A stretch of 64,000 bases of DNA from contig NZ_LT607750.1 of the NCBI RefSeq assembly GCF_900090235.1, positions 6,219,501-6,283,500 on the forward strand, written 5' to 3'. The position numbers and the translations under genes are program-made. Below are positions 1-64,000 of the stretch, piece after piece (within the stretch, counting starts at the first letter, position 1; each line of letters opens with the position of its first letter). The notes beneath the pieces were generated by a model, which had not been told where the DNA came from, did not search any database, and saw only the letters and a list, made by a program, of their open reading frames with translations. The DNA is from Micromonospora echinaurantiaca (GTDB lineage Bacteria > Actinomycetota > Actinomycetes > Mycobacteriales > Micromonosporaceae).

Positions 1-145
1 GGCTTCCAAAGGGCACGGAGCCGGCCAGATCCCAGCCGCACCAGCCAGGCGCAATGTCCTCCGGGCCGGCGTCCGGGTGGGTGCCGCGTGGGAGACTGGG
101 ACGGTGGGCGACCCGGGCCCTCACGGCGAGTGAGCGGCACGTGTC

Positions 146-1729
146 ATGCGGGAGGACATGGGTGAGGTGACGACAAGCCTCCAGCGCCCGGTAACCAACG
201 AAGGCCGGAGCAAACTCGTGCGGCACGTCGACAGCTTCGAGATCCAGCCGCCGGCGCCGCCGTCCCACAACGGCGTACCACGTTCGGCGTGGGCCCGCGC
301 CCGTCGCCGGGTGTCGCGCTGGCACCGTCCCTACATCGCCCTGCTGCTGCTGCTCGACTTCGCGGCGGCGGCGGTGGCCAGCCTGATCGCCATCCAGGCC
401 TTCGACCAGTCCCGGGCCGGCTTCTACAACGCGGAGCAGGACCCGACCTGGTTCCACACCGTGGCCTTCCTGCTGCTGCCACTCGGCTGGGTGGTGATCC
501 TCTGGGGCAACCGCGCCTACGACCGGCGCTACCTGGGCCTCGGGCCGGACGAGTTCAAGCGGGTGATCCGGGCCGGCGTGGCGGTCGCCGCCACGGTCTC
601 CTTCCTCGCCTTCGCCACCAAGACCGACCTGTCCCGGTACACCGTCGGCACCGCCCTGCTCGCGGCGTTGATGTTGATCCTGCTGAACCGGATCCTCTGC
701 CGCTTCGTGCTGCACGTGGTCCGGCGCAACATCGGCCAGGCCGGGCACCGGATGGTGCTGGTTGGCACCCTGCCGGAATGCCTCGAGGTCTACACCGCGG
801 TCACCCGCAACCCGGCGGCCGGGCTGATGCCGGTCGCCATCCACGTCACCGACGGCTACGCGGCCGCCCGGGGCATGCAGACCCCGGTCCCGGTGTACGC
901 GGGCCGCGACGTGCTCGCCCTGGTCCGCGAGGTCGGTGGCGACACCATCGCGGTCTGCGGCTCGGCCAGCGCCGAGCCGGGTGAGCTGCGCCGGCTGGCC
1001 TGGCAGTTGGAGGGCTCCGGCGTCGACCTGGTCGTCGCGCCGCAGCTGACCGACATCGCCGGTCCCCGGGTGCACATCCGCCCGATCGAGGGCCTGCCGC
1101 TGCTGCACGTCGAGGAGCCGACCCTGTCCGGGCCGGCGCTGCTGGCCAAGAACCTGATGGACCGGGTCGCCGCCGGGCTCGGGCTGCTGCTGCTGATCCC
1201 GGTCTTCGCGGCCATCGCGATCGCCATCCGGATCTCCGACCCCGGCCCGGTCTTCTTCCGCCAGCCGCGGGTGGGCCACGAGGGGCGCACCTTCCGGGTG
1301 TGGAAGTTCCGGACCATGTACGTCGACGCCGAGGAACGGCTGGCCAGCCTGGTCGACCAGAACGAGACCGACGGCATGCTGTTCAAGATGAAGCAGGACC
1401 CGCGGGTCTTCCCGGTGGGGCGCTTCCTGCGGGCCACCTCGCTCGACGAGCTGCCGCAGCTGATCAACGTGCTCTGGGGCGAGATGTCGCTGGTCGGGCC
1501 GCGTCCGCTGCCCGCCGACGACGGCGACTTCCTGGGCGACGTACGCCGCCGGCTGCTGGTCCGCCCCGGCATGACCGGGCTCTGGCAGGTCTCCGGCCGC
1601 TCCGACCTCTCCTGGGACGAGGCGGTCCGGCTCGACCTCTACTACGTCGACAACTGGTCGCTGGCGTACGACCTGAGCATCCTGTGGCGCACGGTCGGCG
1701 TGGTGCTCGCCCGCAAGGGCGCGTACTGA
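146..1729 (+). CDS. Exopolysaccharide polyprenyl glycosylphosphotransferase (sugar transferase)
   Basis: Transfers a sugar-1-phosphate from a nucleotide sugar to undecaprenyl phosphate, the first membrane step of exopolysaccharide assembly. The N-terminal half has about four hydrophobic helices (near residues 62-84, 103-122, 143-185) and a nucleotide-binding-like middle. A further helix near 343-364 opens the C-terminal bacterial sugar transferase domain. That domain carries the family motifs KFRTM, LDELPQL (near 433), GPRPLP (near 451) and RPGMTGLWQ. Length (527 aa) is normal for the WcaJ/WbaP-like family. The start is uncertain: ATG 146, ATG 158 and GTG 167 are in frame around a GGGAGG at 150-155. 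The sugar is not predictable from sequence. The first 145 bases hold no gene I can recognise. Confidence 0.9.
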   Translation: MREDMGEVTTSLQRPVTNEGRSKLVRHVDSFEIQPPAPPSHNGVPRSAWARARRRVSRWHRPYIALLLLLDFAAAAVASLIAIQAFDQSRAGFYNAEQDPTWFHTVAFLLLPLGWVVILWGNRAYDRRYLGLGPDEFKRVIRAGVAVAATVSFLAFATKTDLSRYTVGTALLAALMLILLNRILCRFVLHVVRRNIGQAGHRMVLVGTLPECLEVYTAVTRNPAAGLMPVAIHVTDGYAAARGMQTPVPVYAGRDVLALVREVGGDTIAVCGSASAEPGELRRLAWQLEGSGVDLVVAPQLTDIAGPRVHIRPIEGLPLLHVEEPTLSGPALLAKNLMDRVAAGLGLLLLIPVFAAIAIAIRISDPGPVFFRQPRVGHEGRTFRVWKFRTMYVDAEERLASLVDQNETDGMLFKMKQDPRVFPVGRFLRATSLDELPQLINVLWGEMSLVGPRPLPADDGDFLGDVRRRLLVRPGMTGLWQVSGRSDLSWDEAVRLDLYYVDNWSLAYDLSILWRTVGVVLARKGAY

Positions 1730-1768
1730 CCTCTTGGCGTCGGGGTCCGGAGCCGACAGGATCTGGGC

Positions 1769-2989
1769 GTGGGTGGCAACCTCTCCGCCGTCTTCGGCGT
1801 CGTCTCGCTGGTCACCGCGCTGGCCGCGGCCCTGTTCGCGGTGGTCCGGCTGCGCGGCCGGCGGGGCATCGCCACCGCCACCCAGCGGGCCACCTACGAG
1901 GTGCTGCACACCGCCGGGCTGGCCGCCGAGCCGCTGCGGGCCGGGCTGAGCGCGGCGAACGCGGCGAAGGCCGTACGCCACCTGCGCGCCCTGGTGGGCG
2001 CGGTCGGGCTGGCGCTGACCGACCGGGCGGAGCTGCTCGCCCTGGACGGTCGGGGCGGGCACCACGGCGATCAACTGCTCGCGGCGGCCCGGCGGGCGGT
2101 GGCGGCCGGGCGCTCGACCGTGCTCGGCGGCGCGGAGCTGCACTGCGACCGGGTCGACTGTCCGGTCCGCGGCGCGGTGGTGGCGCCGCTGGCCGGCCCG
2201 GACGGTCGGGTGGTCGGTGCGCTGCTCGCGATCGCCGACGGCGCGCCCGCGCCCGGGCTGGTGCAGGCCACCCTGGAGACCGCGCACTGGGCCGGCAACC
2301 AGCTCGCGCTCGCCGAGCTGGACTCGTCCCGGGAGCGGCTGGTCCGGGCCGAGATCCGGGCGCTGCGGGCCCAGATCAGCCCGCACTTCATCTACAACGC
2401 GCTGACCGCGATCGGTTCGTTCGTCCGCACCGACCCGGAGCGGGCCCGGGAGCTGATCCTGGAGTTCGCCGAGTTCACCCGCTACTCGTTCCGGGCGCAC
2501 GGCGAGTTCACCACGCTGGCCGAGGAGCTGCGCTCGATCGACCGCTACCTGACCATCGAGCGGGCCCGGTTCGGCGACCGGCTCCAGGTTCGTCTGCAGA
2601 TCGCCCCGGAGGTGCTGCCGGTGACGCTGCCGTTCCTCTGCCTGCAACCGCTGGTGGAGAATGCCGTCCGGCACGGGTTGTCCCGCAAGCCCGGCACGGG
2701 CATGGTGAGCATCGAGGCCCGGGACGCGGGCGCCGAGTGCCACATCACGGTGGAGGACGACGGGGTGGGAATGGATCCGGCCACGCTGACCGCCGGCATC
2801 GCCGAGCTGGCGGCCGGCGATCCGGGCGACGACCCGGGCCAGCACGTCGGCCTCTCCAACGTCGACGAGCGGCTCCGGTCGGTCTTCGGGGACGGCTTCG
2901 GCCTGGTCGTCGAGACCGGGCTGGGCTCGGGTACGAAGGTGAGCATGCGGGTGCCGAAGTTCCATCCGGGCGTACGGGCGGGCTCGTGA
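1769..2989 (+). CDS. LytS-type sensor histidine kinase
   Basis: Membrane sensor kinase of the His_kinase (LytS/YehU) family. One hydrophobic helix lies near residues 8-28, followed by a GAF-like sensory segment (about 55-165). The phosphoacceptor region has the motif SPHFIYNAL with His near 206, and a HATPase domain has LVENAVRHG and DDGVGMDP. It is followed after 55 bp by a LytTR response regulator, so the two form a two-component pair. The GTG start at 1769 has AGGA upstream. The classical 5TM-LYT sensor module is absent, so the signal is probably cytoplasmic or at the membrane face. The ligand is unknown. Confidence 0.88.
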   Translation: MGGNLSAVFGVVSLVTALAAALFAVVRLRGRRGIATATQRATYEVLHTAGLAAEPLRAGLSAANAAKAVRHLRALVGAVGLALTDRAELLALDGRGGHHGDQLLAAARRAVAAGRSTVLGGAELHCDRVDCPVRGAVVAPLAGPDGRVVGALLAIADGAPAPGLVQATLETAHWAGNQLALAELDSSRERLVRAEIRALRAQISPHFIYNALTAIGSFVRTDPERARELILEFAEFTRYSFRAHGEFTTLAEELRSIDRYLTIERARFGDRLQVRLQIAPEVLPVTLPFLCLQPLVENAVRHGLSRKPGTGMVSIEARDAGAECHITVEDDGVGMDPATLTAGIAELAAGDPGDDPGQHVGLSNVDERLRSVFGDGFGLVVETGLGSGTKVSMRVPKFHPGVRAGS

Positions 2990-3032
2990 GCGCGAGGAGT
3001 GAGCTGGGTTTGCGAGCCCCGCAGTCGCGAAC
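2986..3032 (+). repeat. Candidate dispersed intergenic repeat
   Basis: The 3' end of the kinase gene and the short gap before the response regulator contain a segment with internal GAG/GTGAGC iterations followed by GCGAGCCCCGC and GTCGCGAAC. I recall closely similar segments between genes in other Micromonospora and Salinispora sequences, which would make it a dispersed element. Only one copy is seen in this window, so the call rests on recollection and not on the sequence alone. Confidence 0.3.
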
Positions 3033-3065
3033 CGAGTCGGTGCCGTGAGCGAGCGGGGCGGCGCG

Positions 3066-3827
3066 GTGAGCGCCTCCGGGTTCCTCCGGGTGCTGGCGGT
3101 CGACGACGAGCCGCCGGCGCTCGACGAGCTGGCGTACCACCTGCGGTCGGATCCCCGGGTGGCCCGGCTGCACACCGCCGGCGACGCCACCGAGGCGCTC
3201 CGGGTGCTCCGCGACGGCGACGTGGACGTGGTCTTCCTGGACATCCGGATGCCCGGGCTGGACGGCATGGAGCTGGCCCGGGTGCTGCGCCGGTTCGCCC
3301 GGCCGCCGGCGATCGTCTTCGTCACCGCGTACGACGACGGCGCGGTGGACGCGTTCGACCTGGGCGCCACCGACTACGTCCGCAAGCCGGTCCGGGCCGA
3401 ACGGCTGGCCGAATCGCTGCGCCGGGTGATCGGCTCCCGGGTGGTGCCGTCGCACCCGGCCGCGCTGGCCCGGGCCGAGGAGGACCCGACCATCCCGATC
3501 GAGCTGGCCGGCACCACCCGGATGCTGCCCCGCTCGGCGGTGCGCTGGGTGGAGGCGCAGGGCGACTACGCCCGGCTGCACACCGCCGACGGCTCGCACC
3601 TGGTCCGGGTGTCGCTGGCCACCCTGGCCGAGCGCTGGGCGGACGCCGGTTTCGTCCGGATCCACCGGTCGTACCTGGTGCAGCTGAAGCTGATCGCCGA
3701 GCTGCGGCTGGTCAACTCCGGGTACGTCGTGGTGATCGACTCGACGGAGCTGCCGGTGAGCCGCCGGCACACCCGGGAATTGAAGGACAAGCTGGTACGG
3801 GCGGCGAAGCAGGACTGGAACCGCTGA
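3066..3827 (+). CDS. LytTR-family response regulator
   Basis: Partner of the upstream LytS-type kinase. The receiver domain occupies about residues 5-120, with DDE at the acidic pocket, the phosphorylated Asp in FLDIRMPG (near residue 59), the conserved Thr in VTAY and the Lys in RKP. After a linker, a LytTR DNA-binding domain (about 140-245) has VRWVEAQGDYARLHT and RIHRSYLV. LytTR regulators control virulence, bacteriocin or envelope genes in other bacteria; the target here is unknown. GTG 3066 is preferred because GGGGCGG lies upstream. An in-frame GTG at 3045 would add seven residues. Confidence 0.9.
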   Translation: MSASGFLRVLAVDDEPPALDELAYHLRSDPRVARLHTAGDATEALRVLRDGDVDVVFLDIRMPGLDGMELARVLRRFARPPAIVFVTAYDDGAVDAFDLGATDYVRKPVRAERLAESLRRVIGSRVVPSHPAALARAEEDPTIPIELAGTTRMLPRSAVRWVEAQGDYARLHTADGSHLVRVSLATLAERWADAGFVRIHRSYLVQLKLIAELRLVNSGYVVVIDSTELPVSRRHTRELKDKLVRAAKQDWNR

Positions 3828-3866
3828 CCCCGGCCCCAGTCCCGCCCGTCCGCGGGCCCGCCGTCG

Positions 3867-4703
3867 TCAGGCCTTGATCTGCTCGGCGATCCGTACCGCC
3901 AGCGCCGTCAGCTCCTCGGCGGACAGCGGCGCTTCCGGCTGGGCCGCGACGGCCTGCTCGTCGACCCCCACCATGTTGCTGATGCTCGCGTCGAAGGCCC
4001 GGTTTCCGGGCAGCTGGATCGAGACGATGTGCTGCACGCTGCCGTTCCGCTTGCCGGTGAGCGTCTCGACCTTCATCCGGAACCCGCTCGGGGTCGTGCC
4101 CTCATCGCACACCCGGTCGTACCGGCGGTCCCCGTGGCCCGGCGGCAGTTCGCACGGCCAGTGGTACCCGGCGGGTTGACCGGATCCGGCGCTGTCGAAC
4201 ACGTCCGGGGAGATGGAGACGCCGAGTGGGCCCTTCCGGCCCCGGTAGACCACCCCGGATCCGCCGTACACGAAGTCGTCGCTGCCGTTGTGGCTGAAGG
4301 TGGGCGGCTGTCCGTCCGGCTTCCGGGGTTCGTCGACGCTGTCCGGGATCCAGAACCACCGGGCACCGGGCGCCACCTCACGCAGCGCCGTCTCGAACTC
4401 CCGGCTCAGCCGCTTCGCGCTGGCATCGGCGCTCTCAGGGGTGTCGAAGACCAGCCGGAACCGGGTGTCCGGCGGGGCGGGCGAGGAGGCCGCCGCCTGC
4501 GGCGGGACCGGCGCCCGGCCCGGCTGCCCACCACCCGCGGCCATCCCGACGCCGCCGGCCAGCGCCAGGGCCAGCACGGCGGCCAGCGAGCCGGCAAGTC
4601 GCCGGGCGGCCCGGGCCCGCCGTTCCCGCCGGACGATGCCCGCAACGTCCACCCGGGCCGGCGGCGGCGTGCCGATCAACTCGTCGAACAACTGGTGACT
4701 CAT
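3867..4703 (-). CDS. Membrane-anchored partner of ECF sigma factor (anti-sigma-like)
   Basis: Protein of 278 aa with a short Arg-rich cytoplasmic segment, one transmembrane helix (about residues 38-57), a Pro/Ala-rich linker and a large extracytoplasmic domain. Its ATG overlaps the stop of the sigma-factor gene by 4 bp (ATGA), so the two are translationally coupled. That layout matches membrane regulators of SigE-type actinobacterial sigma factors. I see no zinc-binding anti-sigma (ZAS) motif, so a role in holding or sensing for the sigma factor is inferred from position and topology only. The extracellular domain contains two Cys residues that could form a disulfide. Confidence 0.7.
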   Translation of the reverse strand: MSHQLFDELIGTPPPARVDVAGIVRRERRARAARRLAGSLAAVLALALAGGVGMAAGGGQPGRAPVPPQAAASSPAPPDTRFRLVFDTPESADASAKRLSREFETALREVAPGARWFWIPDSVDEPRKPDGQPPTFSHNGSDDFVYGGSGVVYRGRKGPLGVSISPDVFDSAGSGQPAGYHWPCELPPGHGDRRYDRVCDEGTTPSGFRMKVETLTGKRNGSVQHIVSIQLPGNRAFDASISNMVGVDEQAVAAQPEAPLSAEELTALAVRIAEQIKA

Positions 4704-5209
4704 CGGGTGCCTCCGGTCTGGAAGTGGCCGTCGACGGCGGTGCGCAGGTTCGCCAACCCGCGCGCCGACTGGCTCTTGACGGTGCCGGTGGTGATGCCGA
4801 GCATCCGGGCGGTCTCGTCGACCGAGTAGTCGAGGTAGAAGCGCAGGACGAGCACTGCCCGCTGCTTCGGCGCCAGCGAACGCAGCAGCGCGGCGAGCCC
4901 GTCCCGGTCGGTCACCGTCTCCGGTGTCACGCCGGCCGGGTCCGGCACCGCCGCCCAGGACTGCTCCCGGTTGTGCCAGGGGCGGCGCCGCTCGTCGAGC
5001 CAGCAGCGGGTGAGCACGCGTTGGGCGTACGCCTCGCGATTCTCCGCCCGGTTCACCCGGCGCCAGTTGCGGTAGAGCTTGGCGACCGCCACCGAGACCA
5101 CGTCGTCGGCGGTGTGCCAGTCCTGGCAGAGCAGGTACGCGCTGCGCCGCCACCGATCCATCCGCTCGGCGACGAAGGCCTGGAAGTCGTCCTCGTCGGC
5201 CCGCCTCAC
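4700..5209 (-). CDS. SigE-family ECF RNA polymerase sigma factor
   Basis: Small sigma-70-like factor (169 aa) with region 2 near residues 10-80 (core contact and -10 recognition) and region 4 near 105-155, whose HTH is YSVDETARMLGITTGTVKSQ. The order and the LAPKQRAVLVLRFYLD segment are typical of the SigE-type ECF group of actinomycetes. The start is GTG 5209, because GAGGG lies 9-10 bases upstream; the longer reading frame to 5344 is rich in Arg and unlikely to be coding. It overlaps the downstream membrane protein by 4 bp. A second sigma/membrane-protein module lies at 51573-52900. Confidence 0.9.
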   Translation of the reverse strand: MRRADEDDFQAFVAERMDRWRRSAYLLCQDWHTADDVVSVAVAKLYRNWRRVNRAENREAYAQRVLTRCWLDERRRPWHNREQSWAAVPDPAGVTPETVTDRDGLAALLRSLAPKQRAVLVLRFYLDYSVDETARMLGITTGTVKSQSARGLANLRTAVDGHFQTGGTR

Positions 5210-5374
5210 CGCGCTGTTCCCTCTTCGCTGACCATCACGGCGGTACGACGCAGCGGTGTTCCGTCGAGGTTGCACGGCCGGCCACACCGACCGCTCCGAC
5301 CGTGTGTCCGGTCCGGCCGGGCGGTCGGAGCGGGCCCGCCGCACCGCACAGCCGTGCGGCCGGCCGGACGGCGC

Positions 5375-6331
5375 TCACCGACCCGCTGCGGGTCCGGCGC
5401 TGCGGAAGGTGCGGCGGTAGGCGTCCGGCGGCACGCCGACGGTGCGGTGGAAGTGCCGGCGCAGCGTCGTGGCGGTGCCCATGCCGGCCGCCTCGGCGAT
5501 GGCGTCGATGCTGTCGTCGGTGTTCTCCAGCAGTTCCTGGGCCCGGCGGATGCGCTGCGTCGACAGCCACTGCAGCGGGGTGGTGCCGGTCGCCGACCGG
5601 AAGTGGCGGGCCAGGTTGCGCGAACTCATGTTCGCCCGGCGGGCCAGATCCTCCACGGTCAGCGGGCGGTTCAGCCGCTCCATCACCCAGGGGAGCAGGT
5701 CGGCGAGCGGATGGTCGTCGCGGGCGGGCACCGGGGTGGTGACGAACTGCGCCTGGCCGCCGGCGCGGTGCGGCGGCACGACCAGGCGGCGGGCGACGGC
5801 GTTGGCGACCGTCGAGCCGTGGTCGCGGCGGATCAGGTGCAGGCACAGGTCGATCGCGGCGGCCTTGCCGGCAGAGGCGAGCACGTTGCCGTTGTCGACG
5901 TAGAGCACGTCGGGGTCGACCGTCACCCGGGGATAGCGGGCGGCCAGCGCCTCGGTGTGGGCCCAGTGCGTGGTGGCGCGCAGCCCGTCCAGCACCCCGG
6001 CGGCGGCCAGCACGAAGGCACCGGTGCAGAACGAGACCATCCGGGCGCCCGCCCGGTGGGCCGCGCGGACGGCGTCGAGCAGGTCGGGGGGCACCTCGGC
6101 GTCGATGTCCGCCACGGACGGGACGATCACGGTTTCGGCGCGGGCGAGCCGGTCCAACCCGTCGTCGGGTTCCAACCCGAACCTGCCGACCCGGACCGGG
6201 CCGGGGCCGCACACCACGAGGTCGTACCAAGGGTCCGCCAGGCCGGAGGGGTCGCGGACGAAGACCTCGCAGGCCATGGCGAGCTCGAAGTGCAGCATCC
6301 CGTCGGTGGCGGCGAGCGCGACAGTGGCCAT
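5375..6331 (-). CDS. GlxA-family transcriptional regulator (DJ-1/PfpI plus AraC HTH)
   Basis: A 318-aa regulator. Residues 1-170 form a class I glutamine amidotransferase-like (DJ-1/PfpI) fold with the nucleophile-elbow sequence FCTGAF, and residues 210-310 form a paired AraC-type HTH domain (RRANMSSRNLARHF and AGMGTATTLRRHF). Members usually sense a small metabolite and control neighbouring catabolic genes. It is divergent from the dehydrogenase-like gene at 6431 with about 100 bp between, so that gene is the likely target. Start ATG 6331 is chosen by domain alignment. Confidence 0.9.
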   Translation of the reverse strand: MATVALAATDGMLHFELAMACEVFVRDPSGLADPWYDLVVCGPGPVRVGRFGLEPDDGLDRLARAETVIVPSVADIDAEVPPDLLDAVRAAHRAGARMVSFCTGAFVLAAAGVLDGLRATTHWAHTEALAARYPRVTVDPDVLYVDNGNVLASAGKAAAIDLCLHLIRRDHGSTVANAVARRLVVPPHRAGGQAQFVTTPVPARDDHPLADLLPWVMERLNRPLTVEDLARRANMSSRNLARHFRSATGTTPLQWLSTQRIRRAQELLENTDDSIDAIAEAAGMGTATTLRRHFHRTVGVPPDAYRRTFRSAGPAAGR

Positions 6332-6430
6332 GTCGGAAATTGTACGGGGGATGGCGTTCCAGACACTGGTCGGGCCCGGCCGCCACTGGGAGGCTCTCCT
6401 CAGTCGATCTTTTCGGGAGAGGAACCACAG

Positions 6431-7483
6431 ATGGATTCGGGGCAGGTCGTGGCGGTGTTCGGCGCGTACGGACACACCGGACGGTTCGTGGTGGCGGAGT
6501 TGCGCGATCGCGGGTTCGTCCCGCTCCTCCTCGGTCGCGATGCGGGCAAGCTGCGGGCGCTGGCGGCGCCGGGGCTCGAGTACCGGGTGGCGTCGGTCGA
6601 CGATCCGGCCTCGCTCGACCAGGCGTTGCGGGGCGCGGCCGCGGTCGTCAACTGCGCCGGCCCGTTCGCCTCGACCGCGGCTCCCGTGATCGAGGCCGCC
6701 CTGCGCGCCGGCATCCCGTACGTGGACGTGGCGGCCGAGATCGAGGCCAACGTCGACACGTTCACCCACTTCACCGAGCGCGCCCGGGCGGCGGGCGTCG
6801 CGGTGGTCCCGGCGATGGCCTTCTTCGGCGGGCTCGGCGACCTGCTGGTCACCGCGGCCATGGGCGACTGGACGGCGGCCGACGAGGCGCACGTCGCGTA
6901 CGGGCTGAGCAGCTGGCACCCCACGGGCGGGACGCTCGCCTCCGGCACCGTCTCCCGGGACCGGCGCGACGGGCGGCGGGTCCGCTACACCGGTGGCCGG
7001 CTGGAGTACTACGTCGCCGACAGCAACCTGCCGACGCTGGACTGGGACTTCCCCGCTCCGCTGGGCCGCCGGCCCGTCCTCGGCGAGTTCACCATGGCCG
7101 ACGTCGTCACCGTCCCCAGCCACCTGTCCATCCCCGAGGTCCGCACGTACATGACCACCGGGGCGGCCAGCGACCTGGCGGCCGGGGACACGCCGCCGAC
7201 CGCCGTCGACGAGCGCGGCCGGTCCGCGCAGACGTTCACCGTCGACGTCGTGGTGCGCTCCGGTGAGAGGCGACGGCGCATCGTCGCGAGCGGCCAGGAC
7301 ATCTACGCCATCAGCGCCCCGCTGGCGGTCGAAGCGGTGCGCCGCATCCTCGACGGCCGGACGAGGACGAGCGGGGTCGCCTCCGCCGGCGAGATCTTCG
7401 ACGCGCCCGATTTCCTCCGAGCCCTGGCCGCGCACATCTCGGTCGAACCGCTTCAGGAGTCGCGCGAACCGCAGTTCGCCTGA
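6431..7483 (+). CDS. Saccharopine dehydrogenase-like NAD(P)-binding protein
   Basis: A 350-aa protein with an N-terminal Rossmann fold (VVAVFGAYGHTGRFV, residues 5-19) like trans-acting enoyl reductases and saccharopine dehydrogenase-like oxidoreductases. Further sections match the family pattern (NCAGPFASTA; a YVDVAAE segment after the second strand). The start is ATG 6431 with GGGAGAGGAA upstream. It lies back to back with a GlxA/AraC regulator, which suggests metabolite-induced expression. The substrate is unknown; these proteins often act on small acids, amino acids or lipid intermediates. Confidence 0.8.
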   Translation: MDSGQVVAVFGAYGHTGRFVVAELRDRGFVPLLLGRDAGKLRALAAPGLEYRVASVDDPASLDQALRGAAAVVNCAGPFASTAAPVIEAALRAGIPYVDVAAEIEANVDTFTHFTERARAAGVAVVPAMAFFGGLGDLLVTAAMGDWTAADEAHVAYGLSSWHPTGGTLASGTVSRDRRDGRRVRYTGGRLEYYVADSNLPTLDWDFPAPLGRRPVLGEFTMADVVTVPSHLSIPEVRTYMTTGAASDLAAGDTPPTAVDERGRSAQTFTVDVVVRSGERRRRIVASGQDIYAISAPLAVEAVRRILDGRTRTSGVASAGEIFDAPDFLRALAAHISVEPLQESREPQFA

Positions 7484-7540
7484 TCGCCCTGCGCAGAAAA
7501 TTCTCGGGCCGACGGGAATAGAGGCCCGGCGTCGTACGCT

Positions 7541-7556
7541 GTACGGTACTCCGTAC
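7541..7556. promoter_or_regulatory. Inverted repeat, candidate operator
   Basis: GTACGG and CCGTAC arms around a TACT spacer form a perfect 16-bp dyad, 17 bp upstream of the TTG start of the DUF5701-like gene. Size and symmetry suit a TetR-type dimer, but no such regulator is adjacent, so the binder is unknown. Confidence 0.4.
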
Positions 7557-7572
7557 CAGAATGGAGGCCGTC

Positions 7573-8223
7573 TTGTTCGACGCCGCGACCGAATTCGACC
7601 GCCAACTCGACCGCCTGGTGGAGCTGGGGTACCCGGCGCTCGCCAACCTGACCGAGGACGCCTTCCGGGAACTGGTCGCCCCGCTGCGGGCGGCGGCCGC
7701 CGCCGGCACCGCCGGCCTGCCCGGGCCCACCGAGGCGCGGGTGCCGTTCCTGCTGGTGGTCACCCGTGACCTGGTGCCGGTCGAGGATCGGCTGGCGCGC
7801 ACCACGCTGGCCGGCAAGCGCAAGCCCGGCTTCGTGGACCGGCACTACGCCGAGGGCGACCTGGCGACGTTCGACCCGATCAAGGAACTGGAGGTGCCCG
7901 AGGGGCCGGCGTACCTGCTCTTCGACGTCGACCGGGGCGAGGAGACGCTGAACCTGGCGCCATCGGCCGCGATGGAGGTGATCACCGCCCAGGATCGGCT
8001 GCCGCTCACCATCGACGAGGGGCTCGCCTTCGTCACGCTCCACCCGGCGGCGCTGGCGAAGAACAAGTGTTTCTCGCTGGTCGGCTCACGCTGCGGCGAC
8101 AAGCGGGTGCCGGCGATCTGGATCAGCCAGGGCGCGCCCAAGCTGGGCTGGTGCTGGTACGGCAACCCGCACACCTGGCTCGGCTCCGCCTCCGCCCGAC
8201 CGGAGCGCGTGGGTCTGAGCTGA
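7573..8223 (+). CDS. DUF5701-like family protein
   Basis: A 216-aa soluble protein, recognised with moderate confidence as the actinobacterial DUF5701 family of unknown function. Visible features are VPFLLVVTRDLVP, a LLFDVDRGEET segment, and a Cys-containing C-terminal region (SLVGSRCGDKRVPAIWIS followed by APKLGWCWYGNPHTW). No membrane helix or signal peptide is seen. TTG 7573 is preferred over ATG 7561 because GGAGG sits at 7563-7567, just upstream of the TTG. A perfect dyad precedes the gene. No enzymatic motif is recognisable. Confidence 0.7.
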   Translation: MFDAATEFDRQLDRLVELGYPALANLTEDAFRELVAPLRAAAAAGTAGLPGPTEARVPFLLVVTRDLVPVEDRLARTTLAGKRKPGFVDRHYAEGDLATFDPIKELEVPEGPAYLLFDVDRGEETLNLAPSAAMEVITAQDRLPLTIDEGLAFVTLHPAALAKNKCFSLVGSRCGDKRVPAIWISQGAPKLGWCWYGNPHTWLGSASARPERVGLS

Positions 8224-8234
8224 CGCACCGGCCG

Positions 8235-8277
8235 GCGGCGGGCGCCGACCGGATCACCTCCGGCCAGCGCCCGCCGC
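8235..8277. terminator. Bidirectional terminator hairpin
   Basis: Arms GCGGCGGGCGC (8235-8245) and GCGCCCGCCGC (8267-8277) pair perfectly, and a second CCGGA/TCCGG pair lies in the loop. The hairpin sits between convergent genes ending at 8223 and 8288, so it can stop transcription from both sides. Confidence 0.7.
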
Positions 8278-8287
8278 TGCGTCAGGC

Positions 8288-9571
8288 TCAGTAGAAGCGG
8301 CCCGCCACGTCGATCACCACGTTCACGCTGCCCGCGTGGTTGCGCACGTTGAACTTCCCGTACGGACCGAGCTCGCCGAACACCGCGCCGGAAACGGTCT
8401 GCCCGCGTGCCGGGTTGAGGTTGCTCGCAGCTGGGACGCCGTAGTCGGGCCAGTCGGCCGGCCACACGGTGAGCACGGTCTGCCCCGTCGGCGCCACGGC
8501 CGTCACGTTCATCGCCAGCACCACGTCCTCCGTGGTCCCCATCGCCGACGGCGGGATCACCTTGCGGATGTCGCCGGCGCCGAGCGCGCCCGAGGTGCCC
8601 AGACCGGTGCGGCTGTCGACGATGCGGGTGGGGTTCAACGGCTCGAACCGCCGGCCGAAGAGGACCGTTCCGTCGTCCATCATCCCGAACCCGTCGACAA
8701 CGATGTGCGCGCGGGCCGAGGTGTAGATGGAGAAGGTCGGGGCTCCCTCCGGTGAGCAGAGTTCACCGTCGCAGGGCCGCGTCTGCACGATCGTGAGGTT
8801 CGGCGTGACGGTGCCGGCCCGGAAGTTCACCGTGGAGACGGCGGGCCGCTCGCCGGCACCCGACCAGGCCGTGACGAAGCCGTCCTGCTCGGGGTCGACC
8901 ACGGTGATGTTCACGACCAGCGCCCGGGCATGCGGGTTGTTCCCGCCGAGCAGCTGGGTCAGGTGCAGGTAGCTGCCGGCCCCGCGCTTCTGACCGCCCG
9001 TATCCGGATCGGTCCGGCTGTCGTAGATCCGGGTTGGCCGGTACGGGTGGTAGAGGCTGCCGATCCCACGGTCGGCCAGGGTGTTGTCCGCGGCATAGAA
9101 CCCGATCACGTCGACCACGACGTGCGTGTCGCCATTCCGGTTGAACACCGACACGCGGCCGCCGGAGCCGAGCTTGACGGTGACGTTGTTGGAGCCCAGC
9201 CACCCCTTGGCGAAGTTGACCGAGGATGCGTTGGGGCGGGGCTGACCCGCTGGATAGACGGTGACGAAGCCGTCCGCGGTCGGGCCGGTGATCGTCACGT
9301 TGAGGACGACCGCACCGACCCCGCTGGCCGGTACGCCGCCCCGCCCGGCGACCTGAAGGTCGACCTGGCCCGACGGACCGATCATGGCCAGCGGCGCACC
9401 CAGTCCCTCTCGGGTGTCCATCAGCCGGGTCGGAGCGACCGGGTAGTAGGTGCCGGTCACGTCCACGACGGCGCTCGCCGCCGGCGGCTGCGCGGTGGCC
9501 GGGGCGGCCGTGAGCGCGCAGGTGGTGGCGAGGGCGACCCCGGTGCTGAGCAGTGCGCGAAGTGTTCGCAT
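8288..9571 (-). CDS. Secreted triple-repeat beta-rich protein (paralog 1)
   Basis: A 427-aa exported protein of unknown function. A signal peptide (residues 1-27, ending TAAPATAQ) precedes three repeats of about 120 residues. Each repeat opens with (Y)PxxPTRxxDxR, continues with VxxLNVT(I/V)..PTxxGFxTVxPAG and closes with a (V)VxDVxGFY-like strand. Similar modules follow hydrolase domains in actinobacterial secreted proteins; here they stand alone. Repeat 2 has a close Cys pair (RPCDGELCS), probably a disulfide. The start ATG 9571 has AGGA upstream. It is the last of three tandem paralogs, each with its own leader. A surface or extracellular binding role is inferred only. Confidence 0.8.
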   Translation of the reverse strand: MRTLRALLSTGVALATTCALTAAPATAQPPAASAVVDVTGTYYPVAPTRLMDTREGLGAPLAMIGPSGQVDLQVAGRGGVPASGVGAVVLNVTITGPTADGFVTVYPAGQPRPNASSVNFAKGWLGSNNVTVKLGSGGRVSVFNRNGDTHVVVDVIGFYAADNTLADRGIGSLYHPYRPTRIYDSRTDPDTGGQKRGAGSYLHLTQLLGGNNPHARALVVNITVVDPEQDGFVTAWSGAGERPAVSTVNFRAGTVTPNLTIVQTRPCDGELCSPEGAPTFSIYTSARAHIVVDGFGMMDDGTVLFGRRFEPLNPTRIVDSRTGLGTSGALGAGDIRKVIPPSAMGTTEDVVLAMNVTAVAPTGQTVLTVWPADWPDYGVPAASNLNPARGQTVSGAVFGELGPYGKFNVRNHAGSVNVVIDVAGRFY

Positions 9572-9700
9572 TCGGTCCTCGTGAAAACGATGGGCGAAGA
9601 TCGGTCGGCCCAGCCTAGGAGCGGCGACCACGGGCGACAAGGCCACGTACCCGCTGCGGTCCGAACGTTCGGCTTGATCAGCCGGTGTGGACCGGAACCG

Positions 9701-11035
9701 TCAGTAGCCGCCGGTGGCGAGGACCCGCAGCGGATCGGCCGGCGCGGCGCCTGACGGCAGTTGGAAGCTGCCCACCACGTCGGTCACCAGGTGCGTGCTG
9801 CCGGCGAGGTTGTGCACGGCGAACGCGTCCGTCGGGCCGATCCCGGCCAGCACCGCGTTGGAGACGGTCTGTCCGGCGGCCGGGTTCAGGCTGCTGGCCG
9901 CCGGCCGGGCCACGCCGGCGTCGGCCGGCCAGACGGTGACGACGGTATTGGCCGTCGGCGCGACCGCTGTCACGTTCGTCGCCAGCACCTGCGTGGCATT
10001 GGTGACCACAGTGGGCGGCGCGGTGATCCGGCGGGTCGCGTTCGGGCCGAGCGTCCCCGAGGTGCCGAGGTTCGCGCGACTGTCCACGATGCGGGTCGGG
10101 TCGAGCGGGGTGAACCGCAGACCGCCCGGCAGGGTGCCGTCGTCGATCACGCCGACCAGGTCGACCACGATGTCGGTGGCGCGCAGGCTGTGCACCGCGA
10201 AGATCGGCACCCCGTACCAGGGCCCGCAATCGTGGCAGATGGCGGTCCGCACGTAGGCCAGGTTCGGCACCACCGTGCCGGCGGCGTAGTTGACAGTGGA
10301 GGAGGTCGGCACCGGGCTGTCGCCGGCCCAGGCGCTGAGGAACCCGGAACGCTCCGGCCGGACGGCGGTGACGTTCAGGACCAGGGCCCTGACGTGCGGA
10401 CTGACCGGGCCGAAGTCGACCCAGCGGTTGATCAGGGTGTTCCCCTCGATCGGGCCCCGCTCCCGCCGGGTGTCGACCAGCCGGGTCGGCGTGACCCGCT
10501 GGTACTGGCCGCCCCGGCCGTGGCTGCCCCGCACCGTGTCGCTGCCGGCGTAGAAGCCCACCACGTCGACCACCACATGGGTGCTGCCGGCATGGTGGTA
10601 GATCCCGACCCGCCCGTCCGGCGCGAGCTTGACCGTGACGTTGTTCGAGCCGAGCCAGCCCGCGCCGAAGTTGAGCGAGGACGCGGTCGGCCGGGTCTGC
10701 CCGGCCGGGTAGACGGTCAGGTAGCCGCTCGCGGTCGGACCGGCGACCGTCACGTTGAGCACGACCGAGCCGGCACCGCTCGCCGGCACCCCACCCCGTC
10801 CCGCCACCTGAAGGTCGACCACCGTACCGGCACCGAGCGGGCCGGTCCGGCCGCCGAGCCCGCTGCGGGTGTCCATCAGCCGCTCCGGCGCCAGCGGATA
10901 GTACGTCCCGACCACTGTGTCGGCCGCGACGGCGGCGGCGACCGGCCTGGCTACGGGCGCGGCGGAGGCCGGCAGCCCGGCCAGCGCGCACGCACCGACG
11001 GCGGTCACGGCGAGCAGGGCACGGACTGTGCACAT
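9701..11035 (-). CDS. Secreted triple-repeat beta-rich protein (paralog 2)
   Basis: A 444-aa homolog of its two neighbours: signal peptide (about 1-25, cleaved near ASA), then three about 120-residue repeats, each opening with a PERLMDTR/PTRLVDTR/PTRIVDSR motif and closing with VVVDVVGFYA-like strands. Repeat 2 again carries a short-spaced Cys pair (AICHDCG). The C-terminus extends past the last strand by about 20 residues ending in GGY. It is separated from paralog 1 by 129 bp and paralog 3 by 260 bp, so the genes probably have separate promoters. No catalytic motif is visible. Confidence 0.8.
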   Translation of the reverse strand: MCTVRALLAVTAVGACALAGLPASAAPVARPVAAAVAADTVVGTYYPLAPERLMDTRSGLGGRTGPLGAGTVVDLQVAGRGGVPASGAGSVVLNVTVAGPTASGYLTVYPAGQTRPTASSLNFGAGWLGSNNVTVKLAPDGRVGIYHHAGSTHVVVDVVGFYAGSDTVRGSHGRGGQYQRVTPTRLVDTRRERGPIEGNTLINRWVDFGPVSPHVRALVLNVTAVRPERSGFLSAWAGDSPVPTSSTVNYAAGTVVPNLAYVRTAICHDCGPWYGVPIFAVHSLRATDIVVDLVGVIDDGTLPGGLRFTPLDPTRIVDSRANLGTSGTLGPNATRRITAPPTVVTNATQVLATNVTAVAPTANTVVTVWPADAGVARPAASSLNPAAGQTVSNAVLAGIGPTDAFAVHNLAGSTHLVTDVVGSFQLPSGAAPADPLRVLATGGY

Positions 11036-11249
11036 AAGGGACCCCGGGGGAGGAGAGGGACAGGGCTTCGCCCGCCCAGACTAGGGTCGGCCATCTCTGC
11101 CGGCAAGCCCGTGACCTGCAGATAAGTCCTGTTCGGATCTCCGGCCGAGCGATCGGACACCCCGGGCTCGGATGGTCGCCGGCCAGCACCGCACCGGGGA
11201 CGTACCCGCCGAGCCGACGCCGGGACGGGCCGGGCGCGGCGCAAAGCGA

Positions 11250-11278
11250 GGGCGCCCCGGCCGATGGCCGGGGCGCCC
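11250..11278. terminator. Perfect GC hairpin terminator
   Basis: 13-bp perfect arms (11250-11262 and 11266-11278) around a GAT loop, 18 bp beyond the stop of the paralog 3 gene on the minus strand. It separates paralog 3 from paralog 2 and supports independent transcription. Confidence 0.75.
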
Positions 11279-11295
11279 TTTCACGCGGGTGTTGC

Positions 11296-12696
11296 TCAGC
11301 TGCCGGTCGACGCCCGGCTCGCCTTGCCGGCCACCGGAGCGGCGATGCCGGCCTTGAGTGCCGCGGCGGTGGCCGCCGACACGGGCTCCGAGAAGTAGAA
11401 CGTGCCGACCACGTCAGCGATCATGTGCACGTTCCCCGAGAGGTTGTGCGTGTTGAACGCGCGGGGCGGGTTGGCCGACGCCGGCCCGATCGGGGTCAGC
11501 ACCGCACCCGACACCGTCTGACCCGCAGCCGGGTTGAGGTTGCTGGTGTCCGGCTTCGGGAAGAGATCGCCGTAGCCGGCCGGCCAGACGGTGATCACGG
11601 TGTTGTTGGTCGGCGCGACGGCGGTCATGTTCATCGCCAGCACGTCGGTCGTCTCGGTGAGCAACTCCGACGGGGTGGCGACGGCGCGGACCGCGCCCGG
11701 GCCGAGGATGGACGGGTAGCCCTGGCCGATCCGGCTGTCGGCGATCCGGGTCGGGCTGACCGGCTTGAACCGCATGCCGTACTCCAGGCTGCCGTCGTCC
11801 ATCATGCCGACCAGGTCGGTCACGAAGTGCGCGGACTGCGAGGTGTAGACCCGGAACATCGGGGCGCCCCAGATCTCCGAGCACCAGTCCTCGTAGCACG
11901 GCCGGGTCTGCACGAAGGCCAGGTTCGGCACCACCTTGCCGGCGCCGTAGTTGACCGTCGACGCGGTCGGTCGGCTGCCCGCACCGGACCAGGCGGTCAG
12001 GAAGCCCGCCTTCGCCGGCGAGACCGCCGTGAGGTTGATGACCAGGCTCCGGACGTTCGCGTTCTCCGGCCCGAAGTCGATCGCGTAGTCGATCCAGGAG
12101 TCGGCCGGCATCTTGCCGGTGCCGTCGTAGCGGGTGTCGAACATCCGCTGCGGGATGTACGCCTGGTACTCGCTGCCGTTGCGGTTGGTCATGCCGTTGT
12201 CGGCGGCGTAGAAGCCGACGACGTCCACCACCACGTGGGTCGACCCGGAGTGGTTGTAGACCGACACCTTGCCGCCCGAGCCGAGCTTGACGGTGACGTT
12301 GTTCGAGCCGAGCCAGCCCTTGGGGAAGTTGATCGAGGAGGCGTTCGGCCGCGCCTCGCCCGCCGGGTAGGCGGTGACGAAGCTGCTCGCCGTCGGACCG
12401 GTGATGGTCACGTTGAGCACGACCGCGCCGGCGCCGACGGCGGGAACGCCGCCCCGGCCGGCGACCAGGAGGTCGACCTTCTTGCCCGCGCCGATCGCGC
12501 CGGCCGGCGCACCCACGCCGCTACGGGTGTCGAGCAGACGGGCCGGGGCCAGCGGGTAGAAGGCGCCGGTGGTGTCCTCGAGCGCCGCCGCCGCCTGCTG
12601 CGGCGCGGCCGGTGCCGCCGATGCCGTACCCGGCACCACGGCGAGTGCACATGCTCCGGCGAGGGTCACGCCGAGCAGAGTGCGGAATTTGCGCAT
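11296..12696 (-). CDS. Secreted triple-repeat beta-rich protein (paralog 3)
   Basis: First gene of the tandem set (466 aa). The signal peptide (residues 1-28, ending GTASAA) is followed by three repeats with PARLLDTR, a diverged PQRMFDTR and PTRIADSR openings, and DVVGFYA, DLVGMMD and DVVGTFY closings. Repeat 2 keeps the Cys pair (RPCYEDWCS). The C-terminal tail after the third repeat is Ala/Lys-rich and longer than in the paralogs. It is closest in sequence to paralog 1 in the first repeat (long shared GWLGSNNVTVKLGSGG stretch), which suggests recent duplication or gene conversion. Function unknown. Confidence 0.8.
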   Translation of the reverse strand: MRKFRTLLGVTLAGACALAVVPGTASAAPAAPQQAAAALEDTTGAFYPLAPARLLDTRSGVGAPAGAIGAGKKVDLLVAGRGGVPAVGAGAVVLNVTITGPTASSFVTAYPAGEARPNASSINFPKGWLGSNNVTVKLGSGGKVSVYNHSGSTHVVVDVVGFYAADNGMTNRNGSEYQAYIPQRMFDTRYDGTGKMPADSWIDYAIDFGPENANVRSLVINLTAVSPAKAGFLTAWSGAGSRPTASTVNYGAGKVVPNLAFVQTRPCYEDWCSEIWGAPMFRVYTSQSAHFVTDLVGMMDDGSLEYGMRFKPVSPTRIADSRIGQGYPSILGPGAVRAVATPSELLTETTDVLAMNMTAVAPTNNTVITVWPAGYGDLFPKPDTSNLNPAAGQTVSGAVLTPIGPASANPPRAFNTHNLSGNVHMIADVVGTFYFSEPVSAATAAALKAGIAAPVAGKASRASTGS

Positions 12697-12849
12697 AGAA
12701 ACCCCGTGGAAGAAGAGGAATAGGGAATTGCCGCCCCAGCGTAGGTGTCGGGGTCAATGCCGGCAAGGCCGATCCGGCCGATCAACTGGGGGAAAACAGC
12801 TGACGGACGAATCCGGACTTAATGGTCTCTTAAAGGTCCGCGCAGCTGG

Positions 12850-12889
12850 TTTTCCACAGGGGTGAAGCGTTTTCCACAAGTTGTCCACA
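12850..12889 (+). promoter_or_regulatory. Cluster of three DnaA-box-like 9-mers
   Basis: TTTTCCACA at 12850-12858 and 12870-12878 and TTGTCCACA at 12881-12889, all on the plus strand, within 40 bp. TTGTCCACA is the preferred DnaA box of actinomycetes. They lie upstream of the small membrane protein/symporter pair and next to the promoter region of the secreted repeat gene. A possible TTGACA -35 element follows at 12906. There is no dnaA, dnaN or other replication gene nearby, so this is not the origin. Confidence 0.55.
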
Positions 12890-12939
12890 GCGGTCGCCAC
12901 ACCCCTTGACATTCGGGCTGAGCAGGCGAGACTTCCCGG

Positions 12940-13353
12940 GTGGCCGCTGCCGACGATCCCGTACCGGCGCCCCGGGCGCCGGAGCCGCCCCGGCGCGCCC
13001 GGATCGTGCTGGCCGAGGTGTCCCGGCGGGACGACCGGGCCGACCGCACTCGCACCGAGCTGGCCCAGCAGACCCGGGTCGGCGAGGCGCTGGTCCGCGG
13101 CCTGGTCCGCGCCCAGTTGGCGCTGGCCCTGCGGCTCTCGCTGGTGGTGGCGATCGGGCTGGGCGGACTGCCCTGGCTGTTCGCCATCGCGCCGTCGGTC
13201 GGCCGGGTCACCGTGCTCGGCGTCAAGCTGCCCTGGCTGCTGCTCGGGGTGGTGTCCTTCCCGTTCCTGATCGGGGTCGGCTGGGCGTACGTGCGGCTGG
13301 CCGAACGGAACGAACAGGACTTCACCGACCTGGTCCAGCGGCCGGAGCGCTGA
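12940..13353 (+). CDS. Small two-helix membrane protein paired with symporter (DUF485-like)
   Basis: A 137-aa protein with an Arg-rich N-terminal half and two transmembrane helices (about residues 66-88 and 96-118), ending one base before the start of a sodium/solute symporter. Such small two-helix proteins (DUF485/DUF4212) regularly accompany SSS transporters; a true DUF485-actP pair occurs at 19150-21166. Similarity to DUF485 is weak, so the assignment rests on topology and position. GTG 12940 is the first possible start after in-frame stops. Confidence 0.7.
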   Translation: MAAADDPVPAPRAPEPPRRARIVLAEVSRRDDRADRTRTELAQQTRVGEALVRGLVRAQLALALRLSLVVAIGLGGLPWLFAIAPSVGRVTVLGVKLPWLLLGVVSFPFLIGVGWAYVRLAERNEQDFTDLVQRPER

Positions 13354-13354
13354 G

Positions 13355-15013
13355 GTGGGCAACGCCTTCGTCGTACCGGCGATCGTCGCGGTCACCCTGG
13401 TGACCGTCGGGATCGGCTTCTACGGGCTGCGGCTGGCCCGCACCACCTCCGACTTCCTGGTCGCCTCCCGGGTGATCAGTCCGACCTGGAACGCGGCGGC
13501 GATCGGCGGGGAGTACCTCTCCGCGGCGAGCTTCCTCGGCGTCGCCGGCCTGATCCTCAAGTACGGCGTGGACGTGCTCTGGTACCCGGTCGGGTTCGCC
13601 GCCGGCTACCTCGCCCTGCTGCTCTTCGTGGCCGCGCCGCTGCGCCGCTCCGGCGCGTTCACCCTGCCCGACTTCTGCGAGCTGCGGCTCGGCTCGCGCC
13701 GGCTGCGCACCCTGGCCACCGTCTTCGTCATCTTCATCGGCTGGCTCTACCTGGTGCCGCAGTTGCAGGGGGCCGGGCTGACACTGAGCACCGTCACCGG
13801 CTCGGCGTACCCGGTGGGCGCGCTGGTGGTGGCCGTGGTGGTGACCGCCAACGTGGCGCTCGGCGGCATGCGGGCGATCACCTTCGTCCAGGCCTTCCAG
13901 TACTGGCTGAAGCTGACCGCGCTGGCCGTACCCGCGATCTTCCTGGCGTTGCAGTGGCAGGCCGACGCCCGCCCGGCGGTGACCCCGCCCGACGGGCCGA
14001 CGTTCCGGGTCGCGACCACCGTCGTGGTCGAGCACCGCGCCACCCTCACCCTGCCCGACGGCGAGACCCGGGAGGTACGCCCCGGCGAGGAGCTGAGCTT
14101 CGCCGCCGGCGACCCGGTGCCGGAGGTCTCCGGGGTGGCCACCGACGCCGCCGAATGGCTGCTGCCCAGCACCGCCGGCGACGACGACCAGGGACTCTTC
14201 GCGACCTATTCGCTGATCCTGGCGACCTTCCTGGGCACCATGGGGCTGCCGCACGTGCTGGTGCGCTTCTACACCAACCCGGACGGCGCGGCCGCCCGGC
14301 GCACCACCCTGGTGGTGCTCGCCCTGGTCGGCGCGTTCTACCTGCTTCCCACGATCTACGGGGTGCTCGGCCGGATCTACACCCCGCAACTGCTGGTCAC
14401 CGGGCAGACGGACGCGGTGGTGGTGCTGCTCCCCGAGGCCGCGCTCGGCCACGGCACCACCGGCCGGCTGCTCGCCGCGCTGGTCGCCGCGGGCGCGTTC
14501 GCGGCCTTCCTCTCCACCTCGTCCGGGCTGCTCACCAGCGTCGCCGGCGTGATCTCCACGGACGTGCTCGGCCGCGGCTCGGTACGCGGCTTCCGGCTGG
14601 CCACGGTGATCGCCGGCGCGGTGCCGGCGGTGCTCGCGCTCAACCTCGCCGGGCTCGACGTGTCGCAGGTGGTCGGGCTGGCGTTCGCGGTCGCCGCGTC
14701 CAGCTTCTGCCCGCTGCTGGTGCTCGGCATCTGGTGGCGCGGGCTGACCGACCTCGGCGCCGCCGCCGGGATCCTGGTCGGCGGCGGCGCCGCGATCCTC
14801 GCGGTGCTGGTCACCGTGGTCGGGCCGCCGCTGTCCGGCTGGCCGGCCACGCTCACCACGCAGCCGGCCGCCTGGACGGTGCCGCTCGCCTTCACCGTGA
14901 TGGTGGCGGTGTCGCTGGCCACCCGCCGCCGGGCGCCGGCCGACGTCGCGGCCACCATGCTCCGCCTGCACACCCCGGAGTCGCTGCGCCTGCAGCCCGG
15001 GCGTCAGCAGTAG
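13355..15013 (+). CDS. Sodium/solute symporter (ActP/MctC-like)
   Basis: A 552-aa SSS-family transporter with 12-13 hydrophobic helices. It has the conserved sequence IGGEYLSAASFLGVAGL near residues 50-66, characteristic of ActP/MctC monocarboxylate transporters, and a TMGLPHVLVRFYTNPD segment in the middle. An unusual charged loop of about 75 residues, rich in Asp, Thr and Pro and likely external, lies between helices near 205-280. GTG 13355 follows the preceding stop by one base, implying coupling to the small membrane protein. The likely substrate is a short-chain carboxylate; it is more diverged than the actP at 19493. Confidence 0.85.
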   Translation: MGNAFVVPAIVAVTLVTVGIGFYGLRLARTTSDFLVASRVISPTWNAAAIGGEYLSAASFLGVAGLILKYGVDVLWYPVGFAAGYLALLLFVAAPLRRSGAFTLPDFCELRLGSRRLRTLATVFVIFIGWLYLVPQLQGAGLTLSTVTGSAYPVGALVVAVVVTANVALGGMRAITFVQAFQYWLKLTALAVPAIFLALQWQADARPAVTPPDGPTFRVATTVVVEHRATLTLPDGETREVRPGEELSFAAGDPVPEVSGVATDAAEWLLPSTAGDDDQGLFATYSLILATFLGTMGLPHVLVRFYTNPDGAAARRTTLVVLALVGAFYLLPTIYGVLGRIYTPQLLVTGQTDAVVVLLPEAALGHGTTGRLLAALVAAGAFAAFLSTSSGLLTSVAGVISTDVLGRGSVRGFRLATVIAGAVPAVLALNLAGLDVSQVVGLAFAVAASSFCPLLVLGIWWRGLTDLGAAAGILVGGGAAILAVLVTVVGPPLSGWPATLTTQPAAWTVPLAFTVMVAVSLATRRRAPADVAATMLRLHTPESLRLQPGRQQ

Positions 15014-15105
15014 GACTGCCCGTCGGCCGGGTACGACTGCGGGATGACGGCGGATCATCCCTCGGCCGGACCAGGTGTTCGGCACCGACGGATACGGTCG
15101 TACGC

Positions 15106-15870
15106 ATGACTGGTGAGCACCCGGCCCTCTCGTTGCGTGGCCTGGCGAAGGCGTTCGACGGCAAGGTCGCGGTGGCCGGCGTCGACCTCGACGTGCCGGC
15201 CGGTTCCTTCTATGGCCTGCTCGGCCCCAACGGTGCCGGCAAGACCACCACGCTGTCGATGGCCGTCGGGCTGCTCCGGCCGGACGCCGGCGGGGCCTGG
15301 GTGCTCGGGCACGACGTCTGGGCCGACCCGGTCGGCGCCAAGCGGCTGCTCGGCGTCATGCCGGACGGGGTACGCCTCTTCGACCGGCTCAGCGGCGCGG
15401 AGCTGCTCGCGTACCACGGCCTGCTGCGCGGCATGGATCCGGCGGTGGTCGACCAGCGGGCCGCGGAGCTGCTCGACGTGCTCGCGCTCGGCGACGCCGG
15501 CCGGACCCTGGTGGTCGACTACTCGGCCGGTATGAAGAAGAAGATCGGCCTGGCCTGCGCGCTGCTGCACGGGCCGCGGCTGCTCGTGCTCGACGAGCCG
15601 TTCGAGGCGGTCGACCCGGTCTCCGCCGCGCTGATCCGGGACATCCTCCAGCGGTACGTGGCCGGCGGCGGCACGGTGGTCTTCTCCAGCCACGTGATGG
15701 AGGTCGTCGAGCGGCTCTGCTCGCACGTCGCGATCCTGGCCGCCGGCACCATCAAGCGGGTCGGCACGCTGCCGGAGGTCCGCGGCGACCGCTCGCTGGA
15801 GGAGGTCTTCGTCGAGGTGGTCGGCGGTCGGACGGCGACCGGTGAGGAGCTGGCGTGGCTGTCCCGGTGA
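15106..15870 (+). CDS. ABC exporter ATP-binding protein
   Basis: A 254-aa nucleotide-binding subunit. Walker A is GPNGAGKTT (near residues 40-48), the signature is a degenerate YSAGMKKKIGLA, Walker B is LLVLDEPFEAVDP, and an H-loop SSHVMEVVE follows. The signature departs from LSGGQ, which is common in the ABC-2 drug/lipid exporter class. It overlaps the permease gene by 16 bp. Together they likely form a two-component exporter whose substrate cannot be told from sequence. Confidence 0.92.
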   Translation: MTGEHPALSLRGLAKAFDGKVAVAGVDLDVPAGSFYGLLGPNGAGKTTTLSMAVGLLRPDAGGAWVLGHDVWADPVGAKRLLGVMPDGVRLFDRLSGAELLAYHGLLRGMDPAVVDQRAAELLDVLALGDAGRTLVVDYSAGMKKKIGLACALLHGPRLLVLDEPFEAVDPVSAALIRDILQRYVAGGGTVVFSSHVMEVVERLCSHVAILAAGTIKRVGTLPEVRGDRSLEEVFVEVVGGRTATGEELAWLSR

Positions 15871-17555
15871 CCACCCCGGCCAGCCCGGCCGCGGCGACCC
15901 GTGGGGTCTCCCCGCGGCACTTCGTCCGGCTCAAGCTGCGGGTGATGGTCAACAACTTCCGCGGCCAGAGCTGGCGGATCGCCCTCTACGTGGTCGGCGT
16001 CGTGGTCGGGCTCTGGTTCGCCGGCACCGGCTTCTTCCTCTTCGCCGCGCCGGGGCTGGCCGGCGAGGACCGGTACGCGCTGATGGTCGCCGCGTTCGGC
16101 GGCGGCCTGCTGCTGCTCGGCTGGCTGCTGCTGCCGCTGGTCTTCTTCGGGGTGGACGAGACGCTCGACCCGGCCCGGTTCGCGTTGCTGCCGCTGCCCC
16201 GCCGCACCCTGGTCACCGGGCTGCTCGCCGCCGCCCTGGTGAGCGTGCCGGCGGTCGCGGTGCTGCTGGCGCTCGCCGGGCTGGTGTTCACCGCCGGCGC
16301 GCTCGGTGGCTGGTCGGCGGCCGTGGTCGAGGCGATCGGGGTGGTCGCCGGCCTGCTGCTCTGCGTCGCCGCCGCCCGGGCGGTGACCAGCGCGTTCGCC
16401 GCCATGCTCCGCTCCCGCCGGGTCCGCGACCTGGCCGCCGTGCTGCTCGCGGTGGCCGCCGCGCTGCTCGGCCCGTTGCAGATCTTCGGCCTGGCGGCGT
16501 TGCGGGACGCGGACTGGGACCGGCTCGATCCGGTGGCCGAGGTGGTCGGCTGGACCCCGTTCGGCGCGCCCTGGACAGCCGGCATCGACATGGCCGAGGG
16601 GCGGGTCTGGGCCGCTCCGGTCAAGCTCCTGATCACCGCACTCGCCCTGCTGGCACTGCTGGCCTGGTGGTCCCGGTCGCTGGAGTCGGCGATGATCGGT
16701 GCGGCCAGCGCCGGCCCGGCTCCGGCCCGCCGCGGGCCGGCCGGTGGGGCGGTGGCGCAGCTCTTCCCCCGCTGGGTCGGTTGGGCGCGGCGGGACCGGT
16801 TCGGGGCGCTGGTGGCCCGGGAGGCCCGGTACTGGTGGCGGGACGCCCGGCGGCGGGCGAACCTGATCACCGTGGCGGTGGTCGGGCTCTTCGTGCCCGT
16901 CATGGTCAACCTGGGTGGCTCGAACCTGGCCGCCGACGGCACCGCGGGGTTCACCGTGCCGGACACCTCGTCGCCGGTGCTGGTCAGCCTCTCCATGCTC
17001 TTCGTGGGAGTGCTCGCCTCGGTCACCCTGGCCAACCAGTTCGGCTTCGACGGCAGCGCGTACGCCGCGCACCTGGTCGCCGGCGTGCCCGGCCAGCAGG
17101 AGCTGCGGGCCCGGATGGCGGCGTTCTCGCTCTACGTGCTGCCGATGCTGGCGGTCGTCGCGGTCGCGCTGGCGGTGATCCTCGGCCGGCCCGGTTGGAT
17201 CGGGGTGACCGCCGGCAGCCTGCTCGCCACCTACGGCGTGGGGCTGGCGGTGAACAGCTTCGTCTCGGTGCTCGGGGCGTACGCGCTGCCGGAGACGAGC
17301 AACCCGTTCGCGCTGAACAGCGGCGCCGGGGTGGCGAAGAGCTTCCTCACCCTGCTGGCCATGGTGGGCACCGCGGTCGCGGCGGTGCCGATGGTGGTGG
17401 CCGCGGCGCTGCTCGGCGACGTCTGGCACTGGCTGGCCCTGCCGGTCGGCGCGGCGTACGGCGTCGGCGCCGCGCTGCTCGGCGCGTACCTGGCCGGCGA
17501 CGTCCTCGACCGCCGCCAGCCCGAACTGCTCGCCACCGTGACCCCCCGCCGCTGA
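15855..17555 (+). CDS. ABC-2-type exporter permease
   Basis: A large integral membrane subunit (566 aa) with about 12 hydrophobic segments, partner of the upstream ATPase. The N-terminal cytoplasmic part has an RLKLRVMVNNFRG stretch common to this family, and a WAPVKLLITALALLALLAWW helix precedes a central hydrophilic loop. GTG 15855 is chosen because GAGGAG lies five bases upstream; the alternative GTG 15867 would give a 4-bp overlap. Substrate unknown. Confidence 0.85.
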   Translation: MAVPVTTPASPAAATRGVSPRHFVRLKLRVMVNNFRGQSWRIALYVVGVVVGLWFAGTGFFLFAAPGLAGEDRYALMVAAFGGGLLLLGWLLLPLVFFGVDETLDPARFALLPLPRRTLVTGLLAAALVSVPAVAVLLALAGLVFTAGALGGWSAAVVEAIGVVAGLLLCVAAARAVTSAFAAMLRSRRVRDLAAVLLAVAAALLGPLQIFGLAALRDADWDRLDPVAEVVGWTPFGAPWTAGIDMAEGRVWAAPVKLLITALALLALLAWWSRSLESAMIGAASAGPAPARRGPAGGAVAQLFPRWVGWARRDRFGALVAREARYWWRDARRRANLITVAVVGLFVPVMVNLGGSNLAADGTAGFTVPDTSSPVLVSLSMLFVGVLASVTLANQFGFDGSAYAAHLVAGVPGQQELRARMAAFSLYVLPMLAVVAVALAVILGRPGWIGVTAGSLLATYGVGLAVNSFVSVLGAYALPETSNPFALNSGAGVAKSFLTLLAMVGTAVAAVPMVVAAALLGDVWHWLALPVGAAYGVGAALLGAYLAGDVLDRRQPELLATVTPRR

Positions 17556-17640
17556 CCCGCCCCGCACGGCGGACCGGCACGGCGGTGGCTCACCGGCTCC
17601 GCGGGACGGTGGGGTTGGCGCGGGCGGCGAGAATGGGCGG

Positions 17641-18132
17641 ATGCCTGTCGTCGAGGCGGTGGCGACCGTGCCGGTGCCACCCGAACTGGCCTTCGCGGTC
17701 TCGCAGACCACCGCGCCGGTGCGCTACCGGTGGGACCCGTTCGTCCGGGAGCAGCACTTCGTCGACGGGGCGACCCGGCCCGGCAAGGGCGTACGCACCT
17801 TCACCCGGTCCCGGCACGGGCTGGTGATGGTGAGCGAGTACGTCTCCTGGGCGCCGCCGAGCCACGTCGGCATGAAGATGGTGCGCGGCCCGTGGTTCTT
17901 CGAGATGTTCGCCGGCGGCTGGCGGTTCGCACCGGCCTCGGAACCCGGCCACACCATCGCCACCTGGCGGTACAGCTTCCGCTGCCGGCCGGCGTTGCTG
18001 CGCCCGGTCGCCGACCGGATCGGGAGGTGGCTGCTCGGCCGCGACATCCGCCGCCGGATCGCCGGCTACACCGCCGGCTGCGCCGACCCGGAGGTACTGG
18101 CCGCCGCTCGCCGCTCCCTCGCCGCCGACTGA
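17641..18132 (+). CDS. SRPBCC-family (polyketide cyclase/START-like) protein
   Basis: A 163-aa protein with the helix-grip fold pattern: an N-terminal VEAVATVPVPPELAFAV strand/helix, a WDPFV segment and alternating strands ending in a long C-terminal helix. Family members bind hydrophobic ligands in a central cavity and range from cyclases to lipid carriers. No catalytic residues can be assigned. It is probably monocistronic, with a large palindrome just downstream at 18159-18223. Confidence 0.75.
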   Translation: MPVVEAVATVPVPPELAFAVSQTTAPVRYRWDPFVREQHFVDGATRPGKGVRTFTRSRHGLVMVSEYVSWAPPSHVGMKMVRGPWFFEMFAGGWRFAPASEPGHTIATWRYSFRCRPALLRPVADRIGRWLLGRDIRRRIAGYTAGCADPEVLAAARRSLAAD

Positions 18133-18158
18133 TCAGGACGTGCCAGCCCACCAAGGTC

Positions 18159-18223
18159 GCGCTCGATCAGTGAAGTAGTGGTCTCCCATCGGCCTGGAGG
18201 CCACTACTTCCTGGATCGAGCGC
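18159..18223. repeat. Long intergenic palindrome (type A), possible terminator
   Basis: Outer arms GCGCTCGATC (18159-18168) and GATCGAGCGC (18214-18223) and inner arms GAAGTAGTGG (18172-18181) and CCACTACTTC (18201-18210) pair perfectly across 3-base bulges; the inner stem continues as TCTCC/GGAGG with one wobble. It follows the SRPBCC gene and could terminate it, but its length and AGTAGTGG core resemble the palindromes at 30448 and 36683. Confidence 0.6.
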
Positions 18224-18316
18224 CATCTCGCGGCGCGGGCGGCCGGCCCCGGCGCGGCGGACGGCAGGCCACGGCGCGACGCGGACCCGGCACGGCCGAG
18301 GGCGGGGAGCGGCAGA

Positions 18317-18847
18317 ATGTTCCACGTGAATCATGAGCCGGGTGCCGAGATCCACCACACCGATCCGTTCGCCGTACCGGCCGGGCAGCGCTCGCCCGTA
18401 CGCCGGCTGCGAGGTCGGCTGGCCGCTCCGGTGACGCTCTGGACGGCGCCCGGCCCGGCGGGCCTGACGGTGTCGTCCACGCTGGTGGCCGAGGGCGAGC
18501 CGGACCGGCTGGTCGGCCTCGTCGACCCGGAGTCCGACCTGTGGGCGGCGGCCGAGGCGGCCGGCCGGTTCGCGGTGGCCCCGCTCGGCCCGCCGCACCG
18601 GCAGCTCGCCGACCGGTTCGCCGGTCTCTTCCCGTCGCCGGGCGGCCTCTTCGCCACCGGCGAGTGGACCGAGACGTCCTACGGCCCGGTGCCGGCCGAC
18701 GCCGGCGGGTGGGCCGGCTGCCGGCTGGACACCGCCCGGGAGTACGGCTGGGGCCTGCTGGTGGAGGCCACGATCGAGGCGGTCGAGTTGGCCGAGGAGA
18801 CGGACCCGCTGCTGCACTACCGGGGTCGCTACCGCGAACTGGTTTGA
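18317..18847 (+). CDS. Flavin reductase-like FMN-binding protein
   Basis: A 176-aa protein of the FMN-binding split-barrel flavin reductase family. The family pattern is visible in TLWTAPGPAGLTVSST, LVGLVDPESDLW, RFAVAPLGPPHRQLADRFAG and the C-terminal LLHYRGRYREL. Members reduce FMN with NAD(P)H or bind flavin in two-component monooxygenases. No oxygenase partner is adjacent. Start ATG 18317 has GGGGAG upstream. Confidence 0.8.
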   Translation: MFHVNHEPGAEIHHTDPFAVPAGQRSPVRRLRGRLAAPVTLWTAPGPAGLTVSSTLVAEGEPDRLVGLVDPESDLWAAAEAAGRFAVAPLGPPHRQLADRFAGLFPSPGGLFATGEWTETSYGPVPADAGGWAGCRLDTAREYGWGLLVEATIEAVELAEETDPLLHYRGRYRELV

Positions 18848-19007
18848 CCAGCGCCGGCCCGCTCCCGTCGGCCGGGCGGCGCCCCGGCCGTGGCCGGCGG
18901 CCAGCCCCGGCGATTCGGTCAGTCATCCGACGGTCGGTGACCGATCACCCGACGCCCGGTGACCGGCGCGGCCGCAGCGTGGGCGGCTGTCCGCCGACCG
19001 CTCATCG

Positions 19008-19025
19008 GAGTGAGCTGGGTCACTC
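19008..19025. promoter_or_regulatory. Dyad in the DUF485-actP promoter region
   Basis: GAGTGA and TCACTC arms around GCTGGG, 125 bp upstream of the DUF485 start. The same 300-bp gap (18848-19149) holds several GGTGACC-like sequences near 18940-18965. These are candidate operators for carbon-source control of acetate uptake; the regulator is unknown. Confidence 0.3.
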
Positions 19026-19149
19026 GGCGCAGCCACCGTGCCGTTCGGCGCACCCGGCGACCAACGTCGATCTCGGCCTTCCCCGGCGGGGAGCGCGCTT
19101 CCTAGCGTGCGCGGAAATCCCCGATGCCTGTGAAGGTGGTGATCCACAG

Positions 19150-19515
19150 ATGTCCACGGACACACCCGCGCCGGCCGACGCGTCCACGCCGGACCGGTAT
19201 CTCGCCGTACAGCGGTCGGACGAGTTCGCCGGGTTGCGCCGCGCGCTGCGCGGCTTCGTCTTCCCGATGACCGTCGCGTTCTTCCTGTGGTACGCGCTCT
19301 ACGTGATCCTGTCCGCGTACGCGCGGGGGTTCATGGGCACGAAGCTGTTCGGCAACATCAACGTCGCCCTCGTCTTCGGCCTGCTCCAGTTCGTCTCCAC
19401 CTTCCTCATCGCCTGGCTCTACTCCCGGCACGCCGACCGGAAGATCGACCCGGTCGCCGACCGGATCCGCGCCGAGATCGGGGAGGTGACCCATGAACAC
19501 GGTCCTCGCGGCTGA
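19150..19515 (+). CDS. DUF485 domain membrane protein
   Basis: A 121-aa protein with an N-terminal cytoplasmic segment containing the family motif (SDEFAGLRRALRGFVFPM) and two transmembrane helices (about residues 40-62 and 76-98). DUF485 proteins are encoded directly before acetate permease ActP in many bacteria and are thought to assist it. The ATG 19150 has AAGGTGGTGA upstream. It overlaps actP by 23 bp, so the two are coupled. Confidence 0.9.
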   Translation: MSTDTPAPADASTPDRYLAVQRSDEFAGLRRALRGFVFPMTVAFFLWYALYVILSAYARGFMGTKLFGNINVALVFGLLQFVSTFLIAWLYSRHADRKIDPVADRIRAEIGEVTHEHGPRG

Positions 19516-21166
19516 GGCGGGCGACACCACCGCCCGCAACCTGACCATCACGCTCTTCCTGGTCTTCGTGGCGGTGACCCTGGCCATCACCATCTGGGCC
19601 AGCCGGCAGACCAAGACCGCCACCGACTTCTACGCCGGCGGCCGGTCCTTCTCCGGCTTCCAGAACGGCATGGCGATCGGCGGCGACTACATGTCGGCGG
19701 CCTCGTTCCTCGGCATCGCCGGCCTGATCGCCCTCTACGGCTACGACGGCTTCCTCTACTCGATCGGCTTCCTGGTCGCCTGGCTGGTGGCGCTGCTGCT
19801 GGTCGCCGAGCTGCTGCGGAACTCCGGCCGGTACACGATGGCCGACGTGCTGGCCTTCCGGATGCGCCAGCGCCCGGTGCGTACCGCCGCGGCGGTCTCC
19901 ACCATCACCGTGTCGATCTTCTACCTGCTGGCCCAGATGGTGGGCGCGGGTGCGCTGGTGGCGCTGCTGCTCGGGATCAAGCCCGGGACGACCTTCCTCG
20001 GCATGGACGCGGACGCCGCCAAGATCGCCACCATCATCATGGTCGGCGCCCTCATGATCATCTACGTCACGGTGGGTGGCATGAAGGGCACCACCTACGT
20101 GCAGATCGTCAAGGCGTTCCTGCTGATGGGCGGCGCGATCATCATGACGCTGCTGGCGCTGGCGAAGTACAAGTTCAACCTCTCCTCGCTGCTCGGCGAC
20201 GCCGCGGACGCCTCGGGCAAGGGAGCCGCCTTCCTCGAACCCGGGCTCCGCTACGGGGTGGAGACACCCGGCGACGCGCTGAAGACCTTCTACAGCAAGA
20301 TGGACCTGCTCTCGCTCGGCATCGCCCTGGTGCTGGGCACCGCCGGCCTGCCGCACATCCTGATCCGCTTCTACACCGTCCCGACCGCCAAGGCGGCCCG
20401 CAAGAGCGTGCTCTGGGCGATCGGCATCATCGGCACCTTCTACCTGCTCACCCTGGCCCTCGGCTTCGGCGCGGCGGCCCTGGTGGGCGGGGAGGCGATC
20501 ACCGCCCAGGACCGGGCCGGCAACACCGCGGCGCCGCAGCTGGCCGAGGCGCTCGGGGTGGACTTCCTCGGCGGCGACCTGGGCGGGGCGACACTGCTGG
20601 CGGTCATCGCGGCGGTCGCCTTCGCCACCATCCTGGCCGTGGTCGCCGGGTTGACCCTGGCCTCGTCGTCGAGCCTCGCGCACGACTTCTACGCCAACGT
20701 GGTCAAGGACGGCACGGCCTCGGAGCGGCAGGAGGTCGGGGTGGCCCGCATCTCCGCGCTGGTGATCGGCGCCATCTCGATCGTGCTGTCCATCTTCGCG
20801 CAGAACCTGAACGTGGCGTTCCTGGTGGCGCTGGCGTTCGCGGTGGCCGCCTCCGGCAACCTGCCGGCGATCCTCTACAGCCTGTTCTGGAAGCGATTCA
20901 ACACCTCGGGCGCGGTCTGGGCGATCTACGGCGGCCTGCTCTCGGCCGTGCTGCTGGTGTTCTTCTCGCCGGTGGTCTCCGGGGCGGCGACGTCGATGTT
21001 CCCGGACCAGGACTGGCAGTGGTTCCCGCTGTCCAACCCGGGCATCCTGTCCATCCCGTTCGGCTTCCTGTGCGGGTGGATCGGCACCGTCATCTCCAAG
21101 GAGAGTGACGAGGAGAAGTACGCCGAACTGGAGGTCCGTTCCCTCACCGGAGCCGGCGCCCACTGA
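19493..21166 (+). CDS. actP: Cation/acetate symporter
   Basis: A 557-aa SSS-family symporter with about 13 helices that takes up acetate and related monocarboxylates with sodium or protons. Diagnostic stretches are TDFYAGGRSFSGFQNGMAIGG, YMSAASFLGIAGLIALYGYDG and TAGLPHILIRFYTVP. A GGGGAGGTGACCC ribosome site lies inside the DUF485 gene just before ATG 19493. A strong hairpin follows the stop, so DUF485-actP is likely a two-gene operon. The divergent paralog at 13355 suggests two substrate ranges. Confidence 0.93.
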   Translation: MNTVLAAEAGDTTARNLTITLFLVFVAVTLAITIWASRQTKTATDFYAGGRSFSGFQNGMAIGGDYMSAASFLGIAGLIALYGYDGFLYSIGFLVAWLVALLLVAELLRNSGRYTMADVLAFRMRQRPVRTAAAVSTITVSIFYLLAQMVGAGALVALLLGIKPGTTFLGMDADAAKIATIIMVGALMIIYVTVGGMKGTTYVQIVKAFLLMGGAIIMTLLALAKYKFNLSSLLGDAADASGKGAAFLEPGLRYGVETPGDALKTFYSKMDLLSLGIALVLGTAGLPHILIRFYTVPTAKAARKSVLWAIGIIGTFYLLTLALGFGAAALVGGEAITAQDRAGNTAAPQLAEALGVDFLGGDLGGATLLAVIAAVAFATILAVVAGLTLASSSSLAHDFYANVVKDGTASERQEVGVARISALVIGAISIVLSIFAQNLNVAFLVALAFAVAASGNLPAILYSLFWKRFNTSGAVWAIYGGLLSAVLLVFFSPVVSGAATSMFPDQDWQWFPLSNPGILSIPFGFLCGWIGTVISKESDEEKYAELEVRSLTGAGAH

Positions 21167-21182
21167 GCCGGCCCGCGCGGCG

Positions 21183-21210
21183 GGGCCCCCGGTCGACCGA
21201 CCGGGGGCCC
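21183..21210 (+). terminator. Rho-independent-like hairpin after actP
   Basis: Perfect 13-bp arms (21183-21195 and 21198-21210) with a 2-base AC gap, 16 bp beyond the actP stop. Confidence 0.8.
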
Positions 21211-21268
21211 TTCGCGCAGCGACCCGGGCGGCGGGTGCCGGACCGGCCCGGTGAGTAGGCTGACCTCC

Positions 21269-22246
21269 ATGAAGGTTGCAGCGCGCTTCGGACCGGGTCA
21301 CCGCGTCCTCGTCACCGGCGGCGCCGGTTTCGTCCCGTCACACCTGGTGGACGTGCTGATCTCCCGCGGCTGCACGGTGGTCGCGCTGGACAACTTCGTC
21401 ACCGGTTCGAAGGAGAACGTCGCCCACCTGCTGGACGAGCCGACCTTCACGCTCGTCGAGGCGGACATCTCCGACGGCCTGCCGACCCACCACCCGGCGG
21501 TGGCCGAGCGGTTCGACGCGATCCTGCACATGGCCTCGCCGGCCAGCCCGACGGACTTCGAGAAACTGCCGGTGGAGATCCTCCGGGTCGGCTCGGTGGC
21601 CACCCTGCACCTGCTGGACCGCGCGGTCGCCGACGGCGCCCGGTTCCTGATGGCGTCCACCTCCGAGGCGTACGGGGACCCGAAGGAGCACCCGCAGCGG
21701 GAGACGTACTGGGGCAACGTCAACCCGATCGGCATCCGCAGCGTCTACGACGAGGCGAAGCGCTTCGCCGAGGCGGCCACCATGGCCTACCACCGCAGCC
21801 GGGGTCTGGACGCCGCGATCGTCCGGATCTTCAACACGTACGGCCCGCGGATGCGGCCGGACGACGGGCGGGCCATCCCCACCTTCATCTCCCAGGCGCT
21901 GCGCGGGGAGCCGATCACCGTGCACGGCACCGGCAACCAGACCCGCTCGATCTGCTACGTCGAGGACCTCGTCCGGGGCATCCTGCTGCTGCTCGACTCC
22001 ACCGAGACCGGGCCGATCAACTGCGGCACCGAGCACGAGATGACGATGCGGCAACTGGCCGAGACGATCGTGTCACTCTCCGGCAGCAGCTCCGAGGTGA
22101 CGTACGTCACCCGGGCGGCCGACGACCCGGAGATGCGCCGGCCCGACCTGACCCTCGCCCGCGAACTGCTGGGATACGAGCCGACCGTGGCGCCCGAAGA
22201 CGGCCTGCGACGCACGATCGAGTACTTCCGCGAGCGGCTAGGGTAA
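21269..22246 (+). CDS. UDP-glucuronate decarboxylase-like epimerase/dehydratase
   Basis: A 325-aa short-chain dehydrogenase of the extended type. The Rossmann motif is VTGGAGFVPSH, in which the usual third Gly is Pro. The catalytic region STSEAYGDPKEHPQ, WGNVNPIGIRS and YDEAKR matches UDP-glucuronate decarboxylase (UDP-xylose synthase), including the Tyr-x3-Lys pair, and RIFNTYGPRM and RSICYVEDLV follow. The product would be UDP-xylose or a related sugar for envelope glycans, which fits the LCP ligases downstream. ATG 21269 is preferred over GTG 21251. Confidence 0.85.
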   Translation: MKVAARFGPGHRVLVTGGAGFVPSHLVDVLISRGCTVVALDNFVTGSKENVAHLLDEPTFTLVEADISDGLPTHHPAVAERFDAILHMASPASPTDFEKLPVEILRVGSVATLHLLDRAVADGARFLMASTSEAYGDPKEHPQRETYWGNVNPIGIRSVYDEAKRFAEAATMAYHRSRGLDAAIVRIFNTYGPRMRPDDGRAIPTFISQALRGEPITVHGTGNQTRSICYVEDLVRGILLLLDSTETGPINCGTEHEMTMRQLAETIVSLSGSSSEVTYVTRAADDPEMRRPDLTLARELLGYEPTVAPEDGLRRTIEYFRERLG

Positions 22247-22313
22247 CCGCACCGCCGCCACACCGGCCCGTGGATCAGGGCGGTACTCGCTCCGGCTACG
22301 TACCCTGAGTTAC

Positions 22314-23561
22314 ATGTCAGCGACCACGCCAGCCGGCCTTCCGCTCCCGTACCTGCACCGCAGCGCCGGGCGCGCGTCGGTGCCCGGCTCCGGTCGGAGC
22401 GCCACCGGACGCGCCCGCCCGGGTGAGGCACGCTGGTACCCGGCGCCGGACGACGAACCGCAGGTCGGCGGACCCGGCGGCCCGGGTGGACCGGGTGGGC
22501 CGGGCGGCCCCGGCGGCCCCGGCGGCCGGCCCGGCCGGCCGGAGCGGCGGGGTCCGCGCCCGCGCTGGGGCCGGATCGCCATGGTCGCCGGGGTGGCGGT
22601 GCTGGTGCTCGCGCTGCTCGGTGGTTTGGGCGCCTGGTTCTACGCCCGCAACCTGAACAACGACCTGGCCCGCACCGACCCGTTCTCGGAGATCACCGGC
22701 GGCCGGCCGGCCAAGCCGGTCGAGGGGGCGCTGAACATCCTGCTGGTCGGCAGCGACTCGCGGGACCCGGACGCCCCGGTCGACCAGAGCAGCAAGTGGC
22801 GGGCGGACACGATCATCGTGATGCACATCCCCTCCGACCACAAGCAGGCCTACCTGGTCTCCATCCCGCGCGACCTGTACGTGCCGATCCCGGAGAGCGC
22901 TGGCGCCGAATGCGGCTCCGGCCAGCGCGGGAAGATCAACGCGGCGTTCGCGTTCGGCGGCCTGCCGCTCGCGGTACGCACCGTGGAGTGCTTCACCGAC
23001 GTCCGGCTGGACCACGTGATGGCGATCGACTTCGCCGGCTTCAAGCAGGTCACCGACGCGCTCGGCGGGGTCGACCTGAAGGTGGAGCGGACCATCACCT
23101 CGATCCACAAGCCGTACCGGACGTTCACCAAGGGTGTGAACCACATGGACGGCGCCGAGGCGCTGGACTGGATCCGGCAGCGCAAGCAGTTCCCGGATGG
23201 CGACTTCGCCCGGATGCGGCACCAGCAGGAGTTCCTCCGCGCGCTGATGGACAAGGCGGCGAGCACCGGCACGCTGACCAACCCCAAGAAGCTGCACGAC
23301 TTCCTCCAGTCGGTGACCGACGCGGTCACCGTCGACCAGGGCTTCTCGTTGATGGACATGGCGGTGCAGTTCCGTAACCTGCGCGGCGAGAACCTCACCT
23401 TCGTCACCAGCCCGCACGTGGGCAGCCAGACGATCAACGGGGAGTCGGTGGTGGTCTCCGACCGGGAGAAGGCCCTCGCCATGTACCGGGCGATGGCCGG
23501 CGACACGATGGCCGACTGGGTGAAGGCCAACCAGAAGCCGGCCGCGGGCGACGGCGGCTGA
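22314..23561 (+). CDS. LytR-CpsA-Psr (LCP) family ligase 1
   Basis: A 415-aa membrane enzyme that attaches polyprenyl-linked glycopolymers to peptidoglycan. The cytoplasmic N-terminus (about 85 residues) includes six Gly-Gly-Pro iterations (near 52-69), followed by one helix (about 86-108) and an extracellular LCP domain. Conserved Arg/Asp residues are in LLVGSDSRD, SIPRDLYV, GKINAAFAFGG and RQRKQFPDGDFARMRHQQ. The GGP run is encoded by a GC-only iterated tract. First of three tandem paralogs. Confidence 0.92.
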   Translation: MSATTPAGLPLPYLHRSAGRASVPGSGRSATGRARPGEARWYPAPDDEPQVGGPGGPGGPGGPGGPGGPGGRPGRPERRGPRPRWGRIAMVAGVAVLVLALLGGLGAWFYARNLNNDLARTDPFSEITGGRPAKPVEGALNILLVGSDSRDPDAPVDQSSKWRADTIIVMHIPSDHKQAYLVSIPRDLYVPIPESAGAECGSGQRGKINAAFAFGGLPLAVRTVECFTDVRLDHVMAIDFAGFKQVTDALGGVDLKVERTITSIHKPYRTFTKGVNHMDGAEALDWIRQRKQFPDGDFARMRHQQEFLRALMDKAASTGTLTNPKKLHDFLQSVTDAVTVDQGFSLMDMAVQFRNLRGENLTFVTSPHVGSQTINGESVVVSDREKALAMYRAMAGDTMADWVKANQKPAAGDGG

Positions 23562-23604
23562 CCCGTCGCGGACCGGCCGGCCGAACGCCTCGGCACCGGG
23601 GTCG

Positions 23605-23626
23605 GACGTCGACGGTCGTCGACGTC
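23605..23626 (+). terminator. Hairpin after LCP 1
   Basis: GACGTCGAC and GTCGACGTC form a perfect 9-bp stem with a GGTC loop, 44 bp beyond the LCP 1 stop. Confidence 0.55.
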
Positions 23627-23679
23627 GGTCGGTGGCTGGGTCCCGGCTGCCGCAAGGCCAACCGCCGACCGGTCGCCTT

Positions 23680-23701
23680 GATCTGTCCGTTCGGTCAGAT
23701 C
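23680..23701. promoter_or_regulatory. Dyad upstream of LCP 2
   Basis: GATCTGTCC and GGTCAGATC (8 of 9 paired) around GTTC, 109 bp before the LCP 2 start. A TACAGT -10-like sequence lies nearer the gene at about 23770. Candidate operator separating control of LCP 2 from LCP 1. Confidence 0.3.
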
Positions 23702-23809
23702 GCCTGGATGGCCGGCAGGGCAACGGAAATTTGCCGTGAGACGAACTCGCCAGGACGGGAAACCGTACGTACAGTAGTCCCGCCCCTTATCACGCGAGCT
23801 GGAGCACGC

Positions 23810-25018
23810 ATGCCGGTTCAGACCAGCCGACGCCCCTCGTCGCTGGAGTCACCCCGCGCGTCCGTCCGGGTGTCCTCCACCGTTCCGGCACAGCCTGGCA
23901 AGGGCGGCGGCGGCCCGGCGAAGAAGCGGAAGCGCCGCAAGGATCCGCTCTGGGCCCGGCTCACCGTCGTCTTCGGCGCGGTGCTGATGATGACCAGCGG
24001 TGTCGCCATCGTCGGCAGCAAGGCCCTGATCAGCCAGGCCACCGGCAACATCGCCCAGCGGAACCTGCTCGGCGACGCCGGCAAGACCGACGCCGAGGGC
24101 GGTGCGAACCTGGACGGCCCGATCGACATGCTGCTGCTCGGCGTGGACGCCCGGGAGCGCTGGGCCGCCGACGACGTCCGCGCGGACAGCATCATCGTGC
24201 TGCACATCCCGGCCACCCACGACCAGGCGTACCTGATCTCGATCCCCCGGGACACCGAGGCGCAGATCCCGGCCTTCAAGAAGAGTGGCTACCCCGGCGG
24301 GGTCGACAAGATCAACGCGGCGTTCCAGGCCGGCGCCCGCAACGGCGGCGGCTGGGAGGGCGGCGCCCAGTTGATGGCGCAGACCATCAAGAAGATGACC
24401 GGGATCAGCTTCGACGGCGCCGCGATCATCAACTTCGGCGGCTTCAAGAACGTGATCGAGGCCCTCGGGTCGGTGCGCATCTGCGTCAAGCAGGAGGTCC
24501 AGTCGATCCACATGTCGTACGTCGACGGCAAGCCGATGTGGAACGCGGACGCCAAGAAGACCGGCAAGCCGATGACCCCGGTGGTGCACAAGAAGGGCTG
24601 CCGGGAGATGGAGGGCTGGGCGGCGCTGGACTACTCCCGGCAGCGCAAGACCCTCAAGAACGGCGACTACGACCGGCAGGCGAACCAGCAGCAGCTGATC
24701 AAGGCGATGGCCCGGAAGGCCAGCGACAACGGCACGCTGACCAACCCGGTCAAGCTGAACCAGTTGATCAAGGCGGCCGGCAAGGCCTTCATCCTGGACA
24801 CCGGTGAGGTGGCGGTCGCCGACTTCGTCTTCACCATGCGCGGGGTCACCGCCAACGAGTTGACCATGTTGAAGACCAACGGCGGCACCTTCCACGGCGA
24901 CGGCGCGGGCAAGGAGACCCTCAGCGAGGAGACCCTGGCCATGTTCCGGGCGGTCAAGGAGGACAAGCTGGCTGAGTTCGTCTTCGCCAACCCCGGAGTG
25001 ATCTCCAACCGCAAGTAG
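23810..25018 (+). CDS. LytR-CpsA-Psr (LCP) family ligase 2
   Basis: A 402-aa paralog of LCP 1. A basic cytoplasmic segment (KKRKRRK near residue 42) precedes one helix (about 52-72) and the LCP domain with LLLGVDARER, SIPRDTEAQ, VDKINAAFQAG and YSRQRKTLKNGDYDRQANQQQ. The start ATG 23810 has GGAG six bases upstream. It is preceded by a 248-bp gap with its own dyad and promoter-like sequence, so it may be regulated separately from LCP 1. Confidence 0.92.
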   Translation: MPVQTSRRPSSLESPRASVRVSSTVPAQPGKGGGGPAKKRKRRKDPLWARLTVVFGAVLMMTSGVAIVGSKALISQATGNIAQRNLLGDAGKTDAEGGANLDGPIDMLLLGVDARERWAADDVRADSIIVLHIPATHDQAYLISIPRDTEAQIPAFKKSGYPGGVDKINAAFQAGARNGGGWEGGAQLMAQTIKKMTGISFDGAAIINFGGFKNVIEALGSVRICVKQEVQSIHMSYVDGKPMWNADAKKTGKPMTPVVHKKGCREMEGWAALDYSRQRKTLKNGDYDRQANQQQLIKAMARKASDNGTLTNPVKLNQLIKAAGKAFILDTGEVAVADFVFTMRGVTANELTMLKTNGGTFHGDGAGKETLSEETLAMFRAVKEDKLAEFVFANPGVISNRK

Positions 25019-25148
25019 CGGTAGCGCCCCCGGCAACCGTGGGGTCGGACGGCTGGACGAATCTCGGCAGATCGGACCGGACCAGCGCCGTCCCGCCCGT
25101 AGCCTGACGTGAGCAGGTTTCACGTACCGGCTGCGGGGAGGGGGCGCC

Positions 25149-26192
25149 ACGGCCAGGTCGGGGCGGGACGGACGCGCGCGGATCCGGGCGGGCACCGGGG
25201 ACGCGCCGCCGCGCTGGTCCCGCGCCCTGCTCGGCGCCGGCCTGGCGCTGGTACTGCTGGCCGGGCTCGCCATCGTCGGCCTCCGCGCCCTCACCGACCG
25301 GTACGACCGCACCGTGCTCCGGGAGCAACTGCTCGACCCGCGCGCCCGGCGGGACCGGACCGACCTCGACGGGCCACTCAACTACCTGCTGGTCGGCTCC
25401 GACGCCCGCCCCGGCGACAGCGGCCCGGACCACCGCACCGACACCATCCTCATCGTGCACGTGCCGGCGGGGCTGCGCGAGGCGTACCTGGTCTCGGTCC
25501 CGCGTGACCTGCTGGTGGCCATCCCGGCCAGCGCGAACGGCTTCGGCGGCGGGCAGGACAAGATCAATGCCGCGTTCGAGCACGGCGGGGGCGGCGACGC
25601 CGGCGCCCGACTGCTCTCCGTCACGCTGGCCCGGCTGACCGGGATCCGGTTCGACGGCGCGGCGCTGATCGACTTCTCCGGCTTCCGGAAGGTGATCGAC
25701 CTGCTCGGCGGGGTCCGGATGTGCGTGCGGACCGAGGTTCGCTCGATCCACACCGACCGGGTCTTCCGCCCCGGCTGCCAGCGGATGGACGGGGCAGAGG
25801 CGCTGGACTACGTGCGCCAGCGCTACGGCCTGCCCGGCGGCGACTACGACCGGCAGACCCACCAGCAGCAACTGCTCCGGGCGATGCTGGAACGCGCCGC
25901 CGAGAATCAGCTGCGCACCAATCCGGTCAAACTCGACCAGGTGATCCGCGCGGTGGGCGGCTCGCTGACCGTGGACACCAACGGCGTGCCGCTGGAGGAC
26001 CTGCTCCTCGCACTGCGCGACCTGCCCAGCGACGCGCTGCGCGGGGTGCAGGTGCCGTCCTACCCGCAGATCATCGACCAGGTCTCGTACGTGATGCTGG
26101 ACAACGGGGCAAACGGGCTCTTCGAGGCGGTCCAGGACGCCGGCATGGCCGACTGGGCCACGGCCAACCCCCGCTGGGTGACCCGGTTGTGA
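25149..26192 (+). CDS. LytR-CpsA-Psr (LCP) family ligase 3, non-canonical start
   Basis: The LCP domain (LLVGSDARPG, SVPRDLLVA, QDKINAAFEHGG, RQRYGLPGGDYDRQTHQQQ) continues upstream in frame through a membrane helix (ALLGAGLALVLLAGLAIVGL), as the family requires. Yet there is no in-frame ATG, GTG or TTG between a stop at 25110 and GTG 25314, which lies after the helix. The best candidate is ACG 25149, preceded by GGGGAGGGGG at a normal distance; it may be a mutated or misread ATG (GCGCCACGGCC). Starting at 25314 would give a protein without its anchor. The length from ACG is 347 aa. Confidence 0.7.
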   Translation, partial: TARSGRDGRARIRAGTGDAPPRWSRALLGAGLALVLLAGLAIVGLRALTDRYDRTVLREQLLDPRARRDRTDLDGPLNYLLVGSDARPGDSGPDHRTDTILIVHVPAGLREAYLVSVPRDLLVAIPASANGFGGGQDKINAAFEHGGGGDAGARLLSVTLARLTGIRFDGAALIDFSGFRKVIDLLGGVRMCVRTEVRSIHTDRVFRPGCQRMDGAEALDYVRQRYGLPGGDYDRQTHQQQLLRAMLERAAENQLRTNPVKLDQVIRAVGGSLTVDTNGVPLEDLLLALRDLPSDALRGVQVPSYPQIIDQVSYVMLDNGANGLFEAVQDAGMADWATANPRWVTRL

Positions 26193-26250
26193 CCGGACCG
26201 GCGGCCGCGACTGCGGCGGTTGGCCGGACCAGGATCTAGGCTTGGTACCC

Positions 26251-26586
26251 GTGTTCGGACCCCAGGTACCCACCGTGACCGTGCCCGAGATCGCCGACGA
26301 CACCTACCTGCTCGACGTCCGGGAGGACGACGAGTGGGCCGCCGGCCACGCCCCCGGCGCCCACCACCTGCCGATGATGGAGCTGCCCACCCGGCTCGCC
26401 GAGGTGCCCACCGACCGGGACGTGGCGGTCATCTGCCGGTCCGGCGGGCGCTCCGCCCAGGTCGTCGCCTACCTGATGCGCAACGGCTGGGACCAGGTGC
26501 GCAACGTCGCGGGCGGGATGGGTGAGTGGGCCGCCGCCGGCCGCCCGGTGATCGACGACAACGGGCAGCCGGGGTGGGTCCGCTAG
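26251..26586 (+). CDS. Rhodanese-like sulfurtransferase domain protein
   Basis: A 111-aa single-domain rhodanese with LLDVRED in the first loop, the active-site Cys in VICRSGGRS and the end motif NVAGGMGEWAAAG. Single-domain rhodaneses transfer sulfane sulfur to thiols. GTG 26251 is chosen; a TTG at 26242 is possible. It is followed after 9 bp by the glycerophosphodiesterase gene, so they may share a transcript although the functions are not linked. Confidence 0.85.
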   Translation: MFGPQVPTVTVPEIADDTYLLDVREDDEWAAGHAPGAHHLPMMELPTRLAEVPTDRDVAVICRSGGRSAQVVAYLMRNGWDQVRNVAGGMGEWAAAGRPVIDDNGQPGWVR

Positions 26587-26595
26587 GCGGACGGC

Positions 26596-27417
26596 ATGGC
26601 CGAACCCCTGGTCTTCGCGCATCGCGGCGCGTCGTACGATCTGCCGGAGCACACCCTCGCCGCCTACCTGCGCGCCCTCGACGAGGGCGCGGACGGGCTG
26701 GAGTGCGACGTCCGGCTGACCCGGGACGGGCACCTGGTCTGCGTGCACGACCGGCGGCTGGATCGGACCAGCAACGGTCGCGGCCTGGTCAGCGCGCGTA
26801 CCCTCGCCGAACTCGAGGCGCTGGACTTCGGCTCATGGCACCCGGGCTGCGTACCGGCCGACGGGGACGAGGTGCTCGACGAGTCGCACACCCGGCTGCT
26901 CACCCTGGAGCGGCTGCTCGACGCCGTCCTGGCCGCCGGCCGGCCGGTCCGGCTGCTGGTGGAGACCAAGCACCCCTCCCGGTACGGCGGCGACGTCGAG
27001 CGTCGGCTGGTCACCCTGCTGCGCCGGTACGGGCTCGCCGAGGCGAAACCGGACGATCCGGTGCAGGTGACCGTGATGTCGTTCTCCCCGCTGGCCGTAC
27101 GCCGGATGCGGGAGCTCGCCCCGGCGCTGCCCACCGTGCTGCTGCTGGAGGTGCTGCCGCGCTGGCTGCGGCTGGGCCGGCTGCCGTTCGGCAGCCGGAT
27201 CGCCGGCCCCGGGATCGGCCTGGTGCGGGCCCGCCCGCAGCTGGTCCCGGCGTTGCGCGCGGCCGGCAACCAGGTCTACGTCTGGACCGTCAACGAGCCG
27301 GCGGACCTGGACCTGGTGCTCGCCGCCGAGGTGGACGGGATCATCACCGACCGGCCGGCGCACACCCTGGCCCGGCTCGGTCGCCGACCACCACCGACCG
27401 CCGACCTCGGCCGGTGA
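26596..27417 (+). CDS. Glycerophosphodiester phosphodiesterase
   Basis: A 273-aa GDPD-family enzyme that hydrolyses glycerophosphodiesters to glycerol-3-phosphate and an alcohol. The metal and catalytic residues are visible: FAHRGASYDLPEHT (His-Arg), LECDVRLTRDG (Glu, Asp) and VCVHDRRLDRTSNG (His). The C-terminal VYVWTVNEPADL and IITDRPAH complete the TIM barrel. No signal peptide is present, so it is probably cytoplasmic. Confidence 0.9.
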   Translation: MAEPLVFAHRGASYDLPEHTLAAYLRALDEGADGLECDVRLTRDGHLVCVHDRRLDRTSNGRGLVSARTLAELEALDFGSWHPGCVPADGDEVLDESHTRLLTLERLLDAVLAAGRPVRLLVETKHPSRYGGDVERRLVTLLRRYGLAEAKPDDPVQVTVMSFSPLAVRRMRELAPALPTVLLLEVLPRWLRLGRLPFGSRIAGPGIGLVRARPQLVPALRAAGNQVYVWTVNEPADLDLVLAAEVDGIITDRPAHTLARLGRRPPPTADLGR

Positions 27418-27502
27418 CCATCGGGTGCGGTCCGCCCGCCGGGCGCGGCGGTCGGTCCGGCCGGGGGTGTCCGAAAGCCGGACGGCGCGGCACACTCGGG
27501 GC

Positions 27503-28960
27503 ATGCCGGAGCGCACCGACTACGCGGCCCTCATCGCCGGCCACCGGGTGGTCATCGAGATGATCAACTGTGGCGACGCCGGGCTGCCGGTCCTCACCCA
27601 GCTGCTCCGGGTCGCCCAACCCGCGCTCGGCGCGGCGGCCATGGCGTTCGTGGAGTTCGGGCCGGCCGGCGGCCGGGTGATCGCCGCGACCGGGGCCGCC
27701 GAGTGGACGGTGGGCCGGCCGTTGCCGGCCACCGACCCGGCCACCGTCTGCCTACTCTCCGGCCCCCGGGTGCAGCAGGTCCGGACGGACCAGCTCACCG
27801 GCCAGCTCACCGGCGAACTGGTCGCCCGCGGCCTGCACCGGATGGTGGTCGCCCGGGCCGAGATCGGCGGGCTCACCGTGGGCAGCCTGCACGCCCTCTA
27901 CCCGGCCGGCGACGAGGACCCGGGCGCCGAGCAGCACGCCGTGGTCGCCTACCTCGCCTCCTGCATCGCGCACATGTACGGCGACCAGAGCGGACTGCCG
28001 GTGCACGGTGACGGGCCGGTGGTGGCCGCACTCGCGGACGGGCTGGCGGTGGTCGACCGGGAGGGGCACGTCCGGCTCTGGAACCCCGCCGCGGCCCAGG
28101 TGACCGGCCGGGCGGCCGACCAGGCCCTCAACCAGCCGCTGCCGTTCCCGCTGCCGCCGTCCGGCCAGGTGCTCGACCACCGGCTGCCGGACGGCCGGTG
28201 GCTGCGGATCACCTCGGGTGAGCTGGCCGGGCCGGCCGCCCTGCGGGTGGTCAGCTTCCGGGACATCACCGACCAGCAGCGCCGGCACCACGACCGGGAC
28301 CTGTTCGTCGCGGTGACCAGCCACGAGCTGCGTACCCCGGTCACCGTCATCAAGGGGTACGCGGACACCCTCACCGACCACTGGGAGTCGCTCACCGACG
28401 CCGACCGGCGGCAGGCCGCCCGGGTGATCGGCCAGCGCGCCAACGAGCTGGCCCGACTGGTGGACCGGCTGCTCTCCTCCGCCGCCGAGCCCGGTCCGGG
28501 CGACGACCCGCCGGCCCCCTTCGACCTCGGCGACGCGCTCCGGGCCGCGGTCGCCGACCTGCCGGCCGAGCTGCGCCACCGGCTCGTCCTCGACCTGCCG
28601 GCCGACCTGCCCAAGGCGCTCGGCTACCGGCCCAGTCTGGCCACGGTGCTCACCGAACTGGCCACCAACGCGGGCAAGTACAGCCCGCCCGGGTCGCCGA
28701 TCGAGGTCACCGCCGGCGCGGACGGACAGACCGTCTCGTTCCGGGTCGGCGACCGGGGCATCGGCATCCGGCCGGAGCACGTCGAGCGGGCGTTCGACCG
28801 GTTCTGGCAGGGCGAATCCGGCGACCGGCGGCGCTTTCCCGGCGCCGGGTTGGGTCTCTATCTCGTCCGCCGGATCGTTGAACAGCAGGATGGCTGGGTA
28901 TTCCTCCGACCGAGGGCCGGTGGCGGTACGGTCGCTGAGGTGCGGCTGCCCCGCGGGTGA
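27503..28960 (+). CDS. Orphan sensor histidine kinase (GAF-PAS-HisKA-HATPase)
   Basis: A 485-aa soluble sensor kinase with a GAF-like domain (about residues 15-165), a PAS domain (about 175-265, LADGLAVVDREGHVRLWNPAAA), a HisKA phosphoacceptor in VAVTSHELRTPV (His near 275) and a HATPase domain with TELATNAGKYSPPGS, GDRGIGI and GAGLGLYLVRRI. No membrane helix is present. No response regulator is adjacent; instead a stand-alone HATPase protein follows 31 bp later, which suggests a non-canonical output. Start ATG 27503 by domain alignment. Confidence 0.88.
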   Translation: MPERTDYAALIAGHRVVIEMINCGDAGLPVLTQLLRVAQPALGAAAMAFVEFGPAGGRVIAATGAAEWTVGRPLPATDPATVCLLSGPRVQQVRTDQLTGQLTGELVARGLHRMVVARAEIGGLTVGSLHALYPAGDEDPGAEQHAVVAYLASCIAHMYGDQSGLPVHGDGPVVAALADGLAVVDREGHVRLWNPAAAQVTGRAADQALNQPLPFPLPPSGQVLDHRLPDGRWLRITSGELAGPAALRVVSFRDITDQQRRHHDRDLFVAVTSHELRTPVTVIKGYADTLTDHWESLTDADRRQAARVIGQRANELARLVDRLLSSAAEPGPGDDPPAPFDLGDALRAAVADLPAELRHRLVLDLPADLPKALGYRPSLATVLTELATNAGKYSPPGSPIEVTAGADGQTVSFRVGDRGIGIRPEHVERAFDRFWQGESGDRRRFPGAGLGLYLVRRIVEQQDGWVFLRPRAGGGTVAEVRLPRG

Positions 28961-28991
28961 CCGGCGGCGGCGAGGTGAGAAGGGGCGACGC

Positions 28992-29441
28992 GTGTCGACG
29001 GGAGCGGGCGAACGGGCGTGGTGCGTGGTGGTGCCGCACCACGCCAGCGGGGCGCGGCTGGCCCGGCGGCGGCTCGCCGAGGAACTGACCGAGGTGGTAC
29101 CCGCCACCCTGCTGGCGGATCTGGTCGCGGTCCTGGCCGAACTGGTCGGCAACGCGGTCCGGCACGCCGACCCGCTGCCCGGCGGGGTGGTCCGGGTGGC
29201 CTGGCGGCTGCGGACGTCGGACGAGGGTCAGCGGATCACGCTGCGGGTGACCGACGGCGGCGCGACCGAGGGGCCGCGGATCCGGTCGGCCGACCCGGAC
29301 GCGGCCGACGGCCGGGGTCTGCACATCGTCTCCGGCCTGGCCAGCCGCTGGGGCGTGGACCGCGACGGGCTGGGGCAGAGCGTCTGGGCCGAGTTCGAGC
29401 CGGTCGGCGCGGCCCGGTCGGACCTGGTCGCGGCCGGCTGA
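28992..29441 (+). CDS. HATPase-domain protein (anti-sigma regulatory factor-like)
   Basis: A 149-aa protein with a GHKL ATPase fold of the RsbW/SpoIIAB-like type: the N-box is LAELVGNAVRHADPL, then LRVTDGG and ADGRGLHIVSGLASRWG. Such proteins bind sigma factors or anti-sigma antagonists, and are very common in mycelial actinomycetes. GTG 28992 has AGGGG upstream. Position directly after an orphan sensor kinase suggests the same signalling route. Confidence 0.8.
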   Translation: MSTGAGERAWCVVVPHHASGARLARRRLAEELTEVVPATLLADLVAVLAELVGNAVRHADPLPGGVVRVAWRLRTSDEGQRITLRVTDGGATEGPRIRSADPDAADGRGLHIVSGLASRWGVDRDGLGQSVWAEFEPVGAARSDLVAAG

Positions 29442-29502
29442 TCGGGCACCGGAGGCGGGTCCTGCCCACGCCACCCGGTCGCGGGCTCTAGGCTGTCTCG
29501 CC

Positions 29503-30387
29503 GTGAGCAAGCGTCGAAAGAGCCAGCGGGCAGCCGAAGCCACCCCGAAGCGGGAGAAGGTGCGCGACGTCTTCGTGCCCCGCCCCTTCGAGGGGTTGAC
29601 CGACGAGCCGGAGTGGATCGCCCTGCGCGAGCTGGTGCCGGCCGCCTCCGCCCCGCTGCGGCTCGTCCCCGAGCTGGTCGAGGAGTTCGGCGAGCGGCCG
29701 GTCACGCTGGCCACCGTGCTGCCGATGGCGGCTCCGGCGATGACGAAGCCCGACGGGCGGGTCTTCATCGGCCTCCAGCGCCACCAGCAGTCCGGTGACG
29801 TCTCCCGCGACCTGGCCGAGGCGCTGCTCTGCGCGCTGCGTACCGAGCCGGGTGGCCAGGTCGCGGTGCCGCCGCTGCCCGGCCCCGGCCCCCGGCTCCA
29901 GGACGTCCTGGTCGACGGTCCGCTGGAGATCACCATGCACGACGGGTTCGAGTTCTGGCTCGACCCGGGCGCCGGCGAGGACCCGACCGTGCAGGCGTCC
30001 CTGGAGCGGGCCAACGCCGCCGTCTACCCGACCGTGCGGCTGACCGCCGCCCGGGCCGCGTACTGGTGCCAGGTGCCGGAGAAGGCACACGTGCGCTGGG
30101 TGCTGCCGGACGACGAGGACGCCGCGCTCGACGCGCTGGCCCGGCTCGGCGCCGCCGGCACGCTGACCCTCGGCGAGGACACGAAGTTCGCCGGCATGTT
30201 CCGCGCGCACGGGCGGCTGGTGCCGGTCTGGGACCTGCCGGAGCAGACGCCGGCCGGCGAGTGGGAGGACCCGGTCGCCCAGTTCGCCAAGCGGTACGCC
30301 GAGGCGCTCGCCGACACCACCCCGCTGGACGCCGCCGGCCGCCGGTCCCGCCAGGGCCTGCTCGGCCGCCAACTCACCCTCCGCTGA
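29503..30387 (+). CDS. DUF5926 family protein
   Basis: A 294-aa soluble protein recognised as the actinobacterial DUF5926 family. The N-terminus is basic (SKRRKSQRAAEATPKREK), followed by a conserved FVPRPFEGLTDEPEWIALRELVPAA and a C-terminal VWDLPEQTPAGEWEDPV. Older annotations call homologs SecA- or topoisomerase-like, but no such motif is visible. Function unknown. It converges on the arginine deiminase gene across a long palindrome. Confidence 0.78.
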   Translation: MSKRRKSQRAAEATPKREKVRDVFVPRPFEGLTDEPEWIALRELVPAASAPLRLVPELVEEFGERPVTLATVLPMAAPAMTKPDGRVFIGLQRHQQSGDVSRDLAEALLCALRTEPGGQVAVPPLPGPGPRLQDVLVDGPLEITMHDGFEFWLDPGAGEDPTVQASLERANAAVYPTVRLTAARAAYWCQVPEKAHVRWVLPDDEDAALDALARLGAAGTLTLGEDTKFAGMFRAHGRLVPVWDLPEQTPAGEWEDPVAQFAKRYAEALADTTPLDAAGRRSRQGLLGRQLTLR

Positions 30388-30447
30388 CCCCCCACCCCCA
30401 CGCGCCGACCCCTGCGCGCGCCGCACCCGCCCCGCGCAGCGCCGACT

Positions 30448-30500
30448 CGTTCACGGAAAGAGTGTCTTCCGCGGCGAAACAGCCACTCCTTCGGTGAACG
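30448..30500. repeat. Long intergenic palindrome (type B), possible bidirectional terminator
   Basis: 17-base arms (30448-30464 and 30484-30500) pair at 15 positions around a 19-base loop that itself can pair TTC/GAA. It lies between convergent genes ending at 30387 and 30520. The core AAAGAGTG/CACTC is shared in style with the palindromes at 18159 and 36683. Confidence 0.6.
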
Positions 30501-30519
30501 TGCGCAGGTCTTGGGGGCG

Positions 30520-31731
30520 TCAGCCGCGGAGGGGGTCGCGGACGAGGGGGCAGGACATGCAGCGGGGGCCGCCGCGGCCGGAGCCGAGTTCCGAACTGGC
30601 GATCGGGATCACCTCGATCCCGGCGCGCTCCAACTGCGCGTTGGTCTCCACGTTGCGCTCGTACCCGACGCAGAGCCGGGGAGCCAGGGCGAGGGTGTTG
30701 TTGCCGTCGTCCCACTGCTCGCGTTCCGCGGTGACCGGGTCCAGCCCGGTGTCGATCACCCGGAGCTGGTCCAGGTCCATCGCGTCGGCGGCGGCCCGCA
30801 GGAACGGCGCCGGGCCGTCCACCCGTGGATCCTCGCCGTCCGCGCCGGCGATCATGGTGTACGCCGAGAGCGTGTTCGCCACGTTCGGGTACATCAGCAC
30901 GGCGTCCACGTCGACCATCGTGCAGACGGTGTCCAGGTGCATGGTGGCCCGCTCCTGGGCGATCGGCACCACCAGGATGGTGTGCGCCAGCCCGGCGGCG
31001 AAGACCTGCCGGGCGAGGCGCTCGGCGCCGGCCGGCGTGGTCCGCTCACCCACCCCGACCGCGAGCACGCCGGGCGCGAGCAGCAGCACGTCGCCGCCCT
31101 CCAGGTGCTCCAGGTGCGGGTGGTAGACGGCCTCGGTGCCGACGAAGCGCGGATGGTGGCGGTAGATGGCGTCGGTCAGCGTGGTCTCCCGGCGCCGGGC
31201 CGGCATGGCCAGGCTGGTCACCCCCACCCGGTCGCCGATCCAGAGCGACGAGTCGCGGGTGAAGAGCAGGTTCGGCAGCGGGTCGATGACGAAGTCGTGC
31301 CGGTCCATCAACGTGTAGACCAGGCCACCCGGCCGTTCCGGGCTGAGCCGCAGCTCCTCGTGGGCCAACCCGGCGATCAGCACGTCGGCCAGCGCCACCG
31401 GGTCGAGGTACGCGAGGTGGTCGGCGACCCGGGCCCGCAGGGTGTCGCCGAGCCGGGGCGAGCGGAGCACCTCCGCGGTCAACTCGGCCCGCGCCTCGTC
31501 CACGGCGAGCGTCTCGGCCAGCAGGTCGGCCAGGTAGAGCACCTCGACCCCGCGCCCGCGCAGCGCCGCCGCGAAGGCGTCGTGCTCCTCCTGCGCCCGC
31601 CCCACCCACGGGATCGCGTCGAACAGGAGCGAGTCGTTGTTGCGTGGGGTCAGCCGGGCGAGTTCCGGGCCGGGTCGGTGCAGCAGCACGGTGCCGAGCC
31701 GGCCGACCTCGCTGTCGACGTAGTGGGTCAC
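30520..31731 (-). CDS. arcA: Arginine deiminase
   Basis: Hydrolyses arginine to citrulline and ammonia. The 403-aa protein has the guanidino-modifying enzyme fold with [12 protein letters not shown], the catalytic EGGD, the MHLD histidine and the nucleophilic Cys in GPRCMSC near the C-terminus. GTG 31731 fits the family N-terminus ([20 protein letters not shown]). No arcB or arcC follows, so it is not part of a full arginine deiminase operon and may serve nitrogen supply or acid stress. A palindrome at 31777-31801 in its upstream region is a candidate operator. Confidence 0.93.
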
Positions 31732-31776
31732 TATCGCAGCGTAGGGCAGGGTTTGGCGGCATCCGAGAAAACAACT

Positions 31777-31801
31777 GTGAATGAATATGGCATTCATCCA
31801 C
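31777..31801. promoter_or_regulatory. Candidate ARG-box-like operator upstream of arcA
   Basis: GTGAATGAAT and ATTCATCCAC (9 of 10 paired) around ATGGC, 46-70 bp upstream of the arcA start. The TGAAT...ATTCA core resembles the ArgR box (TGAAT-N4-ATTCA), with a 5-base spacer instead of 4. The surrounding DNA is notably AT-rich for this genome, as expected for a promoter. Confidence 0.4.
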
Positions 31802-31894
31802 AGTCATTCCGGCGCTCCAGCTTGCCGAGACCCGGGACTGGCAACGTAGGGTAGTGAGGACATAACTTCGAGGGACCTTTTGCCGGAGGTCGCG

Positions 31895-32635
31895 ATGACT
31901 GTCTTTCCCGCTCGTCGAGCCGTACCCCCGACCCGGGCACTGCCGCCCGCGGCGGTGCCCCACCCCCGGGTGGAGTCGCCGGGGGTCCTCACACCGCCCC
32001 GTCCGTCCCCGTTGGAGTGGGCCCGCCGCCGGCGGGCGGAGCGGGGCGCGCGGCGGCTGGAGGCGGCCGGCGCGCGGGCCCTCGGTCAGCTCGACCACCT
32101 CGGGCCGGCCTGGCACGTCATCGAGTGGCCGCGCACCGACGTCGCCGACGTCCTGCTCGACCACGGCCAGGACGACCGGGCCGGCTTCCTGGCCATCGGT
32201 CCGAGCGGGCTGTTCGCGGTCACCATCGCCGACCACGGCCGGGCCCGGGTGCTGGTGGCCGGCGACGTGGTGCAGATCAACGGCAAGCGACCGCCCTACG
32301 TGGCCGAGGCCCGTCGGGACGCCAAGCGGGCCAGCAAGGCGCTCAGTACCGCGGTGGGGCACCCGATTCCGGTGACGCCGGTGCTGACCTTCGTCGGCTC
32401 CGGCGTCATCAGCGTCTACGGGCTGCCGAAGGACTGCCTCATGGCCACCCACCGCGAGCTGGACCGGCTGCTGGTGGCCGCGGGCAACCGGATCAGCCCG
32501 GCCACCGCCGAGAAGCTCTCCCGGGTCGCCCAGCACCCGAGCACCTGGTTGAACGGCACTTACCGTCCGGCGGCCGACTACCGGTGGTACGAGGAGGGCC
32601 GAACGGCCGCTGACAAGCCGGCCAACCGGCGGTAA
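31895..32635 (+). CDS. NERD-like domain protein
   Basis: A 246-aa protein. After a Pro-rich N-terminus (about 40 residues), the segment from about residue 65 resembles the NERD (nuclease-related) domain, with GPSGLFAVTIADHG and RVLVAGDVVQINGKRPPYV, then a conserved VGHPIPVTPVLTFVG. In true NERD domains an Asp/Glu-x-Lys set coordinates metal; here the Lys position appears replaced (VTIADH), so nuclease activity is doubtful. GGAGG at 31885-31889 fixes ATG 31895. Divergent from arcA. Confidence 0.65.
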   Translation: MTVFPARRAVPPTRALPPAAVPHPRVESPGVLTPPRPSPLEWARRRRAERGARRLEAAGARALGQLDHLGPAWHVIEWPRTDVADVLLDHGQDDRAGFLAIGPSGLFAVTIADHGRARVLVAGDVVQINGKRPPYVAEARRDAKRASKALSTAVGHPIPVTPVLTFVGSGVISVYGLPKDCLMATHRELDRLLVAAGNRISPATAEKLSRVAQHPSTWLNGTYRPAADYRWYEEGRTAADKPANRR

Positions 32636-32810
32636 CGTCACCGGCGACGCCACGCGGCCCGGTCCGGTGTCGGCACCGTCGGTCGCGCCGTCGCCGGCCC
32701 GCCCGGCCAGGCATCGTTCACCACCGGCGGCCCGGTGACTCCCGCGCGGTCGGCGACGGCCGGGGTGACCGGCTAGCGTGGACAGACCGTCGGTGTACAT
32801 AGGAGGCGCG

Positions 32811-33269
32811 GTGGCCCACGTCGAACTCTCGCTCTCGGAAGTCCTCGCACCCGCGGCCAGGACACCGACAGCGCAGGAGTCCGACAACTTCGGCCAGTGG
32901 TCGCTGACCGTGTCCCATGCTGACGAGCCCTGCCTGCTGATCGACGCCGAGACGAAGGTGGTCGCGGTCTCGGCCGCCGGGTGCGAACTGCTCTGCCTCG
33001 GTGCGCCCGAGGACGTGATCGGGCTGCCGCTACTCGGCGGCGGGCTCCGGCTGCTCGACTTCACGGCCAACCCGCGCGAGCTGACCGAGCAGGAGATCGA
33101 CAAGATCCCACCGCTGCTCGCGCTCTCGTCCGGGCGGCTCGCCCGCGGCCTGCTCCGCGTCCAGGCGGCGTCGACCGGGGCACCGGACGCGACCGTCGAC
33201 GCGATCTCCACCCCGGTGCTCACCGACGGGTCGGTCACCGGCTCGCTCACCTTCTTCTCCGAGGTCTGA
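32811..33269 (+). CDS. PAS-like small protein of unknown function
   Basis: A 152-aa soluble protein. The centre (residues 38-140) looks PAS-like: CLLIDAETKVVAVSAAGCELLCLG, then GLPLLGGGLRLLDFTA and a final strand VTGSLTFFSE. No output domain is present. GTG 32811 is chosen because AGGAGG lies four bases upstream; a GTG at 32778 is in frame but lacks this. Function unknown. Confidence 0.65.
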   Translation: MAHVELSLSEVLAPAARTPTAQESDNFGQWSLTVSHADEPCLLIDAETKVVAVSAAGCELLCLGAPEDVIGLPLLGGGLRLLDFTANPRELTEQEIDKIPPLLALSSGRLARGLLRVQAASTGAPDATVDAISTPVLTDGSVTGSLTFFSEV

Positions 33270-33344
33270 GCAGCGGCCCGGTGTGGTGCTCGCCGCACGC
33301 GGCGAAGCTGGGGCCGACCCGCCACCAGGCCGTAGGGTGCCCTC

Positions 33345-33734
33345 ATGCTCGATATCGCTCTGCTGCCGGGGGAGTACGCCGTGTGCCGGTTGGCCGCCGA
33401 CTCCGCCCTGCCGCCGGGGCTGTCGGGCGGGCTGAGTGACGGCAACGTCGTCACGGTGACCTGGACGGCCGACGGCATCTCGTTGATCTGCCCCGCCGAC
33501 CGGGTACCCGACCAGGCCGCCATCGAGACGGTCTGGCGGTGCCTGCGGGTGGTCGCACCGGTCGACCTCGCGGTCACCGGCACCCTCGCCGCGCTGGTGG
33601 ATCCGCTCGCCGAGGCCCGGGTCAGCGCGCTGGCCTTCTCCAGCTACGACACCGACTACCTGCTCGTCCCGGCGGTCCGCCTCGGCGCGGCGACCAGCGC
33701 GCTGGAGCGGGCCGGGCACCGCGTCCTGCGCTGA
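33345..33734 (+). CDS. ACT-domain protein
   Basis: A 129-aa protein with two ACT-like beta-alpha-beta-beta-alpha-beta halves (LLPGEYAVCRLAADS early; VAPVDLAVTGTLAALVDPLAEARVSALAFSSYDTDYLLVP late). This pattern matches small bacterial ACT proteins related to CASTOR-type amino-acid sensors. No catalytic domain is attached. It may bind an amino acid, possibly linked to the nearby prephenate dehydratase gene, which also ends in an ACT domain. Confidence 0.78.
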   Translation: MLDIALLPGEYAVCRLAADSALPPGLSGGLSDGNVVTVTWTADGISLICPADRVPDQAAIETVWRCLRVVAPVDLAVTGTLAALVDPLAEARVSALAFSSYDTDYLLVPAVRLGAATSALERAGHRVLR

Positions 33735-33830
33735 ACCGCGACCGCCGCTTCACCGCGCCGGCCGATCCTCCTACGATGGGCTCGGCCACCCCCGGCCGCG
33801 ACGACGACCACCGATGTTTGAGGTCACCCC

Positions 33831-34421
33831 GTGCCGTCCACCCCGCCCCGCCGCGCCCCGCACGGAGCGCACCGCCCTGTCCGGCTGCCGGCACCGGGCC
33901 GGTGGCCGGCGGTGGTCGTCGCGCTGGTCGCCGGGGTGCTCGCCGGCTGCGGCACCCCACCGGAGCTGCGTACCACCTCACCCGGGCCGGCGAGCACGCC
34001 GAGCCGGACGGCCGCCCCGACGCCGACCGGCACCGCACCGCCCCCGGTCGGCCCGACCGGGCTGCCTGGGCTCGGCACGCCCACCCCGACGGCCGACGCC
34101 GGACTGGTCGCGGTGGCCTGCTCGTCCGGGCCGACCGGCGCGCGGGTGATCGACCTGGTGCGCGGCCGGGGCGGGGTGCTCCCCCGGGACGTGCGGGTCC
34201 GGGTGGTCAGCGGACCGCTCTGCGCCGCCGAGTGGCAGTACACGGTGCTCGACGTGACCGGCCACGAGCAGCTCCAGGTGGTCACCCGGGGTTCGGGAAG
34301 CGCCCCGCGGCTGGTCACCGCCGGCACCGACGTGTGCACGGTGGAGGTGCGGGCGGCCAGCCCGCCCGGGATCCGGAACCTGGCCTGCGAGGGCGGCACG
34401 CTCGGCGTACCGGGTGCGTAG
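33831..34421 (+). CDS. Putative lipoprotein
   Basis: A 196-aa protein with an Arg-rich N-terminus, a hydrophobic stretch (about residues 25-39) and the lipobox LAGC (Cys near 41), followed by a Thr/Pro-rich linker to about 85 and a small folded domain of about 110 residues with four Cys. GTG 33831 has GAGG seven bases upstream. No family recognised. The linker suggests a cell-wall-spanning tether. Confidence 0.65.
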   Translation: MPSTPPRRAPHGAHRPVRLPAPGRWPAVVVALVAGVLAGCGTPPELRTTSPGPASTPSRTAAPTPTGTAPPPVGPTGLPGLGTPTPTADAGLVAVACSSGPTGARVIDLVRGRGGVLPRDVRVRVVSGPLCAAEWQYTVLDVTGHEQLQVVTRGSGSAPRLVTAGTDVCTVEVRAASPPGIRNLACEGGTLGVPGA

Positions 34422-34431
34422 GCTGGTCGCC

Positions 34432-35388
34432 ATGCCGGGTACACCGCCGACGCGCTTCGTCTACCTCGGGCCGGAGGGCACCTTCGCCGAGCAGGCGCTG
34501 CGCACCGTCCCCGCCGCCGAGCGCGGCACCCGTACGCCCGCTCGCAGCGTCGGGGAGGCGCTGGAGAGCGTACGGGCCGGTGAGGCGGACGCCGCCCTGG
34601 TGCCGCTGGAGAACTCGATCGGCGGCGCGGTGGGAGTGACCCTGGACGAGCTGGCCGAGGGGGAGCCGCTGGTGATCACCCGCGAGGTGATCCTGCCGGT
34701 GGAGTTCGTCCTCGGTGCCCGGGCCGGCACGTCGCTGACCTCGGTGCGGACCGTCGCCGCCCATCCGCAGGCGTCCACCCAGTGCCGGGGTTGGCTCCGG
34801 GCGCACCTGCCCGACGCGGTGGTGGTCGACGTGCTCTCCAACGGCGCCGCCGCGGCCGGTGCCGCGACCGGCGACTACGACGCGGCGATCTGCGCCCCGA
34901 TCGGGGCCGCCCGGCACCGGCTGGCCGTGCTGGCCGACAAGATCGCCGACCACCCGGACGCGGTGACCCGGTTCGCGCTGGTCTCCCGCCCCGGCCCGCC
35001 CCCGCCGCCGACCGGTGACGACGTCACCTCGCTGGCCGTCTACATCGCCCACGACCGGGTCGGCGCGCTGCTGTCGGTGCTGATGGAGCTGGCCGTCCGC
35101 GGGGTCAACCTGACCCGCATCGAGTCCCGGCCGACCGGCGAGGCGCTGGGCCGGTACGTCTTCTTCCTCGACTGCACCGGGCACGTCGCCGACGTCCGGC
35201 TCGGTGAGGCGTTGCAGGGGCTCCGGCGGGTCTGCGCCGACGTGCGCTTCCTCGGCTCGTACCCCCGGCACCGCTGGGCCGGGCCGGCGGGTGAGCGGCC
35301 GGTCCCGGCCCCCGCTGGGCTCTCCGACACCGACTACGCGGACGCCGCGGCGTGGCTGGCCCGGCTGCGGGCCGGCGAGCTGAGCTGA
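34432..35388 (+). CDS. pheA: Prephenate dehydratase
   Basis: Converts prephenate to phenylpyruvate in phenylalanine synthesis. The 318-aa protein has the N-terminal catalytic domain (YLGPEGTFAEQAL near residues 10-22; the VPLENSIGGAVG signature near 61) and a C-terminal regulatory ACT domain with GALLSVLMELAVRGVNLTRIESRP, which contains the ESRP phenylalanine-binding motif. It is monofunctional, without chorismate mutase, as is usual in actinobacteria. A hairpin follows. Confidence 0.95.
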   Translation: MPGTPPTRFVYLGPEGTFAEQALRTVPAAERGTRTPARSVGEALESVRAGEADAALVPLENSIGGAVGVTLDELAEGEPLVITREVILPVEFVLGARAGTSLTSVRTVAAHPQASTQCRGWLRAHLPDAVVVDVLSNGAAAAGAATGDYDAAICAPIGAARHRLAVLADKIADHPDAVTRFALVSRPGPPPPPTGDDVTSLAVYIAHDRVGALLSVLMELAVRGVNLTRIESRPTGEALGRYVFFLDCTGHVADVRLGEALQGLRRVCADVRFLGSYPRHRWAGPAGERPVPAPAGLSDTDYADAAAWLARLRAGELS

Positions 35389-35427
35389 GTCCGGGGCGCC
35401 CCACCGGAGTGGCAGGACGCCCCGGAC
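35389..35427. terminator. Bidirectional hairpin terminator
   Basis: GTCCGGGGCG (35389-35398) and CGCCCCGGAC (35418-35427) pair perfectly, and an inner CCAC/GTGG pair lies in the loop. It directly abuts the pheA stop and faces the AIM24 gene ending at 35431. Confidence 0.7.
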
Positions 35428-35430
35428 GGG

Positions 35431-36153
35431 TCAGCTCAGCAGGCCGCCGAGCAGGCCGCCCTGCTGCTCCTGGGCGCCGCTGCCCATGATCGGGGGCTCC
35501 TCGGACGGCTGCACCACCACGAAGCCCTGACCGGCGAAGGTCATCGTGAACGCCTCGCCGGTACGCCGGCCGAGCAGCGTGCCGAGGCCGAGCTGCTCGG
35601 CGCGGTGGTAGCCGGTCTGCAGGTTGGCCGACCAGCAGACCGCCGCCTGCGGGTCGACGTAGGTGGGGGCGTCCACGTTCAGCACCACCGGGGTGCCCTT
35701 GGTGGTGATGGCGATCCGGCCGTGGCCGGTGAAGACGCAGTTGAAGAGGCCGGACGAGGAGGCCATGCCGGCGCCCTGGACCATCCGGATGTCGTACTGG
35801 AGGGTCGAGTCGAAGGCCAGCACGCTGGAGCCGTTGATGGAGAGCGCGTCGCCCGGTTCGAGGTCGATGACGTGCACGTCCTTGGCGAAGTCGGCGAGGA
35901 AGACGTCACCGCGGCCGGTGAGCTTCATCAGCGGCACGCCCTCGCCGGTGAGCTTCTGCTTGAGGAACTTGCCGAGCCCGCCCGAGCCGAGCGCCTGGAA
36001 CTGCACCTGCCCCTGGTAGGCGACCATCGACCCGACCCGGGCCATCGCCTCACCGTTGAGCTCGATCTTCAACATCTTGGAGTTCTGCAGCCGCATGCCG
36101 GGCTGCGCGGACTCCTTCTCCAGGTTCTCCGCTGAGAACAGCTCGCTGCGCAT
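35431..36153 (-). CDS. AIM24 family protein
   Basis: A 240-aa beta-rich protein of the AIM24 family, whose fold resembles the TRAP-like jelly roll. Typical stretches are VAYQGQVQF, LSINGSSVLAFDSTLQYDIRMV, GLFNCVFTGHGRIAITTKGTPVVL and YVDPQAAVCWSANLQTGYH. The C-terminus is Gly/Leu-rich (QQGGLLGGLLS). Yeast AIM24 acts in mitochondrial inner-membrane organisation; the bacterial role is not established. Confidence 0.88.
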   Translation of the reverse strand: MRSELFSAENLEKESAQPGMRLQNSKMLKIELNGEAMARVGSMVAYQGQVQFQALGSGGLGKFLKQKLTGEGVPLMKLTGRGDVFLADFAKDVHVIDLEPGDALSINGSSVLAFDSTLQYDIRMVQGAGMASSSGLFNCVFTGHGRIAITTKGTPVVLNVDAPTYVDPQAAVCWSANLQTGYHRAEQLGLGTLLGRRTGEAFTMTFAGQGFVVVQPSEEPPIMGSGAQEQQGGLLGGLLS

Positions 36154-36268
36154 GGAAATGCCTCCTGAGGTCGTGATGCCTGCCTGCGAAGGTAGGTCAG
36201 ACCCGCAACCGGCGGTATCGGCCGGTCAGGGACCGCCGGCCAACCCCGGCCGCCGGTCCCGGCGGCCC

Positions 36269-36622
36269 TCAGGCCCAGCCCAGCTCGTGCAACCGCTCGT
36301 CGTCGATGCCGAAGTGGTGCGCGATCTCGTGCACCACGGTCACCGCGACCTCGTCGATCACGTCGTCGTCGGTGTCGCAGATGCGCAGGATCGGGTGGCG
36401 GTAGATCAGGATGCGGTCCGGCAGCACCCCGGCGTAGTCCCAGCCCCGCTCGGTGAGGGCGTGCCCCTCGTAGAGGCCGAGCAGTTCCTCGTCACCGGGC
36501 GGCGGGTCGTCCTCGACCAGGATGACCACGTTGCTCATCAGGCCGAGCAGCTCCTCGGGGACCTCGTCGAGGGCGTCGCCGACCAGTTCCTCGAAGCGTT
36601 CGCGGCTCATCTCCACCGGCAC
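36269..36622 (-). CDS. Small metallopeptidase (zincin-like)
   Basis: A 117-aa protein of the small metallopeptidase family found in most actinobacteria. The N-terminus FEELVGDALDEVPEELLGLMSNVVILVEDDP matches the family, and the zinc motif HEIAHHFG (HExxH plus Gly) lies near residues 98-105. Starts at GTG 36622 or ATG 36610 are both possible; the longer frame to 36712 runs into the terminator hairpin and is excluded. Substrate unknown. Confidence 0.82.
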   Translation of the reverse strand: MPVEMSRERFEELVGDALDEVPEELLGLMSNVVILVEDDPPPGDEELLGLYEGHALTERGWDYAGVLPDRILIYRHPILRICDTDDDVIDEVAVTVVHEIAHHFGIDDERLHELGWA

Positions 36623-36682
36623 CCGCCCATTCTGCCCGACCGGCAGCGCACCGCGGCACCGCCAAGATCGGGCGGGGCCGAA

Positions 36683-36716
36683 AAGAGTGGCCATCCGGCG
36701 CCGGATGGCCACTCTT
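36683..36716. terminator. Perfect 16-bp palindrome after osmC-like gene (type C)
   Basis: Arms 36683-36698 and 36701-36716 are perfectly complementary with a 2-base CG centre. It lies 12 bp beyond the OsmC-family stop and probably terminates it. Its AAGAGTGGCC sequence resembles the palindromes at 18159 and 30448. Confidence 0.7.
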
Positions 36717-36728
36717 CGCGCGGAGAGG

Positions 36729-37160
36729 TCAGGAGGTGAGGCGGGCGGTGAGGGTGATCTCGGCGCCCGGCGACAGCAGGCGGGAGATCGGGCAGTTCGC
36801 CTTGGCCGCCTCGGCGAGCTTCTGGAACTCGCTGTCGTCGATGCCGGGGACCTGACCGACGGTGTCCAGCTCGATCCGGGTCACGGTCATCCCGGCGTCG
36901 GTCTTGTCCAGGTGGACCTTGGCGGTGGTCTCCACCGAGGTCGGCGTCGAGCCGGCGTCGGCGAGCGCCTTGGAGAAGGCCATCGAGAAGCAGCCGGCGT
37001 GGGCGGCGCCGATCAGCTCCTCGGGGTTGGTGCCCTCACCCTCCTCGAAACGCGACTTGAAGGAGTAGTTCCCCTCGAGTCCGCCCTTGCCGGTGCGGAC
37101 GGTGCCGGACCCCTCGGTGAGGTTGCCCTGCCAACGTGCGGAAGCGGTACGGATAGGCAT
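36729..37160 (-). CDS. OsmC-family peroxiredoxin
   Basis: A 143-aa OsmC/Ohr-like thiol peroxidase that reduces organic hydroperoxides. The two reactive Cys are in AGCFSM (near residue 57) and KANCPISRLL (near 126), with the conserved Arg near 37 and Glu near 48 of the first domain. The NPEELIGAAHAGCFSMA segment is more like OsmC than Ohr. ATG 37160. Confidence 0.92.
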   Translation of the reverse strand: MPIRTASARWQGNLTEGSGTVRTGKGGLEGNYSFKSRFEEGEGTNPEELIGAAHAGCFSMAFSKALADAGSTPTSVETTAKVHLDKTDAGMTVTRIELDTVGQVPGIDDSEFQKLAEAAKANCPISRLLSPGAEITLTARLTS

Positions 37161-37273
37161 GCACCGACGCTAGCCGAAACCGGTGCCCCCCTGCGACCGT
37201 TCGCGATCCACGTCCCACCCTGCCGGCTGTGTCATGATTCGGCTCAGGCCCGCGAACGCGGAAGGGTGAGGCG

Positions 37274-38005
37274 ATGTCCCAGGATCTCCCCATCCCACGA
37301 CAGGAAGACCGGTCCGACGACGGTACGGCCGTCGTGGAGTGGGGCGCGCCGGAGCCGGCCCCGGCGGCGGGCCGGTTCGGTCGGCTGCTCGCCGGCCTCG
37401 CTGCGGACCGCAGGCTGCCCCCGCTGCTGGCCGCGCTCGGCGCGGTGGCCGCCGTGGCGTCGCTGCTCGGCGAGTGGCTGGTGATGACCCTGCCCAACGG
37501 CGGCCCAGAGGGGAACACCTCGATCCGGGTGCCCGGCGGGGTGTCCGACGTGGGCGGCTTCGGGGTCGGCTATTTGGTCGGGCTGCTCGCGCTGGCCAGC
37601 GCGGTGGGGCTCGCGCTGCGCGGCACCCCCGCCGTCCGGACGAACGCCCGGATCGCCGGGCTGACCCTGGCCGGGGCGCTGCTCGCCCTGCTGGCCGCGA
37701 CGGCCGCCACGCTCGACGACACCAGCCAGCGCACCCTCTTCTACTCGACCGAGGACGGCTTCCGGGTCGAGTACGGGCGGGGCCTGGTGATGGCGTTCGT
37801 CGCCTGCGCGCTGCTCGCCGCGGCGCTCAAACTGGCCCCGGCCGGCGCGGCGCCGCCGCGCGACGCGGCGGACGAGGAGCCCGCCGGGCCGGTGCGCCGC
37901 CGACGCCGCTCGGGCCACGCGACGGAGGCGGACGAACTGCCCCCGCCCGCCGACCTCACCGTGGGGCCGGCGATCCCGTTCGCCCGCCCCGAACCGCCGA
38001 TCTGA
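37274..38005 (+). CDS. Four-helix membrane protein of unknown function
   Basis: A 243-aa protein with a cytoplasmic N-terminus, helices near residues 48-73, 93-115, 126-146 and 166-188, and a C-terminal tail with a basic patch (RRRRR near 207) and Pro-rich end. I do not recognise a family. The extracytoplasmic loop after helix 1 carries charged and Gly-rich sequence. It faces a GNAT gene. Confidence 0.7.
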   Translation: MSQDLPIPRQEDRSDDGTAVVEWGAPEPAPAAGRFGRLLAGLAADRRLPPLLAALGAVAAVASLLGEWLVMTLPNGGPEGNTSIRVPGGVSDVGGFGVGYLVGLLALASAVGLALRGTPAVRTNARIAGLTLAGALLALLAATAATLDDTSQRTLFYSTEDGFRVEYGRGLVMAFVACALLAAALKLAPAGAAPPRDAADEEPAGPVRRRRRSGHATEADELPPPADLTVGPAIPFARPEPPI

Positions 38006-38026
38006 CCGGCCGGCGGGCCGCCGGGC

Positions 38027-38548
38027 TCACGGCTTCGCCCAGCGGATCTCGCCGTCCACCACCACCTCGGTGGCGCGTAGCCCGAGCCGCTCGGCGACCC
38101 GGGCGGAGGCTCGATGGTCGGGGTGCACGTGCGCGAGCAGCGCCTGTACGCCGTGCCCCTCCAGCCAGCCGACCATGCCGGCGGTGGCTTCGCCGGCGTA
38201 GCCGCGACCCTGCTGCGGGGCGGCGATCACCCAGGCCAGCTCGGCCACCGGCCGGTCGCCGTCGAGCCGGAGGGTGGCCTGCACGGTGCCGACCGCCGCG
38301 CCGGTGTCCCGGTGCCGGACCACCCAGTTCAGCCAGCCCTGGCTGCCGTCGGGTGAGCGCCCGGTGACCTGCCGCCGGTACCGCTCGCGCAGCTCGTCGG
38401 GGGTCGCCGGCCGGCCACCGATGTACTCGTGCAGCACCGGGTCGTTGAGGAGCGGGGCCAGCTCCGCGGCGTGGTCGACCCGGAGCGGCTCCAGCACCAG
38501 CCGTTCGGTGCCGATGACCTCCGCCGTCGGCCAGTCCCGCTCTGCCAT
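38027..38548 (-). CDS. GNAT-family N-acetyltransferase (RimJ/RimL-like)
   Basis: A 173-aa acetyltransferase. It has the RimJ/RimL-type opening (GTERLVLEPLRVDHAAELAPLLND), the acetyl-CoA loop QQGRGYAGEATAGMV (QxxGxG/A near residues 111-116) and the late HPDHRASARVAERLGLRA. The acceptor could be a protein N-terminus or a small amine. Confidence 0.88.
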   Translation of the reverse strand: MAERDWPTAEVIGTERLVLEPLRVDHAAELAPLLNDPVLHEYIGGRPATPDELRERYRRQVTGRSPDGSQGWLNWVVRHRDTGAAVGTVQATLRLDGDRPVAELAWVIAAPQQGRGYAGEATAGMVGWLEGHGVQALLAHVHPDHRASARVAERLGLRATEVVVDGEIRWAKP

Positions 38549-38754
38549 CCGGTAACCGTACGACCGCCGCGGCGGGCCGCCGGGGCGGGGCGCGGAACGT
38601 CACCCGGGGTGTGCCGTCCGTTGGCATCCGATTCGCCGGGAAGCCATGGTTGCGGCCGGTTCCGCGAGGTACGGTTGCTGCCCGCCGTCGGAAGGGTCGA
38701 GGCACGTCACGACCTCGACGGCTGGCTGCGACGGCGGCGGGCGAAGGAGGAACG

Positions 38755-39576
38755 ATGACCCGCCCGGGACTGCCCAAGCTGATCGCCACCGATCTCGACG
38801 GGACGCTGGTCCGCAGCGACGACACCGTCTCCGCGTACACCCACGAGGTGCTCGACCGGGTGCGGGCCGCCGGGATCCCGGTGGTCGGCGCCACCGGCCG
38901 CGGCCCCCGGCTGACCGAGCTGACCCGTAACGACATCCGGGCCGCGGACTTCCTGGTGATGGCCGGCGGCGGCCGGGTGGTGGACCAGAGCGATCCGGCC
39001 GGTCCGGTGGTGCTGCGCGACGAGCGGCTCGCCGGGGAGGTGCTGGCCCGACTGCTGGCCGAGCTGGAGGCGGCGGTGGGGCCGCTGACCGTGATGGTGG
39101 AGGCGTCGGACGAGCACGACGCGCCGCTCTGGGGCGACTACCACCCGAGCTGGCCCTACCAGGACGCGTTCGAGGCGCGCAGCCGCGCGGAATGCCTCTC
39201 CGGCGACGTGATCAAGGCGTTCGTCCGGACCGCCGACCACCACGTCGACGAACTGCTCGCGCGGGCGCGACGGATCGTGCCGCCGGAGGTGGCGACGCTC
39301 ACCCAGGCCGGGCTCGGTTTCGTCGAGATCTGCCCGCCCGGGGTGGACAAGTCCACCGGGCTCGCCGTGGTGGCGCAGGCCCTGGGGGTGGACCCGGCCG
39401 AGGTGCTGGTCTTCGGGGACATGCCCAACGACCTGCCGATGTTCGAGTGGGCCGGCTGGGCCCGGGTGGCGGTGTCGAACGCCCATCCGGCGGTCCGGTC
39501 GGCCGCTGACGAGATCACCCTGCGCAACGACGACGACGGGGTGGCGGTGTACCTCGATCGGCTACTGTCCCGCTGA
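38755..39576 (+). CDS. HAD-superfamily (Cof-type) hydrolase 1
   Basis: A 273-aa Cof-type sugar-phosphate or nucleotide phosphatase. Motif I is ATDLDGTLV, motif II lies in VGATGRG, and motif IV is VFGDMPNDLPMFEWAG. AAGGAGG precedes ATG 38755. Its last base pair is shared with the ATG of a paralog (TGATG), giving a tandem duplicated pair that is about 40 percent alike by eye. Confidence 0.9.
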   Translation: MTRPGLPKLIATDLDGTLVRSDDTVSAYTHEVLDRVRAAGIPVVGATGRGPRLTELTRNDIRAADFLVMAGGGRVVDQSDPAGPVVLRDERLAGEVLARLLAELEAAVGPLTVMVEASDEHDAPLWGDYHPSWPYQDAFEARSRAECLSGDVIKAFVRTADHHVDELLARARRIVPPEVATLTQAGLGFVEICPPGVDKSTGLAVVAQALGVDPAEVLVFGDMPNDLPMFEWAGWARVAVSNAHPAVRSAADEITLRNDDDGVAVYLDRLLSR

Positions 39577-40388
39577 TGGCAGAGACACCCCGGCTGATCG
39601 CCACCGACATCGACGGCACCCTGCTGGCCGACGACCGGACGGTGAGTCCACGCACGGCGGCGGCGCTGGCCCGGATCACCGCCGGGGGCACGCCCGTCGT
39701 GCTGGTCACCGGCCGTCCCATCCGCTGGCTCGAGCTGGTGTACGACCAGCTCGCCGAGCCGCTGCCAGCGATCTGCGCCAACGGCGCGGTGGTCTACGAC
39801 CCGGTCGCCGACAAGGTGCTCCGGGCCGACCCGCTCGACCCGCATCTGCTCGCCGAGGTGGCCCGCCGGCTGCGGGCCGAGGTGCCCGGGGTGAGCTTCG
39901 CGGTGGAGATCGTGGACAGCCGGCAGATGCGGCACGAGGCGCACTACCCGCTGCGCTGGGACGCCGACCTCGACGCGATCCGGGCGGTCGAGACGCCCGA
40001 GGAGCTGCTCGCCGCCCCGGCGGTGAAGCTGCTGGCGCGCGCCGGGGAGCAGGACCCGGACGCGTTCCTGGCGCTCGTCGCCGGGGCGTTGGAGGGGTTG
40101 GCCGAGGCCACCCACTCGTCGTACTCGGGGCTGGTGGAGATCTCCGCGGCCGGGGTGACGAAGGCGGCCGGGCTGGCCTGGTACTGCGCCCGGCTCGGCA
40201 TCGACGCCCGGGACGTGCTGGCCTTCGGCGACATGCCCAACGACGTGCCGATGCTGACCTGGGCCGGCCGTGGGGTGGCGGTGGCCAACGCGCACCGCGC
40301 CGTCCTGGAGATCGCCGACGAGGTCACCTCGGCGAACTCCGCGGACGGCGTGGCGGCGTACCTGGAGCAGGTCTTCGGGGTCGGCTGA
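39576..40388 (+). CDS. HAD-superfamily (Cof-type) hydrolase 2
   Basis: A 270-aa paralog of the preceding gene with ATDIDGTLLA, LVTGRP, the Lys in SAAGVTKAAG and FGDMPNDVPMLTWAG. The cap domain is of the C2 type. Substrates of such pairs are usually sugar phosphates, but none can be named here. It converges on bpa, with 15 bp between the stops. Confidence 0.9.
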   Translation: MAETPRLIATDIDGTLLADDRTVSPRTAAALARITAGGTPVVLVTGRPIRWLELVYDQLAEPLPAICANGAVVYDPVADKVLRADPLDPHLLAEVARRLRAEVPGVSFAVEIVDSRQMRHEAHYPLRWDADLDAIRAVETPEELLAAPAVKLLARAGEQDPDAFLALVAGALEGLAEATHSSYSGLVEISAAGVTKAAGLAWYCARLGIDARDVLAFGDMPNDVPMLTWAGRGVAVANAHRAVLEIADEVTSANSADGVAAYLEQVFGVG

Positions 40389-40403
40389 GCCGGTCGGCGG
40401 CCG

Positions 40404-40994
40404 TCAGAGGTACTGGCCGGTGCTGTGCCCGTCGTTGCCCTGCGGCTGACCCATCCCCGGCATGCCGGGAACCATTCCGCCGGGGCCGCTGGGCAGCGCC
40501 TGCCGGCCGGAGCGCATCTGCTCCAGCTGGACCCGGGCCGCCATCTGCTGGGCGACCAGGGCCGCCTGGATGCCGTGGAACAGGCCCTCCAGCCAGCCGA
40601 CCAGCTGGGCGTGCGCGATGCGCAGCTCACCCTCGCTCGGCGTCTGCTCCTCGGTGAAGGGCAGCGAGATCCGCTCCAGCTCCTCGCGCAGCTCCGGGGC
40701 GAGGCCCTCCTTGAGCTCGACGATGGAGCGCTCGTGGATCTCCCGCATCCGGTTGCGGCTGGCGTCGTCCAGCGGAGCCGCCTTGACCTCCTCCAGCAGC
40801 TGCTTGATCATGCTGCCGATCCGCATCACCTTGGCCGGCTGCTCGACCAGCCGGGTCGGGTCCTCGCCCTGTCCCTCCTCGGTCTGCACGGTGCCGACCG
40901 GCCGGCCGTCCGGGCCGACCACCACCACGGTGCCGGCGTGGCCGGCGTCGCCGGGACCCGGTTCCTCGTTCTGTCCAGAGCGCGCTTCGGTCAT
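40404..40994 (-). CDS. bpa: Bacterial proteasome activator Bpa
   Basis: ATP-independent ring activator of the 20S proteasome (homolog of mycobacterial Bpa/PafE). The 196-aa protein keeps the helical core (LVEQPAKVMRIGSMIKQLLEEVKAAPL; ELRIAHAQLVGWLEGLFHGIQ) and a disordered Gly/Pro/Met tail that ends in GQYL, the motif docking into the alpha-ring pockets. ATG 40994 or ATG 41003 are both possible. It implies that the organism has a 20S proteasome. Compare the YbjN-type protein at 46668, whose tail is similar. Confidence 0.93.
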   Translation of the reverse strand: MTEARSGQNEEPGPGDAGHAGTVVVVGPDGRPVGTVQTEEGQGEDPTRLVEQPAKVMRIGSMIKQLLEEVKAAPLDDASRNRMREIHERSIVELKEGLAPELREELERISLPFTEEQTPSEGELRIAHAQLVGWLEGLFHGIQAALVAQQMAARVQLEQMRSGRQALPSGPGGMVPGMPGMGQPQGNDGHSTGQYL

Positions 40995-41087
40995 GGGATC
41001 CATCTTTACCCAGCCGACCCCGCCGGTGCTCGCCGGGACCGGGTCGCCGGCCGGGAACCACCCGGGCGGGCGCGCTACCGTCTCGCC

Positions 41088-41885
41088 ATGCCCGCCGACC
41101 CCCGCGCCGTCCTGACCCGTCCGGCACCGGCGCCGGACCACACCGTCGCCTACGGCGAGCACCCCGACCAGCTCGCCGACCTGCGCCGCCCGGCCGGCGG
41201 CGGGCCGGCCCGGCCGCTCGTGGTGGTGGTGCACGGCGGCTTCTGGCGGGCCGAGTACGACCGGAGTCACACCGGTCCGCTGGCCGCCGCGCTGGCCGCG
41301 CAGGGTCACCCGGTGGCCCAACTGGAGTACCGGCGGACCGGTCAGCCCGGCGGTGGCTGGCCGGGGACGCTCTCCGACGTGGCGGCCGGCGTGGCGGCGC
41401 TGCCCCGGCTGGCGGCCGACGCCATGCCCGGCCTCGTCGGCGCCGGGGCGCCGATCCTGGTCGGCCACTCGGCCGGCGGCCACCTGGCGCTGTACGCGGC
41501 GGCCACCGTCCCGGCCGCGGTCGGCGGCGTGCTGGCCCTGGCCCCGGTCAGCGATCTGGCCGAGGCGTACCGGCTGGACCTGGACGGCGGCGCGGTGGCC
41601 GCGCTGCTCGGCGGCGGCCCGGCGGAGTTCCCGGACCGGTACGCGGCGGCCGACCCGCGGTCCGCGGTACCGCTTCAAACACGCACAGTAGTCGTGCACG
41701 GCACGCTGGATGAGCAGGTTCCGGTGGCGATGAGCCGGAGTTTCGTCGCCGCCAGCCGGGCGGCAAGGGGCGACATCCGCCTGGTCGAGCTGCCAGAATG
41801 CGAACACTTCGGGCTCATCGACCCGGAGTCGTCGGCCTGGCCCGAGATAACAACCGCTTTCCGAAGCTTGCGCGAAGATCACTAA
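41088..41885 (+). CDS. Alpha/beta hydrolase (kynurenine formamidase-like)
   Basis: A 265-aa hydrolase with an oxyanion-hole HGG in VVVVHGGFWRAEYDR, the nucleophile elbow GHSAGGH (Ser near residue 128), an Asp in VVHGTLDEQVP and a His in CEHFGLID. The HGGFW feature is seen in the KynB/arylformamidase-like group. No tryptophan-catabolic neighbour supports that, so esterase is the safe call. The last 150 bases are less GC-rich than the rest. Confidence 0.82.
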   Translation: MPADPRAVLTRPAPAPDHTVAYGEHPDQLADLRRPAGGGPARPLVVVVHGGFWRAEYDRSHTGPLAAALAAQGHPVAQLEYRRTGQPGGGWPGTLSDVAAGVAALPRLAADAMPGLVGAGAPILVGHSAGGHLALYAAATVPAAVGGVLALAPVSDLAEAYRLDLDGGAVAALLGGGPAEFPDRYAAADPRSAVPLQTRTVVVHGTLDEQVPVAMSRSFVAASRAARGDIRLVELPECEHFGLIDPESSAWPEITTAFRSLREDH

Positions 41886-41964
41886 GCATTGACGCAGCGT
41901 CGCCAAGCAGGTAGAACGCCGAGGGGGCGCTGATCAGCGCTGCAACGCTCCCGGAAGGAACTCG

Positions 41965-43161
41965 GTGTCGCAGATGAACCGCAGGCGGGCACTACAACTG
42001 CTGACCGCCCTGGGTACCGCCGGATTCGCAGCCGGATGTGGCTCGGATTCGGAGGGCGAACCGGTCACCACCGCAAGCCCGATCAAGATCGGCCTGGTCG
42101 CGCCGCAAACCGGCAGCCTCAAGGCGATCGGTGTCGAGATCGTCAGGGGTTTCGAGCTCTTCCTGGACCTCAACGAACAGCGCCTCGGCGACCACCCGGT
42201 CACCCTGCTGACCGCCGACGAGGGCGACTCGCCCGCGAGCGGCAAGAAGGCCGTCGAGGACCTGCTCAAGGAGGGCGTGCTCGCCCTCACCGGCGTGGTC
42301 GACTCGGAGGTCATGGCGGGGATCCGGGACACCGTCGAGCAGGCCCGGGTGCCCCTGGTGGGCTCCAACGCCTCGCCGACCAGCCTGCAGAGCGTCGTCT
42401 ACATCTGGCGTACGTCGTACGTGCTGGACGAGGCGGGCCGGGCCCTCGGCCGTTACCTGAAGGACGAGCTGAAGCCGACCGACAAGCTGGCCATCATCGT
42501 GCCGGACGACGTCGGCGGCCGGGACGTGGTGCGCGGCTTCCGGGAGGAGTTCGGCGGCTCCGACCAGCGGATCAAGGACCCGGTGATCTGGACGTCGGCG
42601 AAGGCGGACCCGAGCAAGTCGGAATACGCCAGCGACATCCGGGCCGCGCTCAGCCGGAAGCCGGCGGCGCTGTTCTGCCACTTCTCCGGGCCGGCGGCGG
42701 TCGAGTTCATCCGGCAGGTGCGCCAGGCCGGCTTCAAGGGGACGATCTACGCGCCCGGCTTCCTCACCGAGGGCACGGTGCTCGACGAGATCAAGCCCAA
42801 GCAGTACGCGCTGGGCATCCGGACCGCGCTGAACTACTCGGCCGACATCAACAACGCGGCCAACCGCCGGTTCGCCGCCGCGTACCGGAAGAAGCACAAC
42901 CAGTCCCCCACCACCTACGCGATGGCCTCGTACGACGCCGCGCAGGTGCTGGACCAGGCCATCCGGTTCGCCGGGGGGGAGCCCACCCCGCAGCAGGTCA
43001 ATCTGGCCCTCGGCAAGATCGGCCAGATCGACAGCCCGCGCGGAACCTGGCAGTTCAACCAGCCGCGCACCCCGCAGCAGAAGTGGTACCTGCGCGAGGT
43101 GCAGAACGACGGCCAGGTGCTCTCCAACATCCTGATCAACGAGCTGGCCACGCTCGGCTGA
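41965..43161 (+). CDS. Branched-chain amino-acid-type ABC substrate-binding lipoprotein (orphan)
   Basis: A 398-aa periplasmic-type binding protein of the Peripla_BP_6 (LivJ-like) group. The signal region MNRRRALQLLTALGTAGFAAGC combines an RR pair with a lipobox, so it may be exported by Tat and lipidated at Cys 25. The fold segments IKIGLVAPQTGSLKAIG and VGSNASPTSL are typical. No permease or ATPase is nearby, so it either feeds a distant transporter or acts as a sensor. GTG 41965 has AAGGA upstream. Confidence 0.88.
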   Translation: MSQMNRRRALQLLTALGTAGFAAGCGSDSEGEPVTTASPIKIGLVAPQTGSLKAIGVEIVRGFELFLDLNEQRLGDHPVTLLTADEGDSPASGKKAVEDLLKEGVLALTGVVDSEVMAGIRDTVEQARVPLVGSNASPTSLQSVVYIWRTSYVLDEAGRALGRYLKDELKPTDKLAIIVPDDVGGRDVVRGFREEFGGSDQRIKDPVIWTSAKADPSKSEYASDIRAALSRKPAALFCHFSGPAAVEFIRQVRQAGFKGTIYAPGFLTEGTVLDEIKPKQYALGIRTALNYSADINNAANRRFAAAYRKKHNQSPTTYAMASYDAAQVLDQAIRFAGGEPTPQQVNLALGKIGQIDSPRGTWQFNQPRTPQQKWYLREVQNDGQVLSNILINELATLG

Positions 43162-43178
43162 GCGGCCCCCTGCACGCG

Positions 43179-43214
43179 CCGGGGCCGGCCTCCCGAACGG
43201 GAGGCCGGCCCCGG
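43179..43214. terminator. Strong bidirectional hairpin terminator
   Basis: 16-bp arms (43179-43194 and 43199-43214) with a GAAC loop between convergent genes ending at 43161 and 43240. Confidence 0.8.
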
Positions 43215-43239
43215 GTCGTACCGGCCGGTGGGGTCCGGC

Positions 43240-44070
43240 TCAGTGCCGCAGTTCGGCGATGCAGCACTTCACGCTGCCACCGCCCTTCTTCAGCTCGGCC
43301 AGCTCCACCGGCACCGGGTGGTAGCCGGCGGCCTTGAGCTTGCCGGCGAGCCGGGTCGCCTCGCTGTTGAGCACCACGTTCAGGCCGTCGCTGACCAGGT
43401 TCAGACCGAACGTCATGGCGTCCTCGTCGTCCGCCACCACGGCGTCCGGGAAGAGCTGGGTGAGCACCCGCTGGCTGGCCGCGGAGAAGGCGCCCGGGAA
43501 GTAGACGATGTTGCTGTCGTCGATCGAGGCCAGCGCCACGTCGAGGTGGTAGAAGCGCGGGTCGACCAGGCGCAGCGACACCACCGGCCGGCCGAGCGCC
43601 TCCTGCGCCTCGGCGTGCGCCGGCAGCTCGGTACGGAAGCCGTGCCCGGCCAGGATCAGCCCGCCGTGCGCCTCCGGCAGGTACGCGAAGTCGCCCTCGC
43701 CCTCGTTGGTCTCGCTGGGCGCGATGAACCGCCAGCCGTGCGACTCGTAGAAGGCCCGGTGCGCGGCCGCCTCGGCGGTCCGCTGCTCGTGCTTGAACTG
43801 GGCGCCGTAGACCGTCCCGTCGACGACGAAGGCGCCGTTGGCGGCGTACACCATGTCGGGCAGGCCCGGCTCGGCGGTGAGCAGGTGCACCTCGTGACCG
43901 AGACCGACCAGGGTCTCGCGCAGCCGATCCCACTGCTTGACCGCCAGCTCCGGGTCGACCGGCGTGGTCACGTCCATCCACGGGTTGATCGCGTACTCGA
44001 CCGCGAAGTGCTCGGGCGAGCACATGAGATATGTCCGCTTTCGCGGAACTCGCTGCTGGTTCACGGTCAC
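43240..44070 (-). CDS. ddaH: Dimethylargininase-like guanidino hydrolase
   Basis: A 276-aa member of the amidinotransferase/deiminase superfamily, nearest to dimethylarginine dimethylaminohydrolase (dimethylarginine to citrulline and dimethylamine). Key residues seen are the acid in EGEGDF, the His in RFYHLDVALA and the nucleophilic Cys in GGGSVKCC near the C-terminus. GTG 44070 matches the usual start. It is divergent from an Lrp/AsnC regulator with 62 bp between, so that regulator probably controls it. Activity on arginine or ornithine derivatives cannot be excluded. Confidence 0.85.
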   Translation of the reverse strand: MTVNQQRVPRKRTYLMCSPEHFAVEYAINPWMDVTTPVDPELAVKQWDRLRETLVGLGHEVHLLTAEPGLPDMVYAANGAFVVDGTVYGAQFKHEQRTAEAAAHRAFYESHGWRFIAPSETNEGEGDFAYLPEAHGGLILAGHGFRTELPAHAEAQEALGRPVVSLRLVDPRFYHLDVALASIDDSNIVYFPGAFSAASQRVLTQLFPDAVVADDEDAMTFGLNLVSDGLNVVLNSEATRLAGKLKAAGYHPVPVELAELKKGGGSVKCCIAELRH

Positions 44071-44132
44071 CAAGAGTAGGTACCGTACAACTTTGGTAAC
44101 AGCCACAACCATTGCATGCCAGAGGCGGAACG

Positions 44133-44591
44133 TTGCAGATAGATGCGGTTGACCAGCGGATCATTGCGTTGCTCGTGGCGGACGCCCGCGCCTCGTACGC
44201 GGACATCGGCACCCGGGTGTCACTCTCCGCCCCGGCGGTCAAGCGCCGGGTGGACCGGTTGCGTGCCGCGGGGGTGATCCGGGGATTCACCGCCGTCGTC
44301 GACCCGGCCGCCGTCGGCTGGACCACCGAGGCGTTCGTCGAGCTGTTCTGCGCCGGTCGGACCACCCCGGCCCAGATCGGCGTGGCCGCCCGCCGGCACC
44401 CGGAGGTGGTCGGGGCGTACACCGTCTCCGGCGAGGCCGACGCGCTGGTGCACCTGCGGGCGGCGGACATCGCCCACCTGGAGGCGGCGCTGGAACGGCT
44501 GCGCGCCGAGCCGTTCGTGACCTCCACCCGCAGCACCATCGTGCTGTCCCGGCTGGTCGAGTCCCCCGGCGTCGGTCCGTCCGGCGGCTGA
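44133..44591 (+). CDS. Lrp/AsnC-family transcriptional regulator
   Basis: A 152-aa regulator with an N-terminal HTH (YADIGTRVSLSAPAVKRRVDRL, residues 20-42) and a C-terminal RAM ligand-binding domain (about 65-140, including VVGAYTVSGEADALVHLR). TTG 44133 is chosen because GAGGCGGA lies upstream; in-frame TTG 44112 is alternative. Divergent from the dimethylargininase-like gene, hence a likely arginine- or amino-acid-responsive regulator of it. Confidence 0.88.
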   Translation: MQIDAVDQRIIALLVADARASYADIGTRVSLSAPAVKRRVDRLRAAGVIRGFTAVVDPAAVGWTTEAFVELFCAGRTTPAQIGVAARRHPEVVGAYTVSGEADALVHLRAADIAHLEAALERLRAEPFVTSTRSTIVLSRLVESPGVGPSGG

Positions 44592-44719
44592 CCCTCCGCG
44601 CCACCCGCCGGTCCGCAGGACGCACCGCCGCCGACCGGAGACGTGTCACCCCGGCCGGCGGCGGCGAGATCGGACGGGCGGGCGGGAACCGGGCCGGGAC
44701 GGCCGGCGTCGAACCGGCC

Positions 44720-46606
44720 ATGAAACGGGGAGTTCCCACCGCCGCCGCGGCCGGCACGCTGGTCGCGCTCGCCCTGCTCGCCGGCAGCACCTCCGCGCCG
44801 GCGCCGACGCCCGTTCCGCCGCCGGCGCCGCCACCGGCCGCACTCCGGCTGGTCTCCTTCGACTCCTGCGCCGAGGCGCTCGCCGGACTGCGCGCCGCCG
44901 CGTCGGCCTCGGTCGGCCCGTGGGGCTTCTCCGGCGGCTGGCGTACCGCCGTGGCCCTCGACGCGGCCGGGGCGGACGCGAAGGCGGCCCCCGGCGCGCG
45001 GGAGGCCGGCGCCGCGGCCCCGGAGCACACCGGCACCAACAACCACGAGGCCGACGCGGACGAGCCGGACCTGGTCAAGACCGACGGCCGGCGGATCGTC
45101 ACGGTCACCGGCGGCGTGCTGCGGGTGGTCGACCCGGCCACCCGTCGGGTCACCGGCCGCCTCGACCTGGCCCGGACCACCCCGCCGGTCGGCTGGTCGG
45201 CGCAGAACCTGCTGCTGCACGGCGACCGCGCCCTGGTGCTCGCCGCGGGCGTGGACGTGCAGCCGGCCATCGCGGCTACCCGACCGGCCGGCCGCCCCGA
45301 CACGGACGCCCGGCTGCTCCTGGTCGACCTCACCGGCGCGCCCCGGGTGACCGGGACCTACCGGATCCAGGGCCACCTGGCGGACGCCCGGCTGACCGGG
45401 AGCACCGCCCGGGTGGTGATCCGGTCGACGGCCCGGCTCACCTTCCCGTACGCGGAACGGGCCACCGACGCGCAGCGGACCGCGACCAACCGGGCAGTGA
45501 TCGCGGCGGCCGGGATCGACGCCTGGCTGCCGGCGTACGAGTGGACCGACGGCACGCTCCGGCACACCGGCCGGGTCGGCTGCGAGCGGCTGAGCCGACC
45601 GGACCGCTTCTCCGGCGCCGCCACGCTGACCGTGCTCAGCTTCGACCTGGCCGCCGAGCGGCTCGGCGACGGCGACCCGGTCAGCGTGGCCGCCGACGCG
45701 GACACCGTCTACGGCACCGGGCAGAGCCTCTACCTCGCCGGGCAGCGACCGCCGGACCGGCCCGGCTCGCCCCGCTGGGGCCGGGCGATGCCCGAGCAGG
45801 TCACCGAGATCCACCAGTTCGACACCGCCGCCCCGGGCCGCCCCCGGTACCTGGCCACCGGCTCGGTGCCCGGCTGGCTCATCAACCAGTACGCACTGTC
45901 GGAGTGGCAGGGGCACCTGCGGGTCGCCACCACCGTCGAGGACGGCCGGGCCGGCGGTGCCCGGTCGGAGTCCGCCGTACGCGTGCTGCGCCGCGACGGC
46001 GGCACGTTGGCCCCGGTCGGCGCGGTCACCGGCCTGGGCCGGGGGGAGCGGATCTACTCGGTGCGCTTCCTCGGCCAGGTCGGCTACGTGGTGACCTTCC
46101 GACAGACCGACCCGCTCTACTCGCTCGACCTGACCGAGCCGACCGCGCCCCGGGTGACCGGCGAGCTGAAGATCACCGGCTACTCGGCGTACCTGCACCC
46201 ACTGCCCGACGGGCGGCTGCTCGGCGTGGGGCAGGAGGCCGACCGCCGGGGACGGACGCAGGGGCTCCAGGTCTCACTCTTCGACGTCCGGGACCCGGCC
46301 CGACCGAGCCGGCTCGACCAGTACCACGTGCCCGGCGCGTACTCCTCGGCGGAGTTCGACCCGCACGCCTTCCTGTACCACCCCGACAGCGGCCTGGTCG
46401 CCCTTCCGGTCGACGACCACGTCCGCCTGCTCCGGGTGACCGGCGACACGATCACCGAGGTCGGCCCGGTCCGCCACCCGGGCACCGCGGGCATGGTGGG
46501 CCGCTCACTGCTGGTCGGCGGCACGCTCTGGACCGTCTCCGAGGCGGGCCTGCGGGCCTCCGACCCGACCACCGCGCGGAGCCTCGCCTGGCTCCCCTCG
46601 ACCTGA
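44720..46606 (+). CDS. Secreted beta-propeller domain protein
   Basis: A 628-aa exported protein with a signal peptide (residues 1-26), a Pro-rich linker and a C-terminal beta-propeller of the type distantly related to WD-40 repeats. Family marks are the early TGTNNHEADADEPDLVKTDG and NLLLHGDRALVLA, and the late YSAYLHPLPDGRLLGVGQE and SEFDPHAFLYH-like segments. Function unknown; probably an extracellular protein. A hairpin follows the stop. Confidence 0.85.
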   Translation: MKRGVPTAAAAGTLVALALLAGSTSAPAPTPVPPPAPPPAALRLVSFDSCAEALAGLRAAASASVGPWGFSGGWRTAVALDAAGADAKAAPGAREAGAAAPEHTGTNNHEADADEPDLVKTDGRRIVTVTGGVLRVVDPATRRVTGRLDLARTTPPVGWSAQNLLLHGDRALVLAAGVDVQPAIAATRPAGRPDTDARLLLVDLTGAPRVTGTYRIQGHLADARLTGSTARVVIRSTARLTFPYAERATDAQRTATNRAVIAAAGIDAWLPAYEWTDGTLRHTGRVGCERLSRPDRFSGAATLTVLSFDLAAERLGDGDPVSVAADADTVYGTGQSLYLAGQRPPDRPGSPRWGRAMPEQVTEIHQFDTAAPGRPRYLATGSVPGWLINQYALSEWQGHLRVATTVEDGRAGGARSESAVRVLRRDGGTLAPVGAVTGLGRGERIYSVRFLGQVGYVVTFRQTDPLYSLDLTEPTAPRVTGELKITGYSAYLHPLPDGRLLGVGQEADRRGRTQGLQVSLFDVRDPARPSRLDQYHVPGAYSSAEFDPHAFLYHPDSGLVALPVDDHVRLLRVTGDTITEVGPVRHPGTAGMVGRSLLVGGTLWTVSEAGLRASDPTTARSLAWLPST

Positions 46607-46620
46607 CCGCCCTCCCCACG

Positions 46621-46656
46621 GGTGGGACCCGGTTCTCGGGGAATCCGGGTCCCACC
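46621..46656. terminator. Bidirectional hairpin terminator
   Basis: GGTGGGACCCGG (46621-46632) and CCGGGTCCCACC (46645-46656) pair perfectly around a 12-base loop, between convergent genes ending at 46606 and 46668. Confidence 0.75.
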
Positions 46657-46667
46657 CCCGAGGGGTG

Positions 46668-47777
46668 TCAGAGGTACATGCCGGTGCGGTGCTCGCCCTC
46701 GTCGCGCTTGACCGGCTTGTCGCCCTCACCGAAGAAGCGCTTGCCGCCGAACTCGCCGTGCAGCCGGTCGTCCAACTCGTCGGCGAGGCCGGTCATCACC
46801 TGCACGGCGAGCATCAGGTGGGTCGGCTGGAAGTTGCGGCCGAACACCGGGATGGACGCCCAGACGGTGTCGTCGGCGCAGTACAGCCGGCCGATCGGCA
46901 TCCGGTTGGTCAGTTCGGAGAGCTTGACGTAGAGCCGCTCGGTCGGCTCGACCTCGGTGAGCACCGGAGAGAAGACGTCGACCAGGGGCGGGTTGTCGCG
47001 CACCCGGACGAAGACCATCGCAGAGCCGGCCCGGATGTTGATGTCGCCGTCCGAGTCGACCTGGAGCCGGTCGGAATCCGACTTCAGCATGGTCGACACC
47101 ACCGTGCGGACCCGCTCGGCCAGGGCCAGCACGTCGCTCTCGCCGGACTGGCTCGCGGCGGCCGCGGCCGCCAGCGCCTCGTCCAGGTCGGCCTCGACGT
47201 CCCGGTCCGGGCCGAACTCGCTGCGCGCGGTGCCGAGCGGCTCGACCGGCAGCGGCTCGCCCTCCGCGTCGTGCACCAGGTAGACCAGGAAGGCGGGGTG
47301 CGGGGCGCCGTAAACGTCGCGCAGGGTACGGGAGAGCAGCGCGGACAGCCGCGCGGCGTCCGCGGTCGAGGAGTCCAGCCCGAAGTACTCGCCGGAGCCC
47401 TCCACCACGCCCGGCGGCGACCAGCCCAGCGCGATCATGTCCGCTACCGCGCTGCGGTCCAGGCGGTAGCCCTGCGGCAGGCTGGCGTTGCCGACCGCCC
47501 GGGCGGCGAGCGCCCCCTCCGCGCCGGCGTCCACGCTGACCGAGTAGATGGCGTCGCCGGTGCCGGAGGCGGTCGGGTCGAGGGTCACCTCCAGGTGCGC
47601 CCCGGCCGGCAGCGCGGCCAGCCGGTCAGCCAACGCCCGGGCGAACTCCTGCCACGCCTGGGTCACCTTCGCCCGCAGGTCGGCCGTGCTCGGCTCGTCG
47701 AGCAGGATCGACTCGTGGTGCTCCGGCATCCCGCCGGGCGGGCCACCGGTCGGCGCCGAGGGGTGGTCAGCCGTCAT
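46668..47777 (-). CDS. YbjN/T3SS-chaperone-like protein with C-terminal MYL
   Basis: A 369-aa soluble protein. The C-terminal half (about residues 210-350) has the YbjN/CesT chaperone-like fold pattern (DGDINIRAGSAMVFVRVRDNPPLVDVFSPVL, YCADDTVWASI). The N-terminal half has a related alpha/beta module. The last residues are HRTGMYL, close to HSTGQYL of Bpa, and MYL fits the HbYX proteasome-docking rule (hydrophobic-Tyr-any). This is seen directly; binding to a proteasome is inference. ATG 47777. Confidence 0.75.
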   Translation of the reverse strand: MTADHPSAPTGGPPGGMPEHHESILLDEPSTADLRAKVTQAWQEFARALADRLAALPAGAHLEVTLDPTASGTGDAIYSVSVDAGAEGALAARAVGNASLPQGYRLDRSAVADMIALGWSPPGVVEGSGEYFGLDSSTADAARLSALLSRTLRDVYGAPHPAFLVYLVHDAEGEPLPVEPLGTARSEFGPDRDVEADLDEALAAAAAASQSGESDVLALAERVRTVVSTMLKSDSDRLQVDSDGDINIRAGSAMVFVRVRDNPPLVDVFSPVLTEVEPTERLYVKLSELTNRMPIGRLYCADDTVWASIPVFGRNFQPTHLMLAVQVMTGLADELDDRLHGEFGGKRFFGEGDKPVKRDEGEHRTGMYL

Positions 47778-47869
47778 GATCGCCTCCGTCCGTCACGGGT
47801 CACCCTACCCACGACGCCGGGAGGCCGAATCAGCCCCGACCGGGATCGGACAGCGGCGGCGGCGGGCGG

Positions 47870-48136
47870 TCAGGCCGGGGTGTCGTCCGGGCGGCCGGCG
47901 CCGAGTTCGACCGGCCAGGTGCCGGCCAGCGCGCCGAGCCGGGCCGCCGCGTCGGCCGGGTCCGCGCCGCGTCCCACGGCCAGCCCGAGCAGGTACGCGG
48001 TGACCGGCGCGCCCGGTCGCAGCACCTGGTGGGCCACCTCCTTGGCCAGGTCGAGCACGGCCGGCACCGGCACCTGGGCCGGGTCCAAACCGAGTTCGGC
48101 ACACGCCGCCGTGACCCAGTCGTCCATCACCGTCAT
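47870..48136 (-). CDS. DUF6457 domain protein
   Basis: An 88-aa helical protein recognised as DUF6457, a family encoded next to molybdenum-cofactor genes in actinobacteria. Typical parts are MDDWVTAACAELG, LDLAKEVAHQVLRPGAPVTAYLLGLAVGRGADP and LGALAGTW. ATG 48136 overlaps the mobA stop by 4 bp (ATGA) and has GGAGGA upstream, so it is coupled to mobA. Confidence 0.82.
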   Translation of the reverse strand: MTVMDDWVTAACAELGLDPAQVPVPAVLDLAKEVAHQVLRPGAPVTAYLLGLAVGRGADPADAAARLGALAGTWPVELGAGRPDDTPA

Positions 48137-48810
48137 CGCACCCACTCCTCCGCCCGGCGTACGTCCGAGTCAGTGTCGCAGTCGAACCACGGTGGCGGGC
48201 CGGCACCGGACCACGGCACCTCGCGGACGGTCAGCCCGGCCAGCAGGGCGCGGATCGGGGCGCCGGCCAGCCCCCGCCCGGCGGCCAGCCGGTCGACGGC
48301 GGCCCGCAGCGGGGGCACCCGCCACACCCCGCAGAGGGTCTGCCGCCGCCCGTCGGCGTCCACGAAGCAGGCCCCGTCCGGTTCGGCACCGGGTCGACCG
48401 CCGGTGTCCGCCCCCGGCGGCTCGGCAGCCGGCCGCTGATCGAGTGGGGTCGGGTGACGCCCGTCCGGCCCGGCGTTGAGGTGGCGGAGCAGGTGGCCGA
48501 TCGCCTCGCCGGTGAGCAGCGGCAGGTCGCCGGCGAGCAGCGCGACGACCGGGGTGTCCGGATCGAGCAGGGCCAGCCCGGCGGCCGTGGCGGCCACCGG
48601 CCCGCCGCCGGGCGGCTGCTCCCGGGTCACCAGGACCCCCGCGGGCACCGGCCCGGCCGGCCCCACCAGGACTCGGGGGTGGGCGTCGGCGACGGCGGCC
48701 AGCACCCGGTCCCGCATCGGGCGGCCGCCGACCGGGCGGACCGGTTTGTCCACCCCGCCCATCCGGCGCGCCGCGCCGCCCGCGAGCACCACCGCCGCGT
48801 ACGCCCTCAC
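48133..48810 (-). CDS. mobA: Molybdenum cofactor guanylyltransferase
   Basis: A 225-aa nucleotidyltransferase that attaches GMP to molybdopterin. The opening signature VVLAGGAARRMGGVDKP is the NTP-transferase loop, followed by AGDLPLL (the metal-binding Asp) and a Pro/Gly-rich insertion near 140-165. GTG 48810 is chosen by family alignment. It is divergent from fdhD with about 50 bp between and is coupled to DUF6457, forming a formate-dehydrogenase maturation locus. Confidence 0.85.
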   Translation of the reverse strand: MRAYAAVVLAGGAARRMGGVDKPVRPVGGRPMRDRVLAAVADAHPRVLVGPAGPVPAGVLVTREQPPGGGPVAATAAGLALLDPDTPVVALLAGDLPLLTGEAIGHLLRHLNAGPDGRHPTPLDQRPAAEPPGADTGGRPGAEPDGACFVDADGRRQTLCGVWRVPPLRAAVDRLAAGRGLAGAPIRALLAGLTVREVPWSGAGPPPWFDCDTDSDVRRAEEWVR

Positions 48811-48861
48811 CCGGCCACGGTAGCCCTGCGGGCCGCTCGGCGGGCGGGGCAGGATGGCGGG

Positions 48862-49716
48862 ATGGGACGGGCGACTGACCGGCGGAGCGTGCTCCGGATC
48901 GACCTCGACGCGGCGACCGACGGGCGCGCTGCCGTCCGCCGCCGGGACAGCCTGAGCGTCGAGGAGCCGCTGGAGATCCGGGTCGGTCCGGCCGGGCCGG
49001 GGCGCCGACGACCGCTCGCGGTCACCATGCGTACCCCCGGCGACGACCTGGACCTGGCGATCGGTTTCCTGCTGACCGAAGGGCTGATCCGGTCGGCGGA
49101 CGACGTGCACACCGCGCAGCTCTGCGCCGGCGCGGAGACGCCCAACACGTACAACGTGGTGGACGTGGTGCTGGCGCCCGGCGTGCCGGAGCCGACCACC
49201 GATCCGGCCCGGAACTTCTACACCACCAGCTCCTGCGGGGTGTGCGGCAAGGCGAGCATCGACGCGGTGCGTACCCGGTCGGTCTTCGCGGTGGCGGACG
49301 ACCCGGTCGGCGTGCCGGCGGCGGTCCTGGCGGAGCTGCCGGGCCGGTTGCGGGCGGCGCAGAAGGGCTTCGACCACACCGGCGGGCTGCACGCGGCCGG
49401 CCTGTTCACCGCCGACGGCGAGCTGGTGGCGCTGCGCGAGGACGTGGGCCGGCACAACGCGGTGGACAAGGTGGTCGGCTGGGCCGTCCGGGAACGGCGG
49501 CTGCCGCTGGCCGGGCACGTGCTGCTGGTCTCCGGGCGGGCGAGCTTCGAGCTGACCCAGAAGGCGTGGATGGCCGGGGTGCCGGTGCTCGCGGCGGTCT
49601 CCGCGCCGAGCACCCTCGCCGCCGATCTGGCGCAGGAGGCCGGGCTGACCCTGGTCGGTTTCCTCCGCGGGCGCACCATGAACGTCTACGCCCACCCGCA
49701 CCGGGTCACGGTCTGA
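48862..49716 (+). CDS. fdhD: Formate dehydrogenase accessory sulfurtransferase
   Basis: A 284-aa FdhD protein that transfers sulfur to the molybdenum cofactor of formate dehydrogenase. It contains the active-site pair in SSCGVCGKAS (near residues 126-132), the EEPLEIRV opening, REDVGRHNAVDKV and LVSGRASFELTQKA. No formate dehydrogenase structural gene is in the window. Start ATG 48862. It converges on the GAP-family gene with 13 bp between stops. Confidence 0.93.
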   Translation: MGRATDRRSVLRIDLDAATDGRAAVRRRDSLSVEEPLEIRVGPAGPGRRRPLAVTMRTPGDDLDLAIGFLLTEGLIRSADDVHTAQLCAGAETPNTYNVVDVVLAPGVPEPTTDPARNFYTTSSCGVCGKASIDAVRTRSVFAVADDPVGVPAAVLAELPGRLRAAQKGFDHTGGLHAAGLFTADGELVALREDVGRHNAVDKVVGWAVRERRLPLAGHVLLVSGRASFELTQKAWMAGVPVLAAVSAPSTLAADLAQEAGLTLVGFLRGRTMNVYAHPHRVTV

Positions 49717-49729
49717 AGCGACGCGCCGG

Positions 49730-50443
49730 TCAGCGGTCGACGAACCGGCCGAACAGCTCCAGCCGGGCGGCGGCGTCACGGGCCAGCAGAAACCCGGCGA
49801 TGCCGAGGATCCAGCCCATCGCGCTGCCGGAGGTCCGGACGATCCACCCGTTCAGCCGGGCCAGCAGCGGCTCGATCCGGGCCGGCCAGGCCGTCCGGGC
49901 GGCCAGCAGCAGCGCCGCCGGCAGCACCATCACCAGGCAGTAGCCGGCGAGCAGCGCCACCACGGCCGCCGCGCCCAGCCCGGAGGTGGTCAGCAGGCCC
50001 AGCGCACCGAGGTACGGCAGCATCGTCGCCACCTCGGCCAGCGCGGCGAGCAGGGCCAGCCCGACCAGCCAGCGGACCGAGGAGTCACCGGAGGTGGCCC
50101 GGTCCCGCCAGCGCAGCACCGCACCGCCGCCCGACCGGTTGCGCTTGCCGTCGTAGCGGAAGCTGAGCACGAACAGCCCGACGCCGAGGACGAGCTGCCC
50201 CCAGAGCACCGGCCGGTTGTCCAACGCGCCGCCGAGCGCGTCGGCCAGTCGGCTGCCGCCCCAGACCAGCAGCAGGCCGACCGCGAGGTAGAAGCCGGCG
50301 ATGGTGCCGAGGTAGGCCAGGATCCGCCGGGCGTCGACCCGGCCGGGGGTGAGCAGCAGCCAGACCGGGATGAAGAGGGTGCCGATGCTGGTGCTGTCGA
50401 CCAGCGCCAGCCCGACGAGCGCGAGCAGCAGTCCGATGCTCAT
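49730..50443 (-). CDS. GAP-family (Sap-like) membrane protein
   Basis: A 237-aa protein with six transmembrane helices, recognised as the GAP/Sap family related to the mycobacterial sulfolipid-1-addressing protein and to LysE-like exporters. The opening helix contains LVDSTSIGTLFIPVWLLL, typical of the family, and the central cytoplasmic loop is basic. A lipid or small-molecule export role is inferred from family only. Confidence 0.82.
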   Translation of the reverse strand: MSIGLLLALVGLALVDSTSIGTLFIPVWLLLTPGRVDARRILAYLGTIAGFYLAVGLLLVWGGSRLADALGGALDNRPVLWGQLVLGVGLFVLSFRYDGKRNRSGGGAVLRWRDRATSGDSSVRWLVGLALLAALAEVATMLPYLGALGLLTTSGLGAAAVVALLAGYCLVMVLPAALLLAARTAWPARIEPLLARLNGWIVRTSGSAMGWILGIAGFLLARDAAARLELFGRFVDR

Positions 50444-50611
50444 GACCGGCCGACGGTGGGAGCGGGCACCTGATCATTGTCCAGGTTCACCCGGACGATC
50501 GACACCCCTGGGGGACGAGCCGGGCGTACCGCGCGGCGGTTGCTGTCAACTTCGCCGCCGGGAACCGCGGAATCTATTGACATTCGATAGGTAACGAGTG
50601 ATAGTCGATGC

Positions 50612-51091
50612 ATGATCACAGAGCATCGGGCGGTGGCCCCTCTCCGGGTCTTCCTCGTGTTGTTGTTCGGGATCCTGGTCGTGCTGCAGACCTTCTCGCT
50701 GCCCGGGCAGTTCGCGCACATGGCCGAGGAGTCGCCCGACCAGGCGTACCTGCGGTGGCCGCTGACCGCCCTCGCGGTCTTCTGGGTGCTCTGCGCCCAG
50801 GTGGTGATCGTGTCCACCTGGCAGCTGCTCACCATGGTCAAGCACGACCGCATCTTCAGTCCGGCCTCGCTGGTCTGGGTGGACGCGATCGTCTGGGCCA
50901 TCGCCGCCGCCTGGGTGGTGCTCGTCGGTGTCTTCCTCTACGTCGGCTTCAACGCGGACGACCCGGGGCCGCCCCTGGTGCTGCTCCTGATGGTCACCGG
51001 CGTCGCCGTGCTGGGGCTGTTGATGGTGGTCATGCGGGCGCTGCTGCGGCAGGCCACCACGCTGCGCACCGACATGGAAGCGGTGATCTGA
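50612..51091 (+). CDS. DUF2975 membrane protein
   Basis: A 159-aa four-helix membrane protein of the DUF2975 family. Helices lie near residues 10-32, 48-70, 90-112 and 120-142. It overlaps the next gene by one base (TGATG). DUF2975 genes are very often paired with a short Cro/CI-type HTH gene, as here; the pair behaves like a membrane sensor with its regulator, though the signal is not known. Confidence 0.88.
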   Translation: MITEHRAVAPLRVFLVLLFGILVVLQTFSLPGQFAHMAEESPDQAYLRWPLTALAVFWVLCAQVVIVSTWQLLTMVKHDRIFSPASLVWVDAIVWAIAAAWVVLVGVFLYVGFNADDPGPPLVLLLMVTGVAVLGLLMVVMRALLRQATTLRTDMEAVI

Positions 51092-51297
51092 TGCCCATCG
51101 TCGTCCGCATCGACGTCGAACTGGCCAAGCGCAAGATGAGCGTCGGCGAGTTCGCCGAGCGGGTCGGGCTCACCCCGGCGAACGTCGCGGTGCTGAAGAA
51201 CGGCCGCGCCAAGGCGGTCCGGTTCAGCACCCTGGAAGCCATGTGCCGGGTGCTCGACTGCCAGCCCGGCGACCTGCTCGAGTGGGTCGACGAATGA
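51091..51297 (+). CDS. Short Cro/CI-type (YozG-like) HTH regulator
   Basis: A 68-aa DNA-binding protein consisting of one HTH (LAKRKMSVGEFAERVGLTPANVAVLKNG, residues 11-38) and the family tail CRVLDCQPGDLLEW. The partner of DUF2975 upstream, with which it overlaps by one base. It probably autoregulates the operon that also includes the small membrane protein at 51350. Confidence 0.9.
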   Translation: MPIVVRIDVELAKRKMSVGEFAERVGLTPANVAVLKNGRAKAVRFSTLEAMCRVLDCQPGDLLEWVDE

Positions 51298-51349
51298 GCG
51301 CGTCCCGTCGGGATGAGCGGCGGGTCCGCCGTCGCCGAAGGGAGAACCC

Positions 51350-51514
51350 ATGAAGTACGTCCTCGCCGTCGTCGCCCTCCTCGGCGTCGCGCTCGGCGTC
51401 GCCGGCGTCGTGCTCGGGGAGGCCGACGACTCGCCCGGCCTCCAACTCCTGGGCGTAGTGCTGGCCGTCGGCGCGATCGCGTTCGGCGTACGGGCCGTCC
51501 GGCGCAGCCGGTAG
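51350..51514 (+). CDS. 54-aa two-helix membrane peptide
   Basis: A short gene encoding 54 residues: two hydrophobic helices (about 3-22 and 32-49) joined by a GEADDSPG turn and ending in a basic RRSR tail. It has a strong GAAGGGAG ribosome site and is 52 bp after the HTH gene on the same strand, so it is likely the third gene of the DUF2975 operon. A hairpin-forming repeat follows it. Function unknown. Confidence 0.75.
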   Translation: MKYVLAVVALLGVALGVAGVVLGEADDSPGLQLLGVVLAVGAIAFGVRAVRRSR

Positions 51515-51519
51515 CGGTA

Positions 51520-51541
51520 CCGCCGCCGGCATGGGCCGGCA
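51520..51541. repeat. 22-bp direct repeat, copy 1 (hairpin-forming)
   Basis: Starts CCGCCGCCGG and contains GCCGGC-ATGG-GCCGGC, able to form a 6-bp stem. An identical 22-bp copy lies at 52977-52998 in the same orientation. This copy sits between the end of the small membrane gene and the end of the second sigma module and may also act as terminator. Confidence 0.7.
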
Positions 51542-51572
51542 CCGGCGCATCCGGTGTCGTTGGGGCGGGCGG

Positions 51573-52334
51573 TCAGTCGTCGAAGACGCGGTGCAACCAC
51601 CAGTCGCCGTGGATGTGCGTCCACCGTTCCTCGATCGGACGCCCCGTCAGCGGTGGTGGCGAGTCGACGCCAGGCAGGTGCACGTACTCCCAGTTGTACT
51701 GCCAGGAGTTGTCCGGCAGCTGGAAGCCGACCGCGTCGCCGACGCGGAAGATCCGCTCGACCGCCACACCGGACCGCTCGACCGCGTCTGTCACCTCGTC
51801 GAAGTCCGCCCGGGCCGCGGCGTCGAACGGCACGAGGTCCGCACACTCCGGATCGCCGTCCCGGTAGTTGCCACGGGGGTACTCCAGGATGCGGCACGGC
51901 CCACTTTCCAGGAGGTACAGGGACACCTTGAGGTCCTCGACCACGGGCAGCACCTCCGTTTCGAGGCTGTCCACGTCCGCCTGACGCTGGCTGGGCCCGG
52001 GAGGGCCGACCGGCAGGAATCGTCCCGCCAGAGCCTGGATGGCACTACTCCCCGGGACGCTCACGGTGCCGGCGCCGGGCACGGGCAGCGGCCCGGCGAG
52101 CGCGAGCATCAGGTACGCGGCCGCCGCGCCGGCCAGAGCCATCATGGAGTTCCGAAGCCGCCGGCGGCGTAACGCACCGCGCGCGCGGGAGGTGACGGTA
52201 CGCGCGTCGAACCGCGAGGTCTGCAGGCCCGGGGCGCGGGCGCGAAGGTGGGCCACGACGGCGTCGTCGGACAGGGTGCCACTCGGGGAGGTCGGCTCGG
52301 CCGCCGTGGACCGCGGCTCGCGGGTGGGGTCCAT
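51573..52334 (-). CDS. Membrane-anchored partner of second ECF sigma factor
   Basis: A 253-aa protein with a cytoplasmic N-terminal region of about 60 residues ending in an Arg cluster (RRRR), one transmembrane helix (about 64-84) and an extracytoplasmic domain with one Cys pair (GPCRILE and PECADL). It overlaps the sigma-factor stop by one base (TGATG). The layout mirrors the module at 3867-5209, though the outer domains share little sequence. It is probably the anti-sigma or sensory partner. Confidence 0.7.
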   Translation of the reverse strand: MDPTREPRSTAAEPTSPSGTLSDDAVVAHLRARAPGLQTSRFDARTVTSRARGALRRRRLRNSMMALAGAAAAYLMLALAGPLPVPGAGTVSVPGSSAIQALAGRFLPVGPPGPSQRQADVDSLETEVLPVVEDLKVSLYLLESGPCRILEYPRGNYRDGDPECADLVPFDAAARADFDEVTDAVERSGVAVERIFRVGDAVGFQLPDNSWQYNWEYVHLPGVDSPPPLTGRPIEERWTHIHGDWWLHRVFDD

Positions 52335-52900
52335 CACTGCTGCCCTTCCGTGAGCAGGGTGCGCAGCCGGGCCAAGGCCCGTGCGTTGTGGGATTTGACG
52401 GTGCCGACCGAGATGTCCAGCTCCCGGGCGGTCTCGGATTCGGTGAGGTCGAGCAGGTGACGCAGCACCACCACGCGTCGCTGAGCGACGGGGAGCGCCG
52501 CCAGGGCGCGCACGACATCGTTGCGTCCGTCCACGGCGTCGGCGTGGCTCGCCGTGGTGCGCTGGGGCAGCGTGTCCGGGGCGGTGAGCACCTCCCGGCG
52601 GACGCCGCGCCAGCGGTCGATCCGCAGGTTCACCAGAGTCTTGCGGGCATACGCCCGGGGATCGGTGCTGAGGGCGCGATCCCAGGACCGGTAGGTGCGT
52701 TCGAACGTGGTCTGCAACAGGTCCTCGGCCCGATCGAGGTCGCCGGACAGCAGCAGCGCGACACGCAGGAGATACGGCCCGACGTAGGCCACGAACTCCT
52801 CGAACTGCTTGTCACGGCTCCGCGAGGACCCGGCCTGAACGCGTGGCTGCGCACCAGACAGCTCGACAGCCTCTGGTGCGTCCATGGGTTCGGCGTTCAC
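52334..52900 (-). CDS. SigE-family ECF RNA polymerase sigma factor (second)
   Basis: A 188-aa sigma factor with region 2 about residues 28-95 (FEEFVAYVGPYLLRVALLLSGDLDRAEDLLQTTFERTYRSW) and region 4 about 125-180 with the HTH ESETARELDISVGTVKSHN. The start GTG 52900 is the first possible; ATG 52885 is an alternative. It is flanked, with its membrane partner, by exact 22-bp repeats. Confidence 0.88.
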   Translation of the reverse strand: MNAEPMDAPEAVELSGAQPRVQAGSSRSRDKQFEEFVAYVGPYLLRVALLLSGDLDRAEDLLQTTFERTYRSWDRALSTDPRAYARKTLVNLRIDRWRGVRREVLTAPDTLPQRTTASHADAVDGRNDVVRALAALPVAQRRVVVLRHLLDLTESETARELDISVGTVKSHNARALARLRTLLTEGQQ

Positions 52901-52976
52901 ATCCGACCGACTCGCATGCTCATACCCTCCACCACGGCAGCACCCGCCGGATGGTTGTCACCGGGCCAGCTCACCT

Positions 52977-52998
52977 CCGCCGCCGGCATGGGCCGGCA
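52977..52998. repeat. 22-bp direct repeat, copy 2 (hairpin-forming)
   Basis: Identical to 51520-51541 and in the same orientation, 1457 bp away. It lies just beyond the stop of the thioredoxin-fold gene on the minus strand, so it may also terminate that gene. Confidence 0.7.
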
Positions 52999-53014
52999 GG
53001 CAGGGCCGGGTCGC

Positions 53015-53896
53015 TCAGGGGCCGAAGGTGAAGGCGTACGCGCGGAAGCCGGGTCGGTCGGTGACCAGGGTCAGCAGGTGGTCGTCGCGGGACGCACCGG
53101 CGACGAGGCGGATCATGGCCGCGCGGTCGACCTGGGCCACCGCGTCCGGGCCGACGTCGGCGCCGCGCTCGGCGCCGATCGGCTGGCCGTCGAGCAGCAC
53201 GCTGACCGGGACCGGCCGGTCCGGTCCCGGGTCGACGACGAGGTTCACCTCGCCGGCGTTGAAGGGCAGGGCGAGCTCACCGGTGCCGCCGGCGAGTTCG
53301 ACGTACTCGCCGCTGTCGCGCCAGTCGCCGGTGAGCGTGAAGCTGCCCGGCACCCGGCGGTCGGTGCCCACGTACGTCTCCTCGGTGAGGTTGGCGTACG
53401 TCGGTGGCGTGGCCGCGGCGAAGGCCGCCGCCTCCGGGGTGACCGGGGGCAGGTCGGCCTCGGACACCGTGGCGAGGAGCAGCCGGCGGATCTCCGCCTC
53501 GGTGCGGTCGTAGTCGCCCTCCCCGATCCACCGGTCGGCGAGATCCCCGTCCGCGCCGAAGAGGTACCTCGCCGGCCAGGCGATGTTGCCGAGGCCCGCC
53601 CAGACCCGGAAGTCGTTGTCCAGCGCGATCGGGTAGGTCAGCTCGTGGTCCCGGATGCCCTGGTCGATGTTCTCGGCGTGCCGGCCGAACTCGAACTCCG
53701 GCGCGTGCAGCCCGACGACGGTCAGGCCGACGGGCGCGTAGTCGCGGTGCCACGCCTTGACGTACGGGGAGGTGCGGATCCAGTTGACGCAGGTGTACTC
53801 CCAGACGTCGATCAGCACCACCCGGCCGCGCAGCGCCTCCGGCGTCAGCGGCGGCGAGTTCACCCACCGCTGGACCTGGAACGCGGGGATCGGCAT
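53015..53896 (-). CDS. Thioredoxin-fold (DipZ C-terminal-like) protein lacking the second active Cys
   Basis: A 293-aa protein whose first 155 residues follow the redoxin/DipZ pattern (VVLIDVWEYTCVNWIRTSPYV; GLTVVGLHAPEFEF; YPIALDNDF; WPARYLFGADG), and whose last 120 residues form a beta-rich carbohydrate-binding-like module, as in DipZ-type proteins. The usual CxxC is C-V-N-W, so disulfide exchange by the normal mechanism is not possible. No signal peptide is seen. ATG 53896. The 363 bases beyond it (53897-54259) hold no gene I can recognise. Confidence 0.8.
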   Translation of the reverse strand: MPIPAFQVQRWVNSPPLTPEALRGRVVLIDVWEYTCVNWIRTSPYVKAWHRDYAPVGLTVVGLHAPEFEFGRHAENIDQGIRDHELTYPIALDNDFRVWAGLGNIAWPARYLFGADGDLADRWIGEGDYDRTEAEIRRLLLATVSEADLPPVTPEAAAFAAATPPTYANLTEETYVGTDRRVPGSFTLTGDWRDSGEYVELAGGTGELALPFNAGEVNLVVDPGPDRPVPVSVLLDGQPIGAERGADVGPDAVAQVDRAAMIRLVAGASRDDHLLTLVTDRPGFRAYAFTFGP

Positions 53897-54259
53897 CGTC
53901 AACCGCCGGCCTGCTCGTCGCGGCGCGGGGTGAGGAGCCCGGTCAGCGCCGCCGGCAACCGGTCGGGCGTCTGCTCGGCGACGGGACACCGGCTGGCGGA
54001 TGAGCTCAACCCGATCTCCTCACCTGTCGGGGCCGCGTCCACCCTGGCCCGGGCCCTGGACCCGCCGATTCTCCCGGCGCCGGCACCGACCGCGACTCGG
54101 TACGGCGGGCAACTCACCCGGTCGAGGTACCGCGACGCGGACCCGCGGTCGCCGGTGAGCGGACGCACCCGGACCCTGGGGGCGGTCGCCAGCCACGCGG
54201 CACCACTCCGCTCGACGCGCCGGCCCCGCTCGCGTCGGCGCGTACCGGACCGACAACGG

Positions 54260-54512
54260 TCATCCGCGCGGGCGCGCCCAGTTGGTGAAGCGCTCGGCCA
54301 GCGCGACCGGTGGCGCGGCGTGATCCAGCTCGGGGAGCTCCACGGCCGCCTCGGCCTGGAGCGTGGCCAGGTAGACCAGCAGGGCCGCCCGGTCCGTCCG
54401 GTACTCGGCGAGCAGGCGCAGCTTGGCCGCCGAACACGGCCAGGCGATCCCGCACGCCTGGCAGCGCCAGGTCGGCCGGGTGGGCAGGTGGTCACGGGGA
54501 CCGGCGGCTCAC
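54260..54512 (-). pseudogene. Small Cys-rich protein gene with apparent 1-nt frameshift
   Basis: A reading frame of about 80 codons (LPTRPTWRCQACGIAWPC..., then LLAEYRTDRAALLVYL and a C-terminal ERFTNWARPRG) matches a short actinobacterial family with a TWxCxxCGxxWPC motif, sometimes labelled flavin reductase. The frame opens directly behind the stop of the upstream gene without a start codon. A GTG at 54512 (GTGA overlap with that stop) is off by one base; removing one C from the CCCC at 54496-54499 (minus strand) restores a complete frame. It is a real frameshift or a base-calling error. Confidence 0.6.
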
Positions 54513-54742
54513 AGGCTCACCACGCGTACGACGCGCACCCGGTCGACCCGGACGAAGGCGAAGCGCGCCCGGACGGCGAGCGACCCGTCCTCGCGTACGT
54601 CGTGCCCGCGCACCTCCGCCCAGACGTGCCCCTCGAACGGTCCGCGACTGAGGATCTCGGTGACGTGCAGCGTGAGCGGCCCGGTGCCGAAGCGGTAGGA
54701 GTCCTCGGGGACCCGGATCGTGCTGCCGATGGTCAGGCTCAT
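54509..54742 (-). CDS. Small conserved hypothetical protein (77 aa)
   Basis: A 77-aa beta-rich protein (MSLTIGSTIRVPEDSYRFG, then PLTLHVTEILS, WAEVRGHDVREDG and a basic VRVDRVRVVRV end). I recognise the type from actinomycete genomes, where it sits beside short genes and XRE/DUF5753 regulators. Its ATG shares a base with the stop of the preceding 63-aa gene (TGATG). Function unknown. Confidence 0.7.
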   Translation of the reverse strand: MSLTIGSTIRVPEDSYRFGTGPLTLHVTEILSRGPFEGHVWAEVRGHDVREDGSLAVRARFAFVRVDRVRVVRVVSL

Positions 54743-54933
54743 CAGCGGCCTCCGTTGCCGCGCCACCGCTGGGCGGGGGTCAGGTTGCCCGGGCGGCCCG
54801 GACCCGCGGTCGGGAAGACTGCCGTCGGCTGCGCCCAGGTCGATCGCTCGTTGCGGGTCGATGGGACGGCAGCCGGGGGCGGAGTCGGCTGCGGCGTGGC
54901 GACGGGCTGACGGCACCAGAACCTGAATCGCAT
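54742..54933 (-). CDS. 63-aa Pro-rich peptide ending in NGGR
   Basis: A short gene for a basic and Pro-rich peptide starting MRFRFWCRQP and ending LTPAQRWRGNGGR. A GGGAGG site stands six to seven bases before ATG 54933, and the stop overlaps the next start, so it is a genuine leading gene of the small-gene operon. The end motif is familiar from other Micromonosporaceae short proteins. Function unknown. Confidence 0.65.
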   Translation of the reverse strand: MRFRFWCRQPVATPQPTPPPAAVPSTRNERSTWAQPTAVFPTAGPGRPGNLTPAQRWRGNGGR

Positions 54934-54953
54934 GGGTGGCCTCCCTGGGTGAG

Positions 54954-54985
54954 GGAGCCGCCCCGCCCCTCGCCGGGGCGGCTCC
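54954..54985. promoter_or_regulatory. Leader hairpin upstream of the small-gene operon
   Basis: GGAGCCGCCCCG (54954-54965) and CGGGGCGGCTCC (54974-54985) form a perfect 12-bp stem with an 8-base loop, 21 bp upstream of ATG 54933 on the minus strand and just before its ribosome site. It may attenuate transcription or translation of the operon, or act as a terminator for transcripts from the plus strand. Confidence 0.5.
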
Positions 54986-55116
54986 GAGGGACGGCTGCCG
55001 AGTTCGGGTTCCCGGCCGCCACCCTCCTGACGCCACCTTGCCGAGTGTTGTTGAACGAGCACACTGCGTTGCAGTATGTACTTCGGACGTTCGGGACGTT
55101 CGATGAAGGGCTGGGG

Positions 55117-55864
55117 ATGAACCGTGCGGTGAAGGCCGCCATGGCCGAAGCAGGCGAGACTGCCGAGAGCCTTGCAGCTCAGATCGGTGTTGACCCGAAG
55201 ACGGCGGCGCGCTGGGTGAGCCACGGACGAATCCCGCAGACCCGGCATCGCGCCCAGGTTGCGGCCATCCTGAGGTAAGGACGTTGTTGAGCTGTGGCCG
55301 GATGTGCTGAAGCCTCGGGAGCCAGCTTGGTTTCGGCCGTGGGCAGACATCGAACGCGAAGCCGCCGGACTCCGCTGGTTCGAATCGGCTGTCATTCCCG
55401 GTCTCCTACAGACGGAGGCATACGCGCGGGCGGTTCTTGCGAGCAGCCCTCTGTTGACGGATGCGGAGAGCCACGTCGGCATGCGCCTTCGTCGACAGGT
55501 GGCCGTCTTCGACCGTCCCCACCCGCCGCTGACAGTGTTCGTCATCGACGAAGCGGCTCTCCGCCGCGGCGATCCGGAAGTCCTAGGGGCGCAACTCGAC
55601 CACATGGTGGCAATGGCTCAGCGGCCCAACGTCATGGTGCACGTGGTGCCGCTACGCGCAGGACTTCACCCGGGACAGGCCGGTCCGTTCATCATCGCGA
55701 CCACCCGCGAGGGCGAGGAGGTGGGCTATCTCGATGATCAGTCGGCGGGGCGGATCACAAACGACGTTGTGCCTCTCTGGGCGGTCTGGGATACCGTCAG
55801 GTCGGTTGCACTTCCGCGAGACCAAACCATCGATCTCCTGAAAGCACGAGCATGGATGACCTGA
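55117..55864 (+). pseudogene. XRE/DUF5753 transcriptional regulator split by a 1-nt frameshift
   Basis: The first part (55117-55278) encodes a short helix-turn-helix (AESLAAQIGVDPKTAARWVSHGR); it stops at TAA 55276. Skipping one T at 55276 restores a continuous frame (ILR-KDVVELWPDVLKPREPAW) into the DUF5753 domain, which itself is intact up to 55864 (FRPWADIEREA, LRWFESAVIPGLLQTEAYARAVL). ATG 55117 has GAAGGG upstream. DUF5753 regulators usually act with a DUF397 partner, which follows. It is either a recent inactivating mutation or a base-calling error. An independent GTG start at 55304 could give the DUF5753 domain alone. Confidence 0.8.
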
Positions 55865-56043
55865 CCGGTGCACAGTGGCGCACCAGCACCCGCAGCAGTT
55901 CGAACGGCGGCGCGTGCGTGGAGGTCGCGGACAACCTGCCCGGCGTCGTCCTCGTCCGCGACACGAACGACCGCGACGGCGGCACCCTGACCTTCTCGCC
56001 CGCAGCCTGGCGCAGGTTCGTCGCCCACCTCACGCAGGGCTAG
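55852..56043 (+). CDS. DUF397 protein
   Basis: A 63-aa protein of the DUF397 family, with the core WRTSTRSSSNGGACVEVADN, VLVRDTNDRDGGTLTFSPAAWRRFV. It overlaps the regulator gene by 13 bp. DUF397 and DUF5753 proteins form abundant pairs in filamentous actinomycetes and have been linked to developmental control; this pair may be defective because the upstream partner is frameshifted. Confidence 0.92.
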   Translation: MDDLTGAQWRTSTRSSSNGGACVEVADNLPGVVLVRDTNDRDGGTLTFSPAAWRRFVAHLTQG

Positions 56044-56075
56044 CGCCGCTGGCCACGTCGACGGGGGTGTGACCC

Positions 56076-56540
56076 CTACCGGGCCCGGTCCGGATCATCG
56101 GTGACGTTCAGCGGTCGTTCGAAGAACGTCTCGAGCACGACGATGGTCTCGGTGCCGGTGACACCGTCGATGTCGAAGACGCGGCGCAGCACAGCCTGCA
56201 ACTGCTCGGTGGTCGGCGTGCGGATCTTCACCAGCAGCGACGAGGACCCGGCGACGATGTGCGCCTCCTGGATCTCCGGGATGGCAGCCAGAGCGTCCCG
56301 GGTCGGCGGGTCACCCATCCAGGCGTTGGACTGCAACATGACGAAGGCGAGCACGCCGCGGTCGACGGCGGCTGGATCGACATCGACGGTGGTACGGCGG
56401 ATGACCCCACGTTCGCGCAGCTTGCGCACCCGCTCGTGAGCCGACCCCGCCGACAGTCCCACCGCCTTACCGAGGGCCGAGTACGGCAGCGTGGCGTCGG
56501 CCTGCAGCTCCGCCAGCAGCGCCCGGTCCGTGTCGTCCAC
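56076..56540 (-). CDS. Lrp/AsnC-family transcriptional regulator (second)
   Basis: A 154-aa regulator with an HTH (YSALGKAVGLSAGSAHERVRKL, residues 20-41) and a RAM domain (LLVKIRTPTTEQLQAVL and GTETIVVLETFFERP). GTG 56540 is chosen by family alignment. It is divergent from the SMP-30 gene with 110 bp between, in which an inverted repeat fits a Lrp-type operator; so it likely controls that gene and itself. Confidence 0.9.
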   Translation of the reverse strand: MDDTDRALLAELQADATLPYSALGKAVGLSAGSAHERVRKLRERGVIRRTTVDVDPAAVDRGVLAFVMLQSNAWMGDPPTRDALAAIPEIQEAHIVAGSSSLLVKIRTPTTEQLQAVLRRVFDIDGVTGTETIVVLETFFERPLNVTDDPDRAR

Positions 56541-56556
56541 CGCACCCCAATCTCTA

Positions 56557-56598
56557 GAACGTGAGTCAGCTAACTCGTTTGTTGACCATATCACGTTC
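56557..56598. promoter_or_regulatory. Inverted repeat, likely operator for divergent Lrp/SMP-30 pair
   Basis: GAACGTGA (56557-56564) and TCACGTTC (56591-56598) are perfect inverted arms 26 bp apart, and GTCA/TGAC lie inside them. They occupy the middle of the divergent promoter region; TTGACC at 56583 may be part of the SMP-30 -35 element, so binding would block it. Confidence 0.55.
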
Positions 56599-56650
56599 GG
56601 CGATGCTAGCGTCCTACCGAATACCATCAGGCAACGGTGAGGAGCCGGCG

Positions 56651-57583
56651 ATGGCCGAGACCATTCCTGCCCAGTTTCAGGTGCTCGACGAGCGCTTCCA
56701 GTACATCAACGGCGACTTCGTGCTCGAACGCATCCACACCGGCTCGCGCAAGACCGAGGGCCCGGCGTACTTCCCGGCCGGGCGCTATCTGGTGTGGAGC
56801 GACATCCCCAACGACCGGCTGCTGCGCTGGGACGAGACCACCGGCGCCGTGGGCGTCTTCCGGCACGGCTCCGGTTACGCCAACGGCAACACCGTCGACC
56901 GGCAGGGCCGCCTGATCACCTGCGAGCAGGGCAGCCGACGGGTCACCCGCACGGAGCACGACGGCACCGTCACCGTGCTGGCCGACCGCTATCAGGGCAA
57001 GCGGTTGAACAGCCCCAACGACGTGGTCGTCCGCGCGGACGGCACCATCTGGTTCACCGACCCGATCTACGGCATCTTCAGCGACTACGAGGGCAACAAG
57101 GGCGACAGCGAGTTCGGGGGCGCCTGCTACGTGTTCCGACTCGACCCGGCCACCGGTGAGCTGCGGATCGTCGCCGACGACTTCTGCCGGCCCAACGGCC
57201 TGGCCTTCTCGCCTGACGAGCAGCGGCTCTTCATCGCGGACACCCGGCAGGAACCCAGCCACATCCGCGTCTTCGACGTCACCGCCGACGGCGCGCTGAC
57301 CGGCGGGGAGATCTTCGCCGAATGCGACAACGGCCGCTTCGACGGTCTCCGCTTGGACGACGCCGGCCGGGTATGGGCCGCCGCCTGGGACGGCGTGCAC
57401 TGCTTCGACCCCGACGGCACCCTCATCGGCAAGCTGCTGCTGCCGGAGAGCGTCGCCAACCTCACCTTCGGCGGGCCGAAGCGCAACCACCTCTTCCTCA
57501 CCGCCGGGATCAGCGTGTACGCGCTGCGGGTCACGGTCAACGGCGCCCGCTACCCGCAGGCCGACGGAAGCGATCGTCGGTGA
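56651..57583 (+). CDS. SMP-30/gluconolactonase-like beta-propeller hydrolase
   Basis: A 310-aa six-bladed propeller of the SMP-30/gluconolactonase family, which opens sugar lactones using one metal ion. Metal-binding residues seen are Glu in SRKTEGPAYF, Asn in LNSPNDVVVR, and Asp in FIADTR. GAGGAG precedes ATG 56651. The divergent Lrp regulator suggests substrate-responsive expression. The particular lactone is unknown. Confidence 0.85.
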   Translation: MAETIPAQFQVLDERFQYINGDFVLERIHTGSRKTEGPAYFPAGRYLVWSDIPNDRLLRWDETTGAVGVFRHGSGYANGNTVDRQGRLITCEQGSRRVTRTEHDGTVTVLADRYQGKRLNSPNDVVVRADGTIWFTDPIYGIFSDYEGNKGDSEFGGACYVFRLDPATGELRIVADDFCRPNGLAFSPDEQRLFIADTRQEPSHIRVFDVTADGALTGGEIFAECDNGRFDGLRLDDAGRVWAAAWDGVHCFDPDGTLIGKLLLPESVANLTFGGPKRNHLFLTAGISVYALRVTVNGARYPQADGSDRR

Positions 57584-57688
57584 CCGGCGTCGCGACCGCT
57601 GGCCGCACCCGGGCGCGGGCGATCCTCGACCGGCACCGGGCGACCGCCCCCACCCGCGCCAGCGGCCGGTCCCACCCGGCCGGTGACG

Positions 57689-58735
57689 CTAGGGCCGGCG
57701 GCCACGTCGCCGCTCGCGTCGGCGCACCACCCCGGGCTCGCCCACCGCCGGCCAGCCGTCCAGCTCCGACGGCGGTACGCCCCGGCGGAGCAGGTCGTCC
57801 AGGAGCGCCGCGAGGGTGTAGTCGGGGTGCTCGGTCAGCGCCCGCTCCAGCGCGACAGCGGCCAGCGCCCCCTGCCCTGCCCGCCACGCGGCGAACGCGA
57901 GCAGGCTGGCCGGCGCGGCGGTCAGCTCCGGCTCGGCGCGGCGCAGCACGTCGGTCCAGAGGGCGATGTCCGCGTCGCGGCCATCGGTGCGGTCCCAGGC
58001 GTGGTCGCGTACCGGCAGGTGGGTCAGGAGCAGGCTCAGCCAGCCCACCTCGTCGTCGGTGAGCCGCTCGCCGCGACGTTGCCGGCGCAGCGCCGCCCGT
58101 ACGGCCGCCACGCCGGCAGCGCGCAGCGACCGGCCGCCGAGCAGGTCCGCCGGGGGCGCCTGGTCGAGCAGGTCGGTCAGCCGCCGCTCGGCCCGGGCGG
58201 TGGCCCGGCGCATCGCCACCCGGACCGGACCACCGACCGGGGCCACCTGCGCCACCAGGGCGGCCCGGTCGGGCAGCGCGACCTGGCCGGCGACCACCGC
58301 GGCCGCGGGCACCGCGCTCGCCCCCGGGTCGTACGGGGAACCGTCGGGCGGGCAGCACTCCGGCTCGGCGCAGAGGTACGACCACCACCGCCCGTCGGTG
58401 ACCCGCAGCGCGTCGAGCACGGCCAGCCCGGCCCCGGCCAGCGCGGCGCGTACCGCGTCGACGGCCGGGGTGACCCGGGTCGCCGGACCGTACCCGATCA
58501 CGGTGGCCGAGTCGGCCTGCTGGCGGGCGATCACCCCGGCGAGGTGCCGGGCCGGCGGATCCGCCTCGCTCGCCGGCTCGGGCAGGTCGGCCCGGGCGGC
58601 GAAGGTGATCCGCCGACCGCGCATGGCCACCACGACCACGCTGTCGGCGGGATGGAAGCCGAGCAGGTACGGCACGGCGGCGATCAGGTCGGCGGGGGAA
58701 CGGACGGCGAGCCGGGGGCGGTCGGTCGAGGTCAT
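57689..58735 (-). CDS. DUF4192 domain protein
   Basis: A 348-aa soluble actinobacterial protein of the DUF4192 family. Diagnostic parts are the opening SPADLIAAVPYLLGFHPADSVVVVAM and the Cys cluster WWSYLCAEPECCPPDGSPYDP (near residue 120). ATG 58735 is preferred over 58759. Function unknown; the Cys cluster might bind metal. Confidence 0.88.
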   Translation of the reverse strand: MTSTDRPRLAVRSPADLIAAVPYLLGFHPADSVVVVAMRGRRITFAARADLPEPASEADPPARHLAGVIARQQADSATVIGYGPATRVTPAVDAVRAALAGAGLAVLDALRVTDGRWWSYLCAEPECCPPDGSPYDPGASAVPAAAVVAGQVALPDRAALVAQVAPVGGPVRVAMRRATARAERRLTDLLDQAPPADLLGGRSLRAAGVAAVRAALRRQRRGERLTDDEVGWLSLLLTHLPVRDHAWDRTDGRDADIALWTDVLRRAEPELTAAPASLLAFAAWRAGQGALAAVALERALTEHPDYTLAALLDDLLRRGVPPSELDGWPAVGEPGVVRRRERRRGRRP

Positions 58736-58774
58736 GTCCGCAGCCTGCGGGCCGGCCACCCGGCGCGGCAGCCC

Positions 58775-58802
58775 CTGTGGACGACACGCGGTTCATCCAC
58801 AG
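58775..58802. promoter_or_regulatory. Inverted TCCACAG pair (DnaA-box-like) upstream of DUF4192
   Basis: CTGTGGA (58775-58781) and TCCACAG (58796-58802) are perfect inverted arms, 14 bp apart, in the promoter region of the DUF4192 gene. Each arm overlaps a DnaA-box-like 9-mer (TCGTCCACA on the minus strand, TCATCCACA on the plus strand). The remainder of 58736-59025 shows no gene. Confidence 0.35.
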
Positions 58803-59025
58803 CTACGCTCCGTGTTTGCGCTGCTCGGGCCCGATCCGCCGGTCGCGGTGACCCGCCACGTCGGCGCGCCCGGAGCGATCACAGCGGAACCGCCCAGGAG
58901 CATGGCGTCTCGTCCGGTGCCACCGCCCTGGTCCGCGGCCCCGCTCCCGGCCGCCGCGGCCACGCCGGCGAGCCGGTCGGGGCGGGGTGGGCGCGACGGC
59001 GGCGACGAGCGACTACCTTGCCGTC

Positions 59026-59940
59026 ATGGACCTCGCGTACCTGCGGGCGCACCCGTCCCACCTGCCGACCTTCCTGACCCACCAGCGGATCCGGGAGACC
59101 CCGGTGGCCGGGGGCGACATCTGTGCCGCCTCCCGGCTGACCCTGGACGACGGCCACTCGATCTTCGCCAAGACCTGGCCGGAGCGGGCCGGGCGGCCGG
59201 TGCCAGAGGGCTTCTTCGCCACCGAGGCGGCCGGTCTGCGCTGGCTGCGCGAGGCCGACGCGGTGGCCGTACCGGAGGTGCTGGTGGCGCTGCCCGACCT
59301 GCTGGCGCTGGAGTGGGTCGAGCCGGGCGAGCCGACCGCCGAGGCGGCCGAGCGGTTCGGCCGGGAGCTGGCCGCGCTGCACCGGGCCGGCGCACCGGCC
59401 TTCGGGGCCGACTGGCCCGGGTTCATCGGCGCGCTCCCGGCGGACAACACGCCCGACCCCGGCCCCTGGTCGAGCTGGTTCGCCCGCTGCCGGTTGCTGC
59501 CCTACCTGCGCCGCTCGGTCGACGGCGGGGCGCTGAGCGGCACCGAGGTCGCCCTGGTCGAGGAGGTCGTCGACCGGATCGGCGAGTTCGGCGGCGACGA
59601 ACCGCCGGCCCGCGTCCACGGCGACCTGTGGCCGGGCAACGTGCTCTGGGGCGCCGACGACCGGGCCTGGCTGGTCGACCCGGCCGCGCACGGCGGGCAC
59701 CGGGAGACCGACCTGGCCCAGCTCGCCCTCTTCGGCGGCGCGCCGCACCTCGACCGGATCCTCGCCGCGTACGCCGAGGCGTGGCCGCCGGCCGACGGAT
59801 GGCGGGACCGGGTGCCGCTGCACCAGCTCCACCTGCTGCTGGTGCACACCGCTCTGTTCGGCGCCGCGTACCGCGATGCGGTCGGCCGGGCCGCCCGGGC
59901 CGCCCTCGGCGGGCTGACACGCGCTACCGTCGACAGGTGA
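59026..59940 (+). CDS. Fructosamine kinase-family phosphotransferase
   Basis: A 304-aa APH-fold kinase similar to fructosamine/ketosamine-3-kinase. The catalytic loop is HGDLWPGNVLWG (Asp and Asn, near residues 203-214) and the metal loop is LVDPAAHGGHRETDLAQL. The family repairs glycated proteins by phosphorylating the sugar; antibiotics are another possible substrate of this fold. It overlaps moaA by 4 bp (GTGA) but has no evident functional link. Confidence 0.85.
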   Translation: MDLAYLRAHPSHLPTFLTHQRIRETPVAGGDICAASRLTLDDGHSIFAKTWPERAGRPVPEGFFATEAAGLRWLREADAVAVPEVLVALPDLLALEWVEPGEPTAEAAERFGRELAALHRAGAPAFGADWPGFIGALPADNTPDPGPWSSWFARCRLLPYLRRSVDGGALSGTEVALVEEVVDRIGEFGGDEPPARVHGDLWPGNVLWGADDRAWLVDPAAHGGHRETDLAQLALFGGAPHLDRILAAYAEAWPPADGWRDRVPLHQLHLLLVHTALFGAAYRDAVGRAARAALGGLTRATVDR

Positions 59941-60950
59941 CTGCCGCCCAGCCGACCGACGGCCCCCTCGTCGACCGGTACGGCCGCGTCGCCCGCGACC
60001 TCCGCGTCTCGCTGACCGACAAGTGCAACCTGCGCTGCACGTACTGCATGCCGGCCGAGGGCCTGCCCTGGCTCGCCGGGCCGCAACTGCTCACCGACGC
60101 GGAGATCGTCCGGCTGGTCCGGATCGCGGTACGCGACCTCGGCGTCACCGAGGTGCGCTTCACCGGCGGCGAGCCGCTGATCCGACCCGGGCTGGTGGGC
60201 ATCGTCGCCGAGGTGGCCGCGCTCGAACCGCGCCCCCGGATCTCGCTGACCACCAACGGCATCGGGTTGGCCCGGCTCGCCCCCACGCTGCGCGCCGCCG
60301 GGCTCGACCGGGTGAACGTCTCGCTGGACACCCTGGACGCGGACCGGTTCACCCGGCTGACCCGCCGCGACCGGCTCGCCGACGTACTGGCCGGCCTGGC
60401 CGGCGCCACCGCGGCCGGGCTCACCCCGGTCAAGGTCAACACGGTGCTGATGCGGGGCGTGAACGACGACGAGGCGCCGGCGCTGCTCCGCTTCGCCCTC
60501 GACCACGGCTACGAGCTGCGGTTCATCGAGCAGATGCCGCTGGACGCGCAGCACGGCTGGGACCGCGCCGCCATGGTCACCGCCGAGGAGATCCTCGCCG
60601 CCCTGCGTACCACCTTCGACCTGCGACCCGACCCGGCCGAGCGGGGCGCGGCCCCGGCCGAGACCTGGCTGGTCGACGGCGGCCCGGCCCGGGTGGGCGT
60701 GATCGCCAGCGTCACCCGGCCGTTCTGCGGCGACTGCGACCGCACCCGGCTCACCGCCGACGGCCAGGTCCGCGCGTGCCTGTTCGCCACCGAGGAGTCC
60801 GACCTGCGCGGGGCGCTGCGAGCCGGGGCGGACGACGCCGAACTGGCCCGCCGCTGGCGGACCGCGATGTGGGGCAAGCGGGCCGGCCACGGCATCGACG
60901 ACCCGACGTTCCTGCAACCCGCCCGGCCGATGTCGGCCATCGGAGGCTGA
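59937..60950 (+). CDS. moaA: GTP 3',8-cyclase (molybdenum cofactor biosynthesis)
   Basis: A 337-aa radical SAM enzyme that starts molybdopterin synthesis from GTP. The N-terminal cluster is CNLRCTYC (near residues 29-36), the C-terminal cluster includes FCGDCDRTRLTADGQVRAC (near 262-280), and the essential GG ends the protein. GTG 59937 overlaps the kinase stop by 4 bp. It is followed by a MoaD-like gene, so with mobA/fdhD at 48-49.7 kb the window holds two separate molybdenum-cofactor loci. Confidence 0.95.
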   Translation: MTAAQPTDGPLVDRYGRVARDLRVSLTDKCNLRCTYCMPAEGLPWLAGPQLLTDAEIVRLVRIAVRDLGVTEVRFTGGEPLIRPGLVGIVAEVAALEPRPRISLTTNGIGLARLAPTLRAAGLDRVNVSLDTLDADRFTRLTRRDRLADVLAGLAGATAAGLTPVKVNTVLMRGVNDDEAPALLRFALDHGYELRFIEQMPLDAQHGWDRAAMVTAEEILAALRTTFDLRPDPAERGAAPAETWLVDGGPARVGVIASVTRPFCGDCDRTRLTADGQVRACLFATEESDLRGALRAGADDAELARRWRTAMWGKRAGHGIDDPTFLQPARPMSAIGG

Positions 60951-60952
60951 CC

Positions 60953-61231
60953 GTGACCGACCCGACCCGGCCCGCCGCCGGGCTGCCGCCGCTGACCGTG
61001 CGCTACTTCGCCGGGGCACGCGCCGCCGCCGGCCGCACCGAGGAGACGGTGCCGGCCGGAGGCACCCTCGACGACCTCGTCACCGAACTGACCGGGCGGC
61101 ACGGTGACCGGCTCGCCGCCGTGCTGCGGGTGGCGAGCTTCCTGGTGGACGGGGTGACCTGCCACGATCGTCAGGCCCCGCTGCCGGCCGGGACCACGAT
61201 CGACGTACTGCCCCCCTTCGCGGGCGGCTGA
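60953..61231 (+). CDS. MoaD/ThiS-family sulfur carrier
   Basis: A 92-aa ubiquitin-like protein with VRYFAGARAAAGR early and the C-terminal PPFAGG, whose diGly end is adenylated and thiocarboxylated to donate sulfur for molybdopterin. It starts two bases after the moaA stop at GTG 60953. Context makes MoaD more likely than ThiS. Confidence 0.88.
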   Translation: MTDPTRPAAGLPPLTVRYFAGARAAAGRTEETVPAGGTLDDLVTELTGRHGDRLAAVLRVASFLVDGVTCHDRQAPLPAGTTIDVLPPFAGG

Positions 61232-61242
61232 GGGAGGCGCAC

Positions 61243-62487
61243 ATGCTCGCAGTGCTGGGTTTCGTGGGGACCCTGGCGCTGATCACCGGCCTGATCCACC
61301 TCTACCTGTGGAAGCGGCTGGTCCGGGACACCACGACGCCGGGGCGCTGGCGGCGGGTCGGCGGGATCAGCGCGCTCGTGCTGGCCCTGCTGGTGCCGGC
61401 CACCATGGTCGGCACCCAGGCCGGGCTGTACTGGCTGGCGTGGCCCGGCTACCTCTGGCTCGCGATCATGTTCTACCTGCTGGTCCTGCTCGTCGCGCTG
61501 GAAGTGCCGATGCTGGTGACCAGGCTGGTGCTGCGCCGCCGGGTGGCGGCGGCCGAGCCGACCGCCGCCGCGCCCGAGCCGGCCCTGGTCGGCGCGGCCG
61601 GCCCGGCCGATCCGCCGGCCGCCGGCGCCGTCGGCCAGTCCGACCACGACCCGTCCCGGCGGCTGCTGCTGGCCCGGGGGGCGGCGATCTTCGCCGGACT
61701 CACCGCCACCGGCCTCACCGGGTACGGCATCCGCACCGCGCTCGGCCCGCCGCAGCTGGACCGGGTGCAGATCCCGCTGGCCAAGCTGCCCCGGAGCATG
61801 GACGGCCTGCGCATCGCCACCGTCTCCGACATCCACCTCGGGCCGCTGCGCGGCCGGGCGCACACCGAGCGGATCGTGGCCGCGATCAACCGTCTGGACG
61901 CCGACCTGGTCGCGGTCGTCGGCGACCTGGTCGACGGCTCGGTGGCCGAGCTGGGTGAGGCCGCCGCGCCGCTGCGGGACCTGCGCTCCCGGCACGGCAG
62001 CTACTTCGTCACCGGCAACCACGAGTACTACTCCGGCGTCGAGGAGTGGGTGCGGGAGCTGGACCGGCTGGGGCTGCGGGTGCTGCAGAACGACCGGCGG
62101 GAGATCCAGGCCCGCGGCGGCGTGCTCGACCTGGCCGGGGTCAACGACGTCACGGCCGCCGGCACCGGGCTGGCCGCGCCGGCCGACTTCACCGCGGCGC
62201 TGGGCGACCGGGACCCGTCCCGCCCGGTGGTCCTCCTCGCCCACCAGCCGGTGGCCGCGGTCGAGGCGGCGAAGTTCGGCGTCGACCTGCAACTGTCCGG
62301 GCACACCCACGGCGGCCAGATCGTCCCGTTCAACCTGCTGGTCAAGCTCCAGCAGCCGGTGGTCTCCGGCCTCGGCGAGGTCGACGGCACCAAGGTGTAC
62401 GTCACCAACGGCGCCGGCTTCTGGGGGCCGCCGGTCCGGGTCGGCGCCGAGCCGCAGATCACCCTCGTCGAGCTGCGTTCGGCATAG
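61243..62487 (+). CDS. Membrane-anchored metallophosphoesterase
   Basis: A 414-aa protein with three to four N-terminal helices (about residues 1-100), an Ala/Pro-rich linker, a further RR-containing hydrophobic segment (DPSRRLLLARGAAIFAGLTATG, near 137-158) and a calcineurin-like domain. The metal-binding motifs are all present: SDIHLG, VGDLVDG, GNHEYY and SGHTHGG. The layout matches the YkuE-type family. GGGAGG precedes ATG 61243. Its substrate is unknown. Confidence 0.9.
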   Translation: MLAVLGFVGTLALITGLIHLYLWKRLVRDTTTPGRWRRVGGISALVLALLVPATMVGTQAGLYWLAWPGYLWLAIMFYLLVLLVALEVPMLVTRLVLRRRVAAAEPTAAAPEPALVGAAGPADPPAAGAVGQSDHDPSRRLLLARGAAIFAGLTATGLTGYGIRTALGPPQLDRVQIPLAKLPRSMDGLRIATVSDIHLGPLRGRAHTERIVAAINRLDADLVAVVGDLVDGSVAELGEAAAPLRDLRSRHGSYFVTGNHEYYSGVEEWVRELDRLGLRVLQNDRREIQARGGVLDLAGVNDVTAAGTGLAAPADFTAALGDRDPSRPVVLLAHQPVAAVEAAKFGVDLQLSGHTHGGQIVPFNLLVKLQQPVVSGLGEVDGTKVYVTNGAGFWGPPVRVGAEPQITLVELRSA

Positions 62488-62548
62488 CGCAGCTCACCCC
62501 CGAGCGTGGCGACGCGCGGCGGTGAGCCGTGCCGTGGCAGGATGCGGC

Positions 62549-64000
62549 GTGCCTCCGTTCAGCGCCGCACCCCCCGGTGGCCTCCCGCCGTTCGTCGCGG
62601 ACCTGCACATCCACTCGAAGTACTCGCGCGCGTGCAGCCGCGACCTGACCCTGCCGAACCTCGGCTGGTGGGCCCGACGCAAGGGCATCGGCCTGCTCGG
62701 CACCGGTGACTTCACCCACCCCGCCTGGTACGACCACCTGCGCGAGACGCTGCATCCGGCGGAGCCCGGCCTCTACCGGCTCAGCCCGGAGGCGGAGCGG
62801 GACATCGCCCGACGGCTGCCACCCCGGCTGGCCAGCGCGGCCGAAACCGACCCGGTGCGGTTCATGCTCAGCGTGGAGATCTCCACGATCTACAAGCGGG
62901 ACGACCGCACCCGCAAGGTGCACCACCTGATCTACCTGCCCGACCTGGACGCGGTGTCCCGGTTCAACACCGCGCTCGGCCGGATCGGCAACCTCGGCTC
63001 GGACGGCCGGCCGATCCTCGGCCTGGACTCCCGGGACCTGCTGGAGATCACCCTGGAGGCCAGCCCGGACGGCTACCTGGTGCCGGCGCACATCTGGACG
63101 CCCTGGTTCTCCGCGCTCGGCTCGAAGTCCGGCTTCGACGCGATCGCCGACTGCTACGCCGACCTGGCCGGGCACATCTTCGCGGTGGAGACCGGCCTCT
63201 CCTCCGACCCGGAGATGAACTGGCGGGTCGGCAGCCTGGACGCATACCGGCTGGTGTCGAACTCGGACGCGCACTCGCCGCCGGCGCTGGCCCGGGAGGC
63301 GACCGTCTTCGCCACCACCCGCGACTACTTCGCCGTCCGGGACGCGCTGCGCACCGGCGACGGGCTCGCCGGGACCATCGAGTTCTTCCCGGAGGAGGGC
63401 AAGTACCACGCCGACGGGCACCGGCTCTGCGGGGTCAACTGGGCCCCGGAGCAGACCCGCGCGGCCGGCGGGCGCTGCCCCGAGTGCGGCAAGCCGCTCA
63501 CCGTCGGCGTGCTCAGCCGGGTCGAGGAACTGGCCGACCGCCCGGCCGGGCACCGACCCGAGCAGGCTCGCGAGGTGACCCACCTGGTGCCGCTCGCCGA
63601 GATCCTCGGCGAGATCAACAAGGTGGGCGCCCGGTCCAAGAAGGTCGACGGGAAGCTCAACGACCTGCTCGCCGCGCTCGGCCCGGAGCTGGAGATCCTC
63701 ACCCGCACCCCGCTGGACGAGATCGCGCGGGTCGGTGGGGAACTGCTCGCCGAGGGGATCGGCCGGCTACGCCGGGGCGAGGTGCGCCGGGTCCCCGGCT
63801 ACGACGGCGAGTACGGCGTGATCACCCTCTTCGACCCGGCCGAGCTGGGCGGACCGACGCCGGGGACGCAGGCCGAGACGCTGTTCGACGTACCCGTGCC
63901 GGCGCAGCGCAGGCCCGCGGAGCCGGCGGCCGGACCGCGGGCCAAGCGCCCGGCGGCGGCCAAGGCCGAGCCGAAGCGGAAGGCCAGCGCACCGCCGCCA
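62549..64000 (+). CDS. Endonuclease Q-family protein (incomplete at window end)
   Basis: The gene runs beyond the window; 484 codons are seen. The PHP-type metal-dependent phosphoesterase domain opens with ADLHIHSKYSRACSRDL, and SVEISTIYKRD and SNSDAHSP contribute metal ligands. A Cys4 zinc site (CGVNW and RCPECGKPL) follows, then a helical segment with EILGEINKVGARSKKV. The visible C-terminal part is Ala/Lys/Pro-rich. EndoQ in archaea cleaves DNA at deaminated bases; bacterial members are sometimes called UvrD-like. GTG 62549 has AGGA upstream. Confidence 0.87.
   Translation, partial: MPPFSAAPPGGLPPFVADLHIHSKYSRACSRDLTLPNLGWWARRKGIGLLGTGDFTHPAWYDHLRETLHPAEPGLYRLSPEAERDIARRLPPRLASAAETDPVRFMLSVEISTIYKRDDRTRKVHHLIYLPDLDAVSRFNTALGRIGNLGSDGRPILGLDSRDLLEITLEASPDGYLVPAHIWTPWFSALGSKSGFDAIADCYADLAGHIFAVETGLSSDPEMNWRVGSLDAYRLVSNSDAHSPPALAREATVFATTRDYFAVRDALRTGDGLAGTIEFFPEEGKYHADGHRLCGVNWAPEQTRAAGGRCPECGKPLTVGVLSRVEELADRPAGHRPEQAREVTHLVPLAEILGEINKVGARSKKVDGKLNDLLAALGPELEILTRTPLDEIARVGGELLAEGIGRLRRGEVRRVPGYDGEYGVITLFDPAELGGPTPGTQAETLFDVPVPAQRRPAEPAAGPRAKRPAAAKAEPKRKASAPPP

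Follow-up and report, generated by a model that had tools for sequence, protein, structure and literature searches.

The TY gene and its surroundings

The window, meaning the whole 64,000-nucleotide stretch of Micromonospora echinaurantiaca DNA analysed here, carries a gene for a protein of two TY-chaperone domains, TY-Chap3 and TY-Chap1 (hereafter the TY protein), together with the gene for the proteasome activator Bpa (Table 1). The closest named relative of the TY protein comes from a Micromonospora and is 96% identical. Both domain matches lie above the curated Pfam cut-off, which is 27 bits for PF22551 and PF22552 alike, and a Pfam scan with E-values up to 1 returned TY-Chap1 and TY-Chap3 alone, with neither PF10759, the Bpa family, nor an ATPase domain. 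In the accessible parts of the source, TY-Chap3 is described as a circularly permuted TY-chaperone fold, peptide binding is predicted for TY-chaperone domains, and the setting given for TY-Chap is ADP-ribose conflict systems (PMC9503650). As regards neighbours handling ADP-ribose, the two upstream neighbours are the DUF6457 and MobA-like genes. A TY-Chap1 paralog in the same genome (L002, 1048-2091) ends GADE and is without the tail, its C-terminal half being repeat-like.

Table 1. Features of the TY gene and its neighbours in the window
Feature	Position	Strand	Basis
TY-Chap3 + TY-Chap1 protein, 369 aa, ends HRTGMYL	46668..47777	(-)	ORF, translation, Pfam, orthologs
TY-Chap3 domain, residues 40-164	47286..47660	(-)	Pfam PF22552, E 4.7e-27, 95.5 bits
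TY-Chap1 domain, residues 219-350	46728..47123	(-)	Pfam PF22551, E 4.8e-46, 156.1 bits
Variable linker from last helix to tail, residues 351-365	46683..46727	(-)	50 loci; pLDDT
C-terminal GMYL, putative docking tail	46671..46682	(-)	Translation and ortholog tails
Bpa, ends HSTGQYL, start approximate	40404..41003	(-)	Pfam PF10759, E 2.9e-76
DUF6457 protein, 91 aa, directly upstream of the TY gene	47870..48145	(-)	Pfam PF20058, E 1.9e-23
MobA-like nucleotidyltransferase, start approximate	48133..48768	(-)	L306 counterpart, PF12804, E 1.2e-25

Translation bears out the two C-termini given in the preliminary description, and the distance of six kilobases to Bpa stated there agrees with a gap of about 5.7 kb between the genes, Bpa being downstream on the same strand and its start approximate. 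Among the named loci, which are the best 80 of 199 contig stretches encoding a TY relative, Bpa lies near the TY gene on the same strand, at 3.7-6.9 kb, in 75; the Bpa match is absent in the other five, where the flanks span 1.2-6.6 kb. Because several genes stand between the two, some of them on the other strand, this proximity is not taken as evidence of function. Upstream of the TY gene, the inspected loci of Micromonosporaceae have DUF6457 and MobA-like genes among others. The scanned genes next to it in other families are a penicillin-binding protein, an ArsA-like ATPase and a phosphoesterase; a short-chain dehydrogenase and a GAF/histidine kinase; or a PALP enzyme, and those scanned at two further other-family loci have weak Pfam matches or none. 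No gene neighbourhood common to the families appears in the loci looked at, and since the scanned neighbours differ in other families, the context gives no function.

Fold of the TY protein

Thirty sequences, taken from the window and from named loci and sharing 76-96% identity with the window protein, were used for an AlphaFold2 monomer model, which reached moderate confidence, with a mean pLDDT of 68.7 and a pTM of 0.53. The model consists of two folded parts, at about residues 31-169 and 217-345, and a low-confidence linker at residues 190-215; taken by tens of residues, pLDDT is 64-95 in the TY-Chap3 domain and 62-83 in the TY-Chap1 domain. At residues 350-369 it is below 50, and the tail and the linker just before it are, judging by the model, probably free or disordered.

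The C-terminal half of this moderate-confidence model runs helix, three strands, helix, two strands, helix, an order of elements like that in DR1245 and type III secretion system (T3SS) chaperones (PMC3575483). Foldseek at E-values up to 0.001 gave eight matches, two of them to 2plg (YbjN-like, best 1.4e-6) and six to the ExsC-ExsE complex (best 7.1e-5), the weaker matches including many type III secretion chaperones, AmyR and YbjN, and a sequence profile search of the PDB returned 2plg alone (E 1.2e-7). The YbjN/T3SS-chaperone-like fold proposed earlier is thus upheld at the moderate confidence of the model, the C-terminal domain matching YbjN and type III secretion chaperones. Arp2/3 complexes, which appeared as full-length, low-score Foldseek matches (TM about 0.2), were set aside as chance.

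The tail in the genome and among close orthologs

A DNA pattern encoding G[Q/M/L/K]YL and then TAA or TGA occurs at three places in the 7.2 Mb genome, the ends of Mpa/ARC, Bpa and the TY gene, and its reversed control gives no match; the pattern is blind to TAG stops, to most of the remaining residues possible at -3 and to leucine at -3 encoded by codons other than CTG. The Mpa/ARC of this genome, its family confirmed, terminates in NTGQYL. Among 233 gene calls, made on part of the window and on 19 loci that were fetched, 20 end in YL, and they are 16 TY proteins and four Bpa proteins; the crude gene caller skipped the TY gene in 4 of the 19 loci.

Within the family Micromonosporaceae, the TY protein was matched in 170 of 200 genomes. 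All 50 family loci read, the window's own included, end in G[M/Q]YL (GMYL in 47, GQYL in three), with two more matching genomes found later by the tail pattern. The codons for G, Y and L vary synonymously among the 50 loci, and the linker from the FGG at the domain end to the tail, 20-26 residues long, is variable in both sequence and length. One family genome (G533) has an in-frame TAG inside its TY match.

All 80 named loci (the best 80 of 199) end in GMYL. Neighbouring genes served as the control: the four C-terminal residues of each were compared with those in the window across the same 80 loci, with 31 to 78 orthologs per gene. They agree in 0-20% of cases for seven of ten non-Bpa neighbour genes and in 73% and 96% for two others, which we take to be DDAH-like and substrate-binding-protein-like, respectively; the tenth gene has a single ortholog. 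For Bpa, the last four residues equal those of the window in all 75 orthologs. The tail is more than chance, and the conservation among homologs on which the preliminary description had made its proposal depend is found throughout the family loci and the best-80 named loci.

Residue -3 in the tails of Mpa/ARC and Bpa

Mpa/ARC ends GQYL in all 30 loci read, 35 genomes having been searched. A search of 55 genomes for Bpa (PF10759) located it in 45, and its 45 tails comprise GQYL (32), GPYL (five), GAYL (two), GMYL (one), GNYL, GHYL and STYL (one each) and two that end YI. These tails vary by lineage (GPYL, GMYL and GAYL loci: L216, L218, L222, L210, L215, L152, L165, L168); the genome with a GMYL Bpa is G367 (f8), whose TY tail is GLYL. 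The Q of GQYL has been described as freely mutable (PMC6017811) and as not essential (PMC12288473). Since there are lineages in which Bpa has GMYL, GAYL or GPYL at its end, M at -3 is compatible with docking; these Bpa tails describe a tolerant position -3. The TY tail has the penultimate tyrosine and the actinobacterial form GxYL, and the earlier reading of MYL as fitting the docking-tail rule holds. A search for conserved C-terminal motifs was also the route by which Bpa was discovered (PMC4254994).

Ten genomes (G009, G050, G072, G094, G105, G207, G314, G708, G767 and G773) matched PF00227, the model used for proteasome genes, and had no match to PF10759; Bpa may be diverged or unassembled in such genomes. 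A tailed TY-Chap1 protein occurs in eight of the ten, the exceptions being G314 and G773.

Tailed TY-Chap1 proteins in other families

PF22551 matched 45 of 396 phylum genomes, 39 of them above the cut-off, and a profile built from tail-bearing proteins matched 31 of 334 class genomes, 24 of which were new. C-termini were read for at least one match per genome, G815 excepted, some second, weaker matches being left out; for a few weak TY-Chap1 matches, the frame read may differ from the true gene. YL tails were found in 17 of the 45 phylum-sample genomes and 7 of the 24 new class genomes. Nine families in all have tailed TY-Chap1 proteins, Micromonosporaceae (f1: G000, G192, G327) and eight others, whose tails are GLYL in f8, GAYL and PGYL in f11, GGYL in f17, f88, f93 and f95, SGYL or TGYL in f18 (ten genomes) and SPYL in f103.

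Nine aligned tail bearers from other families are 18-34% identical to the TY protein of the window. An alignment of 15 tailed proteins has seven invariant columns, which include the domain-end FGG and the final YL; the intervening linker is not conserved. As in the window protein, TY-Chap3 and TY-Chap1 are combined in the protein of G607 (f95), which ends EIGGYL. The docking-tail part of the earlier interpretation draws strong support from ortholog invariance and from these divergent tailed relatives.

Co-occurrence of the tail with proteasome genes

In the phylum sample PF00227 matched 176 of the 396 genomes, and among the 24 new class genomes it matched 23. Controls that have no 20S proteasome, Escherichia coli among them, are matched by this model too, so one match on its own counts as weak evidence. 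In the two samples together, every tail-bearing genome (24 of 24) has PF00227 matches, 23 with at least two genes and one, the draft G600, with one. Conversely, the tail was found in none of 12 genomes with a TY-Chap1 match and without PF00227, where five matches (G074, G133, G300, G320, G377) are weak, lying below the cut-off, and none is a close ortholog; for seven of the eleven negatives in the phylum sample, the absence of PF00227 was read from the list of matching genomes. In 32 of the proteasome-positive genomes read, all TY-Chap1 matches are tail-less, and the TY protein is absent from most sampled proteasome-bearing genomes.

An uncorrected Fisher test of tail against PF00227 gives p 0.0055, or 0.0056 when G815, whose C-terminus is unread, is counted (33 tail-less proteasome-positive genomes), and 0.037 without six sub-cut-off TY-Chap1 matches. 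A family-level Fisher test (p 0.07) was set aside, the number of families being merely estimated. A quick tree was made of 62 domains, of which five come from PF00227-less genomes; the tail must have changed at least seven times on the best topology, and at least twice when the starred branches alone are counted. Corrected for relatedness, the association of tail and proteasome is without statistical power, because the starred branches supply only two independent pairs (sign test p 1). The restriction of the tail is consistent with a proteasome role but, given this lack of power, is no independent proof. The counts of 24 in 24 and 0 in 12 are in keeping with the earlier expectation that the tail would follow the presence of the proteasome, which finds no backing on the tree or in the 32 tail-less positives.

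The TY protein as a probable partner of the 20S proteasome

On the evidence of its sequence, the TY protein is probably a new partner of the bacterial proteasome. Docking to the 20S particle is very likely; a role in delivery, argued by analogy with Bpa and archaeal PbaB, stands at about even chances; and the combined statement, that of a chaperone-like partner which docks on the 20S of actinobacteria and delivers clients, is moderately favoured. We infer 20S binding, gate opening, client binding and degradation rather than inhibition. GMYL on its flexible linker would insert in the pockets between PrcA subunits, like the GQYL of Mpa/ARC and Bpa, and the TY-Chap domains would retain unfolded stretches or specific clients at the 20S gate. 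Clients held in this way would be degraded independently of ATP and Pup, or would have the gate opened for them.

Other explanations concern the tail itself or the act that follows docking. A short motif and nothing else could resemble a docking tail by accident, yet this is highly improbable: the tail is invariant in 80 of 80 named loci (best 80 of 199) and 50 of 50 family loci, it recurs in eight other families, and the last-four control on neighbouring genes disfavours such a coincidence. More generally, C-terminal motifs serve many binding domains, and a penultimate Y with a last L is not by itself unique to the proteasome. The tail might thus serve another partner, such as a PDZ-type domain or a membrane or export factor, its likeness to GQYL being convergent; this is unlikely in view of the G at -4, the exchange of GMYL and GQYL between orthologs, the GMYL of a true Bpa and the absence of the tail from the 12 sampled genomes without a PF00227 match.

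If the tail does address the 20S particle, the TY protein might, in the manner of PI31, inhibit or compete, blocking Mpa or Bpa and so protecting clients. Its similar tail would contend for the pockets that they use; degradation driven by Mpa is inhibited when Bpa is in excess, and Cpa, too, competes with Mpa (PMC4254994, PMC6017811). The sequence evidence does not separate inhibition from activation, but a peptide-binding type of fold suggests delivery, and blocking is judged rather improbable. Much the same low probability attaches to a chaperone of 20S assembly or maturation, similar to PAC1-PAC2 or Pba, with its tail on half-proteasomes. The pairing of a chaperone-like fold with a tail recalls PAC/Pba logic, and an actinobacterial factor of such a kind has been raised as a possibility (PMC4254994). 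The TY protein, however, looks optional, the query P0002 matching 19 of 396 phylum genomes as against 176 of 396 for PF00227, and Bpa, the one protein searched for there, is present in all six Micromonosporaceae tested that lack a TY match. A docking partner that delivers clients is preferred.

Other bearers of the tail

Tails of this type also end proteins of other kinds. A GroES-like protein ends TGLYL in eight genomes from six genera of the family, one being the window's genus (L336, L327, L331, L332, L358, L359, L361, L362); the presence of the tail throughout this set is by selection, because the loci were found by the tail pattern. The three proteins scanned match Pfam Cpn10 (E 2.5e-16 to 1.4e-14) and fall below the NCBIfam GroES cut-offs. 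No GroES-like gene was found in the 0.4 Mb of the own genome examined (5.0-5.4 Mb). Also within the family, AAA ATPases with Pfam DUF5925 end NTGMYL at L323 (G400) and L325 (G440), and a protein of similar sequence at L364 (G438) ends VGLYL. The pattern also found other possible bearers, none with a Pfam match: two proteins that end SVGMYL (L324, G400; L326, G491) and a small frame that ends TTGQYL (L330, G480).

A tentative view, for which the chances are about one in three, would make the 20S particle of some actinobacteria a hub with exchangeable chaperone-derived caps (TY-Chap, GroES-like, DUF5925 AAA), unrelated folding helpers each having gained GxYL so as to form client-specific 20S routes beside Mpa and Bpa. 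GroES rings are sevenfold, like PrcA, and a sevenfold GroES-like ring would match the seven PrcA pockets. On the same tentative view, a tailed TY-Chap1 protein may stand in for Bpa where Bpa was not found.

Comparison with known systems

The partners of the bacterial 20S named in the accessible parts of two reviews are Mpa/ARC, Bpa and Cpa (PMC8223512, 2021; PMC12288473, 2025). No tailed TY-Chap-type partner was found in the portions available of the open-access literature on HbYX/GQYL and on proteasome partners, nor was a link between YbjN and the proteasome found in the open-access literature. The ProEnd database of HbYX proteins counts 982 of them in Actinobacteria (PMC11475706); the TY protein may therefore stand unnoticed in such a list. 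The logic of the motif is known, and the TY family, as far as the literature search reaches, appears not to have been described as a bearer of it. If the proposed role is true, the bacterial proteasome would have a further 20S partner, of a new fold, and may take unfolded proteins from dedicated chaperones; with the TY protein, the way in which untagged clients get to the 20S becomes testable in laboratory strains of Micromonospora.

Like the TY protein, Bpa/PafE (the Rv3780 family, PF10759) has a GxYL tail after a variable stretch and no ATPase domain. Bpa is a dodecameric ring of an unrelated domain, and the known tail-using activators are rings (PMC8223512), whereas the TY protein has two TY-chaperone domains and is represented by a monomer model alone. 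Mpa/ARC carries a similar tail, GQYL, on an AAA hexamer that uses ATP and Pup, in contrast to the TY protein, which has no ATPase match. Cpa, another actinobacterial 20S interactor, is a Cdc48-like AAA ATPase without the tail motif (PMC6017811). A proteasome tail for TY-Chap goes unmentioned in the accessible parts of PMC9503650. With the TY-Chap1 and TY-Chap3 families, YbjN and type III secretion chaperones, the TY protein has its domains and fold in common. Archaeal PbaB belongs to a different protein family and is a homotetramer, unlike the TY protein with its monomer model. As in the role proposed here, PbaB is a non-ATPase chaperone that activates the 20S particle independently of ATP through its C-terminal segments (PMC3605417), and by analogy it offers the nearest working model for the TY protein.
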